From Candidatus Cloacimonadota bacterium (lineage in GTDB: Bacteria > Cloacimonadota > Cloacimonadia > Cloacimonadales > Cloacimonadaceae): a stretch of DNA of 64,000 nucleotides. Location of the stretch: the NCBI GenBank assembly GCA_029781115.1, contig JAKOXG010000011.1, positions 1 to 64,000 on the forward strand, read 5' to 3'. Under the pieces are notes generated by a model. That model was not told the origin of the DNA and ran no database searches. It was given only the letters and a program-made list of their open reading frames with translations. Positions 1 through 64,000 of the stretch are shown here, in pieces (positions within the stretch are counted from its first letter, which is position 1; each line of letters opens with the position of its first letter). A program made the translations under genes and the position numbers.

Positions 1-10
1 GTGCTGGCCG

Positions 11-60
11 GGTCGCTGTGGCAAGCGACCATACAACGGCGGTTCGGCGACCACCGACTA
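11..60. repeat. REP-like palindromes (R3/R4-related)
   Basis: Bases 11-30 form a hairpin (GGTCGCT, short loop, AAGCGACC) resembling the first hairpin of repeat R3 near 56.0 and 57.7 kb. Bases 37-60 read on the minus strand match 55767-55790 at 21 of 24 positions, and share the core GGTCGCCGAACCGCCG. No gene is supported in bases 1-156; an open frame from base 1 is the shadow of the GAPDH gene. Confidence 0.6.
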
Positions 61-100
61 TGGGTGAAGAGTAGCTTTTTACCGCTTCCATCGATGCACC

Positions 101-134
101 AAAAAAGACGGACCCCACCCTCGCAGGATCCGTC
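101..134 (-). terminator. Rho-independent terminator of the GAPDH gene
   Basis: On the minus strand, stem GACGGA/TCCGTC (129-134 and 107-112) is followed by a run of six T (complement of A101-106). It lies 22 bases past the GAPDH stop codon and would end the dikinase-GAPDH operon. Confidence 0.75.
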
Positions 135-156
135 CTTATCGGATTGTAGTTTGTTT

Positions 157-1404
157 TTAGAATTGATCGTCGATGTAGTTCACCAGTTTGGAGAGGCTAT
201 AGACGTAGGAACCCATCTCGTTGTCGTACCAGCCAAAGATTTTGGCGTGGGTGACGGGGATTTCGACGGGCTTGTCTGCCGGTAAACCTGCTGCTGCAAG
301 CTGTTTGGCGGGGACTTCCACCATGCCGGTGCGGGTTTCGGTGTTGTGGGCTTCGATGGTTGCGGAGGCCAGGGAACCGATCATGTCGACGGATACATTC
401 TGCCTTTCGCTGTAGACCAGCAGGTCTTTTTGGGGTCCCTCGGCGGCCTTTTTGTAGATGTCGTTGATCAGCTCACGTGTCACAATGGGTTCGCCTTTGT
501 CGTTGAGCTCGGTGTGGAAGGTGACATCGAGTGTGATCAGGGACACGGTGCCGGTAGGGATACGCACGCTATCTGCCATAAAGCCAATGTTTTTCACCTC
601 TGGAAGCACCAGCGCCAAGGCTTTGGTGGCTCCGGTGGTGGAGAGGATGATATTGTTGAAGAGGCTGCGTGATTTTCTCAGGTCGGATGCACCTGATTTG
701 GGCACGTTATCCAGGATGGACTGCGTGTTGGTGGCGGCGTGGATGGTGCTCATCGAGGCTGTCGTCATCTGGGCGGTGGCTTCGTTTTCCAGCAGCGGCT
801 TGATCATATGCGCCAAGCCTGTGGTGGTGCAGGATGCGGCTGAGATGATGTGATGCTTTTTGGGGTCATAATCCAGGTGGTTGATGCCATAGATCATGGT
901 CGTTGAATCTTCCGGAGTGGGTGCGCCACTCTTGATCTTGAAGGGTGCGCTGGCCACCACTTTGAGGGCGCCGGATTCCAGGTGTCCACGGATGCAGGCA
1001 TCGCCATCAGCGCTTGTGAGGGTGGGATCCAGGAATTTACCGGTGCAATCCACCACAATTTTCACGCCTTCGTTGAGCCAATTGATGTCCTTGGGGTTAC
1101 GGGCTTTACGCAAGACTTTGATGGGCATGCCGTCAATCTCGATGAGGGGGATGTCCGCATCCAAAATCTTGATTTCTGCTCTGCGTCCCACAGTTCCGTG
1201 CAAAAACTTGTGGATGTTGCCATAGTTGCTGTCGTTTTCGATGATTTGGATCAGGTCATCCAGCTTCTTTCCCACTTCGCGGCCAAAATTGAGCACGATT
1301 CCGTCAAAGTGTCTGAGGTGGATCTGGTTCCAAAGCATCAGCTTGCCGATTCTGCCTAAGCTGTTGATGCCCAGCAGTTTTTTGTTTTTGAGAGAGGTGT
1401 CCAT
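157..1404 (-). CDS. gap: Glyceraldehyde-3-phosphate dehydrogenase, long form
   Basis: This 415-residue protein is a GAPDH, the glycolytic enzyme oxidising glyceraldehyde 3-phosphate to 1,3-bisphosphoglycerate with NAD(P) in the cytoplasm. The N-terminal nucleotide-binding motif is GINSLGRIG (residues 12-20). The catalytic cysteine is C192 in SAASCTTTG, followed by STIHAATNTQ carrying the usual catalytic His, the STTGATKA loop and the substrate Arg region SVRIPTG. It is about 80 residues longer than the common ~335-residue enzyme. The usual Asp ending the second beta strand of the Rossmann fold is not visible (IVLNFGRE instead), so cofactor preference may differ. It lies 31 bases downstream of the PPDK-like gene on the same strand, probably one operon, and a terminator follows. 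Family assignment is secure; cofactor choice is inference. Confidence 0.93.
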   Translation of the reverse strand: MDTSLKNKKLLGINSLGRIGKLMLWNQIHLRHFDGIVLNFGREVGKKLDDLIQIIENDSNYGNIHKFLHGTVGRRAEIKILDADIPLIEIDGMPIKVLRKARNPKDINWLNEGVKIVVDCTGKFLDPTLTSADGDACIRGHLESGALKVVASAPFKIKSGAPTPEDSTTMIYGINHLDYDPKKHHIISAASCTTTGLAHMIKPLLENEATAQMTTASMSTIHAATNTQSILDNVPKSGASDLRKSRSLFNNIILSTTGATKALALVLPEVKNIGFMADSVRIPTGTVSLITLDVTFHTELNDKGEPIVTRELINDIYKKAAEGPQKDLLVYSERQNVSVDMIGSLASATIEAHNTETRTGMVEVPAKQLAAAGLPADKPVEIPVTHAKIFGWYDNEMGSYVYSLSKLVNYIDDQF

Positions 1405-1435
1405 TTTGTTTCTCCTTTCTTGTTTTTATTTGTGT

Positions 1436-4400
1436 TTACATAATGTCTTTAAAGCTTTTAAGAGGTTGAAATCCCAAGTAGACAGAGCCTGTGCCGGCAT
1501 CCAAAGTGATGGCATCACCGGCCTTAAGGTAAGTGCGTCCGATCCGGCAGGTGGAATTTTGCTCATTTACCAGCAGATCCCAGCAGTTCACAATGCCGGT
1601 GAGTTCCAGTCTGGTAGCCGTCACCGCTGCATGTGAGGTCACGCCGCCTCTGGAGGTGAGCAGTCCCTGACACTCAAACAGGAGCGCCATATCGTCCGGC
1701 ACGGTGTCTGGTCGCACCAAAATCAGGGGCTTACCCTGCGGGGCAAACTTGTCGATGTCTTCCTTGCTGATCACGATCAAGCCGCTGAGCGCACCTTTGC
1801 CAATGCCGATACCGCTGCCAAGACGCTCCGCATCGCCAGCTTCGACGTCCAGCACCAGATAATCCGGCACCTGGCGGATGATTTGGTTGCGCGTCTGCAG
1901 GATGTAGAGCTGGTCTTCGTTTGGGCCTTCAAAAGTGAATTCGATCTCTTGGTGCGGGTAGTTTTTGTCCATGATCAGATGCTTGGCCATGCGCAGCAGG
2001 CGGTTGTAAATGGCGGGGAAGCTCTTTTCCAGAGAGGTTTCGCCGCTGCGAACCTGATGTGAAGCCTGTTCTTCCGAGATGGGCAGCGTGTGCACCAAGC
2101 CGGCGACCACGTCTTCGCCCTGGCTGCTGAGCGTGAAATCTCCATTGAGGCAGATGCCGGGACCTTCAATCCAATCCGCATGCGTAAACACTACGCCCGA
2201 ACCGGATTGCAGTGAGATATTGCCCATCACCATCTTTTGGATGATCACCGCCGTGCCCCAATCGTCTGAGATGCTGAGTTTGCGCCTGTATATCTGCGCC
2301 CGGGGCGTATTCCAGCTATCCAAAACGTGTCCGATGGCCTGTTGCAATTGCAGAAAAAGGTCTTGCTCCAAAGTGATGTCATGCGCCGCCAAGACCACCT
2401 TGTAATCCTCACACATCGCCTGCATTACGGAGGAGGAAAAGTGCGACTTTTGGCTCACCGTGTGTTTCTTCTTGTAGTCCAGCATCACCCGGTCAAATTC
2501 ATCCCTTGCAATCCCATAGGCCATGCCCCAGCTCTGGATCAGCCTTCTGTAGCTGTCCCACGCCGTCCAGCCGAACTGCGGCTGTTGTGAGAGTTGCAGC
2601 GTCACTTCGTCATTGAGCCCGATATTGAGGAAGGTGTCCATGGCTCCGGGCAGACTCATGGGCGCACCCGAGCGAACCGACAGCAGCAGCGGCTTTTCGG
2701 CATCTCCCAGCCGGCAATTGGTGTGCCGCTCCAGCTTTGCCAGTTGCTCCTTGAAAAGCTGCTCAAATTCACTTGAAATATCGGGGTGCGTCTTGATGAT
2801 CTCGCGGTTGCGAAAGAGCTCGGTGGAGATCACAAAGCCCGGTGGGATGGGAAATTCATAGTGCCAGAGCTTTTTGAGGAAATAGGCTTTGGAACCCATC
2901 ATCACCTGGTTTTCCAAATGCGAACTTCCCGCATGCAGCCTGAAGAAGAGCCGATCCGGATCGTAGGACATCAGCTTGAGCAGTGCGCCGGGGGAAAACA
3001 TCTGCCTCATCCCGCCGAGAGTCTCCATCAGATTGGTGATAAAAACGTCCAAACCCTGCACCATAAAGGAGCCCATCAGCAGCTTGCGGTAAAAAGCCTC
3101 CGCATCCACCTCCGTATCCAGGCCGGAGCTGACCCGCCGCCTGAGCTCGGGATCGTAGTAGCGGTAGTAATATTCGTTGATGATCTCGTTGACGCTGTCT
3201 TTGAGCAGCCTCACGATGTCCATGTATTGGCTGATGGTACAATTGCTGATGCTCAGAGCTGCTTCAAACATCTTCACCGCACTGCTGAAGGCTTCATTGG
3301 TGAGCATTTCCTGCTCCAAAGCGAGGTTGTAAAGCTCCAAAATACGCACGATGCGGCGCAGGTTTTTGCGGTTGATGTAGTTGAGATTGATCTGCCGGAT
3401 ATTGTATTCAAAGAGGCGGCGCAGCACGTTTTCGATCCTGAAAACCATGCCCATGGCTTCCAGCTTCGGCTCGCGATAGACGCCATACATGGAGGGGATG
3501 CCGGCGGCGATGTGGCGCTTGTAAAAGATGTTTTCCCAACCTGAGGAGGGCACCGGATTGAGGATGATGCTATTGAGGATGCCGATGTAGCCCAAAAGCT
3601 GACGGATGGAGCTGTCGTAATCCCGCCTTATCAGGTTGGTGCGGAGGCGGTTTTGCTCCTTGGAATCAAAGAACTTGTAGCGCGCCAGAAACTTCACGAT
3701 GTCATAAGGATCCAGGCCATATTTGTCTTTGAGCAGCAGGTGGATATCCAGCAGCAACTTCAGGCGTTTGAGGTAAAAGTCCTGCTCTTTATCCTGGAAT
3801 AGACGCTCCAAACTCTGCCAGGAAAGAGCCAAAATCTCGTCCACGCTGAGCTGTGCCTCCTTCAAAAAGGCGTTGACGCAGTCCTGTTGCTGCTTGAGTG
3901 TGGGGTCGCCACTCTTTAGATAGTTCATCACATCCGCGGGCACTAAGGTTTCCAGGTGCTTCACATCGAGGTCTGTCCAGTAGCGCAAGATGCTGGCACA
4001 GAGTTGGATATGCGTGTTGTTGCTTTCGGTGTGCACCTGTTTGCGCAAGAAGTGGATCAGCCTGTCCTGCCGCTGTCCCATATCATCGATCTCGGTGCTC
4101 AGGTCTCTGATCTCGCCTTCGGCGCCGATCTCGCTGTAAAAAACGGGGAATTGACGCAGCAGGTGCCTGAGTTGGATAAAAACGCCCTTGATATCCGCAT
4201 TCAAGAGGGCGGAAACATCTTTCTGGAAGAGGTCTTCGTCCGAGATCAGGATGCCGTGTTTGCTCACGTTGATCACCAGATTGGCCAACAAATCCTGGCA
4301 CAGTGTGGGATTCAAGGCGATCAGTTCCATGTAGACGCGCAGGTGTTTGACATGCGTTTTGTCTGTGTTGACTTGCCAATCTTCGCTGATGCTCACCTCA

Positions 4401-5458
4401 CCCGGCGCTGTAAAGGGGATGAGCGTAAATCTATGGATAAAGTGTTGGATATGCGCCTTTACGCCTGCGCTGATGATGGTCTTGCCAAAGCCGCTCAGGC
4501 AATCCAACACGATGCTCATGTGGCTGTGGTGAAAGCTCTCCAAAGCCTCGCTCACCGTGTCTATCACCTCAGGGATGGCGGAAGCGGGTAGCTGTTTATA
4601 CAGGCCTGCCAGCTCGCGATTCAAGTCCCAGAGCAGGTTTTCCTGCAAATCCTGCATGCCTTCCAGCTTGAGCAGCGCAAAGATGTAGTCCAGCCTCTGC
4701 TGCGGCTCCGGGATGTGGATGATGTTTTCTCTAAAGCTTTTGGCAATATCACCGTAGCTGGGAATTTCGGCGAGGTCGGATAAGGTGAGATCTTGCTTTA
4801 ATTTCGCTATATTATCCTGCCAAAAACCGCTCTGCGGGAAGGGGGTATCGATCTCGGCGGGGAGGTGTGCACTTTGACTCTGCCAGCTCAGCAGGCTGCC
4901 CAGAAAGGTGTCACGCAGCAAGGTCAAGGCACGTGCGTGCAAATCCCCCAGATCGGGAAGCTTGAGCAAACCCTTGCGCAGCAGGCCATTGTGCCGGATG
5001 TAGAGCTGCTTCCTGTGGGCAACTTCCGCTTCCAACCAGGATAAAATCTCGCTCAACAGCTCCGCATCAGGATGTTCCAAGACGGCGATGCCGCTTAAAA
5101 ACTCCAGCACCTCGGCGCCCAATTTCAGCGCCTCATCATCTTCCTTAATGCCTTCAGATATATGCAAATAACAGGCGAAGATCGCCCGCAAAGCCCTGCC
5201 GCTATCTGCTAAGGAAATAAAAAACCACAAATCACCCAAGACGCCTTTGCGCAAAAGCTTCAAGGCCAATGAGGGGTTCATGTAGGGATGATAAACCTCG
5301 TCCAAAAGCTCGCTTAAGCGCTGGTGGATGCCAAAATGGTTTGCCGTCACACTCAATAGCCACTCTGCTTCAGAAGTGAGAACTATCTGAGCTGGCTTAG
5401 TGACTGCAAGATTGGCATTTAAGGCTTTGGAATCGAGATTGTCCACGGATTTCCTCAT
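1436..5458 (-). CDS. PPDK-like phosphotransferase without C-terminal PEP/pyruvate barrel
   Basis: This 1340-residue protein has two recognisable domains at its C-terminal end. From about residue 845 runs a PPDK-type ATP-grasp domain, with SVRSGAPMSLPGAMDT, a GSGVVFTHA segment and QGEDVVAG. At about 1230-1335 is the phosphohistidine swivel domain with GGVTSHAAV (His near residue 1275) and ITLDAGTGSVYLGF. Pyruvate, phosphate dikinase continues with a ~350-residue TIM barrel binding PEP/pyruvate; here the protein stops about 65 residues after the His. The first ~840 residues are mostly helical-looking and I recognise nothing in them. ATP-dependent autophosphorylation of the His is likely from family knowledge. 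The acceptor is unknown and might bind the N-terminal region. It is co-transcribed with GAPDH, which hints at central carbon metabolism. Rifampin phosphotransferases and glucan water dikinases are family precedents for non-pyruvate acceptors. Confidence 0.8.
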   Translation of the reverse strand: MRKSVDNLDSKALNANLAVTKPAQIVLTSEAEWLLSVTANHFGIHQRLSELLDEVYHPYMNPSLALKLLRKGVLGDLWFFISLADSGRALRAIFACYLHISEGIKEDDEALKLGAEVLEFLSGIAVLEHPDAELLSEILSWLEAEVAHRKQLYIRHNGLLRKGLLKLPDLGDLHARALTLLRDTFLGSLLSWQSQSAHLPAEIDTPFPQSGFWQDNIAKLKQDLTLSDLAEIPSYGDIAKSFRENIIHIPEPQQRLDYIFALLKLEGMQDLQENLLWDLNRELAGLYKQLPASAIPEVIDTVSEALESFHHSHMSIVLDCLSGFGKTIISAGVKAHIQHFIHRFTLIPFTAPGEVSISEDWQVNTDKTHVKHLRVYMELIALNPTLCQDLLANLVINVSKHGILISDEDLFQKDVSALLNADIKGVFIQLRHLLRQFPVFYSEIGAEGEIRDLSTEIDDMGQRQDRLIHFLRKQVHTESNNTHIQLCASILRYWTDLDVKHLETLVPADVMNYLKSGDPTLKQQQDCVNAFLKEAQLSVDEILALSWQSLERLFQDKEQDFYLKRLKLLLDIHLLLKDKYGLDPYDIVKFLARYKFFDSKEQNRLRTNLIRRDYDSSIRQLLGYIGILNSIILNPVPSSGWENIFYKRHIAAGIPSMYGVYREPKLEAMGMVFRIENVLRRLFEYNIRQINLNYINRKNLRRIVRILELYNLALEQEMLTNEAFSSAVKMFEAALSISNCTISQYMDIVRLLKDSVNEIINEYYYRYYDPELRRRVSSGLDTEVDAEAFYRKLLMGSFMVQGLDVFITNLMETLGGMRQMFSPGALLKLMSYDPDRLFFRLHAGSSHLENQVMMGSKAYFLKKLWHYEFPIPPGFVISTELFRNREIIKTHPDISSEFEQLFKEQLAKLERHTNCRLGDAEKPLLLSVRSGAPMSLPGAMDTFLNIGLNDEVTLQLSQQPQFGWTAWDSYRRLIQSWGMAYGIARDEFDRVMLDYKKKHTVSQKSHFSSSVMQAMCEDYKVVLAAHDITLEQDLFLQLQQAIGHVLDSWNTPRAQIYRRKLSISDDWGTAVIIQKMVMGNISLQSGSGVVFTHADWIEGPGICLNGDFTLSSQGEDVVAGLVHTLPISEEQASHQVRSGETSLEKSFPAIYNRLLRMAKHLIMDKNYPHQEIEFTFEGPNEDQLYILQTRNQIIRQVPDYLVLDVEAGDAERLGSGIGIGKGALSGLIVISKEDIDKFAPQGKPLILVRPDTVPDDMALLFECQGLLTSRGGVTSHAAVTATRLELTGIVNCWDLLVNEQNSTCRIGRTYLKAGDAITLDAGTGSVYLGFQPLKSFKDIM

Positions 5459-5479
5459 TGGTTTATTTGCTTTTTTGCA

Positions 5480-5508
5480 AGGTTATTTGCGATAGCCTTT
5501 TCTGTCAA
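5480..5508 (-). promoter_or_regulatory. Candidate sigma-70-type promoter for the dikinase-GAPDH operon
   Basis: On the minus strand, TTGACA (complement of 5503-5508) is separated by 17 bases from TAACCT (5480-5485), just upstream of the dikinase start at 5458. It sits in a 170-base spacer between divergent genes. The -10 match is weak, so this is a prediction only. Confidence 0.45.
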
Positions 5509-5628
5509 GCTCAAAGAAATACACAAACTTCCAAGACCTCAGAGCAGGATTTTATTCCTTTTTGCTTGACCACTTTCAGCTCTTTAAAATGATGGTCGAA
5601 AGATACATATTTTTCAAGGAGCTCATGC

Positions 5629-7680
5629 ATGCAATATACGCACGAAAATATGCAAAAGCTAAACCAAAACGCAAAGGCCGAATATGACTCTATCATCAGG
5701 CAATTGCAGGACTTTAGCTTTCCCTCCACACTTCAATACAGCGAGTTTTTCTCCTCCTGCCACTACAGCATCGTCAAGGTGGATGAGATCTACCGTTTGC
5801 ACCTGGCAGACCCGAATTTCAAACACACAGATCCGCAGCTGCTCAAACAGCTTTATGATGAATATTATCGGTGTTTAAGCCCTGATAACTATGAAAACTG
5901 CGTGGGAAATCCGGATTACAGCTGCAAAATCATGGGTAAAGACTTGGGTGCCCTCTTCGCCGCTGTTTTCATGCAGGTCAGGGCACTGCTGCCGCCCCTG
6001 TTACGTGGCAGCTATTACAATGTGGTGAGGATACTTAAGCTCTATCAACACTATCTCAAGCAAACCCAAGACTCCGCCTTGGAATATGAGGACGCTTTGG
6101 CTTACTATCGTGAGTGGATCAACCAAGATCACGAATACCACGCCTATCTGGGACTGCACCGCCAATTCAATCCCGAGGCAGACCTCTATGGCGAGATCTT
6201 AACCGGGGCAAATCTGGACAATTTGAGCCACCTTTATTCCTATGGTATCTATATAGATGACAACGATATAGCCATGGCCAAGCATATGGCTGCCTTCGAT
6301 GAACAAAAGCTGGCAGACCTGGCAAGCTTCATCGTGAAAAGCTGGATCGCCGGATTTGAACGGGCCAAGCGCGATTATACCATCAAGCGCTTCCCCAAGC
6401 TGATCTTCCCCTGCGGCATGGAGCGTTTGGCACGCCTGGTGTTTCAGGAACTCACCAAGCTGAACATGCGGCCGCTGGTTGCCGCACCCGTCAGCATGGG
6501 CATCAATCGCCAGGTGAGTTATGACCACAGATTTGATTTTGCACTCTTTTGGGATCAGCAATATGCAGACAGGCAGCTGGAATATGGCAAAAAGGCTGTG
6601 ATGCAGCTGCAGGACGAGCTCAGAGACCAGGCCGGACCGGTGGTGATCGAGCTCTTTGGCGAGGCTCCTTTTGTGCCACAAACCAAGGCTTCTGCCATCA
6701 CACTCAGCCCCGCGCAGCAAGAAATCTTCCGCAATTTCAACGCTCAAAACAGCCAGTTTATGTATCAGTATTATCGTCGGGATGAGAGCAGCTTCACCAT
6801 CATCGCCTTCCCCTCACCGCAGATTGGGGACGATTTTGAGGCCATATTCGACGACATCCTCGAGATTAACCTGCTCGATAGCGACAAATATGCACGCATC
6901 CAACAGCACATCATAGATGTCTTGGATACAGCGGATTACGTCCATGTGAAAGGCAGAGCCGGGAATGATACGGACATCAAAGTGAAGATGCACACCCTGC
7001 AAGATCCCAGCACCCAGACGCTGTTTGAAAACTGCGTGGCAGACGTCAATATCCCTGTGGGTGAAGTGTTTACCTCGCCTGTGCTGGAAGGAAGCACCGG
7101 AGTGCTGCACGTGGAAGATATCTATCTCAATTCGCTGCGCTTTTTGAACCTCAGGATCAGGTTTGAAGATGGCTGGATCGCAGACTACTCCTGCTCCAAC
7201 TTCGCAGATGAAGCTGAGGGCAAAAAATACATCCATGAAAACCTGCTCTTGCCGCATGACAGTCTGCCCATCGGTGAGTTTGCCATCGGAACCAATACTT
7301 TGGCCTACAATATCGCCCGCAAATACGATATCCAAGCCCTGCTGCCCATCCTGATCATTGAGAAAATGGGGCCGCATTTTGCCATCGGAGACACCTGCTA
7401 CAGCCACGAAGAAGAGGCCGACCACACCAGCTTTTTCAACGGCAAGGAGATGATCGCCGTGGACAATGAAAAGTCCATCCTGCGTAAAACAGACCCGCTC
7501 AATGCCTACACAAACAAGCACTTGGACATCACCCTGCCCTACGATATGCTACAAAATATCACCGCAGTCACCGCAGAAGGAAAGAGAGTGGACATCATCC
7601 GCGACGGACGCTTTGTGGTGCCGGGCACCGAGGAGCTGAACATACCTTTGGAGGAAGTTGAAACCCCCAAGCGGGACTAA
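5629..7680 (+). CDS. M29-family (aminopeptidase T-like) metallopeptidase with long N-terminal region
   Basis: The 683-residue protein carries M29 aminopeptidase hallmarks in its second half. NIPVGEVFTSP supplies a metal-ligand Glu, GEFAIGTN follows, and then IEKMGPHFAIGDTCY and SHEEEADHTSF supply further metal ligands. M29 enzymes are cytoplasmic dimeric exopeptidases, usually around 370-410 residues. The first ~230-270 residues here are additional and not recognised. The start at 5629 is preceded by AAGGAG (5616-5621) at good spacing; the ATG at 5625 is out of frame. No signal peptide is visible, so it is probably cytoplasmic and fits a peptide- and amino-acid-fermenting lifestyle. The methyltransferase gene follows after three bases. 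Confidence 0.8.
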   Translation: MQYTHENMQKLNQNAKAEYDSIIRQLQDFSFPSTLQYSEFFSSCHYSIVKVDEIYRLHLADPNFKHTDPQLLKQLYDEYYRCLSPDNYENCVGNPDYSCKIMGKDLGALFAAVFMQVRALLPPLLRGSYYNVVRILKLYQHYLKQTQDSALEYEDALAYYREWINQDHEYHAYLGLHRQFNPEADLYGEILTGANLDNLSHLYSYGIYIDDNDIAMAKHMAAFDEQKLADLASFIVKSWIAGFERAKRDYTIKRFPKLIFPCGMERLARLVFQELTKLNMRPLVAAPVSMGINRQVSYDHRFDFALFWDQQYADRQLEYGKKAVMQLQDELRDQAGPVVIELFGEAPFVPQTKASAITLSPAQQEIFRNFNAQNSQFMYQYYRRDESSFTIIAFPSPQIGDDFEAIFDDILEINLLDSDKYARIQQHIIDVLDTADYVHVKGRAGNDTDIKVKMHTLQDPSTQTLFENCVADVNIPVGEVFTSPVLEGSTGVLHVEDIYLNSLRFLNLRIRFEDGWIADYSCSNFADEAEGKKYIHENLLLPHDSLPIGEFAIGTNTLAYNIARKYDIQALLPILIIEKMGPHFAIGDTCYSHEEEADHTSFFNGKEMIAVDNEKSILRKTDPLNAYTNKHLDITLPYDMLQNITAVTAEGKRVDIIRDGRFVVPGTEELNIPLEEVETPKRD

Positions 7681-7683
7681 AAC

Positions 7684-8424
7684 ATGGATTTGCACCAGAA
7701 ACAGACCTGGGATGAGTATGATCGCGGTGACTTCCTCAGTCAAAAGCTGAGTGCCGTGCAAAAGCTCATCCCAAAAGAAGTGGAAACAATCCTGGACGCT
7801 GGGTGTGGAAACGGAGTCATCACCAATGCCCTGCAAAACGACTACGACATTGTAGGCCTGGATATCTCTGAAGCCGCTCTGCAACATGTTACCGCTCCCA
7901 AAATGCGTGGTTCCATCACGCAACTACCCTTTGATGATGAGCATTTTCATCTCTGCATGTGCCATGAAGTTTTGGAACACCTCAGCCTCCAAGACCAGGA
8001 TCAGGCAATCAAAGAGCTGAAGCGCTGCGCCTCAAAATACATCATGATCTCCGTGCCATACAAGGAAAAACTTCAGCAACACTATGCCAAATGTGCAAAC
8101 TGCGACTGTGAATTTCACGTCTATGGACACCTGCAAAGCTATGATCAAAATAAGCTCAATGCCATGCTGGGACCGGAATATCGCATGGTTGAGACTCAGA
8201 TCATGGGCCCCCAGCAAATGAGAAACCCAGCTTGGCTGACCCAAATCAAACAAAGATACTTAGGACAATGGTTCCATCCCGACTTTCACCTCACTTGCCC
8301 TCGCTGTGGTGCAGATAACTTCGTCCACAAAAGCAACTTCCTCACCAAGATCACCAATGCCCTGAGCTGGATCATCTCCAGCAGAGAATCATATTGGCTC
8401 TTGGCGCTGTATCTGAAGGGATAG
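7684..8424 (+). CDS. Class I SAM-dependent methyltransferase
   Basis: This 246-residue protein has a Rossmann-fold methyltransferase core. Motif I is ILDAGCGNG (about residues 37-45), followed by IVGLDIS, LPFDDEHFHL and CHEVLEHL. A CPRCG motif near the C-terminus, together with CANCDC in the middle, could bind zinc. The substrate cannot be told from sequence; the layout resembles methyltransferases of the Methyltransf_11 type, some acting on lipids or polysaccharides. The gene starts three bases after the M29 peptidase stop, so the two are probably co-transcribed. No strong ribosome-binding site precedes the ATG, consistent with translational coupling. Confidence 0.85.
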   Translation: MDLHQKQTWDEYDRGDFLSQKLSAVQKLIPKEVETILDAGCGNGVITNALQNDYDIVGLDISEAALQHVTAPKMRGSITQLPFDDEHFHLCMCHEVLEHLSLQDQDQAIKELKRCASKYIMISVPYKEKLQQHYAKCANCDCEFHVYGHLQSYDQNKLNAMLGPEYRMVETQIMGPQQMRNPAWLTQIKQRYLGQWFHPDFHLTCPRCGADNFVHKSNFLTKITNALSWIISSRESYWLLALYLKG

Positions 8425-8733
8425 GAGAGCGGTCTTTTCACGGGAATCGTGAATTGATGGGTTGTGGAATGGTATTTCAATTTCGGCAGAGAGGCGTCAA
8501 TATTTGACCAAATCGTATAGCTTGCAGTGTCAGGCGGTTACGGACTTTATTTTGTGGATTTTTTTCGTCAGACCGAGATCGTCAGTGTATATTATGGAGG
8601 GACGTTTTTCCAAAGGGGTGTTTTGCCAAAGGGAGCTCAGTTAAGCCCGTGAAAGCCATCTCACTTTCTCCTTGAGCGATAGTCCGGAACCGGTTTTCCA
8701 CGCCATCCAAACCGAGCGCCGGGAAAATAAGCA
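8425..8733. other. Intergenic spacer, mostly repeat R1
   Basis: No gene is supported between the methyltransferase and the serpin promoter. The middle of the spacer is R1 copy A (separate entry). A 60-residue open frame at 8462-8644 is the frame that runs through all R1 copies, not a convincing gene. Confidence 0.6.
8471..8601 (+). repeat. Dispersed repeat R1, copy A
   Basis: This copy shares with 26081-26234 (-), 38821-38973 (+) and 55838-55990 (-) the 3' core GATCGTCAGTGTATATTAT followed by GAGGG, plus an upstream GGCGGTTACG and a near-palindromic centre GTCAATATTTGAC. The 5' part (TGGTATTT onward) is more diverged than in the other copies. Distances between the conserved blocks are the same, without indels from the palindrome to the core. 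Confidence 0.8.
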
Positions 8734-8762
8734 TTGACTGATCCGTGTCTTTGATTTATACT
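8734..8762 (+). promoter_or_regulatory. Promoter of the serpin gene
   Basis: TTGACT (8734-8739), a 17-base spacer and TATACT (8757-8762) make a near-consensus sigma-70 promoter. The start would fall near 8769, giving a leader of about 27 bases before the ATG at 8796. Confidence 0.7.
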
Positions 8763-8795
8763 ATCTTAAAACAAATCATAAGGAGAAATACTTCT

Positions 8796-10160
8796 ATGCG
8801 CAAGACAATCATCCCCTTGGTCCTGTTCGGTCTTATTGCCTTTGGCTGTGGTGTGCTGAACTTCGATCAAACTGAAACTACACCTGATGCTCCCAGGCCT
8901 TTGCAACCCCAGACGCCTGCCGAAGAAACCACGGAGCAGGTAGTACCGGCTGAGGTCACTACCCCTCAAGAACCCGAGATTCAGTCCACCCCAGTCGATG
9001 TGACCCAATTTGCCGCTTCCAACAACGCTTTTGCCTTTGATATCTACAATCAGGCAGCTGCCAATAATCCAGATAACAACCTGTTCTTCTCACCTTACAG
9101 CATTTACACTGCTTTGGGTATGACCTATGCGGGCGCCAAAAGAGATACCGAAGAGCAGATGCGAAATGCTCTCTACTTTGCTGAGGATGCTGTGAGCCAA
9201 CACGCCGCCTTCATGGATATGTCCCGCAAACTCAACAAGATAGGCCAGCGTGACAAGGCGCAATTGAGCGTGGCAAATGGCGTCTTCCAGGCTAAGCTGC
9301 ATGAAAAGGCGCTGCTGCCCGAGTATCAGAATATCCTCAAGAAATACTATGCCAGCGAGATGTATTCGCTCGATTTTGCCAAGGCTAAAGAGAGTGCGGA
9401 CTATATCAACGACTGGGTCATGGAACGCACCAACAAACGCATCAAAAACATGGTGAGTGAACAGCATATCCAAAGCAGCAACAACGGCATGCTGCTGGTG
9501 AATGCCATCTTCTTCAAAGCCAACTGGCTCAAACAGTTTAACCCCAAATACACCAATGTGATGAGCTTCTATCCTGTTCCTGAAAAGGAATTTCCGGTAA
9601 ACATGATGTATGCCAGGGATGATTTTTCCTACACCGAAGTGGCAGATATGCAGGTGATCGAGCTTCCCTACGACGAAGAAGAGCTGTCTATGCTGGTGTT
9701 TTTGCCCATTAAGAGCAATGAGATACCCGAGTTTAACAACGATATCGTATTTGAAGCCATGAAACTCCTCAGGAAGCAAGATGTGAGGTTGTGGTTGCCC
9801 AGTTTCACCCTGGAACTGGAGCTGGGTGAAATCGTCGAAATGCTTGAAAACATGGGTATGACAGACGCTTTCGACGTGAGGCTTGCTGACTTCACCGGCA
9901 TTCGTGATCCCAAGGCTGGAGCTGATTTGTTTATCAAAGACATCCTCCACAAAGCCTTTATCGAGGTCAATGAAGAAGGCACAGAAGCTGCTGCTGCTAC
10001 GGCAGTTGTCATGGCTACCAAATCCACCGCCATGCCGGATGAAAAGATGCCCATCATCTTCAGAGCAGATCACCCCTTTACCTACATGATCGTGCACAGA
10101 CCCAGCCAAACCATCCTCTTTATGGGAAAGCTGAGCGACCCACCAAGAGCTGAGAAATAA
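8796..10160 (+). CDS. Lipoprotein serpin (serine protease inhibitor)
   Basis: The start at 8796 follows AAGGAG (8780-8785). It gives a signal peptide ending in a lipobox (LIAFGC, Cys18), so the 454-residue protein should be a lipoprotein with a Pro/Glu/Thr-rich linker to about residue 65. The rest is a full serpin fold, including the N-terminal NNLFFSPYSI motif. The hinge of the reactive-centre loop is ideal for an inhibitory serpin (EEGTEAAAATAVVM), and by the usual hinge-to-P1 spacing P1 is Lys and P1' Ser, predicting action on trypsin-like proteases. The C-terminal DHPFTYMIVH and LFMGKL are canonical. It has its own promoter and terminator. An upstream in-frame extension exists but would hide the signal peptide. 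Confidence 0.93.
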   Translation: MRKTIIPLVLFGLIAFGCGVLNFDQTETTPDAPRPLQPQTPAEETTEQVVPAEVTTPQEPEIQSTPVDVTQFAASNNAFAFDIYNQAAANNPDNNLFFSPYSIYTALGMTYAGAKRDTEEQMRNALYFAEDAVSQHAAFMDMSRKLNKIGQRDKAQLSVANGVFQAKLHEKALLPEYQNILKKYYASEMYSLDFAKAKESADYINDWVMERTNKRIKNMVSEQHIQSSNNGMLLVNAIFFKANWLKQFNPKYTNVMSFYPVPEKEFPVNMMYARDDFSYTEVADMQVIELPYDEEELSMLVFLPIKSNEIPEFNNDIVFEAMKLLRKQDVRLWLPSFTLELELGEIVEMLENMGMTDAFDVRLADFTGIRDPKAGADLFIKDILHKAFIEVNEEGTEAAAATAVVMATKSTAMPDEKMPIIFRADHPFTYMIVHRPSQTILFMGKLSDPPRAEK

Positions 10161-10180
10161 TAAGATACAAGCCAATCTTA

Positions 10181-10217
10181 CATCGCCCGGGCACTACCTG
10201 CTTGGGCGATGTTTTTT
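10181..10217 (+). terminator. Rho-independent terminator after the serpin gene
   Basis: Stem CATCGCCC (10181-10188) pairs with GGGCGATG (10204-10211) and is followed by six T. It lies 20 bases after the serpin stop and also faces the end of the convergent glycosyltransferase gene. Confidence 0.85.
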
Positions 10218-10244
10218 GTGGGATGAAAAGCGCAGCAGACGTCT

Positions 10245-11510
10245 TTAGAGACTGTCGATAGCCTCGGCCAAAAGCTGCACCTGCCTCTCTCTTTGCAGAT
10301 CCTCCGGGATGCTGTAGCGTCTGTTGAGGTCATATTCCCGGATCAATCTCTTGAGGCAGTGGTAGATAGAGTCTGTGGACTCCATGGCGCAGATGTAGTC
10401 CTGATCGCAGCGTCTGAGCAGTTGAGCAGCTTCGTTGTGAGCGGGAACCATGGCCAGGATGGGGGTTTGGCTTCTGAGATATTCAAATATCTTGGAGCTC
10501 AGGGTGCCCTTTGGCCCGCTGCTATTGAGGGTAAGCAGCAGCACATGAGAGCTTTGCATGGCTATCAGCGCCAACCTGTGGTCAAGTTGGGGAATAAACT
10601 GGATCAGGTCTCTTATCCTGCTTGCTTCCGCTTCCCGCGTGGCTGCCCTGAAGAAGTTACCATAGAGCTTGATGCTGGTGTTTGGCGGCAAATTGCCTTC
10701 ATCACGCAGCCGCGCTACGGCTTCATAAAACTTTGCCAAAGAGCGGCGAGCATAGATGCTGCCGAAGTAAGCGAGCACAAAGCCATCATCCTTGTCGGGT
10801 TCTGGCAGATCGACAAAATCCTCTTCATCCCAGCCGTTGTAGATGGTGACGCACTTCTCGGCCAAATGCTCCCCAAACGCCGCACACAGGTCATCACCTA
10901 TGCCTTGGGTCGCAGTCGCAATCAGGCTGGCATGTTTGTAGAGCTTCTTCTCCCAATGGCGGTTCAAAGCCTTTTGCCAGGCGAAGTTATGCGTCTCATA
11001 ATCTGTAAGCAGCGTCCAGTAGTCCCTCAAATCCAGCACCAAAGGCAGGCCACTGATCTTGGAGAGATGGTAGGCGCCCAGACCCGCCGAGAAGGGGCCC
11101 ATGGAGATGTAGATCAGGTCATACTCGTTTTCTCTGAGGGCTTTTTTGCCGGTCTGGATCAGGAAAGGAACCCAGCCTATCTTGTTGTCTATAGGCCAGA
11201 TACCCCTGAACATGGATTTTATGCTCTCGGGCGTATCCAGATAGAGCTTGGAAACATGCGGTCTATCCTTGGGACGCAGGGTCTTGATGACAGCCATAGG
11301 GTCCATGGAGTGGGTTCTGTAGAGCTTGCGTTCCTGCTGCTGCTTGGCCAAGCTTTCATCGCGGTAAAGGTATTCGAGGTCGGAAGGCGTGACGACGTCT
11401 ATGCTGAAGCCGCGCTGGGTCAGATATTTAACCGTCTTCAGGTTTCTGAGCACAGCCGGCCCGCCCATGGGGGGGTAGAAATAACTGATGTAGAGAATGC
11501 GCTTACTCAT
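10245..11510 (-). CDS. GT4-type glycosyltransferase
   Basis: This 421-residue protein is a GT-B fold transferase of the group 1/GT4 type. The N-terminal ILYISYFYPPMGGPA matches the acceptor-domain start, with a glycine-rich loop. The donor domain begins near VLAYFGSIY, and the C-terminal SSKIFEYLRSQTPILA corresponds to the conserved Glu-containing nucleotide-sugar site. It would transfer a sugar at the cytoplasmic face in surface polysaccharide synthesis; the sugar is not predictable. It follows a second glycosyltransferase by three bases, so the two form an operon, downstream of a Wzi-like outer membrane protein. That context supports a capsule or exopolysaccharide role. Confidence 0.88.
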   Translation of the reverse strand: MSKRILYISYFYPPMGGPAVLRNLKTVKYLTQRGFSIDVVTPSDLEYLYRDESLAKQQQERKLYRTHSMDPMAVIKTLRPKDRPHVSKLYLDTPESIKSMFRGIWPIDNKIGWVPFLIQTGKKALRENEYDLIYISMGPFSAGLGAYHLSKISGLPLVLDLRDYWTLLTDYETHNFAWQKALNRHWEKKLYKHASLIATATQGIGDDLCAAFGEHLAEKCVTIYNGWDEEDFVDLPEPDKDDGFVLAYFGSIYARRSLAKFYEAVARLRDEGNLPPNTSIKLYGNFFRAATREAEASRIRDLIQFIPQLDHRLALIAMQSSHVLLLTLNSSGPKGTLSSKIFEYLRSQTPILAMVPAHNEAAQLLRRCDQDYICAMESTDSIYHCLKRLIREYDLNRRYSIPEDLQRERQVQLLAEAIDSL

Positions 11511-11513
11511 GGC

Positions 11514-12647
11514 TTAACTGATTATGAATGCGTGGATTAGTTCGATTAGGGTGTCTTCCTGAGCTTCCCAATTGTAGCGTGAATCTATCAGTTGCAAGGC
11601 TCTTTCCTGCATGGCAGCATACTCGGCTTCGGGCAGCTCCAGCAGCTTGCGTGCTGCCTTGGCCATGGAGGTGGGGTTATATTCACAGACAGAGCCAACT
11701 TCGTTCTTTTCGATCAGCTCTTTCATCAGCGTGCTTTTGGTGGAAAGCACGGGTAAACCGGCGGCTAAATACTCCAATACTTTGAGGGGCAAGGCTCTTC
11801 TCATGCGCTTCCTACGGGAATCAAACGTCCACAATCCCACCTTGCAGCGCTTGAGCAGAAGGCCTATCTTTTCCGCGGGGATCCATTCCTGATAGTAGAT
11901 GATGCCTTGCAGGTTCAGCGAGGTAACTTTGGCATTGAACTCACTCTCGTCTGCGGGGTTTTGAAACCTGCCCACGAGCAGGACTTTCAGGCTTGGATAG
12001 TGTTTTCGGAGCAATGCCGTCATCTGCAGGATGTGAAAGAGACCGCGTCCACGCGTGAGCCCGCCGATATAGATCAGGTCAAAATTGGTTTCGCAGATCA
12101 CTTCCAGATCTGCGGGGACGTCGCAATCATAATCCCAGACACTGCGCACGGGGTAATTGGGCAGCACCAGAGTGGGCTTCCTGTATCTGGAAGGAAGTGC
12201 GGCTGCCAAGACCTCGGCACTCACGCCGATGGCAGCATCAGTAAAGGAATTGAGGTAGTTTTCCCCCAGCCGATAAAGCCCTTTCATGATCAGCGAGAAG
12301 GGGAAGCTGAAGCGCTCGCCAAAAGCTTCGGCATAAAACTCATGAACATCCACAAGCAGAGCGCACTTCAGGCGCTTCTTGAGCAATATCCCCACCAATA
12401 CCGTGAGCGGCTCCACACAGATCACCATGTCCGGCTTGATCCTCAAGGCAGCATTATGTAAATGACGCAGAGTAGACCAAGAGTTTTCTCCCTCCACCAC
12501 AATCTGGTAGGGATTGGTGCTCTGCTGCTGTATGCCATATGGGCACAGCAGATACACTTGGCTGACCTTGGCCAAGCTGCGCCCCAGTTTGTAGTAGAGG
12601 CGCACGTCTTTGCTCTTGTGAGCGTTGGTGAGTATGCAGATTTTCAT
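11514..12647 (-). CDS. GT4-type glycosyltransferase
   Basis: This 377-residue glycosyltransferase starts MKICILTNAH; an ATG four codons upstream is less typical for the family. Donor-domain features are LIYIGGLTRGRG and PLKVLEYLAAGLPVLST, which includes the conserved E-x7-E-like region of GT4 enzymes. The first domain has LLVDVHEFYAE. Its product and the next gene's product probably act in the same polysaccharide pathway. It is separated by about 120 bases from the small membrane protein upstream, with no clear terminator between, so read-through from the envelope cluster is possible. Confidence 0.88.
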   Translation of the reverse strand: MKICILTNAHKSKDVRLYYKLGRSLAKVSQVYLLCPYGIQQQSTNPYQIVVEGENSWSTLRHLHNAALRIKPDMVICVEPLTVLVGILLKKRLKCALLVDVHEFYAEAFGERFSFPFSLIMKGLYRLGENYLNSFTDAAIGVSAEVLAAALPSRYRKPTLVLPNYPVRSVWDYDCDVPADLEVICETNFDLIYIGGLTRGRGLFHILQMTALLRKHYPSLKVLLVGRFQNPADESEFNAKVTSLNLQGIIYYQEWIPAEKIGLLLKRCKVGLWTFDSRRKRMRRALPLKVLEYLAAGLPVLSTKSTLMKELIEKNEVGSVCEYNPTSMAKAARKLLELPEAEYAAMQERALQLIDSRYNWEAQEDTLIELIHAFIIS

Positions 12648-12770
12648 GGTGAATACCATCTTTGAAATAGGGACACTTTGTCAATATATTTAAGCATTAC
12701 GCCCTAAATCGCAGTGGGATATAGCTCCTTTTATGACCTTTCGATAGCGACCCCGTAAAGCGCCTTACCC

Positions 12771-13169
12771 CTAATAAAGCCTCAAGGTGGCACGGTATGG
12801 CCTCTCACCTTCCTTGATGGCGCGGGTCACTTCGTCCAGGGTCTGGCTTCTTATTCCCTTGCTCTTGGCTTTTAAGGTGATCTCAAAGAGTTTGCTGGCG
12901 ATCTCCTCATCCTGCTCATCGCTGATCTTGGCCAACAGCTTCACACTTCTATCCCGGGAATCCTTATTCTCTATATCAAAGGATATCTTCACGTAGTTGC
13001 TGCCAAATTCATCGATATTCACGCTGTGCACGATGACTTTCTCCTGCATCTTGGTGCGGTTGCAACTGCGCAACCAAAGGCCAAACAGTGCCATCAGAAC
13101 CACCACCAAGACCACTGACTGCTTGAGCTTGTGCTTTCTGGGAAAGGGAAGTCTGTCTATACTGAGCAT
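12771..13169 (-). CDS. Small single-pass membrane protein, unknown function
   Basis: I do not recognise a family for this 132-residue protein. Residues about 15-34 form one hydrophobic segment after a basic N-terminus (PRKHKLK), so most of the protein should be periplasmic. The soluble part (IVHSVNIDEFG, VKISFDIENKDS) looks like a small beta sandwich, similar in style to late-embryogenesis-like/CARDB accessory domains, but this is only an impression. It starts four bases after the Wzi-like gene and likely shares its mRNA, suggesting an envelope role. Confidence 0.7.
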   Translation of the reverse strand: MLSIDRLPFPRKHKLKQSVVLVVVLMALFGLWLRSCNRTKMQEKVIVHSVNIDEFGSNYVKISFDIENKDSRDRSVKLLAKISDEQDEEIASKLFEITLKAKSKGIRSQTLDEVTRAIKEGERPYRATLRLY

Positions 13170-13172
13170 ATT

Positions 13173-14681
13173 TCAATACCAGGCCTGCCATCCCGCAAAG
13201 AGCTTGTGCTTGTGTTTGGCGCTGTCTTTGTAGGAATGGCCTATATAAAAGTTATGATGGGCAAAGGGACCTATCTTCAGGATGTGATCCCAGGAAAAGG
13301 TGTCCTGCCTCACGCCTGCAAACCACTTGGTTTCTGCATCAAAGAAGATGTCCGGCGTGAAGTAGTCCTGATAGTTTTGCTGCCAAGAGCTGCCTTCGGA
13401 GCCTTGACGCATGAAGCTTGCACGACCCGTCCAACTGAGCTTTTCAGGCAAAGGCAGGCTGATTTCCAAGCTGCCTTTCACCAGGTTTGACCCATCTTGA
13501 TAGCCCAAAGGACATCCGTCATGCGAATACATGGTATGGTTTTGATAGTGGGTATAAGTCCAGGGACGCACCGCGGTGATCTCAACGGCAACCCTGCTCT
13601 TTTCCGAGTGTTGGTAGGCAAAGCCGCTCTGCACCGCCCATTTATTGCCCCACCAGGAGCTGAGCAGCTTGTCGTAGCTCATCTCGTCTATGGCACCCGT
13701 GCACCAATAGTTCAAACGCCGGCTCAATTGCGCTTCCACACCCGCATAGATGAGCACGTTGTCTCTATCGTGCTGGTTATGCTCGGTCACGCGCCAGAAG
13801 GTATGCGGCAGGAAGTAATTGATGTCCACGCCTCTGTGTCCATAGATAATCAGCTCGCCGCCAAAGACCTTAAGGTCACGTGTCAGCCTCCAGGAAACCT
13901 CGTGCAAAGCCAGGTATTTATCCACAAATCCCTGGTCTGCAAGCTTGCTGAGGCTGTAGGTGGTATCCGCAACCAGAGAGCCATGCAGAAAGCTCATGCC
14001 AAAGGCGCCAAAGAGCACCTCCGCACGCAGCTGGCCATAGTCGTTGACCTGATCCGAGAGCACGATGGAAGAGCTGATGTTGTTGCCGATCTGCGCTCTG
14101 CCTCTGCCGATGCTCAGGTTCAGATGCGAATCCGTGTAGCCCAGCTCGGCGTTCAATTTGTCTATCCTCGTTTGCGTGGGAGTATGCGTGAAATAGCCAT
14201 TGATGAGCGGGGAATATTGCTCTGCATCATCCCTGTTGTTCATAAAAGCGCCATTCCACCACAGCGCATTGGCATAAAAGTGACGGTTTACCCGATTGAT
14301 AAACCTCACACCCTTCCAGAGAAAGCCATAGTTTGTATCCTCTTCCCAGCGGTGATCGTAGCCACCCACGAAGTTAAGCTCCGAGCGCAGGTTCACCTTG
14401 TTATCCGCAAAGTTATATTGCATCATGGCATAGCGAGGTGGCGAGTCTCTGAAGAGGTCTACGACCGCATCGCCAAACTTGGCTCCACTTTGGAAGGGAT
14501 GAGATAGGCCAACAGGCCCGCTGATCGGCTCGGCATCCAGGAAAGGATTGGCCTCCAAGAGGCAACTGGGCAAGATTTGCGACCTGACATCCGGCAGGAA
14601 GGCACTGTCAAAATCGACAGCCCCCAACACCGCAACGGCGCAGGTGAATAATATAATCAGGTTATAAGTTCGTGACATCAT
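13173..14681 (-). CDS. Wzi-like capsule assembly outer membrane beta-barrel
   Basis: The 502-residue protein has a Sec signal peptide (MMSRTYNLIILFTCAVAVLGA). Many alternating amphipathic, aromatic-rich strands follow, typical of an outer membrane barrel. The pattern, including GRGRAQIGN, LHEVSWRLTRDLKVFGGE and a central W-rich region, fits the capsule assembly Wzi family, and the chain ends in an aromatic residue (GWQAWY) as barrel proteins do. Wzi is a surface lectin that anchors capsule polysaccharide. Its start overlaps the AMIN-like gene's stop by four bases (ATGA), so they are translationally coupled. Two glycosyltransferases downstream support a capsule or exopolysaccharide locus. Confidence 0.8.
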   Translation of the reverse strand: MMSRTYNLIILFTCAVAVLGAVDFDSAFLPDVRSQILPSCLLEANPFLDAEPISGPVGLSHPFQSGAKFGDAVVDLFRDSPPRYAMMQYNFADNKVNLRSELNFVGGYDHRWEEDTNYGFLWKGVRFINRVNRHFYANALWWNGAFMNNRDDAEQYSPLINGYFTHTPTQTRIDKLNAELGYTDSHLNLSIGRGRAQIGNNISSSIVLSDQVNDYGQLRAEVLFGAFGMSFLHGSLVADTTYSLSKLADQGFVDKYLALHEVSWRLTRDLKVFGGELIIYGHRGVDINYFLPHTFWRVTEHNQHDRDNVLIYAGVEAQLSRRLNYWCTGAIDEMSYDKLLSSWWGNKWAVQSGFAYQHSEKSRVAVEITAVRPWTYTHYQNHTMYSHDGCPLGYQDGSNLVKGSLEISLPLPEKLSWTGRASFMRQGSEGSSWQQNYQDYFTPDIFFDAETKWFAGVRQDTFSWDHILKIGPFAHHNFYIGHSYKDSAKHKHKLFAGWQAWY

Positions 14682-15514
14682 GGTTGGTTATGCTCTATAA
14701 GTTGTTTTACAGTGGATTCAGGCACGTTCAGTTCGGCGGCAATCTCGGCAACAGTCCAGCCCTGATCTGCCAGCAACTTTGCCATTTTACTCAATACGGG
14801 GCTCACCTGCTCAAGTGGTTCCGGCTCCGGAGCCTTCTGCTCAGTAACCACTTTATAATCATAGGACTTGGGCTTTCTTCTAAAGACCAATATCAGCAGG
14901 ACAAGCACGACCAAGACGGCTGCGGCTATGATCAGCCATAAGATGGGGAAAGGCTTGGCTGCCCCGCTTTTTGGTGCTTCCAGGGGTATGATGGTATCTT
15001 GCTGAGCGACTACTGCGGTGGATTCCGGTTCTGTCGTCTCTGCGTGTGTGCTGACGGTATCCGCCACTTGCACGGCTGCTTTGGGTCTGACCGGCCTGCT
15101 TTGGGGCAATCTGACCCTGGGTGCAGGCTGTTCGATAAACTCCAGCATCAGATACACCCTTCTACCCAGCTTGTAGTCTGAATAGTTACAGCTTCTCATG
15201 GTGCGTATTTCCACCACGGCGCTGCCATCTTCTTCGGTGGAAGTGATACGGTCAATCACCGGACTCAAGCGGACATAATCCGGCACCAAAGCCTGATTTT
15301 CCACGCCGATAAACACCACCTTGAAGCTCTTGTTATCTTCGCCCACGCTCACCATGTAAGGGTTTGACTCGCTGAGGGTAAAGGTGATTTTGCTTTCCCT
15401 TCGCCCTGCATCCGAAGCCTTAATCTCGGTGAGCTGAACGGCTGCCAACCGGCAAAACAAGAGCCCCAGCAGCACCAGCGTCAAATAGCGCTTTGTAGCA
15501 AGATTCATCCTCAA
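14678..15514 (-). CDS. AMIN-like periplasmic domain, TM segment and C-terminal HTH
   Basis: The 278-residue protein has an unusual architecture. A signal peptide or anchor (LTLVLLGLLFCRLAAV) is followed by an AMIN-like beta domain at about 25-125 (VQLTEIKASDAG, VYLMLEF). A Pro/Thr-rich linker leads to one TM helix at about 188-210 (ILWLIIAAAVLVVLVLLILV). A C-terminal cytoplasmic helix-turn-helix follows (LADQGWTVAEIAAELNVPESTVKQLI). AMIN domains in AmiC or PilQ bind the cell wall or localise secretins. The HTH resembles sigma-70 region 4 or DUF6115 types and could be a protein-interaction module rather than DNA-binding. The gene sits between a PP2C phosphatase and a Wzi-like barrel, overlapping the latter. 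It may be a transmembrane sensor of envelope state; that is inference. Confidence 0.7.
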   Translation of the reverse strand: MRMNLATKRYLTLVLLGLLFCRLAAVQLTEIKASDAGRRESKITFTLSESNPYMVSVGEDNKSFKVVFIGVENQALVPDYVRLSPVIDRITSTEEDGSAVVEIRTMRSCNYSDYKLGRRVYLMLEFIEQPAPRVRLPQSRPVRPKAAVQVADTVSTHAETTEPESTAVVAQQDTIIPLEAPKSGAAKPFPILWLIIAAAVLVVLVLLILVFRRKPKSYDYKVVTEQKAPEPEPLEQVSPVLSKMAKLLADQGWTVAEIAAELNVPESTVKQLIEHNQP

Positions 15515-15518
15515 AACC

Positions 15519-16973
15519 TCATTGACTGGCAGCTTTCTTCACGATCAGTGCGGCACCAGCCTTTTGAGTGTGATTGTTGAGACTGTTTCCGATTCTCCTA
15601 AAGTCATATTCTCCATCGGGATAGACGGATATCCAGAGCTGTTTGGCTGCTTCCAAGCTCGCCGAATCCAAGGCTGAGCCTGTCGATGCATAGATAGCGC
15701 CCAAATTGGCTGGATTTTGGAAGCCTTTACTGCCGGCCATCGCTGCGGCAAGCGTGATCAGATACTCAAGCTGTTCGGCATTGATATTCTGCACATTGGC
15801 CAAGTTGTTGTAAGCCAGATAGATGGTCTGAGAAGTAAAGATCACACTGCGTCCCTGCGCTGCATCGTTGTAAAACATCACTCTGCTGGGCAGACGCGAG
15901 TTTTGGCTTCTCAATCTATCCAGGAAGTCCTGATAACGGCTCATCGCATCCTTGGCTGCAAGCTTGCTGGAAAGCTCTTTTTCCAAGCCTGCACTCACCG
16001 CTACCGGCTTCTCTGCCGGTTCCTTTGCTTCCTGATCCTGCTTTTCCTGCTGCTCTGCCACCTCTGGAGCTGCGACTTCTTTGGGGCCGCGTATCTTCTT
16101 GCAAGTCTTGGGGATCATCACCAAAAGATAGACCAGCAAAATCACCATCAGGGCAGGCATGATGTATTTCTTGATTTCAAAAGAAGGACGGTTGGACACT
16201 TCAAAGCTTTCATCTTCAAAAGTTTTCATGCTGGCACCATGCAGGATTTTGATGATCTGGATGCTGATGTCATCCAAGCTGCCACGCTGCCTGGCTACAT
16301 CCACGAGGTTGTGAGCCGCCACCTGAGGGCTTTCGGTAAGATGTCCCAACAGCTCCTCATCCTGCACGTATTCGGTCAAACCGTCGGTGCAAAGCATGAA
16401 CACATCATCCTGATAGAGCATGTGCGGGCCGGAAATCTCCGGGTCTCCGATATTCTGCCCCAAAGCCTTGCTCAGCTTGCCACGGAGCGGATGCTCACGT
16501 GCTTCTTCCAGCGTGATAACACCCGTATCCACAAGGTATTGCACCTCAGAATGATCCCGCGTGAGCCTGGTGATGGCATCATCGCGCACCAAGTAGAGAC
16601 GGCTATTGCCCAAATGAGCATACCAAAACTGGTTATCCCGCATCATGAGCATCACCAGCGTGCTACCCATACCGGCAAATGCCGGATTTTCATTGACCGC
16701 TTCCATGAGCTTCTGCTGGGCATACTCAATCGCCTGAGCGATGATCATGTTTTCTTCGGTGGGGATGTGGTATTTGCCGATGTAAGACTGCACCGCCTCC
16801 ACCGCAATGCGGGCGGCAATTTCACCACTGTTATCACCACCCATGCCATCACAAACGATGAACAAAGTGCCGTATTCACCATCGTAACGGCCAAAATAGT
16901 CCTCGTTTTTCTCCTGTCCGGGCTGACGCCCGATGTCTGAAAGGTTACCCACGTCGATGTGTGTGTCTTTCAT
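15519..16973 (-). CDS. PP2C-type Ser/Thr phosphatase with TM and extracytoplasmic domain
   Basis: Residues 1-245 form a complete PPM/PP2C catalytic domain: SDIGRQ..KNEDYF, FIVCDGMGGD (metal Asp), GMGSTLVML, AHLGNSRLYL, RDHS, LSKALG, CTDGLTEYV and DDISI. A TM helix lies near 272-290 (YIMPALMVILLVYLLVMI). A charged stretch follows, then a ~180-residue domain outside the membrane that I do not recognise. Such phosphatases reverse Ser/Thr phosphorylation by Hanks-type kinases; no kinase gene is in this window. It is the first gene of the cluster running to 12771 and starts four bases before the AMIN/HTH gene. Confidence 0.9.
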   Translation of the reverse strand: MKDTHIDVGNLSDIGRQPGQEKNEDYFGRYDGEYGTLFIVCDGMGGDNSGEIAARIAVEAVQSYIGKYHIPTEENMIIAQAIEYAQQKLMEAVNENPAFAGMGSTLVMLMMRDNQFWYAHLGNSRLYLVRDDAITRLTRDHSEVQYLVDTGVITLEEAREHPLRGKLSKALGQNIGDPEISGPHMLYQDDVFMLCTDGLTEYVQDEELLGHLTESPQVAAHNLVDVARQRGSLDDISIQIIKILHGASMKTFEDESFEVSNRPSFEIKKYIMPALMVILLVYLLVMIPKTCKKIRGPKEVAAPEVAEQQEKQDQEAKEPAEKPVAVSAGLEKELSSKLAAKDAMSRYQDFLDRLRSQNSRLPSRVMFYNDAAQGRSVIFTSQTIYLAYNNLANVQNINAEQLEYLITLAAAMAGSKGFQNPANLGAIYASTGSALDSASLEAAKQLWISVYPDGEYDFRRIGNSLNNHTQKAGAALIVKKAASQ

Positions 16974-17516
16974 AAAAATCTCCCGTTATCATTGCCAGTC
17001 CAACTGACAACTTTATTGTTTATAAAGGTTTACTCAGCTTTTGAAGGCTGACGCATTGGCAAAAAATACTTGTGGTTAAGACTCAGATATTAAGGGATTA
17101 TGTCAAGCTATATTTTCATTTGAGGCAGAGGAACTGACCTTTGCGGACCGACCTAAAAGCCGTTCTCACCCGTTTGCCTCCACCGATTCAGGATCTGCAT
17201 TTATCCTATCGATGCCCACTTTACCATGCAACCTAAGGCCAACACCCGCCTTGCAAGCCAGTTTAACCCACATCATTCCCAATCGATATTTGTTTCTTGA
17301 CATAAACCACATATTTTTAAAGTTAGATTCAAAAGCATTGATTAGCAGTTCTGTATCGCCTTTGTTCGCTCAGGGCGGTGCATTAATCACCCCAAGTTTC
17401 AGTGGAAGCTCAAGATACCTTCCAAGATGAGAAGCAAGACAGATGCGGCAAGAAGGAACTGCCTTGCCTGAGAGCGGATGGCTTGTGGATCAGAATATTA
17501 TAAACAAGGAGATAGA
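16974..17516. other. Divergent intergenic region, ~540 bases
   Basis: This spacer separates the PP2C gene from P5C dehydrogenase. A TTGACA box at 17297-17302 could be a -35 element, but no good -10 lies at the right distance. AAGGAG just before 17517 sets the dehydrogenase start. A 72-residue open frame at 17212-17430 lacks any supporting feature. I see no riboswitch that I can name. Confidence 0.5.
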
Positions 17517-19145
17517 ATGTATTTCGACGTACCGTTACCAAAGAACGAGCCTATTTATGCCTATGCCCCAGGCTCCGAAGAGAAAAAAGCGCTTAAAGCT
17601 GCTTTGAAAGAACTATTCAACCAAGATCCTATCGAGATTCCCGTCATCATCGGTGGCAAGGAAATCTTCACCGGAGACACAGGCTACAATGTCTGTCCTC
17701 ACGATCACCAACACAAGCTTGCCAAGTATCACAAGGCTGGCGAAAAAGAGATCAAGATGGCTGTGGAAGCCGCTTGCAAAGCACGCCGTGACTGGGAAAA
17801 CATGCCTTTTTACCATCGTGCCGCCATCTTCCTCAAAGCAGCGGAACTGCTCACCACCAAATACAGATACAAAATGAACGCCGCCACCATGTTGTGCCAG
17901 AGCAAGAGCCCCTTCCAATCCGAGATCGACTCCGTCTGCGAACTGGCAGATTTCTGGAGATTCAATCCCTACTACGCCCAGCAAATCATGCGGCAACAGC
18001 CCATGATCTCCCCCAAGGGTGATTGGAACACCTCCGAATATCGCGGCCTGGAAGGCTTCGTGCTGGCCATCACCCCCTTCAACTTCACCTCCATCGCCGG
18101 CAACCTGCCCTCCTCACCCGCTCTGATGGGCAACACCGTGGTTTGGAAACCCGCCAGCACCGCCGTTTACACCGGCTACTTCATCATGAAGATACTCCAA
18201 GAAGCCGGATTGCCTGATGGCGTGATCAACTTCGTGCCCGGCTCCGGTGCCCAGGTTGGCGACATGATCATGGATCATCCCGAGCTTGCCGGAGTGCACT
18301 TTACCGGCAGCACAGATGTCTTCAAACACATCTGGAAACGCACCTCCCAAAACCTGGATATCTACAAATCCTATCCCAGAATCGTGGGTGAGACCGGTGG
18401 CAAAGACTTCATCTTTGCGCATCCCTCCTGCGATGTGCGCGCTCTTGCCGTAGCCTGCCTCAGAGGTGCTTTTGAATATCAAGGCCAGAAGTGCAGTGCC
18501 GCTTCCAGAGCCTATATCCCCGCCTCCATCTACGACGAATGGCTGAAGCACATGAATGAAATGATGCCCAGAGTCAAAATGGGTGATGTGCAAGACTTCA
18601 GGAACCTCGTCAACGCCGTGATCGATAAAAACGCATTCAAGACCATCAGCGGCTATATCGACTACGCCAAAAACGCCAGCGATGCCGAAATCATCATCGG
18701 CGGCGGATATGATGACAGCAAGGGCTACTTTATCGAACCCACCGTCATCAAAACCACCAACCCCAAATTTAAGACCATCCAAGAAGAAATCTTCGGACCC
18801 GTGCTCACCATCTATGTGTATGAAGACAAAGATTTTGAAACCACCTTGGAACTCTGCGACCAGACCAGCCCCTACGGCTTGACCGGCAGCATCTTCGCCC
18901 GCGATCGTGCCGCAGTGCAAAAGGCTTTGGTAGCCTTGCGTCACAGCGCCGGAAACTTCTACATCAACGACAAACCCACCGGCGCAGTCGTTGGTCAACA
19001 ACCCTTCGGCGGTGCCAGAGCTTCCGGAACAAACGACAAAGCGGGTTCAGCACTCAACCTCTACCGCTGGACTTCCGCCCGTGCCATCAAGGAAAACCTG
19101 GTGCCTCCAGTCGAATTTGAATACCCATTCTTGAAAGAAGAGTAG
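17517..19145 (+). CDS. pruA: 1-pyrroline-5-carboxylate dehydrogenase
   Basis: The ATG at 17517 follows AAGGAG and gives a 542-residue protein. This aldehyde dehydrogenase superfamily enzyme oxidises glutamate semialdehyde/P5C to glutamate with NAD+, the last step of proline and arginine/ornithine breakdown. Catalytic residues are Glu292 in GETGGKDF and Cys326 in GQKCSAAS. NAD-site motifs are TPFNFTSIAGN and FTGSTDVF, and the C-terminal PFGGARASGTNDKAG is typical of the group 1 (stand-alone, ~540-residue) P5CDH. No proline dehydrogenase domain is fused. It is a single-gene unit with its own terminator, and fits an amino-acid-fermenting host. Confidence 0.94.
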   Translation: MYFDVPLPKNEPIYAYAPGSEEKKALKAALKELFNQDPIEIPVIIGGKEIFTGDTGYNVCPHDHQHKLAKYHKAGEKEIKMAVEAACKARRDWENMPFYHRAAIFLKAAELLTTKYRYKMNAATMLCQSKSPFQSEIDSVCELADFWRFNPYYAQQIMRQQPMISPKGDWNTSEYRGLEGFVLAITPFNFTSIAGNLPSSPALMGNTVVWKPASTAVYTGYFIMKILQEAGLPDGVINFVPGSGAQVGDMIMDHPELAGVHFTGSTDVFKHIWKRTSQNLDIYKSYPRIVGETGGKDFIFAHPSCDVRALAVACLRGAFEYQGQKCSAASRAYIPASIYDEWLKHMNEMMPRVKMGDVQDFRNLVNAVIDKNAFKTISGYIDYAKNASDAEIIIGGGYDDSKGYFIEPTVIKTTNPKFKTIQEEIFGPVLTIYVYEDKDFETTLELCDQTSPYGLTGSIFARDRAAVQKALVALRHSAGNFYINDKPTGAVVGQQPFGGARASGTNDKAGSALNLYRWTSARAIKENLVPPVEFEYPFLKEE

Positions 19146-19168
19146 TCATAATAACTCCTCCTTAACAG

Positions 19169-19205
19169 AATAGCGGATGTCCCCCAACGTCCGCTATTTC
19201 TTTTT
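19169..19205 (+). terminator. Rho-independent terminator of P5C dehydrogenase
   Basis: Stem AATAGCGGA (19169-19177) pairs with TCCGCTATT (19190-19198), followed by a T-rich tract (TTTCTTTTT). It begins 24 bases past the stop codon. Confidence 0.85.
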
Positions 19206-19260
19206 CCCAAAAACAGGGGCTGATTATGTGCCTTTATTTGTTTGCCGAAAATCGAGGCTT

Positions 19261-19512
19261 GGCGCAAATTTTGACTTTTGCCGGTGCCTGACCACCCTCC
19301 GAAAGGTGCATTTTCTCCCCCCTTGGCTCTGCCTCCTAACTTACTGCTTTCTTACTCGTTACTTGTTAGAGGAGCAGGAGAGCAGCAGGGAAGGAGTGGG
19401 GAGTCCGCATGGAATGGGCATTTGAGAGGGGTCAAAACAGGCGGTTTTTCTTTCCTGATTTATGGGACAGGGTCAAATATTGATTTTGGACTGTGGTTTT
19501 CTGCTGGCTGGC
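19261..19512 (+). repeat. Dispersed repeat R2, copy a
   Basis: Aligns over about 250 bases with 31769-32020. Shared blocks include GCGCAAAT.TTGACTTTTG, a CACC/GGTG mini-hairpin, CTTGGCTC.GCCTCCTAACT, TACTCGTTACTT, GAGGAGCAGGAG and CCGCATGGAAT, then GGCATTTGAGAGG. The middle folds into a long imperfect hairpin (CTGCTTTCTTACTC against GAGGAGCAGGAGAGCAGCAG). It fills most of the convergent spacer 19206-19571, which holds no gene. A short stem CCTAC/GTAGG (19527-19543) follows. Confidence 0.85.
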
Positions 19513-19571
19513 AGCGGTGACAATCTCCTACTATTTTGGTAGGTGATTAGGCTCCCTTTTTATGGGTTCAA

Positions 19572-20924
19572 TCAAAAGCTGATTCCAAAAGAGCCCACCA
19601 CGCTTTCAAATACCTTTGCCCTGTTGCTTTTGGAGATGCTGTGCAGCGCAAAGCCGTTCTCCTCGTGGTGTTTGATGGTAGCCAGGATCACCTCGGAGGC
19701 TTTGTGCTTTTTGAGCAGCTTTTGCCATTGGGATGTGAATTCGCCTTTGTTCCAATAGAGGTTGAGGATGCGGGCGTAGCTATCCAGCAGGCGCAGGTCA
19801 TCAAAGCTCAAGGTGTCGGTTTTGAGCACTTCGTAGGGAGGGTTCTCAGCCCAGATCCAGCCGCGCTTCTGGGCGATTTCCACCATGGGAGTATCCGGCA
19901 GGATTTTGAGCATACCGAGTTGGATTTCCGCGGGAAAGCAGGTGCTGAGCTCGTCGATGCTATCGAAAACGGATTGCAGGTCTTGATCCGGCAGGCCGTA
20001 GAGCAGGTCTGCATGCACCACCACCTGAGTGCGCTCGTTGAGCAGGTGGAGCATGGTTTTGGCTTTGTCCCAATTGCTGTTGCGTCCCACAGCGAGGTTG
20101 ATGGCGTCATCACAGCTTTGGATGCCGGTTTCGAGGCGCATCAAGGCCTCGGGCGCTTCCGCCAAAAGCTCAATATCCGTTTCGCTCATCAGCTCAGGAT
20201 AGATCTCAAAGTGCCATTCACAGCTGCGGGGCTTGCTCATCAGCATTTTCCACATTTCGCGGGCGTAGTTTGGATGGGCGTTGAAGCTGCGATCGACAAA
20301 CTTCACCGTCCGGGGCTGTAAGGCCTCCAAGGCATCCAGCTCTTGGTAAAGCCTGTTCAGGTCTTGCTCCGAGCGGTAGTCAAAGCGCAGTTCGTCTCTA
20401 TCATCGGTCGCAGAGAGGCAATAGGCACAGCTGAAGGGGCAGCCGCGTGAGGTTTCGTAATAGAGTATCTTGCCACCCAGAACTTCTTTATCTTCAGGAT
20501 GATAGGCAAAGGGGACGTCCTTGAGATGCAGGGGCTCGGGCTGTAGATTCAGATTGCTGAAGCCGCTCTGAGCCATGGCTGCAAAGATGGCTTCGCCGGC
20601 GCCTATGACCGCCTTATCTGCATAGTGGCTCAGGTGCTTGGCCTCCGGGCCGCCGATGAGGATAGTAGCTTTGGGCATCAGGGCTTTGATGTCCGGCAGG
20701 ATGTTTTCCAGATAGACACGATTCCAGATGTAGGCGCTGAAGCAGAGCACGTCCGCCTGCGTGTTGTAAACCCCTTTGAGCACATCCATATAGAGATCGG
20801 AGATACTGAAAGAGCGCATGAAAAGCTCAAAATCCAGCCCTTTGACCATCTCGCGCAGGTAGTATAAGGCGAGGTTGCTCTGATACCAAGAGGTGTTGAT
20901 GGCGATCAAAGCGATGCGGGTCAT
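19572..20924 (-). CDS. B12-binding-domain radical SAM protein (DUF4080-like)
   Basis: The 450-residue protein has an N-terminal Rossmann domain of the B12-binding type (about 1-135, with ILIGGPEA) but no clear DxHxxG cobalamin motif. The radical SAM core follows, with cysteines C162, C166 and C169 (SRGCPFSCAYC) for the [4Fe-4S] cluster. Supporting elements are VKFVDRSFN and METGIQS-like RLETGIQSCDD. The C-terminal ~120 residues match the general layout of DUF4080 proteins. The reaction is unknown. The next gene on the strand is a class V aminotransferase/cysteine desulfurase-like enzyme 46 bases upstream, which may be functionally linked. Confidence 0.87.
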   Translation of the reverse strand: MTRIALIAINTSWYQSNLALYYLREMVKGLDFELFMRSFSISDLYMDVLKGVYNTQADVLCFSAYIWNRVYLENILPDIKALMPKATILIGGPEAKHLSHYADKAVIGAGEAIFAAMAQSGFSNLNLQPEPLHLKDVPFAYHPEDKEVLGGKILYYETSRGCPFSCAYCLSATDDRDELRFDYRSEQDLNRLYQELDALEALQPRTVKFVDRSFNAHPNYAREMWKMLMSKPRSCEWHFEIYPELMSETDIELLAEAPEALMRLETGIQSCDDAINLAVGRNSNWDKAKTMLHLLNERTQVVVHADLLYGLPDQDLQSVFDSIDELSTCFPAEIQLGMLKILPDTPMVEIAQKRGWIWAENPPYEVLKTDTLSFDDLRLLDSYARILNLYWNKGEFTSQWQKLLKKHKASEVILATIKHHEENGFALHSISKSNRAKVFESVVGSFGISF

Positions 20925-20970
20925 GCGGGGAATCCTCGTTCTCCTGCGGTTGTTTCAGCGTGAGAGCGTT

Positions 20971-22707
20971 TTAGGCTTTCAGCTTGTGCACATAGAAAAA
21001 CATCAGCGATTCCAGCTCCGGCTCAAAGCTCATCAAGCTGAAGTTGTCGCTTAGTTTAGCCGCTTCTGCCCTGGCTTTATCCAGCGCATCTTGGTAGAGT
21101 GCGGATGCGTCCTCCAAGCCTTGATGGTGGCTGGGAGTGAGAGAGAAAGCCTCATTGATGTCCAGATGCAGGGGAGCCAGTGAATCGTCCCCGGGGATGC
21201 TCCACTCGCCGCTGTTGAGGTCAAACTCATAGATTTGCAAAAACTTATCGCCATGCTCCAGCACAAACTTCAGCGCATCAATCAGATAGTCCACCTCATT
21301 CTCAGCCATGGCATAGTGCAGGTTCAATCTCACCCAACCGGGTTTGACGCCAGTGTAGCCCACGTTGGTGATCATGCAGCGATAATGGTCTGAAATCTGC
21401 TGCGAGATGTTCATCAGGAAGTGTCCGTAAGGCCCGGCGCAGGAGCAGCCGGCACGGGTCTGGATGCCGAAGAGGTCGTTGAGCAGACGCGTGACAAACT
21501 TGGGATGCAGCATTCTGTCTTTGTGAATCACGTTGAAGGGGACGATGGGTATCTTTTTTTCGGCACGTGTTTCGCCCAAAAAGACTATGCGTTCGTCACC
21601 TTCAAAGGCGGCCATAAACTTCTGGTAATAATAGTGTTCCAGCTCGTTGATCACCTGCTGACCCACCTTGTCCTTGAGCTGGAAAGCCAGCGCCACGCGC
21701 ATGGCCTGCATGATGCCCGGAGTGCCGGGCTTTTCACGGGTCTCTATGTCACGCACGTATTCTTCCTTCACCGGCGAGACGTAGTCCACGGTGCCGCCGC
21801 TGGGAACCGTGGGAGCCAAGCCCTTGGGATAGATGTCTTCGTTGAAAACGAGGATGCCGCTGGAACCGGGGCCGCCCAGGAACTTGTGTGGCGAGAGGTA
21901 GATGGCATCGAAGTAGCTCTGTTCATCCTTGCACATATTGATCTCGACGTAGGGTGCGCAGGCGGCGAAGTCAAAACAGGCCAAGCCTCCGTGGCGGTGC
22001 ATGATACGCGCCACTTCGTAGACGTCGGTGCGCAGACCGCTGACATTGGAGGCAGCAGAAAAAGAGCCTATCTTGAGGCGGTTTTTGAAGGCCGGATCGC
22101 TGACCATCTGTTCCAAGACTTCCAAATCCAGCTCGGCATGCTTATTCATCGGCACTTCAATGGTTTGGCAGAGGGTATTGCGCCACATTATCTCGTTTGA
22201 ATGATGCTCATAGGGCCCCACAAAGACCACCGGCTTGTTTTCGTGCATGTAATCGTGCAGCGCCTGGTTGCAATCCACGCCTTCGGGATTGCGGATGAGG
22301 CAGCTTTTGAGGATGGCGTCCACCCTTTTGGCGGTTGCGGGCGGCCAATAGACACCCAAGATCTGCAAAAGCTTGGCGATCCCGCCTGTGGTGCCGGATT
22401 CGGTGAAGATGATCTTGCCTTTTGGGCCGGCGTTGACGGCTTTCTTGATGCTGATCTCAGCCTCTTTGAGTAAATGGCTCATGCTGCGGCCTGTGAAGCC
22501 ATCTTCGGTGTGAGTGTTGGCATAATACTTCAGGATTTCGTTGATGTAGTTTTCAACGGAGAGCAGGCCTCTGCCACTGGCCGTATAATCCGCATAGACC
22601 AAGGGACGCTCCCCAAATGGGGTGCGGAAGATGGTGTTGCGGCCGATGATGTCGCGGCGCAACCAATCTAAGGAAGTGATGTGTTGTTGGATAAGGTTTT
22701 TCTGCAT
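20971..22707 (-). CDS. Class V aminotransferase / cysteine desulfurase-like PLP enzyme
   Basis: This 578-residue fold-type I PLP enzyme has the cofactor Lys at K275 in LSPHKFLGG. The Asp/His region is GGLACFDFAACAPY, the N-terminal motif is YADYTASGRG, and TESGTTGGI forms the phosphate-binding part. Near the C-terminus, TRAGCSCAGPYGH (C421/C423) sits where cysteine desulfurases carry the persulfide Cys. It is clearly longer than the ~400-residue IscS/SufS enzymes, with an extra ~100-residue C-terminal region. It could provide sulfur or act on another amino acid. It is divergently arranged from the HisRS-like gene and likely precedes the radical SAM gene in one transcript. Confidence 0.85.
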   Translation of the reverse strand: MQKNLIQQHITSLDWLRRDIIGRNTIFRTPFGERPLVYADYTASGRGLLSVENYINEILKYYANTHTEDGFTGRSMSHLLKEAEISIKKAVNAGPKGKIIFTESGTTGGIAKLLQILGVYWPPATAKRVDAILKSCLIRNPEGVDCNQALHDYMHENKPVVFVGPYEHHSNEIMWRNTLCQTIEVPMNKHAELDLEVLEQMVSDPAFKNRLKIGSFSAASNVSGLRTDVYEVARIMHRHGGLACFDFAACAPYVEINMCKDEQSYFDAIYLSPHKFLGGPGSSGILVFNEDIYPKGLAPTVPSGGTVDYVSPVKEEYVRDIETREKPGTPGIMQAMRVALAFQLKDKVGQQVINELEHYYYQKFMAAFEGDERIVFLGETRAEKKIPIVPFNVIHKDRMLHPKFVTRLLNDLFGIQTRAGCSCAGPYGHFLMNISQQISDHYRCMITNVGYTGVKPGWVRLNLHYAMAENEVDYLIDALKFVLEHGDKFLQIYEFDLNSGEWSIPGDDSLAPLHLDINEAFSLTPSHHQGLEDASALYQDALDKARAEAAKLSDNFSLMSFEPELESLMFFYVHKLKA

Positions 22708-22903
22708 AAGATCACTGATATAAAAGCTGCGATTTTGGCAAGCAAAATTTAACCGTTTGCATGCAGAAACTCTTTAATGTGCATCCAAAGTGGCTGTTCG
22801 GAGCAGTCCGGGCGGTGCAGTGGAGGCTGATTTTGATAAGTCCCTTGACAAAATCGGCCCCTATTTTACCTTGATTGCTACTAAACTGATTCATGGAGAT
22901 TTA

Positions 22904-24187
22904 ATGCCTTCCGAATCCACAAAATGTCATAAAATCATGCCGGAAGACGTCTGGCAGTGGAAGATAATAGAGGGACAAATAGAGCGCGAACTGGCTCTGC
23001 ATGACTATCAAGAGATACATCTCTCTGTCTTGCAGGACTATTCGCACTTCAAGCAGAGTCAAGACTCTTGGGCAGACCTGTGCCCGGATAGCAATATCTT
23101 CCACAAAAGCCTCCAGATTTGCAGGCCGGATCAAACGCCACTGCCTTACAGCCTGCGTCCTGAAGGCACCATCAGCGTGTTGCACAGCACCGCTGCCGAT
23201 CTGCAAAGCGGTGACATCAAACGCTATTATTATCAAGGGCCTATGTTTCAGCTGGATAAGGATTTGCAACCTATGGAGTTTTACCGGTTAGGCGTGGAGC
23301 TCATCGGAAGCGGCAGCGTGCTTGCCGATAGCGAAGTGATCTCTTTGGGCTTGAGATTGTGCAAATCACTGGGCTTGGGCGATGTGTCGCTGAGATTGAA
23401 CAACTATGGCTGCGCCCAGTGTCGTCACCGCTATCTTGAAGCAATCAAAGACCATCTGCAGCAGCATAAGCAGGACTACTGCCACGACTGCGTCACAGCT
23501 TTGCACAAAAACCCTTTTGCACAGACACATTGCATCGACCCTCAGTGTCATAAGAGCCTGATAGAGAGCCATAAACTTGCGGACTACCTCTGCGATAGCT
23601 GCAAAGAAAACTATGCGCGCATCAAGAAGATACAGGCCAACCTGGCGCATGACTATGAGTGTGATCCCTACCTGCTCAAGAACTTCTCTTACTACGGGCA
23701 GACCGTCTTTGACTATGTGCTCAAAAACAACGGCTCGTCCATCGTGGTGGGTGGGGGCGGACGCTATGATGATCTCTCCCTGCAGATGTTTGGCAAGCTC
23801 ATTCCGGCAGTGGGCTTCAGCCTCAATATCGACACCATCTTTGGGGTTCTCAAGGAAAGGGGAATCCACAACCGCAGCAACAATGACTTCTCCGTGTATC
23901 TCTGCACCCAATCCGAGAATATGGAGATGATGATGTTGCAGATTGCCAGTGAGTTGCACGCTTCGGGAGTGAAGACTGTGCAGGGACTGGATGAGCAGGA
24001 TCTGGAAAAGCAGATCTTGAAAGCCGACGAAAAAGGCTGCTCGCTGCTCTTCTGCCTCAGGGAAGAAAACATCCGCGACGGCAAGGTTCTGCTCTACAAT
24101 CTGGCCAAAGAACATCAGGAATATGTGGCTTTGACGCAGCTTACCGATGCCGTCCTGGTAGCTCGCAGAGCCTTGATCGACCAATAA
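22904..24187 (+). CDS. Degenerate histidyl-tRNA synthetase-like protein (HisZ-like paralogue)
   Basis: With the ATG at 22904 (GGAGAT seven bases upstream) the product is 427 residues. It has a class II HisRS-like core: SLRPEGT, YYYQGPMFQ, LGVELIGS, SYYGQTVFDYV and GGGGRYDDL. A Cys-rich insertion (CAQCRH, HDCVTA, DPQCHK, LCDSCKEN) matches the zinc-type insert of some true HisRS proteins. The catalytic positions are altered. The motif 2 Arg (FRxE in HisRS) is FQLD, the motif 3 Arg region is GFSLNIDTIF, and the HisRS-specific RGLDYY is KNFSYY. Histidine-contacting Glu residues remain. This fits HisZ, the regulatory subunit of ATP phosphoribosyltransferase, or another non-synthetase paralogue. 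No his genes are nearby. It heads a run with ridA, adenosyltransferase and gpmA. Confidence 0.72.
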   Translation: MPSESTKCHKIMPEDVWQWKIIEGQIERELALHDYQEIHLSVLQDYSHFKQSQDSWADLCPDSNIFHKSLQICRPDQTPLPYSLRPEGTISVLHSTAADLQSGDIKRYYYQGPMFQLDKDLQPMEFYRLGVELIGSGSVLADSEVISLGLRLCKSLGLGDVSLRLNNYGCAQCRHRYLEAIKDHLQQHKQDYCHDCVTALHKNPFAQTHCIDPQCHKSLIESHKLADYLCDSCKENYARIKKIQANLAHDYECDPYLLKNFSYYGQTVFDYVLKNNGSSIVVGGGGRYDDLSLQMFGKLIPAVGFSLNIDTIFGVLKERGIHNRSNNDFSVYLCTQSENMEMMMLQIASELHASGVKTVQGLDEQDLEKQILKADEKGCSLLFCLREENIRDGKVLLYNLAKEHQEYVALTQLTDAVLVARRALIDQ

Positions 24188-24200
24188 AGGAGTGTGAAAA

Positions 24201-24575
24201 ATGAAAGCAATATCAACCCCCAAAGCACCACCCGCTATCGGGCCCTATTCCCAAGCAGTGCAGAGTGGCAATATCCTCTTTGTCTCGGGACAGTTGGGCA
24301 TCGACCCCCAGAGCGGCAACATGGTGGAAGGCTTTGAAGCCCAGGCAAGGCTGGTGTTCAGCCATCTGCAAGCCATCCTGGAGGAAGCAGGCATGAGCTT
24401 TGCCAATGTGGTGAAGGCCAGCGTCTTTCTCAAGGATATGAACGACTTTGCGCTTTTAAACGAAATCTATGCCGGCTACTTTGAGGCCCCTTTCCCCGCC
24501 CGTGAAGCAATCCAGGTGGCAAGGCTGCCCAAAGATGGCCTGGTGGAAATATCTGTAATGGCGGTGAAATCATGA
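24201..24575 (+). CDS. ridA: RidA family enamine/imine deaminase
   Basis: The 124-residue protein is a full-length RidA (YjgF/YER057c/UK114). It has GPYSQAVQSGNILFVSGQLG at the N-terminus, NVVKASVFLKDM in the middle, and FPAREAIQVARLPKDGLVEI carrying the conserved active-site Arg. RidA hydrolyses reactive 2-aminoacrylate and related imines released by PLP enzymes. AAAGGAG overlaps the stop of the preceding HisRS-like gene, and the next gene overlaps its end by four bases (ATGA), so translation is coupled. Its placement among amino acid metabolism genes, opposite a PLP enzyme, suits a clean-up role. Confidence 0.95.
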   Translation: MKAISTPKAPPAIGPYSQAVQSGNILFVSGQLGIDPQSGNMVEGFEAQARLVFSHLQAILEEAGMSFANVVKASVFLKDMNDFALLNEIYAGYFEAPFPAREAIQVARLPKDGLVEISVMAVKS

Positions 24576-25093
24576 GTATTACGACCAAAGCCGGAGATAC
24601 CGGCCTCACCTCACTCTTCAGCGGCGAAAGAGTGCCCAAGGACGACCTTCGGGTAGACGCCTACGGCACCGTGGACGAGCTGGATTCACACCTGGCGGAT
24701 GCCTGTCACTATATCGAAGATGAGCAGATGCAAGGCATCCTGAGAGACGTCCAAACGCAACTCGGGCAGGTCATGGCGGTGCTTGCCTGCACGGATAAAC
24801 CCGCATCAAACCATATCAATGAGGCTGAGGTGCAAAAGCTCACCGAGCTGGTGCATCACTATGAAGCACTGGTGCCCATCAAAGGTTTGGTGGTCATCGG
24901 CACTACCAAAGCTTCTGCCAAGCTGGACATCTGCCGCACCATCACCAGACGTGCAGAAAGGGTGATCATCCACCTCAATCACAAAGCCCAAGTAGATGCC
25001 CTGGTTTTACAGTTTATCAACCGGCTTTCAGACTTGCTCTTCATCATGGCACGCTATGTGGAAATGCAAGCCGGAAGCCTCAAATACAAATAA
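24572..25093 (+). CDS. PduO-type ATP:cob(I)alamin adenosyltransferase
   Basis: The 173-residue protein begins TKAGDTGLTSLFSGERVPK, the ATP-binding N-terminus of PduO-type corrinoid adenosyltransferases, and continues with AYGTVDELDSHL. The conserved helix DICRTITRRAER supplies the ATP/cobalamin Arg and Glu residues, and QFINRLSDLLFIMARY closes the five-helix bundle. It makes adenosylcobalamin for B12-dependent mutases or isomerases in the cytoplasm. No B12-dependent mutase is in this window, but amino acid fermenters often use them. It overlaps ridA by four bases; gpmA follows after 18. Confidence 0.94.
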   Translation: MSITTKAGDTGLTSLFSGERVPKDDLRVDAYGTVDELDSHLADACHYIEDEQMQGILRDVQTQLGQVMAVLACTDKPASNHINEAEVQKLTELVHHYEALVPIKGLVVIGTTKASAKLDICRTITRRAERVIIHLNHKAQVDALVLQFINRLSDLLFIMARYVEMQAGSLKYK

Positions 25094-25111
25094 ACTAAAA
25101 GGAGTAACAAT

Positions 25112-25867
25112 ATGAAACAGATAGTACTTATGCGTCACGGAGAGAGCACCTGGAACAAAGCCAACCTCTTCACTGGCTGGACCGACGTCGACCTCTCAGA
25201 AAAAGGTTTTGCCGAAGCAAAAGAAGCCGGCAGACGCCTCAAAGCCGCCGGTTTTGAATTTGACGAATGCCACACCAGCATGCTCAAACGCGCCATCCGC
25301 ACCCTCTGGATTGCGCTGGATGAGATGGACAGGATGTATCTGCCCATCTATCACGATTGGCGCCTCAATGAAAGACACTACGGAGCCTTGCAAGGACTCA
25401 ATAAAGCCGAAACCGCCGAAAAGTATGGCGAGGAACAGGTAACACTCTGGAGAAGAAGCTTTGACGTGCCTCCGCCACCCCTGGAAGTGACCGATGACCG
25501 CTACCCCGGCAAAGACACCCGCTACCAGGACTTGGCTGAAAAAGACATTCCCAAATGCGAATCCCTCAAAGACACCATCACCAGAGCGCTTCCCTTCTGG
25601 AATGAGGTGATCGTCCCCAAGGTGCAAGCCGGAACCAGAATCCTGATCTCAGCACACGGAAACAGCCTGCGAGCCATCGTCAAGCACCTGGACAACATCT
25701 CGGATAAAGACATCGTGAGCCTCAACATCCCCACAGGTATGCCCCTGGTGTATGAGTTTGAGGATGACATGACCAAGATCCGCAGCTATTACCTGGCTTC
25801 CGATGAAGAAGTGGCAGCAGCCCAAAAGGCCGTGATTGCCCAAGGTAAAGTGAAACCCAAAGAATAA
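25112..25867 (+). CDS. gpmA: 2,3-bisphosphoglycerate-dependent phosphoglycerate mutase
   Basis: The 251-residue protein has the complete dPGM signature. [18 protein letters not shown] carries the phosphorylated His9, followed by [22 protein letters not shown], and [16 protein letters not shown] with the second catalytic His. It interconverts 3- and 2-phosphoglycerate. AAAGGAG precedes the ATG. It closes the operon that begins with the HisRS-like gene and is followed by a strong terminator. Together with GAPDH at 0.2-1.4 kb it gives two lower-glycolysis/gluconeogenesis enzymes in the window. Confidence 0.96.
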
Positions 25868-25887
25868 ACCAACTAAAGACTATTGAT

Positions 25888-25918
25888 GTCCGGGGACGGG
25901 TGTTCCCGGACTTTTTTT
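25888..25918 (+). terminator. Rho-independent terminator after gpmA
   Basis: Stem GTCCGGG (25888-25894) pairs with CCCGGAC (25905-25911), directly followed by seven T. Confidence 0.9.
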
Positions 25919-26351
25919 CAGGCTCATAATCATCTGTAGGCGGTGAGCCTTTGAGCCGTGTTGCAGCAGCTGACAACTGTCCTGTAAGCCAGCAGCAGCC
26001 TTGCCGCCGCATATATGTGGAGCCTGCCATACACAACTTACAGGTGGATTCGGCGCCCCACTTACCTGCTTGCTGACATGCCCCTCTATAATATACACTG
26101 ACGATCTTACTTGGAGGCCAAAAAACAAAGAAAATAATCTTGTAACCGCCTGCAAACAATAGGCATACAAAACCGTCAAATGTTCACCCTGTTTGGCGGA
26201 TAGTAAAATACCGGCAAGTGCCGCATCAATCCCACATTGTGCAAATATCATCCGCCGAAACCAGCGCCACAACTGTATTCCTTGGCCAACGATCAGGTTA
26301 CAGATCTTCCATCCACCCCCAATTGAACTTGAGCCTTTTTTATCTGCACAC
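25919..26351. other. Convergent spacer with repeat R1 copy B
   Basis: Between the gpmA terminator and the terminator of the minus-strand pseudogene I see no gene. The 3' two-fifths is R1 copy B. A 157-residue minus-strand frame (25880-26353) runs through the repeat and shares its R1-encoded segment with the other copies, but has no ribosome-binding site or family match. Confidence 0.55.
26081..26234 (-). repeat. Dispersed repeat R1, copy B
   Basis: On the minus strand this reads from GGGATTGATGCGG, through TGGTATTTTACTATCCGCCAAACAGGG and CATTTGACGGTTTTGTATGC, to GGCGGTTACAAGATTATTTT, ending in the core GATCGTCAGTGTATATTATAG AGGGG. It is the most consensus-like of the four R1 copies in the window. 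Confidence 0.85.
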
Positions 26352-26393
26352 AAAAAAGGGATCTAACGGACACAGGAGATTCCGTTAGATCCC
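26352..26393 (-). terminator. Terminator of the frameshifted secreted protein gene
   Basis: A perfect 13-bp stem (26358-26370 with 26381-26393, GGGATCTAACGGA) is followed on the minus strand by six T (complement of A26352-26357). It ends the minus-strand transcript reading through 26442. Confidence 0.9.
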
Positions 26394-26441
26394 GGATGTT
26401 TCAGCAGCGCATAGCCTCTGAAACAGTAGTATTCGAAACGA

Positions 26442-28275
26442 CTATTTAGATAAGATTACTTTGCGGGTATTGGTCTGGCCGGCAGCGATAAACTTGACCA
26501 GATAGATGCCGCTGTCAAGCTTGGGCTCCCATTTGTATCTATGAGTGCCGCTGCTCACGTTGCTCAGGTTGATCTCATCCACCAGCTGACCCTTGAGGTT
26601 GTAGACCTTGAATGCCACGTCTGCATTGGTCTCCAGGTAGTATTCCAGATAGGTGCTGGGGTTGAAGGGGTTGGGGAAGTTGCGGTGGAAGCCGGTCTTC
26701 CTGGGGATTTCCGGTGTTCCGTTTCCACCTGAGCCCAAGACCACGTTCACCATCGTGGGGCCGTGTATCTCCACGTCTCCGGACAGTGAGATATCTTGCA
26801 GCCAGTAATAGTAGGTGCCGTCGTCATAGAGTGCCTCATCCGTATGGCTGTATCTGGCACCTTGGGAGCTGTTCACACTGGGAATTAGCTCGGATACCAG
26901 ATTGGCTATGTTCAGTTCGGGCACAGGAGCTCTTAAGACGTAAAAGCCAAGGTTGTTGGTCTCAGACTGGGTCTCCCACTCCAGGGTAACAGTATCAACA
27001 CCGCTGTTGAAGTAGGCGCCGAAATAGCTTAGGGTCACAGGCAGGGTTCGAATTTGTCCTGTCAGGGTGCCATTAATGGTCAGAGGCTCCATTTCAGGCG
27101 GTATGATCAACACTCCGCTGGTGTTGGTTATGGTCAAATCATTCACGGTTTTTTCATCTGGTGTGGTATAGAAAATTCCGCTAAGTTGGTCGATAAATGG
27201 GCCGTAGTAGTGATAGTTCGCTTCACTGGAATAGTTGGCAATGTTCGTTTGAATAGAACCGCTTTGGATGCGATTTGTGCCGTCCTTTACCGAGGATATG
27301 CCAATCCACGTGGGAAGTAGCCAGTGTAGCTCCGGCACTTAAAGTAAATGTGGCAACAGCATTAGGCTCATCAGAGTTGGAAGAGATGATAAAGTGCGCC
27401 ACATCAAGGGTGTTGCCGTCCTTCACCAACACGGTAGGTGTGGGATTAGTCAGACCTGTGACAGCTTCAGAGGTCATGGTTATGTTTTTGCTGAGGGTGA
27501 GCTTATTGCCATTATCGACGGTCAAACTGTGAATAGGAGTCGGAAGCTTATCGCCGGTAACCTGATCCACAGTGCCGTTGAAGATAAAGGAAGCATTGCG
27601 GACATTGTGAGCCCCGGATATTGGGAAAGCTGTGTTATAACCGCCCGGATTGGCTATCGTAAATTCGGCACCATAATTGCCGGTATTGATGCGTCCCACG
27701 CCATCAATCTTTGCGAGTGGCCCCGATATCACCTTGCCATAATTGGTAACATTCAGCTCTCCAGCCAATTGGATATTCTTATTGTTTTCCAACACGGGTG
27801 CTTCATTCATATTCGTTGCACTAAGCATGGTAATTGTGGCATAGGTAGAAGACGACGAAATGGTGCCATTGTTGACAACTTTAGTTCCGGGATTTATATA
27901 CAATTCGTTGAGCCGGAAGTTGCTGGTCGAACCGATAGTGAATGTGCTGTTGTCAATAACTTCAACGGAGCCGCTGCCAGTGTTGTAGAAGCTGCCCATG
28001 TGAGTAAAGTCTGCATCGATATAAATGGGCTGTGCCGAATAGATGTTTCCGTAAAATGGCGCCTGCTGCGACAGGGGTACACTTGCAGTTTGCCAACTGG
28101 TTCCATTGTGTATATACCAACCTGCTGCGCTTGTGATCGTGATAAATCCCATACCGGCCTGATAATCGCCGGCTTGAGGGCGAGGAGTGCCTTGCGCAAA
28201 AACTAAACCAAACAAAGAAAGCATTGCCAAGATGATCAGCAAGCGTTTCTTCACATCAAGAGTAAGGATATTCAT
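26442..28275 (-). pseudogene. Secreted protein with C-terminal sorting domain, frameshifted
   Basis: Two overlapping frames make one protein of about 610 residues. The first (28275 to about 27300) has a signal peptide (KKRLLIILAMLSLFGLVFAQ) and repetitive beta-rich sequence (LNELYINPGTKVVNNGTI, LTVDNGNKLTLSKNI). The second (to 26442) continues the beta region and ends in a sorting/FlgD-like tail (NPFNPSTYLEYYL, VYNLKGQLVDE, LDSGIYLVKF, TRKVILSK). The frames join near 27304: deleting one T of GTGGATTGGCATATCC on the minus strand restores SHVDGISSVKDG. This is either a true inactivating frameshift, a slippage site, or a sequencing error; the downstream frame looks unspoiled, which argues for a recent event or error. 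The product would be exported and probably cell-surface bound. Confidence 0.82.
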
Positions 28276-28751
28276 ATAAATCTCCTAATTTCGTTTCGAA
28301 TACTTATATCAGAACACAAAAGACGATCCGTGCTCCGAAAACCGTTGTTTCTACAGACATTTATCGTTCAAGGAGCCACAAATGATGGCGTCAATCCCAA
28401 ATCACCGTTGCTCCATTTGATCAAGTTCTTTACCATTTTCCAAATTTCGTTTCTCAAATACAGGTCATCACTATGGCACCAAAGTATCCAAACCCCGATT
28501 CCTGTCAACCTTTATTTTCACATTCATTTCTTTTCCGTATCATAAGAGATACCCATCTGTTAACACTTCTTATCCTTAGAGCCATCAGAGCCACATCCTC
28601 ACCACCGGAAAAACCCCAAGAATCCACCATTCTTTACGCCTTTTCGGCATCTTTTATCATCACAAACAAAACGCTCTCACGGGTATGTTCGCCATCTCAG
28701 GCTTCAACCCCTTGCAAAACAAACAGATACACGCTCAGGCGCATTTTAAGC
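28276..28751. other. Divergent intergenic region, nothing recognised
   Basis: About 475 bases between the secreted protein start and the ferredoxin promoter. The sequence is AT-rich and rich in C on the plus strand. The open frames at 28330-28545 and 28473-28781 have no start signals or family features. No repeat of the R1-R3 families is seen. Confidence 0.5.
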
Positions 28752-28779
28752 TTGACAAGTGCAGCCCCTCAAATAAGAT
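28752..28779 (+). promoter_or_regulatory. Promoter of the ferredoxin gene
   Basis: TTGACA (28752-28757) and TAAGAT (28774-28779) are 16 bases apart. Transcription would start just upstream of AGGAG (28794-28798), giving a short leader before the ATG at 28807. Confidence 0.6.
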
Positions 28780-28806
28780 AGCAAAAAAACCATAGGAGAT
28801 GCTAAC

Positions 28807-28977
28807 ATGGCCGTTAAGATTGACAAAGACACTTGCATCGGTTGCGCAGCTTGCGTGGAAACATGCCCCGTCAGCGCATTGTCCATGCAGGACGATAAAG
28901 CCGTTTGCGACGCAGACACATGCATTGATTGCCTTGCCTGCACTGGCGTGTGCCCTACCGGTGCGATCACCGAATAA
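28807..28977 (+). CDS. 2[4Fe-4S] ferredoxin
   Basis: This 56-residue clostridial-type ferredoxin has two cluster motifs, CIGCAACVETCP (C10, C13, C16, C20) and CIDCLACTGVCP (C39, C42, C45, C49), plus one additional Cys at position 34. It carries two low-potential [4Fe-4S] clusters and would serve as electron carrier for oxidoreductases (for example pyruvate:ferredoxin oxidoreductase) and hydrogenases in an anaerobe. AGGAG lies eight bases before the ATG. It is monocistronic, with a promoter upstream and a strong terminator downstream, which suits a highly expressed small protein. Confidence 0.97.
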   Translation: MAVKIDKDTCIGCAACVETCPVSALSMQDDKAVCDADTCIDCLACTGVCPTGAITE

Positions 28978-29000
28978 GGCACTGAACGAGTCACCATTAT

Positions 29001-29052
29001 GAGGAAGAGCTTTAGCTTAAGCAAGCTATAGGGGCTCTTCCTCTTCTTTTTT
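29001..29052 (+). terminator. Rho-independent terminator after the ferredoxin gene
   Basis: Outer stem GAGGAAGAGC (29001-29010) pairs with GCTCTTCCTC (29034-29043), with an inner AGCTT/AAGCT pairing, then TTCTTTTTT. Confidence 0.9.
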
Positions 29053-29078
29053 CAAACACACAAGACCAAGAGGAATTC

Positions 29079-31661
29079 ATGAAAAAGCTCTTTTTATTCG
29101 TTACTCTCACCCTGTTTTCGCTTGTTATTTTCGCCACGGACGTCAGCGGCGAGCAGTCTGGCGTTTGGACTCTGGCCAACAGCCCCTACAATATCATCGG
29201 CAATGTCGAGGTTCCCGAGGGCAGCAATTTGCAGATAGAGCCCGGAGTCACAGTGCTTGTTATGGGCAATTATCGGCTCAGCGCCGCAGGCACCATCACC
29301 GCAGTGGGCACGCCTGCGGACAGCATCCGCTTTGAAAGTGGCATGACCGATCCCGATGCCACCTGGAAGGGAATCCGCATCACCAACACCACTCAAGCCA
29401 GCACCTTCACCCACATCTATGTGGAGAAGGCAGAAACGGGCATCAACTGCCAAGATTCACCGGCAACTATCTCATACAGCCGTTTTTATGAGAATGAGAA
29501 GGGCATACGTCTCTATGGGATGGGAAACCCCAATCCACCCTTCATGGAAGTGCACAACTGCATCATTGAATACAGCGAGGAAAACGGCATCCTGGTGCAC
29601 CAACAATCCAACTCGCATATCCGCGACAACGAGATCTGCTACAACGGCACAGGAACCCGCTACTATGGTGCCATCCAGCTTTCCAACCAATCCGCGAGCG
29701 GCTCCTGCAGCCCTGAAATCTACGACAACCACATCCACCACAATTTCAAGCAGGGCATCACAGCCTGGGACATCACAGGCAGCGGCACAGCCATCGCACC
29801 CTATATCCACAACAACGTGATCGAATACAACCTCACCGGCATTTACCTGCTGCATTCATCCGGGTGTTTGAAGGAAAACATCATCCGCCACAACTTTGTC
29901 TCCGGCAACACCAACTCCGGCGCAGGCGTGATGATAGGCGGAACCAACAGCCAGCCCTATCTCTTAGGCAACGAAATCCATGGCAACTTCTGCGGACTCT
30001 ACTTGGGCGAAAACACCAACCCCGTGCTGGGCGACCTCGCTTCCAACCACATCTGGGCATCCGGTGGAAACCAAATCTATGAAAATATCGACGAAAGCAA
30101 CGTCCCACACAGCATCTTCTGCTTTTCCTACACCAACTCCAGCATCGTGATCAAGGCAGAAAACAACTACTGGGGCACCGCCGACCCCGCCCAGATCGAT
30201 ATCGGCATCACCGACCAGTTAGACGACCCCAGTTTGCCTTTAGTAGACTACGAACCCTTTTTGACTTCACCACCGCAAAGCACCGGCATCAGCGGCACCG
30301 TCGTCAGCTCCTCCGGCCAAGAAACTTTGACCAACGGCAACCTGATGATCGTGGGTGCCACATCAGGACTAACTTTACACAGCTTCCCCGCTGAGATAGG
30401 AGTCCCTTTTGAATTTCAATTTGAAGTCGACGAAGCCTATTACGTGGTAGCCAATGCGGAAGTGGAAGGCGAGGACAGGATCAAATGGACAGTCGCAGGA
30501 ACATTGGCTGAACCTACCGTCTTCGAGCCGGACATCCTGCATGAAATCGACGAACTTCCCTTCCACGTGATGCGAAACTATTGGGACAAATACTATGTCG
30601 GCGAACCCATCCAGGAGGGCGGTCGCAACATCTACCCGGTATATCATCAATTCCTTGTGTTTCATTGGGATTACATCAATTGGTTTTATGACGAGGGAGA
30701 CTATCGCTACATCCACTCTCACACGCGTTATCACGAGGATGGCAACATTGAATTTACCCTGCCGGCAAACTCCGTCTACCAAAAGCTGAGCAACCTTGAG
30801 CCCAATGACCTCTGGTTCCGCTCTGAAATCATGGACGAGCAGGGAACCATGCGCATTAGCAGCATCAGCTACCTAAACCTGGAAGATGGGATCATCCTCG
30901 ATAAAGAGCCCCAGAATGTGTTTTTGCAAATGGACACCACCACGGGAAGGTTCCTCAGCTCATATAGACCGGGAGGACACATATTCGTCTACAACGAAGA
31001 TGGCTACTGCAACGAAACGCTGCATTTCTCCTACTCCTCACCTGACATCCTCTTGCAAACAGGCACGGAACTGATATGTGAAGTCGAAAAGTTCTATATA
31101 CTTACCCCGAGCGACTTGTGTTACGACCAAAACAGGTATGCAAATACCGGTGTGATAGACATGTATTGGGTGCCGCCTGTAGATGATTATGAGCACGAAT
31201 GGACGCACTACGAGGTCTATGCAAATGACGTTCTGGTGGCCAGCACAGACGACTTTACACCCATGATCACGCTGCCCGGGCCGGATCAAGATACAGTTTA
31301 TCAGGTGGTGGCAAGTGATGGAACCAATCAGAGCGCATGGGGAGACGGACTATTTGTCCAATTCGTCTCAAACGACGATCCCATCATGCCTCCCGCCACC
31401 TTGAGCATCTATCCCAACCCCTTCTCATCCGGAGTGGTCAATATCAAGCTGGATGATCCCTTGAAACAAAGCGGCTGCTTCAGCGTCTACAACCTGCGCG
31501 GCCAGAAGGTATACACAGAGAAGTTTGCCAAGGGCGCAGGCGCAGAGCTATTTTGGAACGGTAAAGACCAAAAGGGCTCCAAGTGCGCTGCCGGTATCTA
31601 TCTGCTGAAGGTAGACCTGCGGGATGGCAGAGGCTTTGTGAAACGAATGGTAAAAATGTAA
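29079..31661 (+). CDS. Secreted right-handed beta-helix protein with C-terminal sorting domain
   Basis: The 860-residue protein starts with a signal peptide (KKLFLFVTLTLFSLVIFA). Residues about 40-390 form a parallel beta-helix, with repeated N-rich turns typical of NosD/pectate-lyase-like repeats (IEYSEENGILV, IRDNEICYNG, IYDNHIHHN, IHNNVIEYNLTGIYL). A middle region of beta domains follows, with a FN3-like stretch at about 680-770. The last ~80 residues are the sorting/FlgD-like tail (SIYPNPFSSG, VYNLRGQKVY, GIYLLKVDLRD). Beta-helix proteins often bind or cleave polysaccharides, but no catalytic set could be identified. AGAGGAATTC precedes the ATG, and a terminator follows. It is likely surface-attached. 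Confidence 0.85.
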   Translation: MKKLFLFVTLTLFSLVIFATDVSGEQSGVWTLANSPYNIIGNVEVPEGSNLQIEPGVTVLVMGNYRLSAAGTITAVGTPADSIRFESGMTDPDATWKGIRITNTTQASTFTHIYVEKAETGINCQDSPATISYSRFYENEKGIRLYGMGNPNPPFMEVHNCIIEYSEENGILVHQQSNSHIRDNEICYNGTGTRYYGAIQLSNQSASGSCSPEIYDNHIHHNFKQGITAWDITGSGTAIAPYIHNNVIEYNLTGIYLLHSSGCLKENIIRHNFVSGNTNSGAGVMIGGTNSQPYLLGNEIHGNFCGLYLGENTNPVLGDLASNHIWASGGNQIYENIDESNVPHSIFCFSYTNSSIVIKAENNYWGTADPAQIDIGITDQLDDPSLPLVDYEPFLTSPPQSTGISGTVVSSSGQETLTNGNLMIVGATSGLTLHSFPAEIGVPFEFQFEVDEAYYVVANAEVEGEDRIKWTVAGTLAEPTVFEPDILHEIDELPFHVMRNYWDKYYVGEPIQEGGRNIYPVYHQFLVFHWDYINWFYDEGDYRYIHSHTRYHEDGNIEFTLPANSVYQKLSNLEPNDLWFRSEIMDEQGTMRISSISYLNLEDGIILDKEPQNVFLQMDTTTGRFLSSYRPGGHIFVYNEDGYCNETLHFSYSSPDILLQTGTELICEVEKFYILTPSDLCYDQNRYANTGVIDMYWVPPVDDYEHEWTHYEVYANDVLVASTDDFTPMITLPGPDQDTVYQVVASDGTNQSAWGDGLFVQFVSNDDPIMPPATLSIYPNPFSSGVVNIKLDDPLKQSGCFSVYNLRGQKVYTEKFAKGAGAELFWNGKDQKGSKCAAGIYLLKVDLRDGRGFVKRMVKM

Positions 31662-31680
31662 ACAGACCCCCCTCATACCC

Positions 31681-31713
31681 GAGCCAGCTTCTCCCCGGAG
31701 CTGGCTCTTTTTT
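31681..31713 (+). terminator. Rho-independent terminator of the beta-helix protein gene
   Basis: Stem GAGCCAGCT (31681-31689) pairs with AGCTGGCTC (31699-31707), followed by six T. Confidence 0.9.
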
Positions 31714-31768
31714 GTGGCGGGAGGTTGCTGAGCCAAGGGCTTAATTTGCTTGACCCAAACCATGGATT

Positions 31769-32020
31769 GCGCAAATATTGACTTTTGACCTCTACAGACC
31801 ACCTGCCGCAAGGTGTTTTTACTACCCCTTGGCTCCGCCTCCTAACTGCCTGCTTTCCTACTCGTTACTTACTCGAGGAGCAGGAGCGCAGCAGGGGCGG
31901 AGTTGGCAAGCCGCATGGAATCGGCATTTGAGAGGTGTCTGTAACAGGGGTTATATGTGACTATATATTATCCTGAGATCAATGGTTGATTTTGGGACTG
32001 CTTTTTCCGGTGTCTGGGTT
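31769..32020 (+). repeat. Dispersed repeat R2, copy b
   Basis: Partner of 19261-19512. Here the long hairpin is clearer: GGCTCCGCCTCCTAACTGCC and TGCTTTCCTACTCG pair imperfectly with CGAGGAGCAGGA, GCAGCAGG and GGCGGAGTT around a TTACTTA loop. CACCT/AGGTG forms a smaller upstream hairpin. It occupies the convergent spacer 31714-32173, which holds no gene. Two further hairpins follow (TGGGAG/CTCCCA at 32021-32036 and CCCACT/AGTGGG at 32033-32049), possibly acting as terminator for the minus-strand operon ending at 32174. Confidence 0.85.
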
Positions 32021-32173
32021 TGGGAGCGAACTCCCACTAAAACAGTGGGTGTTTGATCCCCTCTACTCACTCAAAAAGCATTTTTACCTTTCGCCACCCC
32101 TTTTTTGGATATCACACACTATATTACTCTAAACACGCAAAAGGCTGATCCATGAGACCGGAGGACATTGGCA

Positions 32174-33508
32174 TCAAAAATAAATATCTTGTTCCCGTAC
32201 TCTTGCTAACTGAATTTCATTGATGAGCTTCATAGCTGATCTGAGTTCGCTAACCGACACATCGCGGTCTGGCATAGGAAATATATCATCATTAACATCG
32301 TATTTTTGTTGTGACATCCAGCATAGAATCATTTCTTCAAATTGAATATCACTCATTGCTGCAAAGTCATCACTATTCCTCAGTAATCTAAACAATCCTG
32401 TGCCCGGAAATGGAGCCGCATAAAAAGCACGCGGGATAAATTTCGAATCACTGATATACTTTAATGTCGTAGACAAAGTTTGATATGTTTCACCGGGCAA
32501 ACCGAGTATAAATGTTCCAATAACAGCTAATCCCTCATCATACGCAATATTGACACACCTTGTAGCATCATCGAGAGAAATACCTTTTGCGTAATTGTCG
32601 AGAATACCCTGATCGGTAGATTCGATCCCAAGAAGTAAGGTTTTGCACCCACTTGCTTTCAATGCTTTAGCTTGACTCTTTGAAAAAGGTGTTGCCCTGA
32701 TTAGTGCACTCCACTCAAAATCCATATCCATCATCAATCCGCATACATCCAAGACTCTTTTCTCGCTTGTATTAAACGTCGGATCGTTTATGTAAACATG
32801 CTTGAATCCTTGTTTTTTGATATTCTGCAGATCAGCACGGATTTTATCGTTTGAGGCAACTCTGAAATGCTTACCAAAGGGATTGGCACAGAATTTACAG
32901 CGATTTGGACAGCCTCTTTGGGTAGAATATGCAGCAGATTCAAAAAAACTATTTTCAAAGGTTCGCCGCCATAATGAGTAATCCGGACAGGGTACGTTCT
33001 CCATGTCCGGAATTCCCAAGTTGTTATAGTTTTTTAATACTATTTGTTCATCTAACAGGTCTTTTGTTGCCACCGGAAGATGAAGTGTATCCTGATTGGT
33101 AAGCAGGCATTTGGTCAACTCTGGCAAACTGTTCTCACAATCACCAATAAGACAATGAGTAACGCCTGTTTGAGACAGTACTGTCTTCCAAGAGATGGTC
33201 GATAGACAACCACCCAACACTATCGGGATGTTCTTTTTTCTGATCTCCAAAGACAACTGCTTAACATACTGATATCCATCCGGCGATCCAGCAATATGCA
33301 GGATATCGTCACTGCCAATACTGTCAACTATTGAATCAAGTGAACGGGGCTCAGCCCTTAAATCTATGCACTCCACTTCTATGTCTGGAAAGCTTTGCTT
33401 TAAAACAGTCGCAACTATAGCAGACCCCTCAAATGGAGCCATTAGAGTTTTATCCCAAGAAAGGGAATCTGCATAAATTGAGGGAGGAACAATTATATGA
33501 AATGTCAT
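32174..33508 (-). CDS. Radical SAM enzyme with B12-binding-like domain
   Basis: The 444-residue protein has an N-terminal Rossmann domain (about 1-145) of B12-binding type; the position of the usual GG-x-H loop reads LGGCLST, and no DxHxxG motif is visible. The radical SAM core carries C200, C204 and C207 (QRGCPNRCKFC), then VYINDPTFN, LLLGIESTDQG and FILGLPGET, all standard for this group. The reaction (methylation, cyclisation or ring chemistry on a small molecule) is not predictable. It is the last gene of a six-gene operon. Its start overlaps the cyclase gene's stop (ATGA), so production is coupled to that regulator-like protein. The operon is AT-richer than its surroundings. Confidence 0.87.
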   Translation of the reverse strand: MTFHIIVPPSIYADSLSWDKTLMAPFEGSAIVATVLKQSFPDIEVECIDLRAEPRSLDSIVDSIGSDDILHIAGSPDGYQYVKQLSLEIRKKNIPIVLGGCLSTISWKTVLSQTGVTHCLIGDCENSLPELTKCLLTNQDTLHLPVATKDLLDEQIVLKNYNNLGIPDMENVPCPDYSLWRRTFENSFFESAAYSTQRGCPNRCKFCANPFGKHFRVASNDKIRADLQNIKKQGFKHVYINDPTFNTSEKRVLDVCGLMMDMDFEWSALIRATPFSKSQAKALKASGCKTLLLGIESTDQGILDNYAKGISLDDATRCVNIAYDEGLAVIGTFILGLPGETYQTLSTTLKYISDSKFIPRAFYAAPFPGTGLFRLLRNSDDFAAMSDIQFEEMILCWMSQQKYDVNDDIFPMPDRDVSVSELRSAMKLINEIQLARVREQDIYF

Positions 33509-35130
33509 TGCTTTTTACCAACATCTTCCTTAGCCAACTCCAACTCATAAACTGATATATCTTTGGGGACTTGGTTTTGAAGTAACTTTGAAGCGATGGT
33601 CTCTAAAGAAGTCTGCTCACTTGGTTTGTCTGTTAGAGCAACGATATCAAAATGCCCCATTGAAAACCAAACATGCTTGCATTCATGGTACCTCCGAATC
33701 TCTTGGGCAAGATTCAATGCTACCGTTTGACTATCAACTTTAATCAGAAAAGCGCAACACTCACCAGGTAGTGTCATTTTACATTGTATGGTGGCTTCAT
33801 AAACATACTTATAAACACCGTTTTTATCAATACTCTTCTTCTCAAGTGGGACAAATGGCTCAATTCTATACCTTTTATTTCCACTACTGGCATCCGAAGC
33901 CACGTTATCAATACTAAAAACGGGATAAGTGGTGGTGTTTTTAATGTCTTGACTAGAATTATTATTAGGATCAAGCAAGATATCCATCCGAGCTAAATAA
34001 TCATCGTAGCTTTCAGATAGTGCGAAAGCCAGTAACCTTTCTTGTGATGTGTCGTTGTTCTGAGTAACTATCTCGAATTCTTCAAGTTGATCACTATAAT
34101 GCAAAGAATGAGCTTGGGTTATTTTGTAAATTGCTACTGTTTGCAGGGATGGAAAAGCCGCACGAAAATCGCTGTAAAAACCTGGTGCCACCTGCTTCCG
34201 TTTTTTAAATTCTATGAATATGCAACTTCCGAAATGGTAGTTTGATACAATGTGAGAAAAGCTGGGATTAGCACCTCCTTTTTTTGAATGAACGACCTGA
34301 AACACTTCAAATTCTTCAGCAATACCCTTAGCTTTTATCTTCAAACTACTTCCCCACCCCCCTACTACAATAAACGACCCATCACACGTTGCCTCATTTG
34401 GACATGATAAACTACAAAATTCCGTATCGCTTTTTCTCCTACATCCTGAAAAAGATTTATTATTTTCTTCGTTGAACTTCAACAAGTCATCTGCTATTTC
34501 TTTTGTTACAAGGATTTGATTCCCACTTGCAAACGATTCAACTCTCGCACATTTATTTACTTCAAACCCCCAAACATCGTCGTCACTGAGAGTAACGCTA
34601 GGATCATCTTGGACAGAGGATTCGGGCCTCGATTTATCGGACGATGCACTTAAAATATCCTTCATGGATGAGCCACTAAGCAGCTTGGAACCCCTTGAAA
34701 CAGCAATTTTTACCGTTACTTCGTGGTGTTCCAATAACCCCATGATCTTATACACTAACCGGATAAAGTCAACACTATGTTTTGGTTCAACTTTAGAATC
34801 AAAGTTTCTAACGAGCAGCAGACCGTCTCCCATGGTCTTGGGAATAATGTACGGTGGCTTGCCTTTTCCTTCTTTGTCAATTTTTGTGTTAAGTTTATAG
34901 ATATTCTCCTTTATCTCCTTTATGAAGCTAACAATTGTTGTGTAGTATTCTACAGCGTTTTGCTCAGATTGTTGTGTAGATCCCTGAACATCGATAAAGG
35001 CAAATAATGAAGAATCTTCCTTCCCAGTAGCTTTTGAAATCAGGTCTTTTATTACTTCTCTTGTTCTCAATAATTGTTCTGTTGCTTGTTGCACAGCTTC
35101 TGCATCAGTAAGTGATTCAAATTCATTCAT
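33505..35130 (-). CDS. Class III nucleotide cyclase with Cys-cluster insertion and RAM-like C-terminus
   Basis: The start at 35130 (GGAGG nine bases upstream) gives 541 residues. Residues 40-285 form a class III nucleotide cyclase homology domain. Metal-binding Asp47 lies in FIDVQGST and Asp102 in PKTMGDG; substrate Lys98 is beside it. Transition-state Asn192 and Arg196 are in WGFEVNKCAR, and the domain ends SLKIKAKGIAEEFEVFQV. The catalytic set looks complete and of adenylate type. Between strands sits an unusual four-Cys segment (C230, C239, C243, C249; CX8CX3CX5C) able to bind a metal or Fe-S cluster. Residues about 445-535 (CCAFLIKVDSQTVALNLAQE, FSMGHFDIVALTD) resemble the Lrp/AsnC ligand-binding RAM domain. 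It may be an amino-acid- or redox-sensing cyclase; that is inference. Confidence 0.75.
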   Translation of the reverse strand: MNEFESLTDAEAVQQATEQLLRTREVIKDLISKATGKEDSSLFAFIDVQGSTQQSEQNAVEYYTTIVSFIKEIKENIYKLNTKIDKEGKGKPPYIIPKTMGDGLLLVRNFDSKVEPKHSVDFIRLVYKIMGLLEHHEVTVKIAVSRGSKLLSGSSMKDILSASSDKSRPESSVQDDPSVTLSDDDVWGFEVNKCARVESFASGNQILVTKEIADDLLKFNEENNKSFSGCRRKSDTEFCSLSCPNEATCDGSFIVVGGWGSSLKIKAKGIAEEFEVFQVVHSKKGGANPSFSHIVSNYHFGSCIFIEFKKRKQVAPGFYSDFRAAFPSLQTVAIYKITQAHSLHYSDQLEEFEIVTQNNDTSQERLLAFALSESYDDYLARMDILLDPNNNSSQDIKNTTTYPVFSIDNVASDASSGNKRYRIEPFVPLEKKSIDKNGVYKYVYEATIQCKMTLPGECCAFLIKVDSQTVALNLAQEIRRYHECKHVWFSMGHFDIVALTDKPSEQTSLETIASKLLQNQVPKDISVYELELAKEDVGKKQ

Positions 35131-35151
35131 AATCTTACACCTCCACATCCT

Positions 35152-35874
35152 CTAATGACATTGAAATAGTAAATACTCAGTATTAGTCTGAGTCAGTTGT
35201 GCTTTCTCTAACGGGAGCATCAATCCCTTGTCTGACGGATAATAAAGAGCAAGCGAAAAGAACCTTTTCAGCAACTGCTCATAAAAATCGTAACTGTAAT
35301 GGAAATAACTCACATCAACACTCCTTCTATTGTCCAACCTAAAAACCCATTTTGATAGTGTGCCGGAATCAGAGATCCCTGCTTGAGAGTCATCCGGTTT
35401 GTAATATGGATTCAGTATCGATATTAATGCCGAAGCACCAGGTTTCAATACCCGCGCTATTTCACTTATTGCCATTTCCACATTTTCAATAAGCATGAGG
35501 ACCATACTGCAAACCACTATATCGAAGCTATCATCAGGGAAAGGGATACGCTCAACCCGACCTGTAACAGCTGGAAATACTTTGTTTGCTTCTTCAACTG
35601 CTTCGGGAATGACATCAATGCCAATAACATTTGCACCCAAGGACTTGATAAAACGGCCTATCTGTCCAAAGCCACAACCGATATCCAAAACACTTTTACC
35701 TTCAAGATCACATGAACGAAGATAATTGAAAAAAGCTGGCAGGTACAAGTCCGCCTTCGATTCGTATAGGTTTTCGTTAAATGCTTGAAGCAAGCATACC
35801 CACTTCTCCTTTTCCACAATCGCCAGTGGGATATCGAGATGGGACAAATTGTTAATCGTGATCAAGTGTTCCAT
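35152..35874 (-). CDS. Class I SAM-dependent methyltransferase
   Basis: The ATG at 35874 has GGAGG seven bases upstream and gives 240 residues. It is a Methyltransf_11-type enzyme: VLDIGCGFGQIG (motif I), VIGIDVIPEA, RIPFPDDSFDIVVCSMVL and ARVLKPGASALISI. The target could be the small molecule handled by the neighbouring importer or radical SAM enzyme, but the sequence does not show it. The start lies inside the end of the ABC ATPase gene (23-base overlap), and the cyclase gene begins 21 bases downstream of its stop, so it is an integral member of the operon. Confidence 0.87.
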   Translation of the reverse strand: MEHLITINNLSHLDIPLAIVEKEKWVCLLQAFNENLYESKADLYLPAFFNYLRSCDLEGKSVLDIGCGFGQIGRFIKSLGANVIGIDVIPEAVEEANKVFPAVTGRVERIPFPDDSFDIVVCSMVLMLIENVEMAISEIARVLKPGASALISILNPYYKPDDSQAGISDSGTLSKWVFRLDNRRSVDVSYFHYSYDFYEQLLKRFFSLALYYPSDKGLMLPLEKAQLTQTNTEYLLFQCH

Positions 35875-36571
35875 TAACCATCCTCCATGTAACATCTACT
35901 CTTGATTGCATTACTTCACTCAATTCCGCATGACTCACAATAATGACTGTACAATCACTACTGACAGTGCTGATAAGTGTGTTGGCCAACTCGACGAATT
36001 CAAGTGATAACTGACTTGTGGGTTCGTCTAACAAAATCAGGTCAGGATTGCTGCATATGACACAAGCTAACTGGAGCATTTGTTTCCAACCACCTGAAAG
36101 GCGCATTGCTTCGTCATCCAACCTTTTCCAAAGTGGTAGCATGTATTCGTGTTTTGCACAAAACCTCATGCAATCCTCATGGGCTTGTTTTCGGGATTTA
36201 TGCCTGTTTTTGCCGTTGCGTAAATATCTAAAAACCAGGTGATCCCTTACTGTCATAAAAGGCACGATTGCATCATCAGGGTTCTGATACACCATTGCGA
36301 GATTGACATACTTGGGAATCAAGTGCGCTTTGACAACTTGATTGTCAACAATCGCATGGCCTTGTACATGAGGGATTAACCCAGCAATAACATGTAAAAG
36401 GGTGCTTTTCCCTGATCCATTGTGACCACTTATACGTACGAAGTCGCCTTTACATACGCTTACGGAAACATTATCCAATGCTATTATATCACTACTCTCA
36501 AGCTGCGTTGTCGAATATTTAACCGTAATGTTTGATAAGCTAAAGAGTGTTGGTCTATCAGAACGCATCAT
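35852..36571 (-). CDS. ABC transporter ATP-binding protein (TrpXYZ-type importer)
   Basis: This is the nucleotide-binding subunit of the importer. Walker A is GHNGSGKST, the Q-loop is YQNPDDAIVPF, the signature is LSGGWKQM (non-canonical Trp and Lys in place of LSGGQRQ), Walker B is LILLDEPTS and the switch His is in IVSHAE. With the ATG at 36571 (or 36568) it is about 239 residues and overlaps the permease stop by 14 bases. A longer upstream reading to 36634 would lie mainly inside the permease gene. It pairs with the permease and substrate-binding protein directly upstream. Confidence 0.9.
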   Translation of the reverse strand: MMRSDRPTLFSLSNITVKYSTTQLESSDIIALDNVSVSVCKGDFVRISGHNGSGKSTLLHVIAGLIPHVQGHAIVDNQVVKAHLIPKYVNLAMVYQNPDDAIVPFMTVRDHLVFRYLRNGKNRHKSRKQAHEDCMRFCAKHEYMLPLWKRLDDEAMRLSGGWKQMLQLACVICSNPDLILLDEPTSQLSLEFVELANTLISTVSSDCTVIIVSHAELSEVMQSRVDVTWRMVNGTLDHD

Positions 36572-37511
36572 TATTCTCTCTTGCAGCTGTATTGTTTCCG
36601 AAGTTCGCACTGGACAGTATGAGTACCAAAGCAATTATCAGTCGAATATCGCCGCTTAAATAAACATTGATAACACTGCTTAAAAACCATATGCATGCTT
36701 GAATGACAATTGACATAAACAATCCGCCAACAAGTGGAACGCAAAGCTTGGCTTTGAGAAGGTGGCCATTTCTCTTCCCCCATGCTGTTAAACCGAGTAT
36801 TCTTTCCCCTACCAATAAACTCGCCAAAGCATACAGAAATGTGCCAAAAGTGTTTATGTCGACATAGTTATCCGTTGCTGCTCTCATAGATCCAGCTACG
36901 GCTGAGATTGCACCCGAAATACCAAGCCCAATTACAAAGAACAGAAGCGGATTGGATCCTGTCTCAGTGATGATATCCTTCCTGTAACCAGTAATCCTGC
37001 AGTAAATCCCCGTTTTGCTCCTTAGGAACAGGTAAACCATAAACAGGGCTACTATCATAATGGCAACATTGATTACCAGTATGACCAGATTCTGATTAAT
37101 AGACGTATTTGAACTGATAAACTGTCTGATTCTGTTGTAATCGTGGCTTTGAAGGTATAGTCCATTAGTTGATGTGTGTCCATTCAACCTGAATAGAACC
37201 GAATACATTGAAAATGAAACCACCAGGCCAGACAGCAGCTTACTGAGTTTCAAAAACCTCAATCCATGTAACACTGCCATCATCGCTCCGACGCTGAAGC
37301 CGAACAATAGCGACAAAATGATGCTTACTAACACACTGCCCTGCACAATTCCCATTGAGGTCACCAAGTAGAGCATTACCATTCCGGCAGCATACGAAGA
37401 ATCAAGAGCTAAATCGGGAAAGTTCAAGAAACGAAAGCTAATGAGAAAAGACAGTGCCAGCAGGGTGTAAAACGGGAAATCTAACAGGCAATTAATTACA
37501 AATGACAGCAT
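36558..37511 (-). CDS. ABC transporter permease (COG4120-type)
   Basis: The 317-residue protein is very hydrophobic, with about eight to nine TM helices. It fits the branched-chain-type permease family, COG4120 subgroup: FLNFPDLALDSSYAAGMVM at the N-terminus, FGFSVGAMMAVLHGLRFLKLSKLLSGLVVSFS, and a conserved-looking GISGAISAVAGS loop. In described TrpXYZ-type systems (tryptophan or tyrosine importers of Firmicutes) a single permease gene sits between the binding protein and ATPase, as here. The gene lies 53 bases downstream of the binding protein gene and overlaps the ATPase. Confidence 0.87.
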   Translation of the reverse strand: MLSFVINCLLDFPFYTLLALSFLISFRFLNFPDLALDSSYAAGMVMLYLVTSMGIVQGSVLVSIILSLLFGFSVGAMMAVLHGLRFLKLSKLLSGLVVSFSMYSVLFRLNGHTSTNGLYLQSHDYNRIRQFISSNTSINQNLVILVINVAIMIVALFMVYLFLRSKTGIYCRITGYRKDIITETGSNPLLFFVIGLGISGAISAVAGSMRAATDNYVDINTFGTFLYALASLLVGERILGLTAWGKRNGHLLKAKLCVPLVGGLFMSIVIQACIWFLSSVINVYLSGDIRLIIALVLILSSANFGNNTAARENNDAF

Positions 37512-37564
37512 ATCATCATTCTCTGGTCAGGGAATCACCGCTGAGATGGATTTGGATTCTACCA

Positions 37565-38557
37565 TCAATCTGCGGAAACGTGCACGGATTTGTCTATAAT
37601 CGTCTTTGGAATGTTTAGTTTCAACCTATCAACTGATTTCATGTTAAGATATGTGACATACTCATCAAAGTTCACTACAGACAATTCATTCACCGGAGTC
37701 CCCGATATAATACGTTTCACATATTCAGCAGTTCGTCTTCCCATACCCCGATAATCGGGAGCTACACAGCCCACAACACCTCTTTCGACCGAAATCATAT
37801 CAGTGCAAAATACCGGTTTATTGTGCTCCAATGCAATTTGAACTATTAGATCAGCCGCTCCTGAAGCCTGTGAATCGGGCCCGAAAAACAGGCAATCAAC
37901 TTGTTTTATAACCGGGACAATAGCAGCACGTAGATCACTTTGACTCCCAATAGGTATCTTCTTTAGTTGTAATCCAGTACCTTTTACTTCTTCCGCCATC
38001 ATTCCATAAGTATTCTTCGCACTCCCTTCACCATCGTTGACGATGTAACCAATGGCAGCATTATTACCCAAAACTGATTCGATCAGTTTTAAGTTTTCTC
38101 GCACTGGAACAAGATCAATGAACCCGGTCACATTGGGAAGCGGCGTCGTTTCCGTTAACCCAATTTCAGAAGGGGTTGATACAAAGGCAAACACCAGGGG
38201 CTTCTGTCCCTTATTATCAGAAACAGCAACCTGGGTAGCAGGTGTAGACAGAGTAACAAGAACATCATAATCACCTGTTGCCATCTCTCTTGATGACTTC
38301 CTAAGCAGCTCCTGCTGAAAGTTGGCATTAAAAACCCTTGTTCCAATAGCAGGGTCAGTTGATGCTTCCAGTGTCTCTTGTAACTCTTCCGATATCATGT
38401 CGAGAAGTGGGAAATTACCCATTGTTAAAATGGCGACAGTCTTTTTATCTTTGCCGTCGGTTTCTGATTTCCTGCCCAATGAATAAAAGAGCAACAAACC
38501 AGCAATAATAATCAATGCGATCACAATGACTATTAACATTGTCTTCTTGGTTTTCAT
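37565..38557 (-). CDS. ABC transporter substrate-binding protein (COG2984-type), membrane anchored
   Basis: The 330-residue protein starts with a membrane segment (TMLIVIVIALIIIAGLLLFY) and no lipobox Cys, so it is likely N-terminally anchored in the inner membrane or cleaved, unlike typical lipoprotein homologues. The rest is a type I periplasmic binding fold of the ABC_sub_bind family: VAILTMGNFPLLDMI, LVTLSTPATQVAV, VTGFIDLVPVRENLKLI, IGYIVNDGEGSA, LFFGPDSQA and PDYRGMGRRTAEYV. Relatives with known ligands bind tryptophan or tyrosine, but many bind unknown molecules. AGGAGA precedes the ATG. It is the first gene of the operon. Confidence 0.9.
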   Translation of the reverse strand: MKTKKTMLIVIVIALIIIAGLLLFYSLGRKSETDGKDKKTVAILTMGNFPLLDMISEELQETLEASTDPAIGTRVFNANFQQELLRKSSREMATGDYDVLVTLSTPATQVAVSDNKGQKPLVFAFVSTPSEIGLTETTPLPNVTGFIDLVPVRENLKLIESVLGNNAAIGYIVNDGEGSAKNTYGMMAEEVKGTGLQLKKIPIGSQSDLRAAIVPVIKQVDCLFFGPDSQASGAADLIVQIALEHNKPVFCTDMISVERGVVGCVAPDYRGMGRRTAEYVKRIISGTPVNELSVVNFDEYVTYLNMKSVDRLKLNIPKTIIDKSVHVSAD

Positions 38558-38596
38558 TCTAATCTCCTATTGTATCTGATATATTCATACCGCACC

Positions 38597-38624
38597 AAAA
38601 TATTGACAGGTGGGATTGTGTCAA
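38597..38624 (-). promoter_or_regulatory. Candidate promoter of the ABC/methyltransferase/cyclase/radical SAM operon
   Basis: On the minus strand TTGACA (complement of 38619-38624) is 16 bases from TATTTT (38597-38602), upstream of the binding protein start at 38557. Confidence 0.5.
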
Positions 38625-39200
38625 GCAATTTTCAATTATCACTGATATCAACCCAGTGAAGACAACTAAGGAAGGTGTTAATTGTAACATTGTGTGTGGG
38701 TAAAGCACAATTCTTTCTGGTTAAAGTTCTATATAGGGTGAATGGAAGTTCTGTAACTCAACCATTGGATAGGGGACGCATTCGCTACGCTGGTTTCGGG
38801 GATTCATGTTTACACGATATAGGATTGATACGGTTTTGACCTGTATTTTACTATCCACCAAACAGGGTTAATATTTGACCGTTTTGTATGTCTATTATTT
38901 GCTGGCAGTTACGAGAATATTTTATTGCCTTTTGGGCATCCAGGTGAGATCGTCAGTGTATATTATAGAGGGAGGTTTTCGAAGAAAGAGAGGAAGAGCA
39001 GGCTGCGCTTTGTTCAAGGATTCATGTGATATTCAGGTAAAGCGAGAGCGTGTACGGAGAAGGAATTCCATGGGTGAGAGGACAGCGAAACTAACCTGTC
39101 TTTAGAGGAATCATAAATTATCAATTGACATAAACAGCCCTTTTGATTCTATGGCAAAAAATATCTATTTGCGTGTACGCAAGAGTCTTAAGGAGATTCA
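38625..39200. other. Divergent spacer holding repeat R1 copy C
   Basis: No gene is supported between the ABC operon promoter and gcvPA. It holds R1 copy C. A fragment at 38771-38808 (GGACGCATTCGCTACGCTGGTTTCGGGG) resembles 60834-60858 near the C10 protease end. Before gcvPA, TTGACATAAA (39125 onward) may be a -35 element with a poor -10. AAGGAG at 39190-39195 sets the gcvPA start. Confidence 0.5.
38821..38973 (+). repeat. Dispersed repeat R1, copy C
   Basis: Full-length copy starting AGGATTGATACGG, through TATTTTACTATCCACCAAACAGGG, the centre GGTTAATATTTGACC, AGTTACGAGAATATTTT, to the core GATCGTCAGTGTATATTATAG and GGAGG. It aligns end to end with copy B. Confidence 0.85.
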
Positions 39201-40547
39201 ATGCCTTATATTTCCAATACTGAAGCTCAAAGGCAAGCCATCTTGAAAAAGATAGGCGTAGCCTCATTTGAGGAGTTGTTGGCAGCCATTCCACCCAAGA
39301 TGCGCCTGGCGCAAAGCTTGAATATGGATGAGCCCTACAGCGAGCTGGAAATCACCCGCAAGGTGAAAGAGCTCACCTGCAACGATGTTTGCACGGGGCA
39401 TGCCAATTCCTTTTTGGGTGCCGGGGTCTATGATCACTTCATCCCCGCAGCGGTCGACACAATCGTATCCCGGCCTGAATTTTACACCGCTTACACTCCC
39501 TATCAGGCGGAGGTGAGCCAGGGCACTTTGCAATACATTTACGAATATCAAACCATGATTTGCGAGCTTACCGGCATGGAGATCGCCAATGCTTCCATGT
39601 ATGATGGTGCTTCGGCGATTGCAGAAGCCATTTTGATGGGCATGAGGAAAAACCGTCTTTCCAAAGCCATCATCCCGGAAACCTTGCATCCCGAATATAA
39701 AAAAGTGATCAAGATCTACACCGAAGGCGTGAATATTGAGCTGGTCACCGCACCCATGAAGGATGGTGTGGTAGACCTGGCTGCGCTGGAAGCCTTGATG
39801 GATGAAAGCGTGGGTTCCGTGGTGTTGCAGACTCCCAACTTCTTTGGCAACCTGGAAGCCGGAGCAGCCATCGGCGAGATCGTTCACAAATATCCCAAGG
39901 CGCTCTACATCGTGTGCGCCAACCCCATTTCCCTGAATATCCTGAAGGCGCCGGCTGCTTACGGTGCGGATATCGTGGTGGGCGAGGGTCAGGCGCTGGG
40001 CAACAATATCAACGTCGGTGGCCCGCTGTTTGGCTTCTTTGCCACCAAATTGGATATGGCGCGCCAGATGCCCGGCAGGATTGTGGGCGGCACCTTGGAT
40101 AAGGAAGGCAACCGCGCTTACTGCCTCACTTTGCAAGCCAGAGAGCAGCACATCCGCAGAGCCAAAGCCACCTCCAACATCTGTTCAAACCAAAGCCTCT
40201 GCACCTTGGCGGCGACGGTCTATATGTCGCTGATGGGCAAGGAAGGCCTGAAAGAAGTTGCCACTCAGAGTGCGCAGAAGGCTCATTATTTGGCCTCTGA
40301 GATCGCCAAGATAGACGGCTTTTCACTCAGTTGGCCAAATGCCACCTTCTTCAACGAGTTTGTGGTCAATACACCCATCCCGGCTGCTGAGATCGTGGAA
40401 AAGCTGAGCCCCAAAGCCATTTATCCCGGTGTGGATATGGGACGTTTTGGCATGAAAAACAAGCTGATGATCGCCGTGACGGAAAAGAAAACCAAGGCGG
40501 ATCTGGATGCTTTGGTAACTGCACTCAAGGAGGTAAGCCATGTCTAA
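39201..40547 (+). CDS. gcvPA: Glycine dehydrogenase (decarboxylating) subunit 1
   Basis: The 448-residue protein is the N-terminal-half subunit of the two-subunit P-protein of the glycine cleavage system. It starts MPYISNTEAQRQAILKKIG and contains FLGAGVYDHFIPAAVD, the conserved TPYQAEVSQGTLQ, and MYDGASAIAEA. With GcvPB it forms the PLP enzyme that decarboxylates glycine and transfers aminomethyl to lipoyl-GcvH. GcvT and GcvH are not in the window. AAGGAG precedes the start and the gcvPB start overlaps its end by eight bases, giving tight stoichiometric coupling. Confidence 0.96.
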   Translation: MPYISNTEAQRQAILKKIGVASFEELLAAIPPKMRLAQSLNMDEPYSELEITRKVKELTCNDVCTGHANSFLGAGVYDHFIPAAVDTIVSRPEFYTAYTPYQAEVSQGTLQYIYEYQTMICELTGMEIANASMYDGASAIAEAILMGMRKNRLSKAIIPETLHPEYKKVIKIYTEGVNIELVTAPMKDGVVDLAALEALMDESVGSVVLQTPNFFGNLEAGAAIGEIVHKYPKALYIVCANPISLNILKAPAAYGADIVVGEGQALGNNINVGGPLFGFFATKLDMARQMPGRIVGGTLDKEGNRAYCLTLQAREQHIRRAKATSNICSNQSLCTLAATVYMSLMGKEGLKEVATQSAQKAHYLASEIAKIDGFSLSWPNATFFNEFVVNTPIPAAEIVEKLSPKAIYPGVDMGRFGMKNKLMIAVTEKKTKADLDALVTALKEVSHV

Positions 40548-41994
40548 GACCATATTTGAACATTCCACGCCCGGACGCAAGGGTTACACCCTTCCCAAGA
40601 GCGATATAGATATCCCCCTGGGCGAGATCATCCCCAAAGAATACCTCAGAGAAAGCGACGCCCGCCTGCCGGAAGTGAGCGAACTGGACGTGATGAGACA
40701 TTACATCATGCTCAGCCACAAGAACCACTTTATCGAAAAGGGTTTATACCCATTGGGCAGTTGCACGATGAAATACAATCCCAAGTCGCATGAGGCGATC
40801 GTGCGTCAATCCTGTTTTGCCAACACGCATCCCTATCAGCCGGAAAACACCTTGCAGGGCTCTTTGGCCATCATGTATGAGCTGCAAAAAGACCTGAGCG
40901 AGATCAGCGGCATGGCGCAAGTAACGCTGCAACCCTCAGCCGGAGCGCAGGGAGAATTTACCGGCATCAAGATCGTAAGTGCCTATCACAAAGCCAAAGG
41001 CAACACGCACAAGACCAAGATCATCATCCCGGACAGCGCACACGGCACCAACCCTGCCACCTGTTCGTTGGTGGGTTATGATGTGGTGGAGCTCAAGAGT
41101 GACGCCAATGGCCGTTGCGACATGGAGCATCTCAGGAGCATCGTGGACGACAGTATCGCCGGCTTTATGCTCACCAATCCCAGCACTTTGGGCTTGTTTG
41201 AGACACAGCTGGAAGAGATCGCCGAGCTGATCCACAGCGTGGATGGCCTCATCTACATGGATGGAGCCAATATGAATGCGCTGCTGGGCATTGTGCAGCC
41301 GGGCAAGATCGGCTTTGACATCGTGCACTTCAACATCCACAAGACCTTCTCCACTCCTCATGGTGGCGGTGGTCCGGGCAGCGGTCCCGTGGGCGTGGTG
41401 GAAAAGCTCGTTCCCTACCTGCCCGTGCCGATCGTGAGCAAAAACGAGGATGGCTACTATCTGGATTACTCTCATGAGGATACCTCCATTGGAAAAATGC
41501 ACACCTTCTATGGCAACTTTGCCGTGGCGGTGCGTGCTTATGTATATATCAAGATGCTGGGCGCCAAAGGCTTGCGCAGGGCTGGCGAAAATGCCATCAT
41601 CAACGCCAACTACCTGATGACACGCCTGAAAGATTATTACCACATCACACATCTGGAATACTGCATGCATGAATTTGTGGCGGACTCCTCCTGGCAGAAA
41701 AAAGAGAACAAGGTCACCACTCTGGACATCGCCAAGAGGCTCTTGGATAAAGGCTTCCATGCACCGACGGTGTATTTCCCGCTGATCGTGCCCGAAGCGA
41801 TGATGATCGAGCCGACGGAGACGGAATCGCTGGAAAGCTTGGATGCTTTTGCCGACGCTATGATAGAAATAGCGCAGGAAGCCAAGGAAAATCCAGAATT
41901 ACTATTTGAAGCCCCGCTCACCACGCCGGTGCGTCGCGTCGATGACGTGCGCGCCGTGAAGGTGCTCGACCCCAAGTTCAGCTTTGAGGCTTAA
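40540..41994 (+). CDS. gcvPB: Glycine dehydrogenase (decarboxylating) subunit 2
   Basis: The 484-residue protein is the PLP-bearing subunit. The cofactor Lys is K268 in HFNIHKTFSTPHGGGGPG; other family motifs are PLGSCTMKYNPK, QPSAGAQGEFTG, DSAHGTNPA and MDGANMNALLG. Its ribosome-binding site (AAGGAGG) lies inside gcvPA. The enzyme could work in glycine breakdown to CO2, ammonia and methylene-THF, or in reverse. The next gene, skp-like, starts 35 bases downstream with no terminator in between, so read-through into the envelope operon is possible. Confidence 0.96.
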   Translation: MSKTIFEHSTPGRKGYTLPKSDIDIPLGEIIPKEYLRESDARLPEVSELDVMRHYIMLSHKNHFIEKGLYPLGSCTMKYNPKSHEAIVRQSCFANTHPYQPENTLQGSLAIMYELQKDLSEISGMAQVTLQPSAGAQGEFTGIKIVSAYHKAKGNTHKTKIIIPDSAHGTNPATCSLVGYDVVELKSDANGRCDMEHLRSIVDDSIAGFMLTNPSTLGLFETQLEEIAELIHSVDGLIYMDGANMNALLGIVQPGKIGFDIVHFNIHKTFSTPHGGGGPGSGPVGVVEKLVPYLPVPIVSKNEDGYYLDYSHEDTSIGKMHTFYGNFAVAVRAYVYIKMLGAKGLRRAGENAIINANYLMTRLKDYYHITHLEYCMHEFVADSSWQKKENKVTTLDIAKRLLDKGFHAPTVYFPLIVPEAMMIEPTETESLESLDAFADAMIEIAQEAKENPELLFEAPLTTPVRRVDDVRAVKVLDPKFSFEA

Positions 41995-42029
41995 GTAGTG
42001 GCTTCAAATCATATTTTAGGAGAAAAGTA

Positions 42030-42668
42030 ATGAAAAGATTAGTGATCGCCCTGATTCTGCTGGGCACTATGAGCTTGGCCTTTGCCCAAGCCGTGAAACT
42101 GGGTTATGTAGATACCGACAGGATCCTGTTTGAGAGCAACGAAGCTCTGGAGATCCAAAGGCTGTTCAATCTGGACAAACAGAACTGGACCAGTCAGATC
42201 CGCGCCCTGGATCAGGAGATTCAGAGGATGGAGCAGGATTTTGAGATAGATAAGCTCACCAAAAACGATGCTGCCAAGCGTGAGGCGCAGAGCCGGATCG
42301 ACGCCAAGAAAGCCGAAGCGGGGCGCATGTTGGAAGAGTATTTTGGAGAAGGTGGCAAAGCGGAACAGCGCTACCGTGAGCTGATCGACCCCCTCACCAC
42401 CAAGATCCAAAACGCAATCATCAAGATAGCTGAAGATGAGAAGTATACGATGATCTTCGATAGCAGCTATCCCACCATCATCTACGCTATTCCCGCCATC
42501 GATATCACCGATATCGTGCTCACCGAAATCAACAAAGATACCATCGCACCCAAAGATCTGGGATTGCCCGGTAGCGAAGATGAGAACAAGGAAGAACCGA
42601 AATTAAACGACACAGAGATCAACAAGACCGAAGAAGTAAATAAAACCGAAGAAATAAAACAGCCCTAA
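42030..42668 (+). CDS. skp: OmpH/Skp-like periplasmic chaperone
   Basis: The 212-residue protein has a signal peptide ([19 protein letters not shown]) and the family opening [16 protein letters not shown] helical, charged tentacle region of about residues 45-120 ([30 protein letters not shown]) is followed by the C-terminal beta strand segment [14 protein letters not shown]. Skp holds unfolded outer membrane proteins in the periplasm. The acidic tail with repeats of NKTEE is unusual and low-complexity. It directly precedes lpxD, the conserved order in many Gram-negatives, with stop and start sharing a base (TAATG). AGGAGA precedes the start. Confidence 0.88.
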
Positions 42669-43708
42669 TGAAGAAATTCTCAAGCACACTTGATACCCAG
42701 GCATTGGGCGCATTGCCTTTTGCGCGCTATGAAGGCGATCCACATCTGGTGGTGGATAACGCCTGCACGCCTCAGGAAGCTACGCCAAGCTCGGTGATCT
42801 TTTTGGAAAACGAGCAGCTGTTTGAGGCAGTGAGAGATTCCCAGGCAGGCCTGATCATCACCAAACAGGAATTTGCCGACCAACTTCAGGGACGTAACCT
42901 GTTGATCACCGACAAGCCATATTTTGCCATGATGATGATCGTGGAAAAATGGCTGGCGCTGGAAGCCCCAAAGGAAGCCGGCATCCATGAGACTGCCATC
43001 ATCGCTTCCGATGCACAGATCGGCAAGACGGTCCGCGTGGAGAGCGGTGTGACCATCGGCAGCGGCAGCGTGATCGGTGATGGCTGCATCATCGAGACCG
43101 GTTGCGTAATCGGTGACAACGTGAAGATCGGCGCTCATACCCATCTCTATCCCAAGGTGGTGGTCTATGATGATTGTGAGATCGGCAAGCAGGTAATCAT
43201 CCATTCGGGAGCGATCATCGGAGCCGATGGCTTTGGTTTTGCGCTCATCGATGGCGTGCAGAGGAAAATCCCTCAGATCGGCAACGTAATCATCAAGGAT
43301 TATGTGGAGATTGGGGCCAATTCCTGCGTGGACAGAGCCGCTTTGGGTTCCACCATCATCGGCGAGGGAACCAAGCTGGACAACCTGGTGCAGATCGGTC
43401 ACAATTGCGTGGTCGGCAAGGGTTGCATCCTGTGTGCGCAAGTGGGCTTGGCGGGCAGCACTATCGTGGAGGACTATGTATATCTGGCTGGGCAAGTGGG
43501 TGTGGCAGGGCATCTTACCGTTGGAGAAAAAGCGATGGTAGGGGCTCAATCCGGGGTTGCCAATTCTGTGCCGGCCGGCACCAAATTCTTTGGCACCCCA
43601 GCCATAGATGCAAACCTCATGAAGCGCATCTTGGCGACACAAAAGCATCTACCGGAAATATACAGGCAATATCTGGCGTTGCAAAAAGAAAAGAAGCATC
43701 AGGAGTGA
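42668..43708 (+). CDS. lpxD: UDP-3-O-acylglucosamine N-acyltransferase
   Basis: The 346-residue LpxD has an N-terminal uridine-binding domain ([17 protein letters not shown]) and then a left-handed beta-helix of hexapeptide repeats ([38 protein letters not shown]). The catalytic His lies in [10 protein letters not shown], and [12 protein letters not shown] is a family hallmark. The C-terminal helices ([15 protein letters not shown]) close the trimer. It adds the second hydroxyacyl chain to UDP-3-O-acyl-glucosamine in lipid A synthesis. It lies between skp and lpxC-fabZ in a tight operon. Confidence 0.95.
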
Positions 43709-43714
43709 TGAAAG

Positions 43715-45112
43715 ATGAAAGAATATAAAAACACAATAGCGAGGGAAGTATCTTACACGGGTATTGGATTGCATACCGGCGAGGTGAGCACCATCCGCTT
43801 CAAGCCCGCAGACAAGGACGAAGGAATCGTCTTTATCAGGGTAGACCTTCCCGGCAAACCGGAAATCCCCGCAGTGATTGAAAACGTGGTGGACATCTCC
43901 CGAGGAACCACCATCGGCTTGGGTGGAGCTACCGTGGCCACCATCGAACACGTGCTTTCCGCCATCAAAGGCATGAATCTGGACAACGTCCGCATCGAGA
44001 TCGACGGTCCGGAAGCACCTGTGGCAGATGGTTCAGCACTTGTCTTTGTGAATCTGCTCAAAGAAGCAGGCTTTGTGCAACAGGATTCTGAAAGGGTGTA
44101 TTTTGAGCTCGATAGCGCCATCAGCTTCTCCGCCCCGGAAGAGAATGTGGACATCGTGATCGTCCCTTCAAACGACCTGAAAATAACCTTCATGATAGAT
44201 TACAAGCATCCCTACCTGGGCACGCAATACACCTGGCTGCCCAATCTGGATGTGTATGAAGATGACTTTGCGGGAGCGAGAACCTTCTGCTTTATCAACG
44301 AAATCCTCTACCTCAAGGAAAAGGGACTCATCAAGGGTGGATCGCTGGATAACGCACTCGTGATCGGCGAACCCAATATGAGCGAAGAGGAATTGCAGCA
44401 CCTCAAGGATGTGTTTGGCTATCACAAAGATATCACCGTGAGCGATGAAGGCATCCTTAACAACCATAAGCTGCGCTATTATAATGAGTTTGTACGCCAT
44501 AAGGTGGTAGACCTCCTGGGTGATATTGCGCTTTTGGGCATGCCGATCAAAGGGCATATCCTGGCAGCACGCAGCGGACACAAGACAAACGTGGAGCTGG
44601 TGAAGAAACTAAAGCAGATCCAGATCAAAAACGAGCTGCAGAAGATGTATCAGAAAAAGGAATCCTCTGAAGTGGTCTTTGATATCAACGCCATCATGCG
44701 CATCATCCCGCACCGTTATCCCTTCCTTCTGGTGGATAAGATCGTGGAATTTGTGCCCAATGAATCCATCGTCGGCATCAAAAACGTGACCATGAACGAG
44801 GAGTTTTTCCAGGGGCACTTCCCGGGACATCCCATCATGCCGGGTGTGTTGATTCTGGAAGCAATGGCGCAGGCCGGCGGCATCATGCTGCTCAACAATC
44901 TGGAGAATCCGCAGGATTATGTGGCCTACTTTGCCTCCATCGACAAGGTCAAATTTAGAAAGCCCGTGTTGCCGGGTGACACCTTGCGCTTTGAAATGAA
45001 GGTGATCTCGCTCAAACGCACCCTCTCCAAGATGCGCGGAGAAGCTTTTGTGGGCAACGATAAGGTGGCCGAAGGAGAATTTATGGCCATGATACAGGAA
45101 AAGAGCATATGA
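43715..45112 (+). CDS. lpxC/fabZ: Bifunctional LpxC deacetylase / FabZ dehydratase fusion
   Basis: The 465-residue protein fuses two enzymes. Residues 1 to about 300 are LpxC, the zinc UDP-3-O-acyl-GlcNAc deacetylase: GIGLHTGE, TIEHVLSAIKGM (zinc His) and HKVVDLLGDIALLG (His and Asp ligands). Residues about 315-465 are FabZ, beta-hydroxyacyl-ACP dehydratase, with IIPHRYPFLLVDKI (catalytic His) and GHFPGHPIMPGVLILEAMAQAGG (catalytic Glu). This fusion is known from Bacteroidetes and several FCB-group lineages and links the committed lipid A step with acyl supply. lpxA overlaps its end by four bases. Confidence 0.96.
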   Translation: MKEYKNTIAREVSYTGIGLHTGEVSTIRFKPADKDEGIVFIRVDLPGKPEIPAVIENVVDISRGTTIGLGGATVATIEHVLSAIKGMNLDNVRIEIDGPEAPVADGSALVFVNLLKEAGFVQQDSERVYFELDSAISFSAPEENVDIVIVPSNDLKITFMIDYKHPYLGTQYTWLPNLDVYEDDFAGARTFCFINEILYLKEKGLIKGGSLDNALVIGEPNMSEEELQHLKDVFGYHKDITVSDEGILNNHKLRYYNEFVRHKVVDLLGDIALLGMPIKGHILAARSGHKTNVELVKKLKQIQIKNELQKMYQKKESSEVVFDINAIMRIIPHRYPFLLVDKIVEFVPNESIVGIKNVTMNEEFFQGHFPGHPIMPGVLILEAMAQAGGIMLLNNLENPQDYVAYFASIDKVKFRKPVLPGDTLRFEMKVISLKRTLSKMRGEAFVGNDKVAEGEFMAMIQEKSI

Positions 45113-45882
45113 GTCAAATCCACCCAACCGCTATAGTGCATCCCGATGCGGAGATTGGAGAGAATTGCGTCATCGGGCCCTGGTGTTATGTGGGGCCCAA
45201 GGTCAAGATGGGGCGCGGCAATCAGCTGATCGCATCCGTCACCATAGATGGAAATACCACCCTGGGAGACGAAAACCGCATCTTCAGCCACGCCGTGATC
45301 GGAACAGACCCCCAAGACCTGAAATATGCCGGTGAAGATACCAAGCTCATCATCGGCAGCAGAAACCTGATCAGGGAATATGTGGCCATCAACCGCGCTA
45401 CCGATCTGGACGAAGATACCGTGGTGGGAGATGGCAACCTGCTGATGGAGTATGTGCATGTGGCGCATAACTGCCAGGTGGGAAGCCACTGCATCATCGC
45501 CAATGTGGTGCAGCTGGCGGGGCATGTGCACGTCCACGACTACGCCATCATCGGCGGCATGACCGGTGTCCATCAATTTGTGCACATCGGCACGCATTGC
45601 TTTGTGGGCGGTGCATCCGCAGTCAAAAAAGACATCGCCCCCTATACCAGAGGCGAAGGAAATCCATACCGGACCATCGGCCTGAACAGTGTAGGCTTGA
45701 TGCGTAAAGGCTTCAGTTCCGAGACGGTAGAAGCCATCAAGCAAGTCTACAACCTCTTCTATCGCAAAGGGCTGAACATCTCTCAGGCTCTGGCTCAAGC
45801 AGAAGCAATGGAAAACCTGATCCCGGAACAACAAGTCTTTATAGACTTTGTCAAAAACGCTGATAGAGGCCTTTCCCTTTAG
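45109..45882 (+). CDS. lpxA: Acyl-[ACP]-UDP-N-acetylglucosamine O-acyltransferase
   Basis: The 257-residue LpxA is a hexapeptide-repeat trimer enzyme making UDP-3-O-acyl-GlcNAc. It has IHPTAIVHPDAEIGENCVIGPW at the start and the catalytic His in HVAHNCQVGSHC. GGMTGVHQFVHIG and the GLNSVGLMRKGFS region are typical of the family, with a C-terminal helical domain. It starts within the lpxC-fabZ stop codon (ATGA). Together lpxD, lpxC-fabZ and lpxA cover the first three acylation/deacetylation steps; lpxB is not in the window. Confidence 0.96.
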   Translation: MSQIHPTAIVHPDAEIGENCVIGPWCYVGPKVKMGRGNQLIASVTIDGNTTLGDENRIFSHAVIGTDPQDLKYAGEDTKLIIGSRNLIREYVAINRATDLDEDTVVGDGNLLMEYVHVAHNCQVGSHCIIANVVQLAGHVHVHDYAIIGGMTGVHQFVHIGTHCFVGGASAVKKDIAPYTRGEGNPYRTIGLNSVGLMRKGFSSETVEAIKQVYNLFYRKGLNISQALAQAEAMENLIPEQQVFIDFVKNADRGLSL

Positions 45883-45919
45883 GATATGAGCAAACCCTGC
45901 TGATCTGGAGTGCAAATGA

Positions 45920-47011
45920 ATGGATAACAGGATCTATGAGTATCTGAGAGTGTTCGTCATGTCTTGGCTGTTGGTGTATGGGCTCACGCCCTTCATCATG
46001 AAGTTGGCACGCTGGACAAACCTGGTGGATAAACCCAATGCCCGCAAGAATCACGAAAAGACCACGCCGTTGATGGGTGGTCTGAGTGTGTTTATCGGCT
46101 TTTTCCTGCTCTGTATCTACGATGTGGCCATCTCTGCCGGACGCTATTTTGACCTGCCCATGGTGGGTTATCTGGCGGGTTCACTCCTCATCGTGCTCAT
46201 CGGGCTTTGGGATGACAAGTGGCCGCTGAACCCCTACGTCAAGCTGTTGGGACAGATCGTGGTGAGCCTCATCTTTATCTTCAGCAATTTCACCATCAAC
46301 GAGCTCAACCTGATGTTTGGCAACGTCTACGTCTCCGTCTTTTTGATGCTGCTGTGGATGGTGGGCTTGATGAATGCGCTCAACTTTCTGGACAATATGG
46401 ATGGCGTTTTGAGCGGTATGGCCGGCATCCTGGGCTTGGGCTTCTTTGCCTTCAGTCTCACCAGCACCACTCAGACCAATCAGGAAGCGATGGCCTTCAT
46501 CGGGCTGATCTCGCTGAGCTTTGCCGGCAGTGTGTTTGGGTTTTTGCCCTATAACTTCAATCCCGCACGGATGTTTTTGGGTGATGCAGGCAGCATGTTC
46601 ATCGGGTATTTCCTCTCTTCTTTGGGCATCCTGATGGCCAGGCTGGCAGGCAATCGCTACAACGATAAACTCTTCTTTTTGATGCCGGTGTTGCTGCTTA
46701 GCTATGCCATCTTTGATATCGTCTTTGTGAGCTATACCCGCAAGCGGGATGGACGTCACGTGATGCAGGGAGGTTGGGATCACACCACCCACCGCATCTG
46801 CAATGTGCTCAAATCCGTCAAACTCACCGCCATCATCGTCTATGCCATCAATGTGCTGATCGTGCTCACCTCCATCATCGTATTCATCATCGGTTCCCGG
46901 GAACTGCTGTTGGCCACCACGGCCTTGTTTATCGTATTCTTATTCTTCTTTGGTCGCAAGCTTGACCAAGTTCCCGTCGTCATTTCCAAAAACCAGATAA
47001 AGGACAATTAG
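45920..47011 (+). CDS. WecA/MraY-type undecaprenyl-phosphate sugar-1-phosphate transferase
   Basis: This 363-residue polytopic membrane protein has about ten TM helices and the active-site Asp motifs of the PNPT family: PLMGGL, GLWDDKW, NFLDNMDGVLSG and FLGDAGSMFIGY. A late cytoplasmic loop has GGWDHTTHRI. It transfers a HexNAc-1-phosphate to undecaprenyl phosphate and so begins a surface glycan. The loop and the absence of mur genes favour WecA/TagO over MraY. The start at 45920 has a GGAG site; an ATG at 45915 is closed at once by a stop. It follows lpxA by 37 bases. Confidence 0.88.
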   Translation: MDNRIYEYLRVFVMSWLLVYGLTPFIMKLARWTNLVDKPNARKNHEKTTPLMGGLSVFIGFFLLCIYDVAISAGRYFDLPMVGYLAGSLLIVLIGLWDDKWPLNPYVKLLGQIVVSLIFIFSNFTINELNLMFGNVYVSVFLMLLWMVGLMNALNFLDNMDGVLSGMAGILGLGFFAFSLTSTTQTNQEAMAFIGLISLSFAGSVFGFLPYNFNPARMFLGDAGSMFIGYFLSSLGILMARLAGNRYNDKLFFLMPVLLLSYAIFDIVFVSYTRKRDGRHVMQGGWDHTTHRICNVLKSVKLTAIIVYAINVLIVLTSIIVFIIGSRELLLATTALFIVFLFFFGRKLDQVPVVISKNQIKDN

Positions 47012-47014
47012 CAA

Positions 47015-47740
47015 ATGGAATTCATTATCTTCGGCTCCGGTCCAGGCTTGCCTGAATTGGATAAAGGGCTCAGCAGCATTTATGTTCATCACCAAGGCAA
47101 GAGGCTGCTTTTCGATTGTGGGGAAGGTAGCAGCTATCATCTTTTGAGGCATGGGCTCTGTCAGGACGAGATCGATGCCATCATCATTAGTCACTATCAT
47201 CCGGATCACGTTTCGGGTCTTCTGATGCTGATCCAGATGTTTTACCTGAAGAAAAGGAGCAAGAAGCTGCAGCTGTTCCTGCCGGAACGGGTCGCAGACT
47301 TTGAGGCTATCCTGCAGTTTCATTATACATTCTCACAGCGCTGGCCTTTCGAGCTGCATCTGCACCCCATGGAAGAGCTTGGCGCCATCTACCCCGAGGT
47401 GCAAGCTTTTCCGACAGACCACCTTGAGGGATACAAGGAGCTCGTCGAGGAGCTGCGCCTGCCCAACGAGATGAAATCCTGGGCTTTCAGGATAGATAAC
47501 TGGGCTTACAGCTCCGATATTGTGACTACCGACTGTTTAGCTCCCATCCTCCAAGGCTTGGATACGCTGGTGGTGGATGCCCTGCATCCGGAACTGGAGC
47601 AGATTCTGAAACTGAAGGGATATGGGATCAGACGAGTGATCCTCAACCACGGCCTCTCACCGGAACTGGAAGAGTGGCTCAAACACAACGACAACGGCAA
47701 CTTCATCGTTGCAGAGGAAAATGTCCCGTATCGTATCTAA
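47015..47740 (+). CDS. Metallo-beta-lactamase fold hydrolase (RNase Z-like)
   Basis: The 241-residue protein is an MBL-fold enzyme. The dinuclear zinc motif is SHYHPDHVSG (H60, H62, D64, H65), with FDCGEGSSY upstream, as in RNase Z-type proteins. Later ligands are less clear: FPTDHLEG may supply a His, TTDCLAP an Asp, and ILNHGLSPEL the last His. It is shorter than RNase Z (about 300 residues), so tRNA processing is uncertain and another hydrolytic role is possible. It starts four bases after the preceding stop, and the following lipoprotein gene overlaps its end by 20 bases. Confidence 0.85.
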   Translation: MEFIIFGSGPGLPELDKGLSSIYVHHQGKRLLFDCGEGSSYHLLRHGLCQDEIDAIIISHYHPDHVSGLLMLIQMFYLKKRSKKLQLFLPERVADFEAILQFHYTFSQRWPFELHLHPMEELGAIYPEVQAFPTDHLEGYKELVEELRLPNEMKSWAFRIDNWAYSSDIVTTDCLAPILQGLDTLVVDALHPELEQILKLKGYGIRRVILNHGLSPELEEWLKHNDNGNFIVAEENVPYRI

Positions 47741-49142
47741 ACGGCTGCTCAAGCACTTGGCCCTCCTTTGCATTCTGCTGCTGCTGAGTGCATGTGAGGT
47801 CAACCGCCTGCGCAGCATTGAAGAACACTATCGACAGAGGCGTTATGCCGCTGCCATCCAGGAAGCTGACGACTTTATCGCCAGAGCCTCCAACGGTGCC
47901 TTTATCACCAGAGCCGAGCTGGCACGCAGCAGTTCCTACCACCGCTTGGGAGTCATGGCTCTGGAGCGAGACAACCAGGAGCTGGCCATCAAATTCCTCA
48001 AGCTGTCAAACTCCGATGCGGCAGATAAAGACCTCGGCAACCTCTACAAACAGAGGATCACGGAGGCCATCCAAGCCAGCGACTATGAGACCCAGCTCCT
48101 CTATGTAAACAGCATCCTGCGGGAGATTCCACGCTCCGATCTGGTGCCGGAAATGATGTATAGGCGCATCAACCTCTATCTGGATTTCCGTGGTGATTCC
48201 GATGGGGCGTGGCAGGATTATATGGACCTCTACGACGGCCATCCCAATGACAGCTATGAAGTTGCAGCCCGCAAGAGCATGGAAAGGATCGTGCCCAACA
48301 AGAAGGCTTATGGTCAGAGATTGGCGCAGGGTGGCTACTTCAATGAGGCATTGACCATATTCTTTGAGCTGGCCAAGTATCCCGTGGTAAAGACCGATGA
48401 GATCAACCAGCTCATCGGCGAAACCTACCGCGCTCAAGCAAAGGAATACCTGCGCTCCGGAGACTATCTGGAGGCAGACCGCTTCCTGCGCATTGCGTTG
48501 CAGTATGTTCCTGATCAAAGACCACAGATAGAGGCCATGTTGCAGCAGATCGTGGGGCTGTTTATCGAAAAGGGAGACCAGTATCTGGCAGCCAAGGACT
48601 TTGATTCCGCCCTGGCTCACTATCAGAAGGTCTTTGAGATCATCCCGGACTATCCTCCCGGACTGCAAGCCATCCAAAGGCTGAATACCACCAAGGAAAA
48701 CATCGCCCGTGCCGCTCAGCTCTTTGAGCAGGGTCAACGCAGCGAAGCATCCGGGAAGTATGCCGAAGCCCTGAGCTTGTATCAGCAGGCCAATTCCCTC
48801 GACAGCAGCGCGGAAATCCAAAAGCAAATCAGCGGCATCCAAAACATCATGGAAGCAGACCGCAACCCACAAGCTTTCGCCCGCAAGATCATCAATCAAT
48901 ATAAAGGCGGCCTGCTCGTCAACCGCATCAACCAAAAGAAAAAAGAGCTTTTGGCAAACTATAAAGCCAGCGAAATCCGGGATTCCGGCTGGAAGTATCT
49001 GCTTTCCACCAGCCAATACAAATATGAGGTTCGTTACGACCTGATGAGCCCCAGAGACACCTTCTTCTACGTGTGGCAGGTGAACCTGCGGGATAGAAGC
49101 ATCATCCCCCTAAACAAGATATCTGAGGATTTGATGAAATGA
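47721..49142 (+). CDS. TPR-rich lipoprotein
   Basis: The ATG at 47721 (AGAGGAAA just upstream) gives 473 residues. A signal peptide ends in a lipobox (LLLSAC, Cys25). The mature protein is helical with several tetratricopeptide-like repeats: YRQRRYAAAIQEADDFI, GGYFNEALTIFFELAKYP, SGDYLEADRFLRIAL, AKDFDSALAHYQKVFEI and SGKYAEALSLYQQANSL. The C-terminal ~90 residues are a separate beta-rich part (VRYDLMSPRDTFFYVWQVNL). It probably scaffolds an envelope complex. It precedes two further exported proteins, overlapping the first by four bases. Confidence 0.85.
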   Translation: MSRIVSKRLLKHLALLCILLLLSACEVNRLRSIEEHYRQRRYAAAIQEADDFIARASNGAFITRAELARSSSYHRLGVMALERDNQELAIKFLKLSNSDAADKDLGNLYKQRITEAIQASDYETQLLYVNSILREIPRSDLVPEMMYRRINLYLDFRGDSDGAWQDYMDLYDGHPNDSYEVAARKSMERIVPNKKAYGQRLAQGGYFNEALTIFFELAKYPVVKTDEINQLIGETYRAQAKEYLRSGDYLEADRFLRIALQYVPDQRPQIEAMLQQIVGLFIEKGDQYLAAKDFDSALAHYQKVFEIIPDYPPGLQAIQRLNTTKENIARAAQLFEQGQRSEASGKYAEALSLYQQANSLDSSAEIQKQISGIQNIMEADRNPQAFARKIINQYKGGLLVNRINQKKKELLANYKASEIRDSGWKYLLSTSQYKYEVRYDLMSPRDTFFYVWQVNLRDRSIIPLNKISEDLMK

Positions 49143-49720
49143 AGCGCACCTTCCTTTTGCTGTTGCTGCTGATCCCTGCAAGCTGGATGCTCGCACAGCA
49201 GTTTGACATCGAAGCCTTTTCGGATAGCACCAAATACGGCTGGGAGAACTACTTGGACCGCGCAGAATACAGGGATGAGCTCAGCCGCAAACAAGCCCTG
49301 CTGCAGCTCTATGAGCTGGAGGTCAACTCGCTCAGGAAGAGCGTGTTAAAATCCATGATCGCACCCGGCTGGGGGCAATTTGAAAACAAACAACCCGTCA
49401 AAGGCTCTGTCTTTCTGGCCTCAGAAATCGCCATGCTGGGCGCCTCCCTTTACTTTTTTGACCGCAGCAACTACTACTACCGCAAATACCTCAACGCCAC
49501 ACAGGTGGAAGAGATAGAGAGCAACTTCAACGCCGCTGTGGCACCCAGGCAATACAGCCTCATCTTTGCCGGCGTGGGAGCACTGATCTGGGCTTACAAC
49601 GTCTTTGATGTGATCCAGGGCACGGAGGAATACAACGCCCGTGTCTGGGAGCGCATCGAGACCAAAGACCGGGAATCACGCATCAGGCTCAATGGTGCGG
49701 GTTTGGAGATAGAGTTTTAG
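49139..49720 (+). CDS. Exported membrane protein, DUF5683-like
   Basis: The 193-residue protein has a signal peptide (KRTFLLLLLLIPASWMLAQ). The motif SMIAPGWGQFENKQPVKGSVFL is typical of DUF5683 and related 'P-loop-like' small membrane proteins of the FCB group, in which a GWGQ turn precedes a hydrophobic hairpin. Two hydrophobic stretches lie near residues 92-107 and 141-158. The function is unknown. Its start overlaps the TPR lipoprotein stop (ATGA), so it is likely part of the same envelope assembly. Confidence 0.72.
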   Translation: MKRTFLLLLLLIPASWMLAQQFDIEAFSDSTKYGWENYLDRAEYRDELSRKQALLQLYELEVNSLRKSVLKSMIAPGWGQFENKQPVKGSVFLASEIAMLGASLYFFDRSNYYYRKYLNATQVEEIESNFNAAVAPRQYSLIFAGVGALIWAYNVFDVIQGTEEYNARVWERIETKDRESRIRLNGAGLEIEF

Positions 49721-49732
49721 GAGTAATATCAG

Positions 49733-50158
49733 ATGAAAAGACGGACTGTCTACCTTTTACTGCTCGTTTTGGCCGTGTTGCTTTCCTCCTGCGGCCTCAA
49801 AAGGGGAAATCCCCTGGATCCCAGTGGCAATCACAACGTTGAAGCACCCATGATCATCTCCGATCTGGAAATCTATTCTTCCCCACCCGGAGCGGCGAAT
49901 AAATATGTGGAAATGCGCTGGACTGCCAATCCCCCCTACAACACCGATGGCTACTTTGTTTACCGGGCTATAGGCTATTTTTCCACCTTCGCTGTTGTAG
50001 ACACGGTATACACAAACAACGCCAGCCACGGCTCCAAACCTTGGCACAGAGTGATGCCCGGACAGTATTGGTATAAGATATCCGCCTTCAAACAATACCC
50101 AGCCGGACGTTTAGAGGGGCGAGCCTGCGAGCCTACCTGGGTGGAAGTAAGACCCTGA
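49733..50158 (+). CDS. Small lipoprotein with FN3-like domain
   Basis: The 141-residue protein has a lipoprotein signal (LLLVLAVLLSSCG, Cys20) followed by GNPLDPSGNHN. It then has one beta-sandwich domain resembling fibronectin type III (VEMRWTANPPYNTDGYFVYRA, YWYKISAFKQYPAGRL). AGGAGT precedes the start. It is the last envelope gene before the helicase. The function is unknown; a structural or binding role at the membrane is inferred from the fold and context. Confidence 0.8.
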   Translation: MKRRTVYLLLLVLAVLLSSCGLKRGNPLDPSGNHNVEAPMIISDLEIYSSPPGAANKYVEMRWTANPPYNTDGYFVYRAIGYFSTFAVVDTVYTNNASHGSKPWHRVMPGQYWYKISAFKQYPAGRLEGRACEPTWVEVRP

Positions 50159-50165
50159 TGCCCTG

Positions 50166-52355
50166 ATGAAGATCGATTTTGAGGCTCAGCTAAACCCTGA
50201 CCAATTGAGGGTTGCCAGCTATACTCAGAGTCCGCTCCTTGTTTTGGCTGGCGCAGGAAGCGGCAAGACGCGCTCCATCATCTACCGCTGCGCCTATTTG
50301 ATCCAGCACCTGAACGTGAAGCCTTGGAACATCCTGGTAGTCACCTTCACAAACAAAGCCGCCAGCGAGCTGAAGCAAAGGCTGGAATCGCTGCTGAGGA
50401 TCTCGGTAAGCAGCCTCTGGGTGGGCACCTTCCACTCGCTCTGCCTGCGCATCCTCCGCATGGAAAACGAATATCTGCCCCTCAAACCCAACTTCAGCAT
50501 CTATGATACCGACGCCCAGAAATCACTAATTAAGAAGATCTTCAAGGAACACGGCATCGACTCTCAGAAAGTGCCCATCAACCGCGTGATGAGCAGGATC
50601 AGCCGCCATAAAAACCGCCTCCAGATGCCGCAAGACCTCCCCGAAGGCTACTACGAACAAGCCTCAGACCCCTTCAACAAGGTCTTTCACAAAGTCTATT
50701 CCCTCTACCAGCAGGCCTTGCTCTTCAACCAGGCCATGGACTTTGACGACATCCTCTATTACACCGCCAAGCTCTTTCAAGACCACCCCGAAGTGCGCGC
50801 CAAATATGGCCATAAGTTCCAGCACGTGATGATAGACGAGTATCAGGATACCAACATGGTGCAGTTTGAAATCATCCGCCTCATCGTCTCGGAGCATCAC
50901 AATCTCTGCGTGGTGGGCGATGACGACCAAGCCATCTACGGCTTCAGAGGCGCCACCGTGCGCAACATCCTGGAGTTTGAAAAGGACTATCCCGACGTTC
51001 AGGCCATCCGCCTGGAGCAGAACTACCGCAGCACCATGGGCATCCTCAACCTTGCCAACGCTATCATCAAGAAGAACAGACGCCGCCATGCCAAAGACCT
51101 CTGGAGCGAGCGGGGCGATGGCCAAAAGCCTGTCCTGACGCAATGTTTAGACGAAAACGACGAAGCCGAGATAGTCTCCCAGAGGGTCTTGGAGCTCAAG
51201 AAGCAGGGCACCTCTCTGGGTGAGATAGCGGTCTTGTATCGCACCAACAGCCAATCCCGCGTGTTTGAAAACGCCTTCATGCAACACCGCATCCCGCACG
51301 TGATCGTGGGCAGCTTACACTTTTACCAGCGCAAAGAAATCCGCGATATGCTCGCTTACCTGAGCGTTTTACTCAACACCGACGATTCCGAAAGCCTGCT
51401 GCGCATCATCAACGAACCCGCCCGAGGCATCGGCAACACCACCGTCAACCGCATCATCAGCTACGCCAACCGCCTCCGCATCGGCGTCTGGCAGGCCATC
51501 GCCAATCTTGAGGCCATCGAAGACCTTGGCGCTTCAGCCAAAAAGCGCGTTTCCGCCTTTTATGAAATGATGCTTGAATTGAGACAGGCCGCCACGCACA
51601 AGAGCTCCTCGCAGATGGTGGAACTACTCTTGGAAGAGCTGCAGCTGCTGGAGCTCTACCGCAAAGGAAATGACCCCCAAGACATCGCCAGAGCAGAAAA
51701 CCTGATGGAGTTTATGAACTCCGCCAGCGAGTTTGACGAACGCTTCGCCGAAGAGAACGACCGTACCGCACTGCTCTCCGACTTCCTCCCCTTCGTGGCT
51801 CTGCAGACCGACCTGGATCGGGTCAAAGACGAGGACGAAGCCCTCAAGCTGATGACTTTGCACAACGCCAAAGGCCTGGAATTTGAACACGTCTTTATCG
51901 TTGGCTTGGAACAGGAACTACTCCCCCACCGCCTGTGCATGAACACCAGAGAGGAGATCGAGGAGGAGCGCCGGCTGCTCTATGTGGGCATCACCAGAGC
52001 CAAAGACGGCCTTTATCTCAGCTACGCCACCGAGCGTCGGCTCTACGGTATCTTTGACCACAGCAAACCCAGCGTCTTTCTGCAAGGCCTGGATCCGAAC
52101 CTGTTCTTCGGCAGCATCGACGAAGCCGCCCACATCCCTGCCCCCAAGAGACGAAGCAAATCCAAGCATAAATACAGCGACAAGGACAAATACTATTACA
52201 TCGGCCAAGACGTCTGGCACGAGGAATACGGAGCCGGAAAGGTATTGAACGTGAGCGGCACCGGCGCAGACGCACTGCTCACCGTCTCCTTCACCAAAGG
52301 CGCACTGCTCAAGGTCTACGGCACTTTCCTCAAGACCACTCCCATAGATTCCTGA
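50166..52355 (+). CDS. uvrD: UvrD/PcrA-type superfamily 1 DNA helicase
   Basis: The 729-residue protein has all SF1A helicase motifs: LNPDQLRV (Q motif), AGAGSGKTR (Walker A), VTFTNKAASELKQR, IDEYQDTN (Walker B), GDDDQAIYGFRGA, LEQNYRST, LMTLHNAKGLEFEHVFIVGLE and RRLLYVGITRAK. It unwinds DNA 3' to 5' in nucleotide excision and mismatch repair and removes stalled RNA polymerase or RecA filaments. A C-terminal Tudor-like segment (YIGQDVWHEEYGAGKVLNV) resembles PcrA, which binds RNA polymerase. It is followed two bases later by mfd, so the two transcription-linked repair genes form an operon. Confidence 0.95.
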   Translation: MKIDFEAQLNPDQLRVASYTQSPLLVLAGAGSGKTRSIIYRCAYLIQHLNVKPWNILVVTFTNKAASELKQRLESLLRISVSSLWVGTFHSLCLRILRMENEYLPLKPNFSIYDTDAQKSLIKKIFKEHGIDSQKVPINRVMSRISRHKNRLQMPQDLPEGYYEQASDPFNKVFHKVYSLYQQALLFNQAMDFDDILYYTAKLFQDHPEVRAKYGHKFQHVMIDEYQDTNMVQFEIIRLIVSEHHNLCVVGDDDQAIYGFRGATVRNILEFEKDYPDVQAIRLEQNYRSTMGILNLANAIIKKNRRRHAKDLWSERGDGQKPVLTQCLDENDEAEIVSQRVLELKKQGTSLGEIAVLYRTNSQSRVFENAFMQHRIPHVIVGSLHFYQRKEIRDMLAYLSVLLNTDDSESLLRIINEPARGIGNTTVNRIISYANRLRIGVWQAIANLEAIEDLGASAKKRVSAFYEMMLELRQAATHKSSSQMVELLLEELQLLELYRKGNDPQDIARAENLMEFMNSASEFDERFAEENDRTALLSDFLPFVALQTDLDRVKDEDEALKLMTLHNAKGLEFEHVFIVGLEQELLPHRLCMNTREEIEEERRLLYVGITRAKDGLYLSYATERRLYGIFDHSKPSVFLQGLDPNLFFGSIDEAAHIPAPKRRSKSKHKYSDKDKYYYIGQDVWHEEYGAGKVLNVSGTGADALLTVSFTKGALLKVYGTFLKTTPIDS

Positions 52356-52357
52356 AG

Positions 52358-55300
52358 ATGCTACTCCCACTCATCTTACCCGAACTTGACAGCCAAAGGT
52401 TCAGCTCCGAGCTACTGGAATCGCTGGCCTCATCAAAGCTCATCCAAGCTTTCAACATGAACCAAAGCGCCCGGGCTCTGATCGCCGCCTGGCTCTGGCA
52501 AAAGACCGGCAAGAATGTGCTCATCGTCTCTCAAGACGACATCATCGCCGAGGACATCTGGGACGACCTCTGCACCTTTGTGGGCAAGGAAAACGCTCAC
52601 TATCTGCCGGATTACGAGATACTTCCCTATGAGGAACGCTCGCCGCACTACTCCATCCGCGCCACGCGCATGATCTGCTTCAACGAAGTTTTCAAAGCCA
52701 AGCCCGCTATCTACAGCCTCTCCATCCGCGCTTTGGTGCGCCACATCCCACCCAAAGACTATCTCAGCAAGCAGATCTTCACCCTCAAAGCCGGCATGGA
52801 AGTCGATATAGACGAGCTCAGCAAGCGGCTCTTCAACATGGGCTACGAGACGCAATATCAGGTGGGGAAAGTGTTTGAGACCGCACGCCGCGGCGGTATT
52901 GTGGACATCTTCAGCCCGCCCGCATCCAAGCCGGTGAGGCTGGAGTTCTTTGGCGACGAGATCGTCTCCATGCGCTTCTTTTCGCCCAACACGCAGCGTT
53001 CCGATCCCGGCGACGCCGGCGAAATCACCATCATCCCCGCCCGCGAGCTCTGCCTGGACGACATCGATCCCGGCAACCCCTTCGCCTCCAGAATCATGAA
53101 AAACGGCTTCTTTGAAGGCATCGAAAACCAATACGGCAACCTGCTTTCCGAGGTCTCCACTTTCGCCCAATACTTTGACCCCGCCCAGAGACTGATCCTT
53201 TTTAACAACTTCAACTACGTGCTGGAGGAGTATCAGGAGCTGAGCGAGCAGGTCTACAACCAATACGCCCGCGAGCTCAAACACAAGACCAAGCCCAAGC
53301 TCACCCCACCCGAGCTGATGATGTCCACTGAAGAGGAGCTGTATCAGCTGATCAAGCCCGGAAGCGCTCTATTGCTCTCGCAGAGTGAATTTGCGCTGCC
53401 CATCAAGAACACTCCGCTCAAAGCCTCATTTGAGCCTCAGCCCACCTTTGGCGGCGATCTGGACTTGCTCGCTGCCAAGATCAGGGAAAACCAGCGGCTC
53501 AAGCGCAAGACCTTCCTCCTCTTCGACAACCAAAGCCAAAGCATCCGCACCCAACAGCTTTTGCAGGACTATGAGGTGGAAGTAAACACCCACATCGGCT
53601 CGCTGCACACCGGCTTTGGCATTGGCCTAAACGGCCCGCTGCTCTGGACGGATCATGAGATCTTCAACGCCTACAAGCGCAAACGCTACACACCCCGCTT
53701 TGCCCCCGGCCAGCAGATCACGGATTACGACGCCCTCAAACCCGGCGACTACGTGGTGCATGTGGAACACGGTATCGGCGTCTTTGAAGGGCTCAAGATC
53801 ATCCGTTTAGACGGCTCGGACACCGAGTGTTTGGTGCTCCGCTACGCCAATGACGACAGGGTGTATCTACCCACCTACCAATTGGATATGGTGAGCAAGT
53901 ATGTAGCCGAAGAGAGCGCCAAGCCCACCCTGCACCGCATCGGCGGCGTAAAGTGGCAAAACACCAAACGCAAAGCCGCACAACAGATTGAGCTCCTGGC
54001 CGCGGACATCGTGCGCCTCTATGCAGAACGCAGCGCCAGAAAGGGCTTTGCCCACAAACCGGACACCGATTGGCAGCAACAGTTGGAAAGCTCTTTCCTC
54101 TATGAAGATACGCCAGACCAAGCCCGCAGCACCGCCGAGATCAAGGCAGACATGGAATCCGACACCCCCATGGAAAGGCTGCTCTGTGGAGACGTGGGTT
54201 TCGGCAAGACGGAAGTGGCCATCCGCGCCGCTTTCAAAGCCGTTGTTTCCGGCACCCAGGTAGGCGTCCTCGTCCCTACCACCCTGCTGGCCGAGCAGCA
54301 CTACCGCGTCTTCAAGGAACGTCTGGTTCACTATCCCGTCAAAATCGCTCTGCTCAGCCGTTTCCGCTCCAAACAGATGCTCAAGGAAGAGATCGCCGAT
54401 CTCGCATCCGGCAAGGTAGACATCGCCATCGGCACGCATCGCCTTCTCTCCAAGGATGTGCGCTTTAAGAAGTTGGGGCTCCTGATCATCGACGAGGAGC
54501 ACCGCTTTGGCGTGCGCCACAAGGAACGCCTCCGCAAACTGCAAAGCAACGTCGACACGCTCTACATGAGCGCCACGCCCATCCCTCGCACCCTGAACAT
54601 GGCTTTGGCCAAGCTCAAGGAAATCTCGCTCATGCAGACCTCTCCCAAAGAGCGCCTCCCCATCCGCACCATCATCACACCCCGCAACGCCGAAGTGATC
54701 AAAGACGCCATCCGCAGAGAGGTGGACCGCGGCGGGCAGGTCTTCTTTATTCACAACCGCGTCCAAACCATAGACCACATCGCCGACGAACTGCGCAAGC
54801 TCATGCCCAACATCAACTTTGCCGTGGGACACGCCCAGATGAGCGACAACCAACTGGAAGAGGTGATGAACGCCTTTGTAAACAAGGAATTCCAAGTGCT
54901 GGTCTCCACCACCATCGTAGAAAACGGCCTGGACATCCCCAACGCCAACACCATCCTCATCGACAGAGCCGACACCTTTGGCCTGGCGCAGCTCTACCAG
55001 ATGCGGGGACGCGTGGGACGCAGCAACAGACGCGCCTACTGCTACCTCCTCATCCCCAAAGGCACCACCACCGAAGCCAGACATCGCTTGGAAGCACTCT
55101 CGCAATACGACTACCTTGGCGCCGGCTTCCAAGTAGCACTCCGAGATTTGGAACTCCGGGGTGCGGGCGCCATCTTGGGAACCAAGCAAAGCGGTGTGAT
55201 CCAAGCAATTGGCTTCAACTACTACAACAGCCTGCTGGAAAAAGCGGTGAGCTTCTCCGATGAAAACAAACCCATCTCATTGGAAGAAGAAATCCGCCCC

Positions 55301-55753
55301 AAACAGACCACCACCCTCAAAACCGAGATCGACGTCTATTTCCCCAGCGGCTACATCGACAACGACGAACAGCGCCTCAACATCTACCGCAGACTCAGCA
55401 CCTGTGAAGAACCCGAAGAGATAGACGAGATGCGCTTGGAGCTGGAAGACCGCTTCGGCGCTTTGCCGGATAAGGCCAGCTGGCTGCTCCACTTTTTCAA
55501 GCTCGACCTCCTGGCAAACCGCATCGGACTGAGCAGCTGCAAGGTGCAACGCAGCAAGGTCATCATGCAATGGCCTACCGACAAGATCCCAACCAAGAAA
55601 CAAATCCTGAGCTTTACCGCCAAGGTGCAACAACCCCTCAGCTTTGACGGCTCCAAAGGACTGAAGATAACGATAGAACTGGATAAAGACCTGGATTACG
55701 CCGCCCAGTTTGAAACGGCTTTGACCATCCTGGATGACTGGGAAGAAAGCTGA
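52358..55753 (+). CDS. mfd: Transcription-repair coupling factor Mfd
   Basis: The 1131-residue protein has the Mfd order of domains. The N-terminal UvrB-homology module (LPDYEILPYEERSPH, GYETQYQVGKVFETARRGGIVDIF) comes first. The RNA polymerase-interacting CarD-like domain follows near 460-520 (GDYVVHVEHGIGVFEGL). The SF2 translocase has GDVGFGKTEVAIRAAF (Walker A), TLLAEQHYRVFKER, DEEHRFGVRHKE (DExH box) and SATPIPRTLNMAL. TRG motifs are YQMRGRVGRSNRRAY and LRDLELRGAGAILGTKQSG. It removes RNA polymerase stalled at lesions and recruits UvrA. A regulatory C-terminal domain is present. Confidence 0.96.
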   Translation: MLLPLILPELDSQRFSSELLESLASSKLIQAFNMNQSARALIAAWLWQKTGKNVLIVSQDDIIAEDIWDDLCTFVGKENAHYLPDYEILPYEERSPHYSIRATRMICFNEVFKAKPAIYSLSIRALVRHIPPKDYLSKQIFTLKAGMEVDIDELSKRLFNMGYETQYQVGKVFETARRGGIVDIFSPPASKPVRLEFFGDEIVSMRFFSPNTQRSDPGDAGEITIIPARELCLDDIDPGNPFASRIMKNGFFEGIENQYGNLLSEVSTFAQYFDPAQRLILFNNFNYVLEEYQELSEQVYNQYARELKHKTKPKLTPPELMMSTEEELYQLIKPGSALLLSQSEFALPIKNTPLKASFEPQPTFGGDLDLLAAKIRENQRLKRKTFLLFDNQSQSIRTQQLLQDYEVEVNTHIGSLHTGFGIGLNGPLLWTDHEIFNAYKRKRYTPRFAPGQQITDYDALKPGDYVVHVEHGIGVFEGLKIIRLDGSDTECLVLRYANDDRVYLPTYQLDMVSKYVAEESAKPTLHRIGGVKWQNTKRKAAQQIELLAADIVRLYAERSARKGFAHKPDTDWQQQLESSFLYEDTPDQARSTAEIKADMESDTPMERLLCGDVGFGKTEVAIRAAFKAVVSGTQVGVLVPTTLLAEQHYRVFKERLVHYPVKIALLSRFRSKQMLKEEIADLASGKVDIAIGTHRLLSKDVRFKKLGLLIIDEEHRFGVRHKERLRKLQSNVDTLYMSATPIPRTLNMALAKLKEISLMQTSPKERLPIRTIITPRNAEVIKDAIRREVDRGGQVFFIHNRVQTIDHIADELRKLMPNINFAVGHAQMSDNQLEEVMNAFVNKEFQVLVSTTIVENGLDIPNANTILIDRADTFGLAQLYQMRGRVGRSNRRAYCYLLIPKGTTTEARHRLEALSQYDYLGAGFQVALRDLELRGAGAILGTKQSGVIQAIGFNYYNSLLEKAVSFSDENKPISLEEEIRPKQTTTLKTEIDVYFPSGYIDNDEQRLNIYRRLSTCEEPEEIDEMRLELEDRFGALPDKASWLLHFFKLDLLANRIGLSSCKVQRSKVIMQWPTDKIPTKKQILSFTAKVQQPLSFDGSKGLKITIELDKDLDYAAQFETALTILDDWEES

Positions 55754-55766
55754 GCCGCCCCTCTTG

Positions 55767-55790
55767 TAGCCGACGGTCGCCGAACCGCCG
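55767..55790 (+). repeat. Short palindromic repeat R4
   Basis: Related, with three mismatches in 24, to the reverse complement of bases 37-60, and to 60802-60820. The core GGTCGCCGAACCGCCG contains inverted GGT/ACC arms and looks like a REP-type element. Confidence 0.55.
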
Positions 55791-55837
55791 CATGCAGCGC
55801 AGCCGCTCACAACTCACAACTGCCAGCTCGCTGGCCC

Positions 55838-55990
55838 TCTCCTCTATAATATACACTGACGATGTTGCCTCGAGGCCAAAACCCCGGAAAAATAATCTCG
55901 TAAACGCCTGACAAGGAAAGCTATACAAAAAGGGTAAATATTTACCCACTTTTGGCGAAATAGAAATACCAGAAGAACCGCATCAATCCT
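55838..55990 (-). repeat. Dispersed repeat R1, copy D
   Basis: On the minus strand this runs from AGGATTGATGCGG to the core CATCGTCAGTGTATATTATAG AGG. Its centre is a perfect 16-base palindrome GGGTAAATATTTACCC, and GGCGTTTACGAGATTATTTTT follows. It lies in the convergent spacer between mfd and the minus-strand secreted protein (55754-56292), which holds repeats only. Confidence 0.83.
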
Positions 55991-56002
55991 GTGCCAGCGT
56001 CT

Positions 56003-56290
56003 GTAAGGTCGCTCGCCGGAGCGACCTTAACGGCACTCGTTCGAGTGCCGATGTAATATATCCGCTGCCCAAAAGCAGCGGTAAATGGTCGGTCCGGCGA
56101 CCGACCCTACATCCCATAATTCGTGTAAATTAGTGTATATTCGTGGAAAAACCCTCTATCTGTGTTCTCGCTTGTCCGAAGTCTTGGCCTCGCTTCCTGA
56201 AACACACGCAGCCTCTCTCCCTCCCTCTCTCACTCTCTCCCTCTCCGACAGGTTCGTGTATATTCGTGTTCATTCGTGGAAAAATTCAAT
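56003..56290 (+). repeat. Hairpin repeat R3, copy a
   Basis: Four consecutive hairpins: AAGGTCGCT/AGCGACCTT (56005-56028), CGGCACTCG/CGAGTGCCG (56031-56050), CCGCTGC/GCAGCGG (56062-56081) and GGTCGGTC/GACCGACC (56087-56106). Then come ATTCGTG-type short repeats, a block GTGTTCTCGCTTGTCCGAAG, a CT-rich tract and a second set of TTCGTGTATATTCGTG repeats. It aligns with 57724-57996 in the same orientation, so the gene at 56293-57618 lies between direct copies. Confidence 0.9.
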
Positions 56291-56292
56291 GG

Positions 56293-57618
56293 TCACCTCA
56301 CCAGTATCACCTTCCGCGTGGATGAATGCCCCCTGGAACGCAATTTGCACAGATAGACCCCGGCAACCGCCTGTTGACCGGAAGCTGTCTTACCATCCCA
56401 ACTGACCTCATGCTCACCAACCGGCAGCAATTCACCCTCCATCAAAGTCCGAATCAATTGCCCCTTGATATTATAGATCGACATGGTGATGGGACCATCG
56501 TCAATCTGATTGAACTTAATCTTGATACCGCCCTTGAATGGATTTGGATAGCAGGTGAGATCTAACTTGGGATCAAAGGGCACCACCGGATCATCGTTAT
56601 CAACTGGAGGACCAACGTACATACGATAGATACATAGATTGTGGGCAATATAAATATATTCACCCCAATAACAAATACCGTAAAGCTGACCTGATTGATC
56701 GGGCATATGATTTGGTTGAACAATCCACTGCCAACTAACACCATTATTAAGCGAACGAACAATGCCAGGAAAGATTTGATCATTATTATTCATTAAACCC
56801 ATAATGGCGTAAATATTATTATTTTGTCCACTTAAATAGTGACTTGTTAAACATCCTGACGATACCCCACCTGCTACCTGGCTCTGATCTGAATTAAGCC
56901 AATTAATGCCAAGATCGTCAGAATAAATAAAACCGGAGAATGTTAATGATATTAATCTTTTATTACTAACTATCACTGCTGTGGGATAAAAATCGGACAT
57001 TTCATAAAATTGCCAATTTAGACCATTAGTGCTAACTAATGCGCCATGTGGGAAGCCTGTTCCAATCACCATTAAACTTGAAGAAAAATCAGATGCCCCG
57101 GGGAAACCTCTGGTTAGTTCATAAACTAAACTCCAATTTTGACCACCATCTAGGGTTCGATAAACCCTGAACCCATCAAAACCAAACAGTGGATAAAAAA
57201 CAAGATAACCTTCTTGTTCACTCACAAATTGAATATTCCGGACTAAACATTGAACAGATTGTTGTTCTATTTGTTCAAACTTAGTCCAATTTTGGCCACC
57301 ATCACCAGTTTTATACAAAACTGGTTGCATAATATGGTTACCAATAAAGCCCCCACAATAACCGATAGATGAAGAAATCATCCAAACAGTCTTGAGGTGT
57401 AAAGAATCACAATCAGCAACCATAATATTTTGAAAATCTACTCCATTAACAGATTTAACAAAATATTTGTAGCCGACGCCATAAATCATACCGGCTGACG
57501 CTCTCAATATTTGTAACTGTTCAACTGCAGAAGTATATTGCAACTCCCAGTTGCCATTATTAGCAAATGAAAACTGATATGTGATCAACAAGATCACAAG
57601 GATTAGTAACTTCTTCAT
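56293..57618 (-). CDS. Secreted beta-propeller-like (Ycf48/BNR) protein with sorting domain
   Basis: The 441-residue protein has a signal peptide (KKLLILVILLITYQFSFA). A repetitive beta region of about 25-345 contains Asp-box-like turns (KTGDGGQNWTKF, RTLDGGQNWSLV, LNNGVSWQW) typical of BNR/Ycf48-like propellers. The last ~85 residues are the sorting/FlgD-like tail (LTCYPNPFKGGIKIKF, IYNIKGQLIRTL, SWDGKTASGQQAVAGVYL, STRKVILVR). The propeller part is strikingly AT-rich compared with the tail and with neighbouring genes, suggesting acquisition of the propeller from elsewhere. The gene is bracketed by R3 direct repeats. The substrate or role is unknown. Confidence 0.83.
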   Translation of the reverse strand: MKKLLILVILLITYQFSFANNGNWELQYTSAVEQLQILRASAGMIYGVGYKYFVKSVNGVDFQNIMVADCDSLHLKTVWMISSSIGYCGGFIGNHIMQPVLYKTGDGGQNWTKFEQIEQQSVQCLVRNIQFVSEQEGYLVFYPLFGFDGFRVYRTLDGGQNWSLVYELTRGFPGASDFSSSLMVIGTGFPHGALVSTNGLNWQFYEMSDFYPTAVIVSNKRLISLTFSGFIYSDDLGINWLNSDQSQVAGGVSSGCLTSHYLSGQNNNIYAIMGLMNNNDQIFPGIVRSLNNGVSWQWIVQPNHMPDQSGQLYGICYWGEYIYIAHNLCIYRMYVGPPVDNDDPVVPFDPKLDLTCYPNPFKGGIKIKFNQIDDGPITMSIYNIKGQLIRTLMEGELLPVGEHEVSWDGKTASGQQAVAGVYLCKLRSRGHSSTRKVILVR

Positions 57619-57723
57619 TGGGCATCTCCTCAGGTTTTGTCAACTGGAACCTTTATCCACAAAAGCAGAGATTTCGTCAAGTCATATTTTGGCGTTGGGG
57701 TTTTGGCATGCGTCAGTACTGAT

Positions 57724-57996
57724 GGTAGGGTCGCTCGCCGAAGCGACCTTAACGGCACTCGTTCGAGTGCCGATGTAATATATCCGCTGCCCTAAAGCAG
57801 CGGTAAATGGTCGGTCCGGCGACCGACCCTACACCCATAATTCGTGTCAATTCGTGTAATTCTTGGGAAAAACCCTTCTATTTGTGTTCTCGCTTGTCCG
57901 AAGTCTTGGCCTCGCTTCCTGAAACACACGCAGCCTCTCACTCCCTCCCTCTCCGACAGGTTCGTGTTAATCCGTGTGCATCCGTGGAAAATTCAG
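57724..57996 (+). repeat. Hairpin repeat R3, copy b
   Basis: Second copy of R3 with the same four hairpins in the same order and the same ATTCGTG-type and CT-rich parts. The CT tract is shorter than in copy a. It occupies most of the divergent spacer 57619-58202. Confidence 0.9.
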
Positions 57997-58202
57997 AAAG
58001 CGGCGGTATGGCAAGCGACCATACCAGCCACGCATCTTCAAAGCCTGCTTCAGCTCATAACACCTAACACCTAAAACCTAACACCTCGCCGAAGGCACTC
58101 ATGAAATAAAACTTGACATAATATGAAATCCGGATTTCACTGCACGAGTCAGCTTTGAGCTTAACACTCTCAGGCTGCACAGAAATTTTGCGAGGTTGGA
58201 TC
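57997..58202. other. Upstream region of the C10 protease gene
   Basis: Contains a REP-like hairpin (GGTATGG 58005-58011 with CCATACC 58019-58025, related to bases 18-35). A short tandem ACACCTAA/ACACCTAAA tract follows at 58058-58086. A TTGACATAATATG segment near 58112 could be a -35 region. No gene is seen. Confidence 0.5.
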
Positions 58203-60791
58203 ATGAGAAAGTTGGTATTATTGACACTACTATTGGCTGTCGCCAACAGCCTGCTTCCCGGCGTTCCGATTACGGCCGCTCAGGCAGTGCGTGCGGCTAA
58301 TCACTGGTGGGCCTACAATTCCGGTGCCGGCGCTCCTCTCAAGGTTGCAGATGTCCGGAGCTTGGAGCGTGAGGGTTGTCCGCTGATATGGTTAATCCGT
58401 GCTGAAAATGGAGGCTTTGTTTTAATCTCAGGTGATGATGCGGCGCTTCCCATCTTGGGTTATGACCTCCAATCTCAGTTCAATTACCCGATTGATTCTC
58501 CCGCTGTGGCCGCCTGGATCGAAGCTCTGCTGGACGAGCTTTGGGAGATCCGAACTAAAAACCTGGACAACAGCGAAACCAAGGCTGAATGGGACACTCT
58601 GTTGGAGAGCACCTTGCCTGACAGGAGCCAATCCAGAAGCGTTGCCCCGCTGATCACTACGCAATGGGATCAGGGCGTGCCCTACAATATCCTGTGCCCG
58701 GAGGATGCGGAAGGCCCGGGTGGTCACGTCTGGGCGGGCTGCACGGCCGTCGCCATGGCTCAGGTGATGAGATACTGGGCTTGTCCCCTGCAGGGTAGCG
58801 GCTCCCATAGCTATTATGCCGGAAGCTACGGAGTGCTTTCAGCGAATTTTGGTCAGACCACTTACAACTGGAGTAATATGCCTGACACCTGCCCTGCTGG
58901 CAATATGGATATCCCGCTGCTACTTTACCATTGCGGTGTTTCGACCAACATGCAATACAGTCCCGTCGGCTCCGGTGCTTCTCTTGGCAATGCTGCCAAT
59001 GCATTATCACAATACTTCAGCTATGCTCCCTGCACCTATACTCAGAGAATGCACTACTCTCAAAATGACTGGAACACCATGTTGCGTGCCAATCTGGATG
59101 CTGGGCGTCCCATTGTCTACGCAGCTCGTAGCAATACATCAGGACATGCTTTCAACTTGGACGGCTATCAAAACGATGACTATTTCCACTTTAACTGGGG
59201 CTGGGGAGGCGAATGTAACGGTTACTTTTACCTCGACAACCTCAATCCCGGCACTCACAGCTATAACAATGATCACGAAGCGATTCTGAATATCCACCCC
59301 GCTACGGCAACAGTACAAGTAAGTGGCAGAGTGGTCAGCACTGAAAACAACAACTGTGGTATAGCTGAAGCATCAATCCTTATCATCGGTGATGACGTTT
59401 TCATGGGAACTTCTGACAATAATGGCTACTTCAGATTCTACGGTGTGACGGTAAACAGTGCCTTCGATTACCTCATCACCGCACCCGGACACCAAGATTA
59501 CTTCGGAAGCTTCAATACCACCACGACCAATCTGGACTTGGGAGTGATACCTCTTGCGGATTTGACGTTAATCAGCCCTCAGAATGTGGGTGTTAGCATC
59601 TTGCCCGCCAACGATGCCAGCATCGTATCCTGGAGCTGGAGTCAGGGAGACAGTAAGACTCACCTGTCTAAGCAGAAATCAGCATCCACAAAAGCGCAAA
59701 CCGGCTTTATCATCTACCGGATGCAGCCCTCACAACAGCCCTCACCTGATACCTGGACCTACCTGACCAGAGTGCCCGCCAGCGTCCGCAACTATCTGGA
59801 CACTGGCTGGAACAACCTACCCGCAGGTGAACACATCTATGCCGTTGCTACCCAATATAATAACGTAAGTGAATCCGAACCTGCATTTTCGCCCGTTGTT
59901 CAGCGCTTTACAGACGGACGCATCCTCGGAAACATCAGTAACTCCGGCGGAGAACCCATTGAAGCTGCGCTGTTGTCCGTTCCCGCCAACGCTGGCTTCG
60001 GCCCCTTTGAAGCGCTGAGCGACTCAAGCGGCAACTACTGCATCCCAGCAGTCCGCTATGGCTCCCACACTCTCACCTGCAGCCACCCCGATTATCAAAG
60101 CAGCAGCATCAGCATCACCATCATCGCCAACCAGGACACCCATCAGGATTTTGTGCTGACGACCATGCTGCCACCTACAGGGGTGCAGGCGACCCTGCTG
60201 CCGGCTACGGATGGAGGCCAGGATCAGGTTCTCATCACCTGGCAACACCCGGATTGGTCACAGGACCGCCAGTTACTTGGCTTTAAACTCTGGAGATTGA
60301 AACAGACCGATATTGCCGATCCCGACCTGTGGATTCCGCTCAATGCTGAGCCTGTTGATTCACTCAGCAGCTACGATCCGCTCTGGCCACCCTCTCAGGA
60401 TGCTGACTATCAATATGCGGTTGCGGCTGTGTATGATCAGGAGAACATCTCCGACTTCGCACTCAGCAACGTCATTCATCACACCTCCGATCAGGATGAT
60501 CCCAGCTTGCCCGCTGCATCCATCAGTATCAGCGCCAGACCCAATCCCTTCAAACCGGCCACTACTCTTGAGTTTAGCCTGGCAAAAGCGGGCTGCGTGC
60601 GTTTGGAAATCTATAACTGTCGAGGGCAAAAGGTGAGAACCCTGGTCAATGGTGTGTTTACACACGGAGAGCACCAAGTAAGCTGGGATGGCAAAGACGC
60701 CTCCGGAAAACAGCTCGGTTCCGGGATTTACCTCCTGCGCTTTAGCAGCGGGAAAGAGCAGCAGGTGCTCAAGCTGGTGTTGATGAAGTAG
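58203..60791 (+). CDS. Secreted C10 (streptopain-like) cysteine protease with sorting domain
   Basis: The ATG at 58203 gives a signal peptide (RKLVLLTLLLAVANSLLPG) and 862 residues. Residues about 20-145 form a streptopain-type inhibitory propeptide (FVLISGDDAALPILGYD). The C10 catalytic domain follows, with nucleophile Cys180 in VWAGCTAVAMAQVM and His315 in SGHAFNLDGYQ, then YFHFNWGWGG. Next come a carboxypeptidase-regulatory-like domain at about 395-455, FN3-like modules, another regulatory-like domain, and the sorting/FlgD-like tail (ARPNPFKPATTLEF, IYNCRGQKVRTL, SWDGKDASGKQL). C10 proteases are extracellular peptidases activated by propeptide removal. It probably supplies peptides for amino acid fermentation. 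Confidence 0.93.
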   Translation: MRKLVLLTLLLAVANSLLPGVPITAAQAVRAANHWWAYNSGAGAPLKVADVRSLEREGCPLIWLIRAENGGFVLISGDDAALPILGYDLQSQFNYPIDSPAVAAWIEALLDELWEIRTKNLDNSETKAEWDTLLESTLPDRSQSRSVAPLITTQWDQGVPYNILCPEDAEGPGGHVWAGCTAVAMAQVMRYWACPLQGSGSHSYYAGSYGVLSANFGQTTYNWSNMPDTCPAGNMDIPLLLYHCGVSTNMQYSPVGSGASLGNAANALSQYFSYAPCTYTQRMHYSQNDWNTMLRANLDAGRPIVYAARSNTSGHAFNLDGYQNDDYFHFNWGWGGECNGYFYLDNLNPGTHSYNNDHEAILNIHPATATVQVSGRVVSTENNNCGIAEASILIIGDDVFMGTSDNNGYFRFYGVTVNSAFDYLITAPGHQDYFGSFNTTTTNLDLGVIPLADLTLISPQNVGVSILPANDASIVSWSWSQGDSKTHLSKQKSASTKAQTGFIIYRMQPSQQPSPDTWTYLTRVPASVRNYLDTGWNNLPAGEHIYAVATQYNNVSESEPAFSPVVQRFTDGRILGNISNSGGEPIEAALLSVPANAGFGPFEALSDSSGNYCIPAVRYGSHTLTCSHPDYQSSSISITIIANQDTHQDFVLTTMLPPTGVQATLLPATDGGQDQVLITWQHPDWSQDRQLLGFKLWRLKQTDIADPDLWIPLNAEPVDSLSSYDPLWPPSQDADYQYAVAAVYDQENISDFALSNVIHHTSDQDDPSLPAASISISARPNPFKPATTLEFSLAKAGCVRLEIYNCRGQKVRTLVNGVFTHGEHQVSWDGKDASGKQLGSGIYLLRFSSGKEQQVLKLVLMK

Positions 60792-60801
60792 GGGGTGTAT
60801 G

Positions 60802-60820
60802 GGCGGTCGCTGAACCGCCG
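60802..60820 (+). repeat. Short palindromic repeat R4
   Basis: GGCGGTCGCTGAACCGCCG with GGCGGT/ACCGCC arms, related to 55767-55790 and 37-60. It lies just after the C10 protease stop and could double as a transcript-end hairpin, though no T run follows. Confidence 0.55.
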
Positions 60821-60892
60821 CTTCCCAAGTAGTCAGTCGCTGCGCTGGTTTTGGGGATGTGCGTACTCCTGTCGGCATTCACAGCGATAACA

Positions 60893-61573
60893 TCATTTTT
60901 TACGGCAGGCAAAGCAAGCCACTGCCTTGATGTTGGTTATCTCTACCTCTGCATAAGTGTTTTTGAGCCTCTTCTTCAGGCTGCCCATGGTCTCTTGAGG
61001 CGGGCTCATGAACTTCAGCCGTTGGTAGACGTTGCGGATAATCCAATCCGTTCTTCTTTGACGGCCTGACACATACATACAGCCGCAGAAAATGCCACCG
61101 GGTTTCAGCACCCTAAGGCACTCCTGGTGCGCAGCTTCCTTGTCTGGGAACACATGAAAACCGTTCATTGAAAGGACAATATCAAAGCTATCGCTCTCAA
61201 AAGGAAGCTTGCCCACGTCTCCCTGTTGAAAGGCAACATTCTCTATTCCCATATTCTTTGCTCTTTTTTCTGCCAGGGCCATCATGTCCGGCGAGTAGTC
61301 CAAGCAGACGATGTCCGCATCAGCGAGTGTCTGGTAAAAAGGCATAGTGATCACGCCCGTTCCCACCGGCACTTCCAGCAGGCGTCCTGAAAACCCCTCC
61401 GGGATAGCTGAGATCGCCTGCAATTGGTATTCTGTGCATTCTTCTTTATTCATATTCCAGACCAAGCGGCAGACTAACTTGCCGATGAGTGTATCGCAGG
61501 TTAGCATTCCATCGTAGAAGCTGTTTTTGCCGGTGAAGCGGTAAGCATTTTGGATCATTTCTTTGCGCTCCAT
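60893..61573 (-). CDS. Class I SAM-dependent methyltransferase
   Basis: The 226-residue protein is a Methyltransf_11/UbiE-like enzyme. Motif I is unusual, LLEVPVGTG instead of xLDxGxGxG, followed by VCLDYSPDMMALAEKRA, GDVGKLPFESDSFDIVLSMNGFHVF and LRVLKPGGIFCGCMYV. The Val-Pro in motif I occurs in a subgroup of class I methyltransferases. The substrate is unknown. It lies one base downstream of the SRPBCC gene, so the two are an operon, possibly acting on a hydrophobic small molecule. Confidence 0.86.
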   Translation of the reverse strand: MERKEMIQNAYRFTGKNSFYDGMLTCDTLIGKLVCRLVWNMNKEECTEYQLQAISAIPEGFSGRLLEVPVGTGVITMPFYQTLADADIVCLDYSPDMMALAEKRAKNMGIENVAFQQGDVGKLPFESDSFDIVLSMNGFHVFPDKEAAHQECLRVLKPGGIFCGCMYVSGRQRRTDWIIRNVYQRLKFMSPPQETMGSLKKRLKNTYAEVEITNIKAVACFACRKK

Positions 61574-61574
61574 G

Positions 61575-62096
61575 CTAAAGCCCCCTTTTCTTCAGTTTAT
61601 CGATCGGGATGCGCTCCGGATACCTGTTTTCCGTGAGAATGTCATACAAATACTTGTTGTCCAAGATCATATCGTCTCGTATCAACTGCCAGTTGGCTTT
61701 CTTTCTGTAGAGGATTTTGAAGATGATAAAGTTTATTATGCTGCCGATTATGGGAGTCGTCAGTCCAAAGGATTCCGTGTGGCTAAAGTGGCAGCCTGCT
61801 TCGGTTCTTTTGCCTTCAAATGTGATGAAGGCTGTTTTCTTGTCGCTTTGGAAGACAAATCTGAAGCGGTTTTCATCTCTATAACTCTCGATGATCGTGC
61901 CTGTCACATCATAATCCATACCCATCACGATTTCATAGAACCTCACCCTGCTCCCCGCATTGATGCTCCCGTCGAAGAGCTCGCATTCCAGATGGTAAGG
62001 GCTCCATTTCACAAATTCTTCCTCGAAATTGTCCGCCCATGCACACAGGCTTTCAAAAGGAACAGGGATGCTGATCTGTTCGTTTAAAGTAATCAT
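61575..62096 (-). CDS. SRPBCC-like (START/Bet v1 fold) protein
   Basis: The ATG at 62096 (GGAGG six bases upstream) gives 173 residues. The protein looks like an SRPBCC ligand-binding protein: ISIPVPFESLCAWADNFEEEFVKWSP at the start, SRVRFYEIVMGMDYDVTGTI in the middle, and a long C-terminal helix region (IIGSIINFIIFKILYRKKANWQ) forming the cavity lid. Such proteins bind lipids or aromatic compounds, or act as cyclases. It is followed by a methyltransferase gene. No exact family name can be given. Confidence 0.75.
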   Translation of the reverse strand: MITLNEQISIPVPFESLCAWADNFEEEFVKWSPYHLECELFDGSINAGSRVRFYEIVMGMDYDVTGTIIESYRDENRFRFVFQSDKKTAFITFEGKRTEAGCHFSHTESFGLTTPIIGSIINFIIFKILYRKKANWQLIRDDMILDNKYLYDILTENRYPERIPIDKLKKRGL

Positions 62097-62426
62097 CGTA
62101 TCCTCCTCTGATAATTGAGTCTCCAATGTTGATCTGCACTGTGGGCATTGTTTTACCGCTGGGCATACAAGTCAAGCAGTTTCTCACCCCTGAACAGGTT
62201 GCCGCAACCGGCTCAATCAGTCCCAGCCATTCTACTTTAGCACAATTTGCACCTCGGTCGCCAAAAGATGCTTGACAGATAATTGTTGTTTTAAGATAAT
62301 GCATCCGTCGTGTTTTTACTGGACGTAAGCAACAAGGTTTTAAAATTAACTTAAGATAAATTTGCAGAGCTGATGCTGGATTTCAACCCGGCATCACGAT
62401 ACCTTAACATGTATTGGAGGTACAAA
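62097..62426. other. Divergent spacer before the SUMF1-fold genes
   Basis: About 330 bases without a gene or any of the repeats R1-R4. GGAGG (62416-62420) marks the start of the following lipoprotein gene. Confidence 0.5.
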
Positions 62427-63356
62427 ATGCGTAAGATGAGATTGGTTCTGATCTTTGTTGCTGCTGTTATGCTGTTTGTAACGGCTACGAGTTGTGAAAA
62501 GACCACCGAGCCCAAGGTTACGCCCGGTAAGATGATCCGCGTCCCCGGCGGCACTTTCACTATGGGCAATACCAGAGGTGTGGTGGATGAATATGGGGAT
62601 GAATATGATGATGAACTGCCGACGCACAGCGTCACGCTGAACACTTTTTATATCGGCAAGTATCTGGTGACCCAGGCGGAATACTCCAAATACATGCAGC
62701 CAGGATCGCCTTGGAAAGCCAAATTTGGCCTGGGAAAGAACTATCCCGCCTACAATGTCTCCTGGTATGCAGCCATCAAATACTGCAACCTGCGCAGCAT
62801 TGCAGAAGGTCTGACTCCCTGCTACACGCTGCTTGGAAGCACAAATCCCGCTGACTGGGGAGAAATTCCTGATGATGACTATGATCCAGACATCAGTACT
62901 TGGGACGAAGTCATCTGCGACTTTCACGCCAACGGCTACAGATTGCCCACCGAGGCGGAATGGGAATATGCCGCCCGCGGAGCTACCAACAACCCTGATT
63001 ATCTTTACAGCGGTTCAGACGATCCCGACGCCGTGGCCTGCTATGGCAATGCAGATGAGGTGGGTTGGGGCAGCCGTCCTGTCGGATCCAAAGCCCCTAA
63101 CGGGCTCAAAATTTACGACATGAGCGGCAACATCGAGGAATGGTGCTGGGATTGGTATCACTGGAGATACTACGAAGACAGCCCGCAGGACAATCCTACC
63201 GGTGCAAGCCAAGCAGAATCCTGGGAACGGGTTGCCCGTGGCGGTTGCTGGATTTTCGTTGAGGAAGCCTGTCGTGTATCCAAGCGTTCGGGCAACGATC
63301 CATCCAACATCACCCTAATCAACGGTTTCCGTCTCTGCAGATCAAGTATTGACTGA
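62427..63356 (+). CDS. SUMF1-fold (FGE-sulfatase domain) lipoprotein
   Basis: The ATG at 62427 follows GGAGG and gives 309 residues. A signal peptide ends TATSC (Cys23), so the protein is a lipoprotein. The mature part is a formylglycine-generating-enzyme-like domain: MIRVPGGTFTMGNT, PTHSVTLNTFYIGKYLVTQAEY, YPAYNVSWYAAIKYCN, GYRLPTEAEWEYAARG, SGNIEEWCWDWYH and RVARGGCWI...RVSKRSG, ending GFRLCRSS. The active-site cysteine pair of true FGEs is not evident, so it is probably a binding or structural module rather than a sulfatase activator. A paralogue follows in tandem after 114 bases with a near-identical leader and signal peptide. Confidence 0.9.
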   Translation: MRKMRLVLIFVAAVMLFVTATSCEKTTEPKVTPGKMIRVPGGTFTMGNTRGVVDEYGDEYDDELPTHSVTLNTFYIGKYLVTQAEYSKYMQPGSPWKAKFGLGKNYPAYNVSWYAAIKYCNLRSIAEGLTPCYTLLGSTNPADWGEIPDDDYDPDISTWDEVICDFHANGYRLPTEAEWEYAARGATNNPDYLYSGSDDPDAVACYGNADEVGWGSRPVGSKAPNGLKIYDMSGNIEEWCWDWYHWRYYEDSPQDNPTGASQAESWERVARGGCWIFVEEACRVSKRSGNDPSNITLINGFRLCRSSID

Positions 63357-63470
63357 CGCCGATCCGGCTCACGACTTCAAATTGGTATTCATGCCTTGCT
63401 CAAGCGGTTGCCATGCCACTTGAACAGGTTTTCACCGCTATAAAAACCATAGCACTAATGGAGGTACAAA

Positions 63471-64000
<530 letters not shown>

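Follow-up and report, generated by a model that had tools for sequence, protein, structure and literature searches.

The closest described systems to the locus analysed here are the TrpXYZ and CD0873-type ABC importers. Three solved relatives of its binding protein, VC_1101 (3LKV), CD0873 (6HNI) and SP1069 (3LFT), contain phenylalanine, tyrosine and tryptophan (PMC6816091). In these binding proteins, the choice of side chain is set at two positions, Glu-263/Ala and Tyr-279/Gln (PMC6816091). In S. suis, trpXYZ has a T-box leader (PMC9382623). The three-gene order and the families of these importers (PF04392, PF02653 and PF00005) match those of an importer in the stretch of 64,000 nucleotides that we analysed (the window), which comes from a Candidatus Cloacimonadota bacterium. 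However, the window binding protein shares 25-28% identity with the described proteins, one pocket Asp is changed to Thr, and the window operon carries three additional downstream genes. Also, unlike S. suis trpXYZ, the operon has no T-box in its leader, where a search with Rfam found no riboswitch or other known structured RNA either. We tentatively propose that the operon is a horizontally acquired, single-transcript cassette for the uptake of, and the response to, an aromatic-amino-acid-like compound.

Six minus-strand ORFs, all within 32174-38557, are tightly packed and were read as one compact operon (Table 1). The gene order is binding protein, permease, ATPase, methyltransferase, class III cyclase and B12-type radical SAM enzyme. 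Shine-Dalgarno positions place the likely starts of the ATPase (36571), the methyltransferase (35874) and the cyclase (35130) later than the starts of their ORFs; a correctly spaced GGAGG precedes the methyltransferase and cyclase starts, and AAGAGAGA sits upstream of the ATPase start. With these revised starts, the permease gene overlaps the ATPase gene by 14 nt, the ATPase gene overlaps the methyltransferase gene by 23 nt, and 21 nt separate the methyltransferase and cyclase genes. The binding protein and permease genes are 53 nt apart, and the cyclase and radical SAM genes share a 4-nt ATGA overlap. The ORFs, starts and Shine-Dalgarno sites thus agree with an earlier note on this DNA, which had described six overlapping or closely spaced genes on one strand. 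The note had also placed them behind one candidate promoter. A sigma-70-type sequence is indeed present, but such sites are at least as common in shuffled sequence (15 observed in the region vs 19 expected), so that this class of site is not above chance.

Table 1. Features of the operon and of its surroundings in the window.
Feature	Position	Strand	Remarks
Variable slot	31735..39101		Without counterpart between conserved G033 flanks; homology up to 31734 and again from 39102
Left flanking dispersed repeat R2	31740..31945		At least 40 copies in genome, 77-91% identity
Radical SAM enzyme, B12-binding type	32174..33508	-	444 aa; CPNRCKFC motif; PF04055, 74 bits
Class III nucleotidyl cyclase with C-terminal alpha/beta region	33505..35130	-	541 aa; PF00211; start most likely 35130
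Class I SAM-dependent methyltransferase (Methyltransf_11)	35152..35874	-	Pfam, 81 bits; start most likely 35874
ABC ATPase	35852..36571	-	PF00005 (ABC_tran), 90 bits; ATG 36571 likelier start than TTG 36634
ABC permease	36558..37511	-	317 aa; PF02653 (BPD_transp_2), 61 bits
Substrate-binding protein	37565..38557	-	330 aa; PF04392 (ABC_sub_bind), 118 bits; N-terminal hydrophobic anchor
Candidate sigma-70-type promoter	38597..38624	-	TTGACA-16-TATTTT; 10/12 matches; 40 bp before first ATG
Right flanking dispersed repeat R1	38724..38980		At least 31 matches in genome

The adjacent PF04392, PF02653 and PF00005 genes, each over its Pfam cut-off, place the importer in the ABC_sub_bind-type superfamily. 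The earlier designation as a TrpXYZ-type importer is therefore correct at the superfamily level, but not at the level of the TrpX equivalog, for which the binding protein scored 157.5 bits against an NCBIfam cut-off of 390. None of the six operon proteins reached the NCBIfam equivalog level. The PDB relatives 3LKV, 6HNI and 3LFT were matched at 1e-18 to 1e-23. When the binding protein was aligned to these solved relatives, an Asp was aligned with the tyrosine-binding Glu-263 and a Tyr with Tyr-279; like CD0873, it would thus have a Tyr as the size gate and an acidic residue for the ring hydroxyl. The indole-contacting Gln-284 of SP1069 is aligned with a Tyr here, as in the Phe and Tyr binders, and this speaks against tryptophan as the ligand. 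Overall, the pocket positions resemble those of the tyrosine binder CD0873 more than those of the tryptophan binder. These alignments suggest that the imported compound is aromatic-amino-acid-like, and that it is more probably a phenolic than an indole compound. Solved members of the family have Tyr, Phe and Trp as ligands, and this favours, by analogy, the cassette that we propose. In a conserved T/S-D-P stretch, however, the three solved relatives have an Asp and the window binding protein has a Thr. Because of this change in the pocket, a modified amino acid or a compound of another kind may be the ligand. It also counts against the proposed cassette, because it makes even amino-acid binding putative.

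The block had been described as AT-richer than both flanks, and a check of GC content and codon usage confirmed this. The GC content of the operon genes is 38-42%, compared with ~47-56% for nearly all other window genes; per kb, it is 0.39-0.42 across the block and 0.50-0.54 alongside. The codon scores of the six genes (-0.17 to -0.23) lie about 4 SD from those of the other 35 window genes (mean +0.14, SD 0.09). Elsewhere in the window, a gene for a T9SS-tailed protein (56293-57618, minus strand, GC 0.393) has codon usage as foreign as that of the operon and lies near another R1 copy. The window also contains a full-length gene for a serpin, a protease inhibitor, at 8745-10160 on the plus strand (353 bits to PF00079); the host has T9SS-type secreted proteins.

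Comparison with G033, the genome of a sibling species in the same genus, showed that the operon occupies a variable slot. The flanking DNA on the gcvPA side is 89.5% identical, and in both genomes the slot has a beta-helix T9SS gene and gcvPA as its neighbours. In G033, the slot contains a 1009-aa ORF that matches phage tail tape-measure families (L028:3684-6713, G033:C17). The slot is variable, and different foreign DNA has been received there in two sibling species; this intergenic site has the look of a hot spot for such DNA. What is unique to the island (~31946-38723) is just the operon with its leader and tail. No tRNA was found in the window, no integrase in the block and no direct repeats at the island ends, where the end repeats belong to two different dispersed families. 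A contaminating assembly join is unlikely because the block lies within a 274-kb contig. With its foreign composition, its absence from the close relatives searched and its variable syntenic slot, the block has the properties of a horizontally acquired island. Thus, horizontal gain of the operon is well supported, and its foreign origin implies that a donor exists.

The earlier note had also suggested horizontal gain, from the AT-richness of the block and its position between repeats. The gain itself is borne out by synteny with G033; the repeats are another matter. R2 is an intergenic family of ~205 bp with at least 40 scored copies and 81 candidates in this species, and only short, weaker pieces of it occur in G033. 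Candidates for its nature are an RNA, a MITE-like element or a terminator-linked element. R1 has copies at 38724-38980, 26082-26330 and 55836-55990 in the window and at ~28 other sites in the genome, most of which have no more than the final ~130 bp in common. As both families occur in many intergenic regions across the genome, they are weak evidence for gain, and we set the repeats aside as transfer agents.

The earlier note knew of no described system with this combination of genes, and in the open-access literature we found no description of an importer combined with a cyclase and SAM enzymes. Of the 125 phylum genomes searched, only the host genome encodes the cyclase, which also has no relatives among plasmids or phages. 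Viral contigs gave no match to the cyclase, radical SAM enzyme, permease or binding protein. In phyla beyond its own, searching was by pattern only and is hence weak: degenerate patterns for the cyclase motifs matched 109 stretches in 84,980 genomes, none of them a relative, and this is a weak negative because a near-exact match over 9-10 residues is needed. Relatives of the permease, 26-34% identical, occur in five other genomes of the phylum and relatives of the binding protein in 10 other genomes, and the relatives of the radical SAM enzyme are generic, with a best identity of 30%. Neither a cyclase relative nor the full six-gene set was present at the related importer loci that were read out. 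In the same phylum, a fused permease/PF04392 locus in G060 and tandem binding-protein loci in G084, G085 and G070 share the importer superfamily with the window; however, no relative of the cyclase or methyltransferase lies beside the loci examined, and the window importer is only 20-30% identical to them. The G060 locus (L033:5185-8910, G060:C369) is a single ORF of 1241 aa in which an ABC permease and three tandem PF04392 domains are fused in the same order, with genes for a STAS-domain protein and a radical SAM protein next to it. As far as searched, and weakly for most of the tree, the six-gene neighbourhood is not conserved outside this genome.

For the cassette that we propose, the finding of the six genes in one genome alone is a point against, so that their co-selection would have to be assumed. 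It also bears on a simpler alternative. The operon could be an importer operon with passengers, in which the importer is nutritional and the last three genes were co-transferred or perform housekeeping-like tasks of their own, outside any common pathway. The searches made did not show the set to be conserved, close packing is usual in bacterial operons, and the relatives of the radical SAM enzyme and methyltransferase are generic, all of which agrees with passengers. However, the genes overlap, have their own ribosome-binding sites and are uniform in composition, and this suggests that they moved as a whole unit. We regard passengers as possible, but doubtful. In favour of the cassette, the predicted starts would couple the genes translationally, and the genes share foreign GC content and codon usage. 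Further points for it are the other foreign gene at this site in G033, the lack of a cyclase relative among the 125 phylum genomes, the catalytic residues of the cyclase and the resident cyclases and cNMP-binding proteins.

The chemistry of the two SAM-using enzymes is relevant to a second alternative. The radical SAM enzyme belongs to the radical SAM superfamily, as its match to PF04055 is over the cut-off and its CPNRCKFC motif is a canonical CX3CX2C. It shares this motif and an N-terminal Rossmann-like region with the B12-binding radical SAM enzymes of the HpnJ, PhpK, BchE and AprD4 group, but it falls under all family cut-offs, and its B12-binding domain (21.3 bits) is under the Pfam cut-off of 32.1. 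It is clearly similar to such enzymes over its full length, and hence likely to belong to the cobalamin-dependent subgroup. Neither it nor the methyltransferase matched a characterised subfamily in NCBIfam, which counts against the proposed cassette. It is conceivable, though unlikely, that the operon is a small biosynthetic cluster, in which the SAM enzymes build or decorate a small molecule by B12 radical SAM chemistry of the phosphonate, arsenic or lipid type, the ABC transporter moves a precursor and the cyclase regulates. The top NCBIfam models of the radical SAM enzyme (HpnJ, PhpK and lipid B12 rSAM, 99-117 bits) point that way, since HpnJ, PhpK and AprD4 are biosynthetic B12-type enzymes, and AprD4 is its nearest PDB sequence. 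Nevertheless, all of the model matches are far under the family cut-offs, the block has no backbone-forming enzyme or precursor peptide gene, and the transporter, which has a binding protein, is an uptake system.

The cyclase scored 23.5 bits over the whole sequence and 25.8 bits for the domain against PF00211 (Guanylate_cyc), which has a cut-off of 21.9. Its motifs FIDVQGST (D53), PKTMGDG (K104, D108) and DDVWGFEVNKCARVE (D191, N198, R202; residue numbers refer to the 547-aa ORF) align with those of the native class III cyclases of the genus and of Ma1120. From general knowledge of class III enzymes, we take these residues to be the two metal-binding Asp, the base-selecting Lys/Asp and the transition-state Asn/Arg. 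The protein is thus a class III cyclase, over the PF00211 cut-off and with all three pairs at the expected motifs. These residues make cyclase activity plausible, and ATP would be a first guess for the substrate. In contrast to other class III nucleotidyl cyclases, it is very divergent and has its own C-terminal region and a stretch of four cysteines (C236, C245, C249 and C255). The remainder of the protein gave no Pfam match even at an E value of 10.

The earlier note had assigned a RAM-like domain to this cyclase. AlphaFold2, run without relatives, gave a pLDDT of 37 for the whole cyclase and 53 for the last 102 residues, and the secondary structure alone was used. In this low-confidence model, the strands and helices at 465-537 are predicted to follow a beta-alpha-beta-beta-alpha-beta order, which is ferredoxin-like; a low-confidence model also gives beta-beta-alpha-beta-beta-alpha, and for the last 102 residues Foldseek gave no significant match in the PDB. 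With HMMER, the C-terminal region scored 9.6 bits against a ten-sequence Lrp/AsnC RAM profile, compared with 5.8 for the best of 200 shuffles, whereas with hhalign its RAM score falls within the shuffle range. The profile was built from plasmid and E. coli Lrp sequences, because PF01037, the Lrp/AsnC RAM domain, was found in none of 41 genomes of the family, compared with 11 of 14 control genomes. Thus, the cyclase motifs are intact, but the RAM match is not significant by profile; a RAM domain at the C-terminus is suggestive, a lead to be followed.

The earlier note had advised looking for cAMP-binding effectors in the same genome, and we found two candidates for such a role. One is a histidine kinase that carries a cNMP-binding domain at its N-terminus and lacks an HTH (L059:1886-2989, G000:C7), present in all six genomes of the genus; the other is a second, small cNMP-binding protein. 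Class III cyclase domains occur at four other places in the genome, which are common to the genus, and the histidine kinase is a candidate receptor for these resident cyclases. Because the genome holds cNMP-binding proteins, the acquired cyclase would meet existing receptors. CRP-like sites were not above chance; this and the non-significant sensor-domain match weigh against the proposed cassette. A defence-type, Pycsar-like cassette, with the cyclase producing an alarm nucleotide on phage infection, could be suspected because the cyclase is class III-like and its variable slot is occupied by phage DNA in a sibling species, but it is very improbable, as no PADLOC model matched the cyclase, the six genes include no cNMP-activated effector as Pycsar has, and the importer and SAM enzymes fit poorly.

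Returning to the uptake-and-response cassette, we propose the following model. The binding protein, permease and ATPase would import an aromatic-amino-acid-like compound. In the presence of this compound or its product, the cytosolic cyclase would make a cyclic nucleotide, and the C-terminal half of the cyclase probably forms a ferredoxin-like module that senses the ligand. The two SAM-using enzymes may modify the compound or its product. The cyclic nucleotide could then reach receptors already present in the host, for example the histidine kinase that binds cNMP. We infer the first half of each step from family membership; that the steps are coupled is suggested by the operon. The earlier note had read the block in a similar way, as uptake, sensing and modification. 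The amino-acid-type importer family, the cyclase motifs and the CX3CX2C motif are consistent with that, but the RAM domain invoked for sensing is not significant.

A bolder form of this model, which we think rather unlikely, is that the operon represents a mobile importer-coupled signalling cassette of an undescribed kind. An importer that supplies a dedicated sensor cyclase with an aromatic-like compound would then be joined to the host cNMP network and to SAM processing by one transferable transcript. Each part of the operon is a divergent member of a known family, and the searches made did not turn up this combination anywhere else.

If the importer, cyclase and SAM enzymes cooperate, the organism would have gained, in one step, the uptake of a compound together with a dedicated second-messenger response to that compound through its resident cNMP receptors. 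The gene order also leads directly to testable predictions about a class III cyclase that is divergent and has a regulatory half of an undescribed type.
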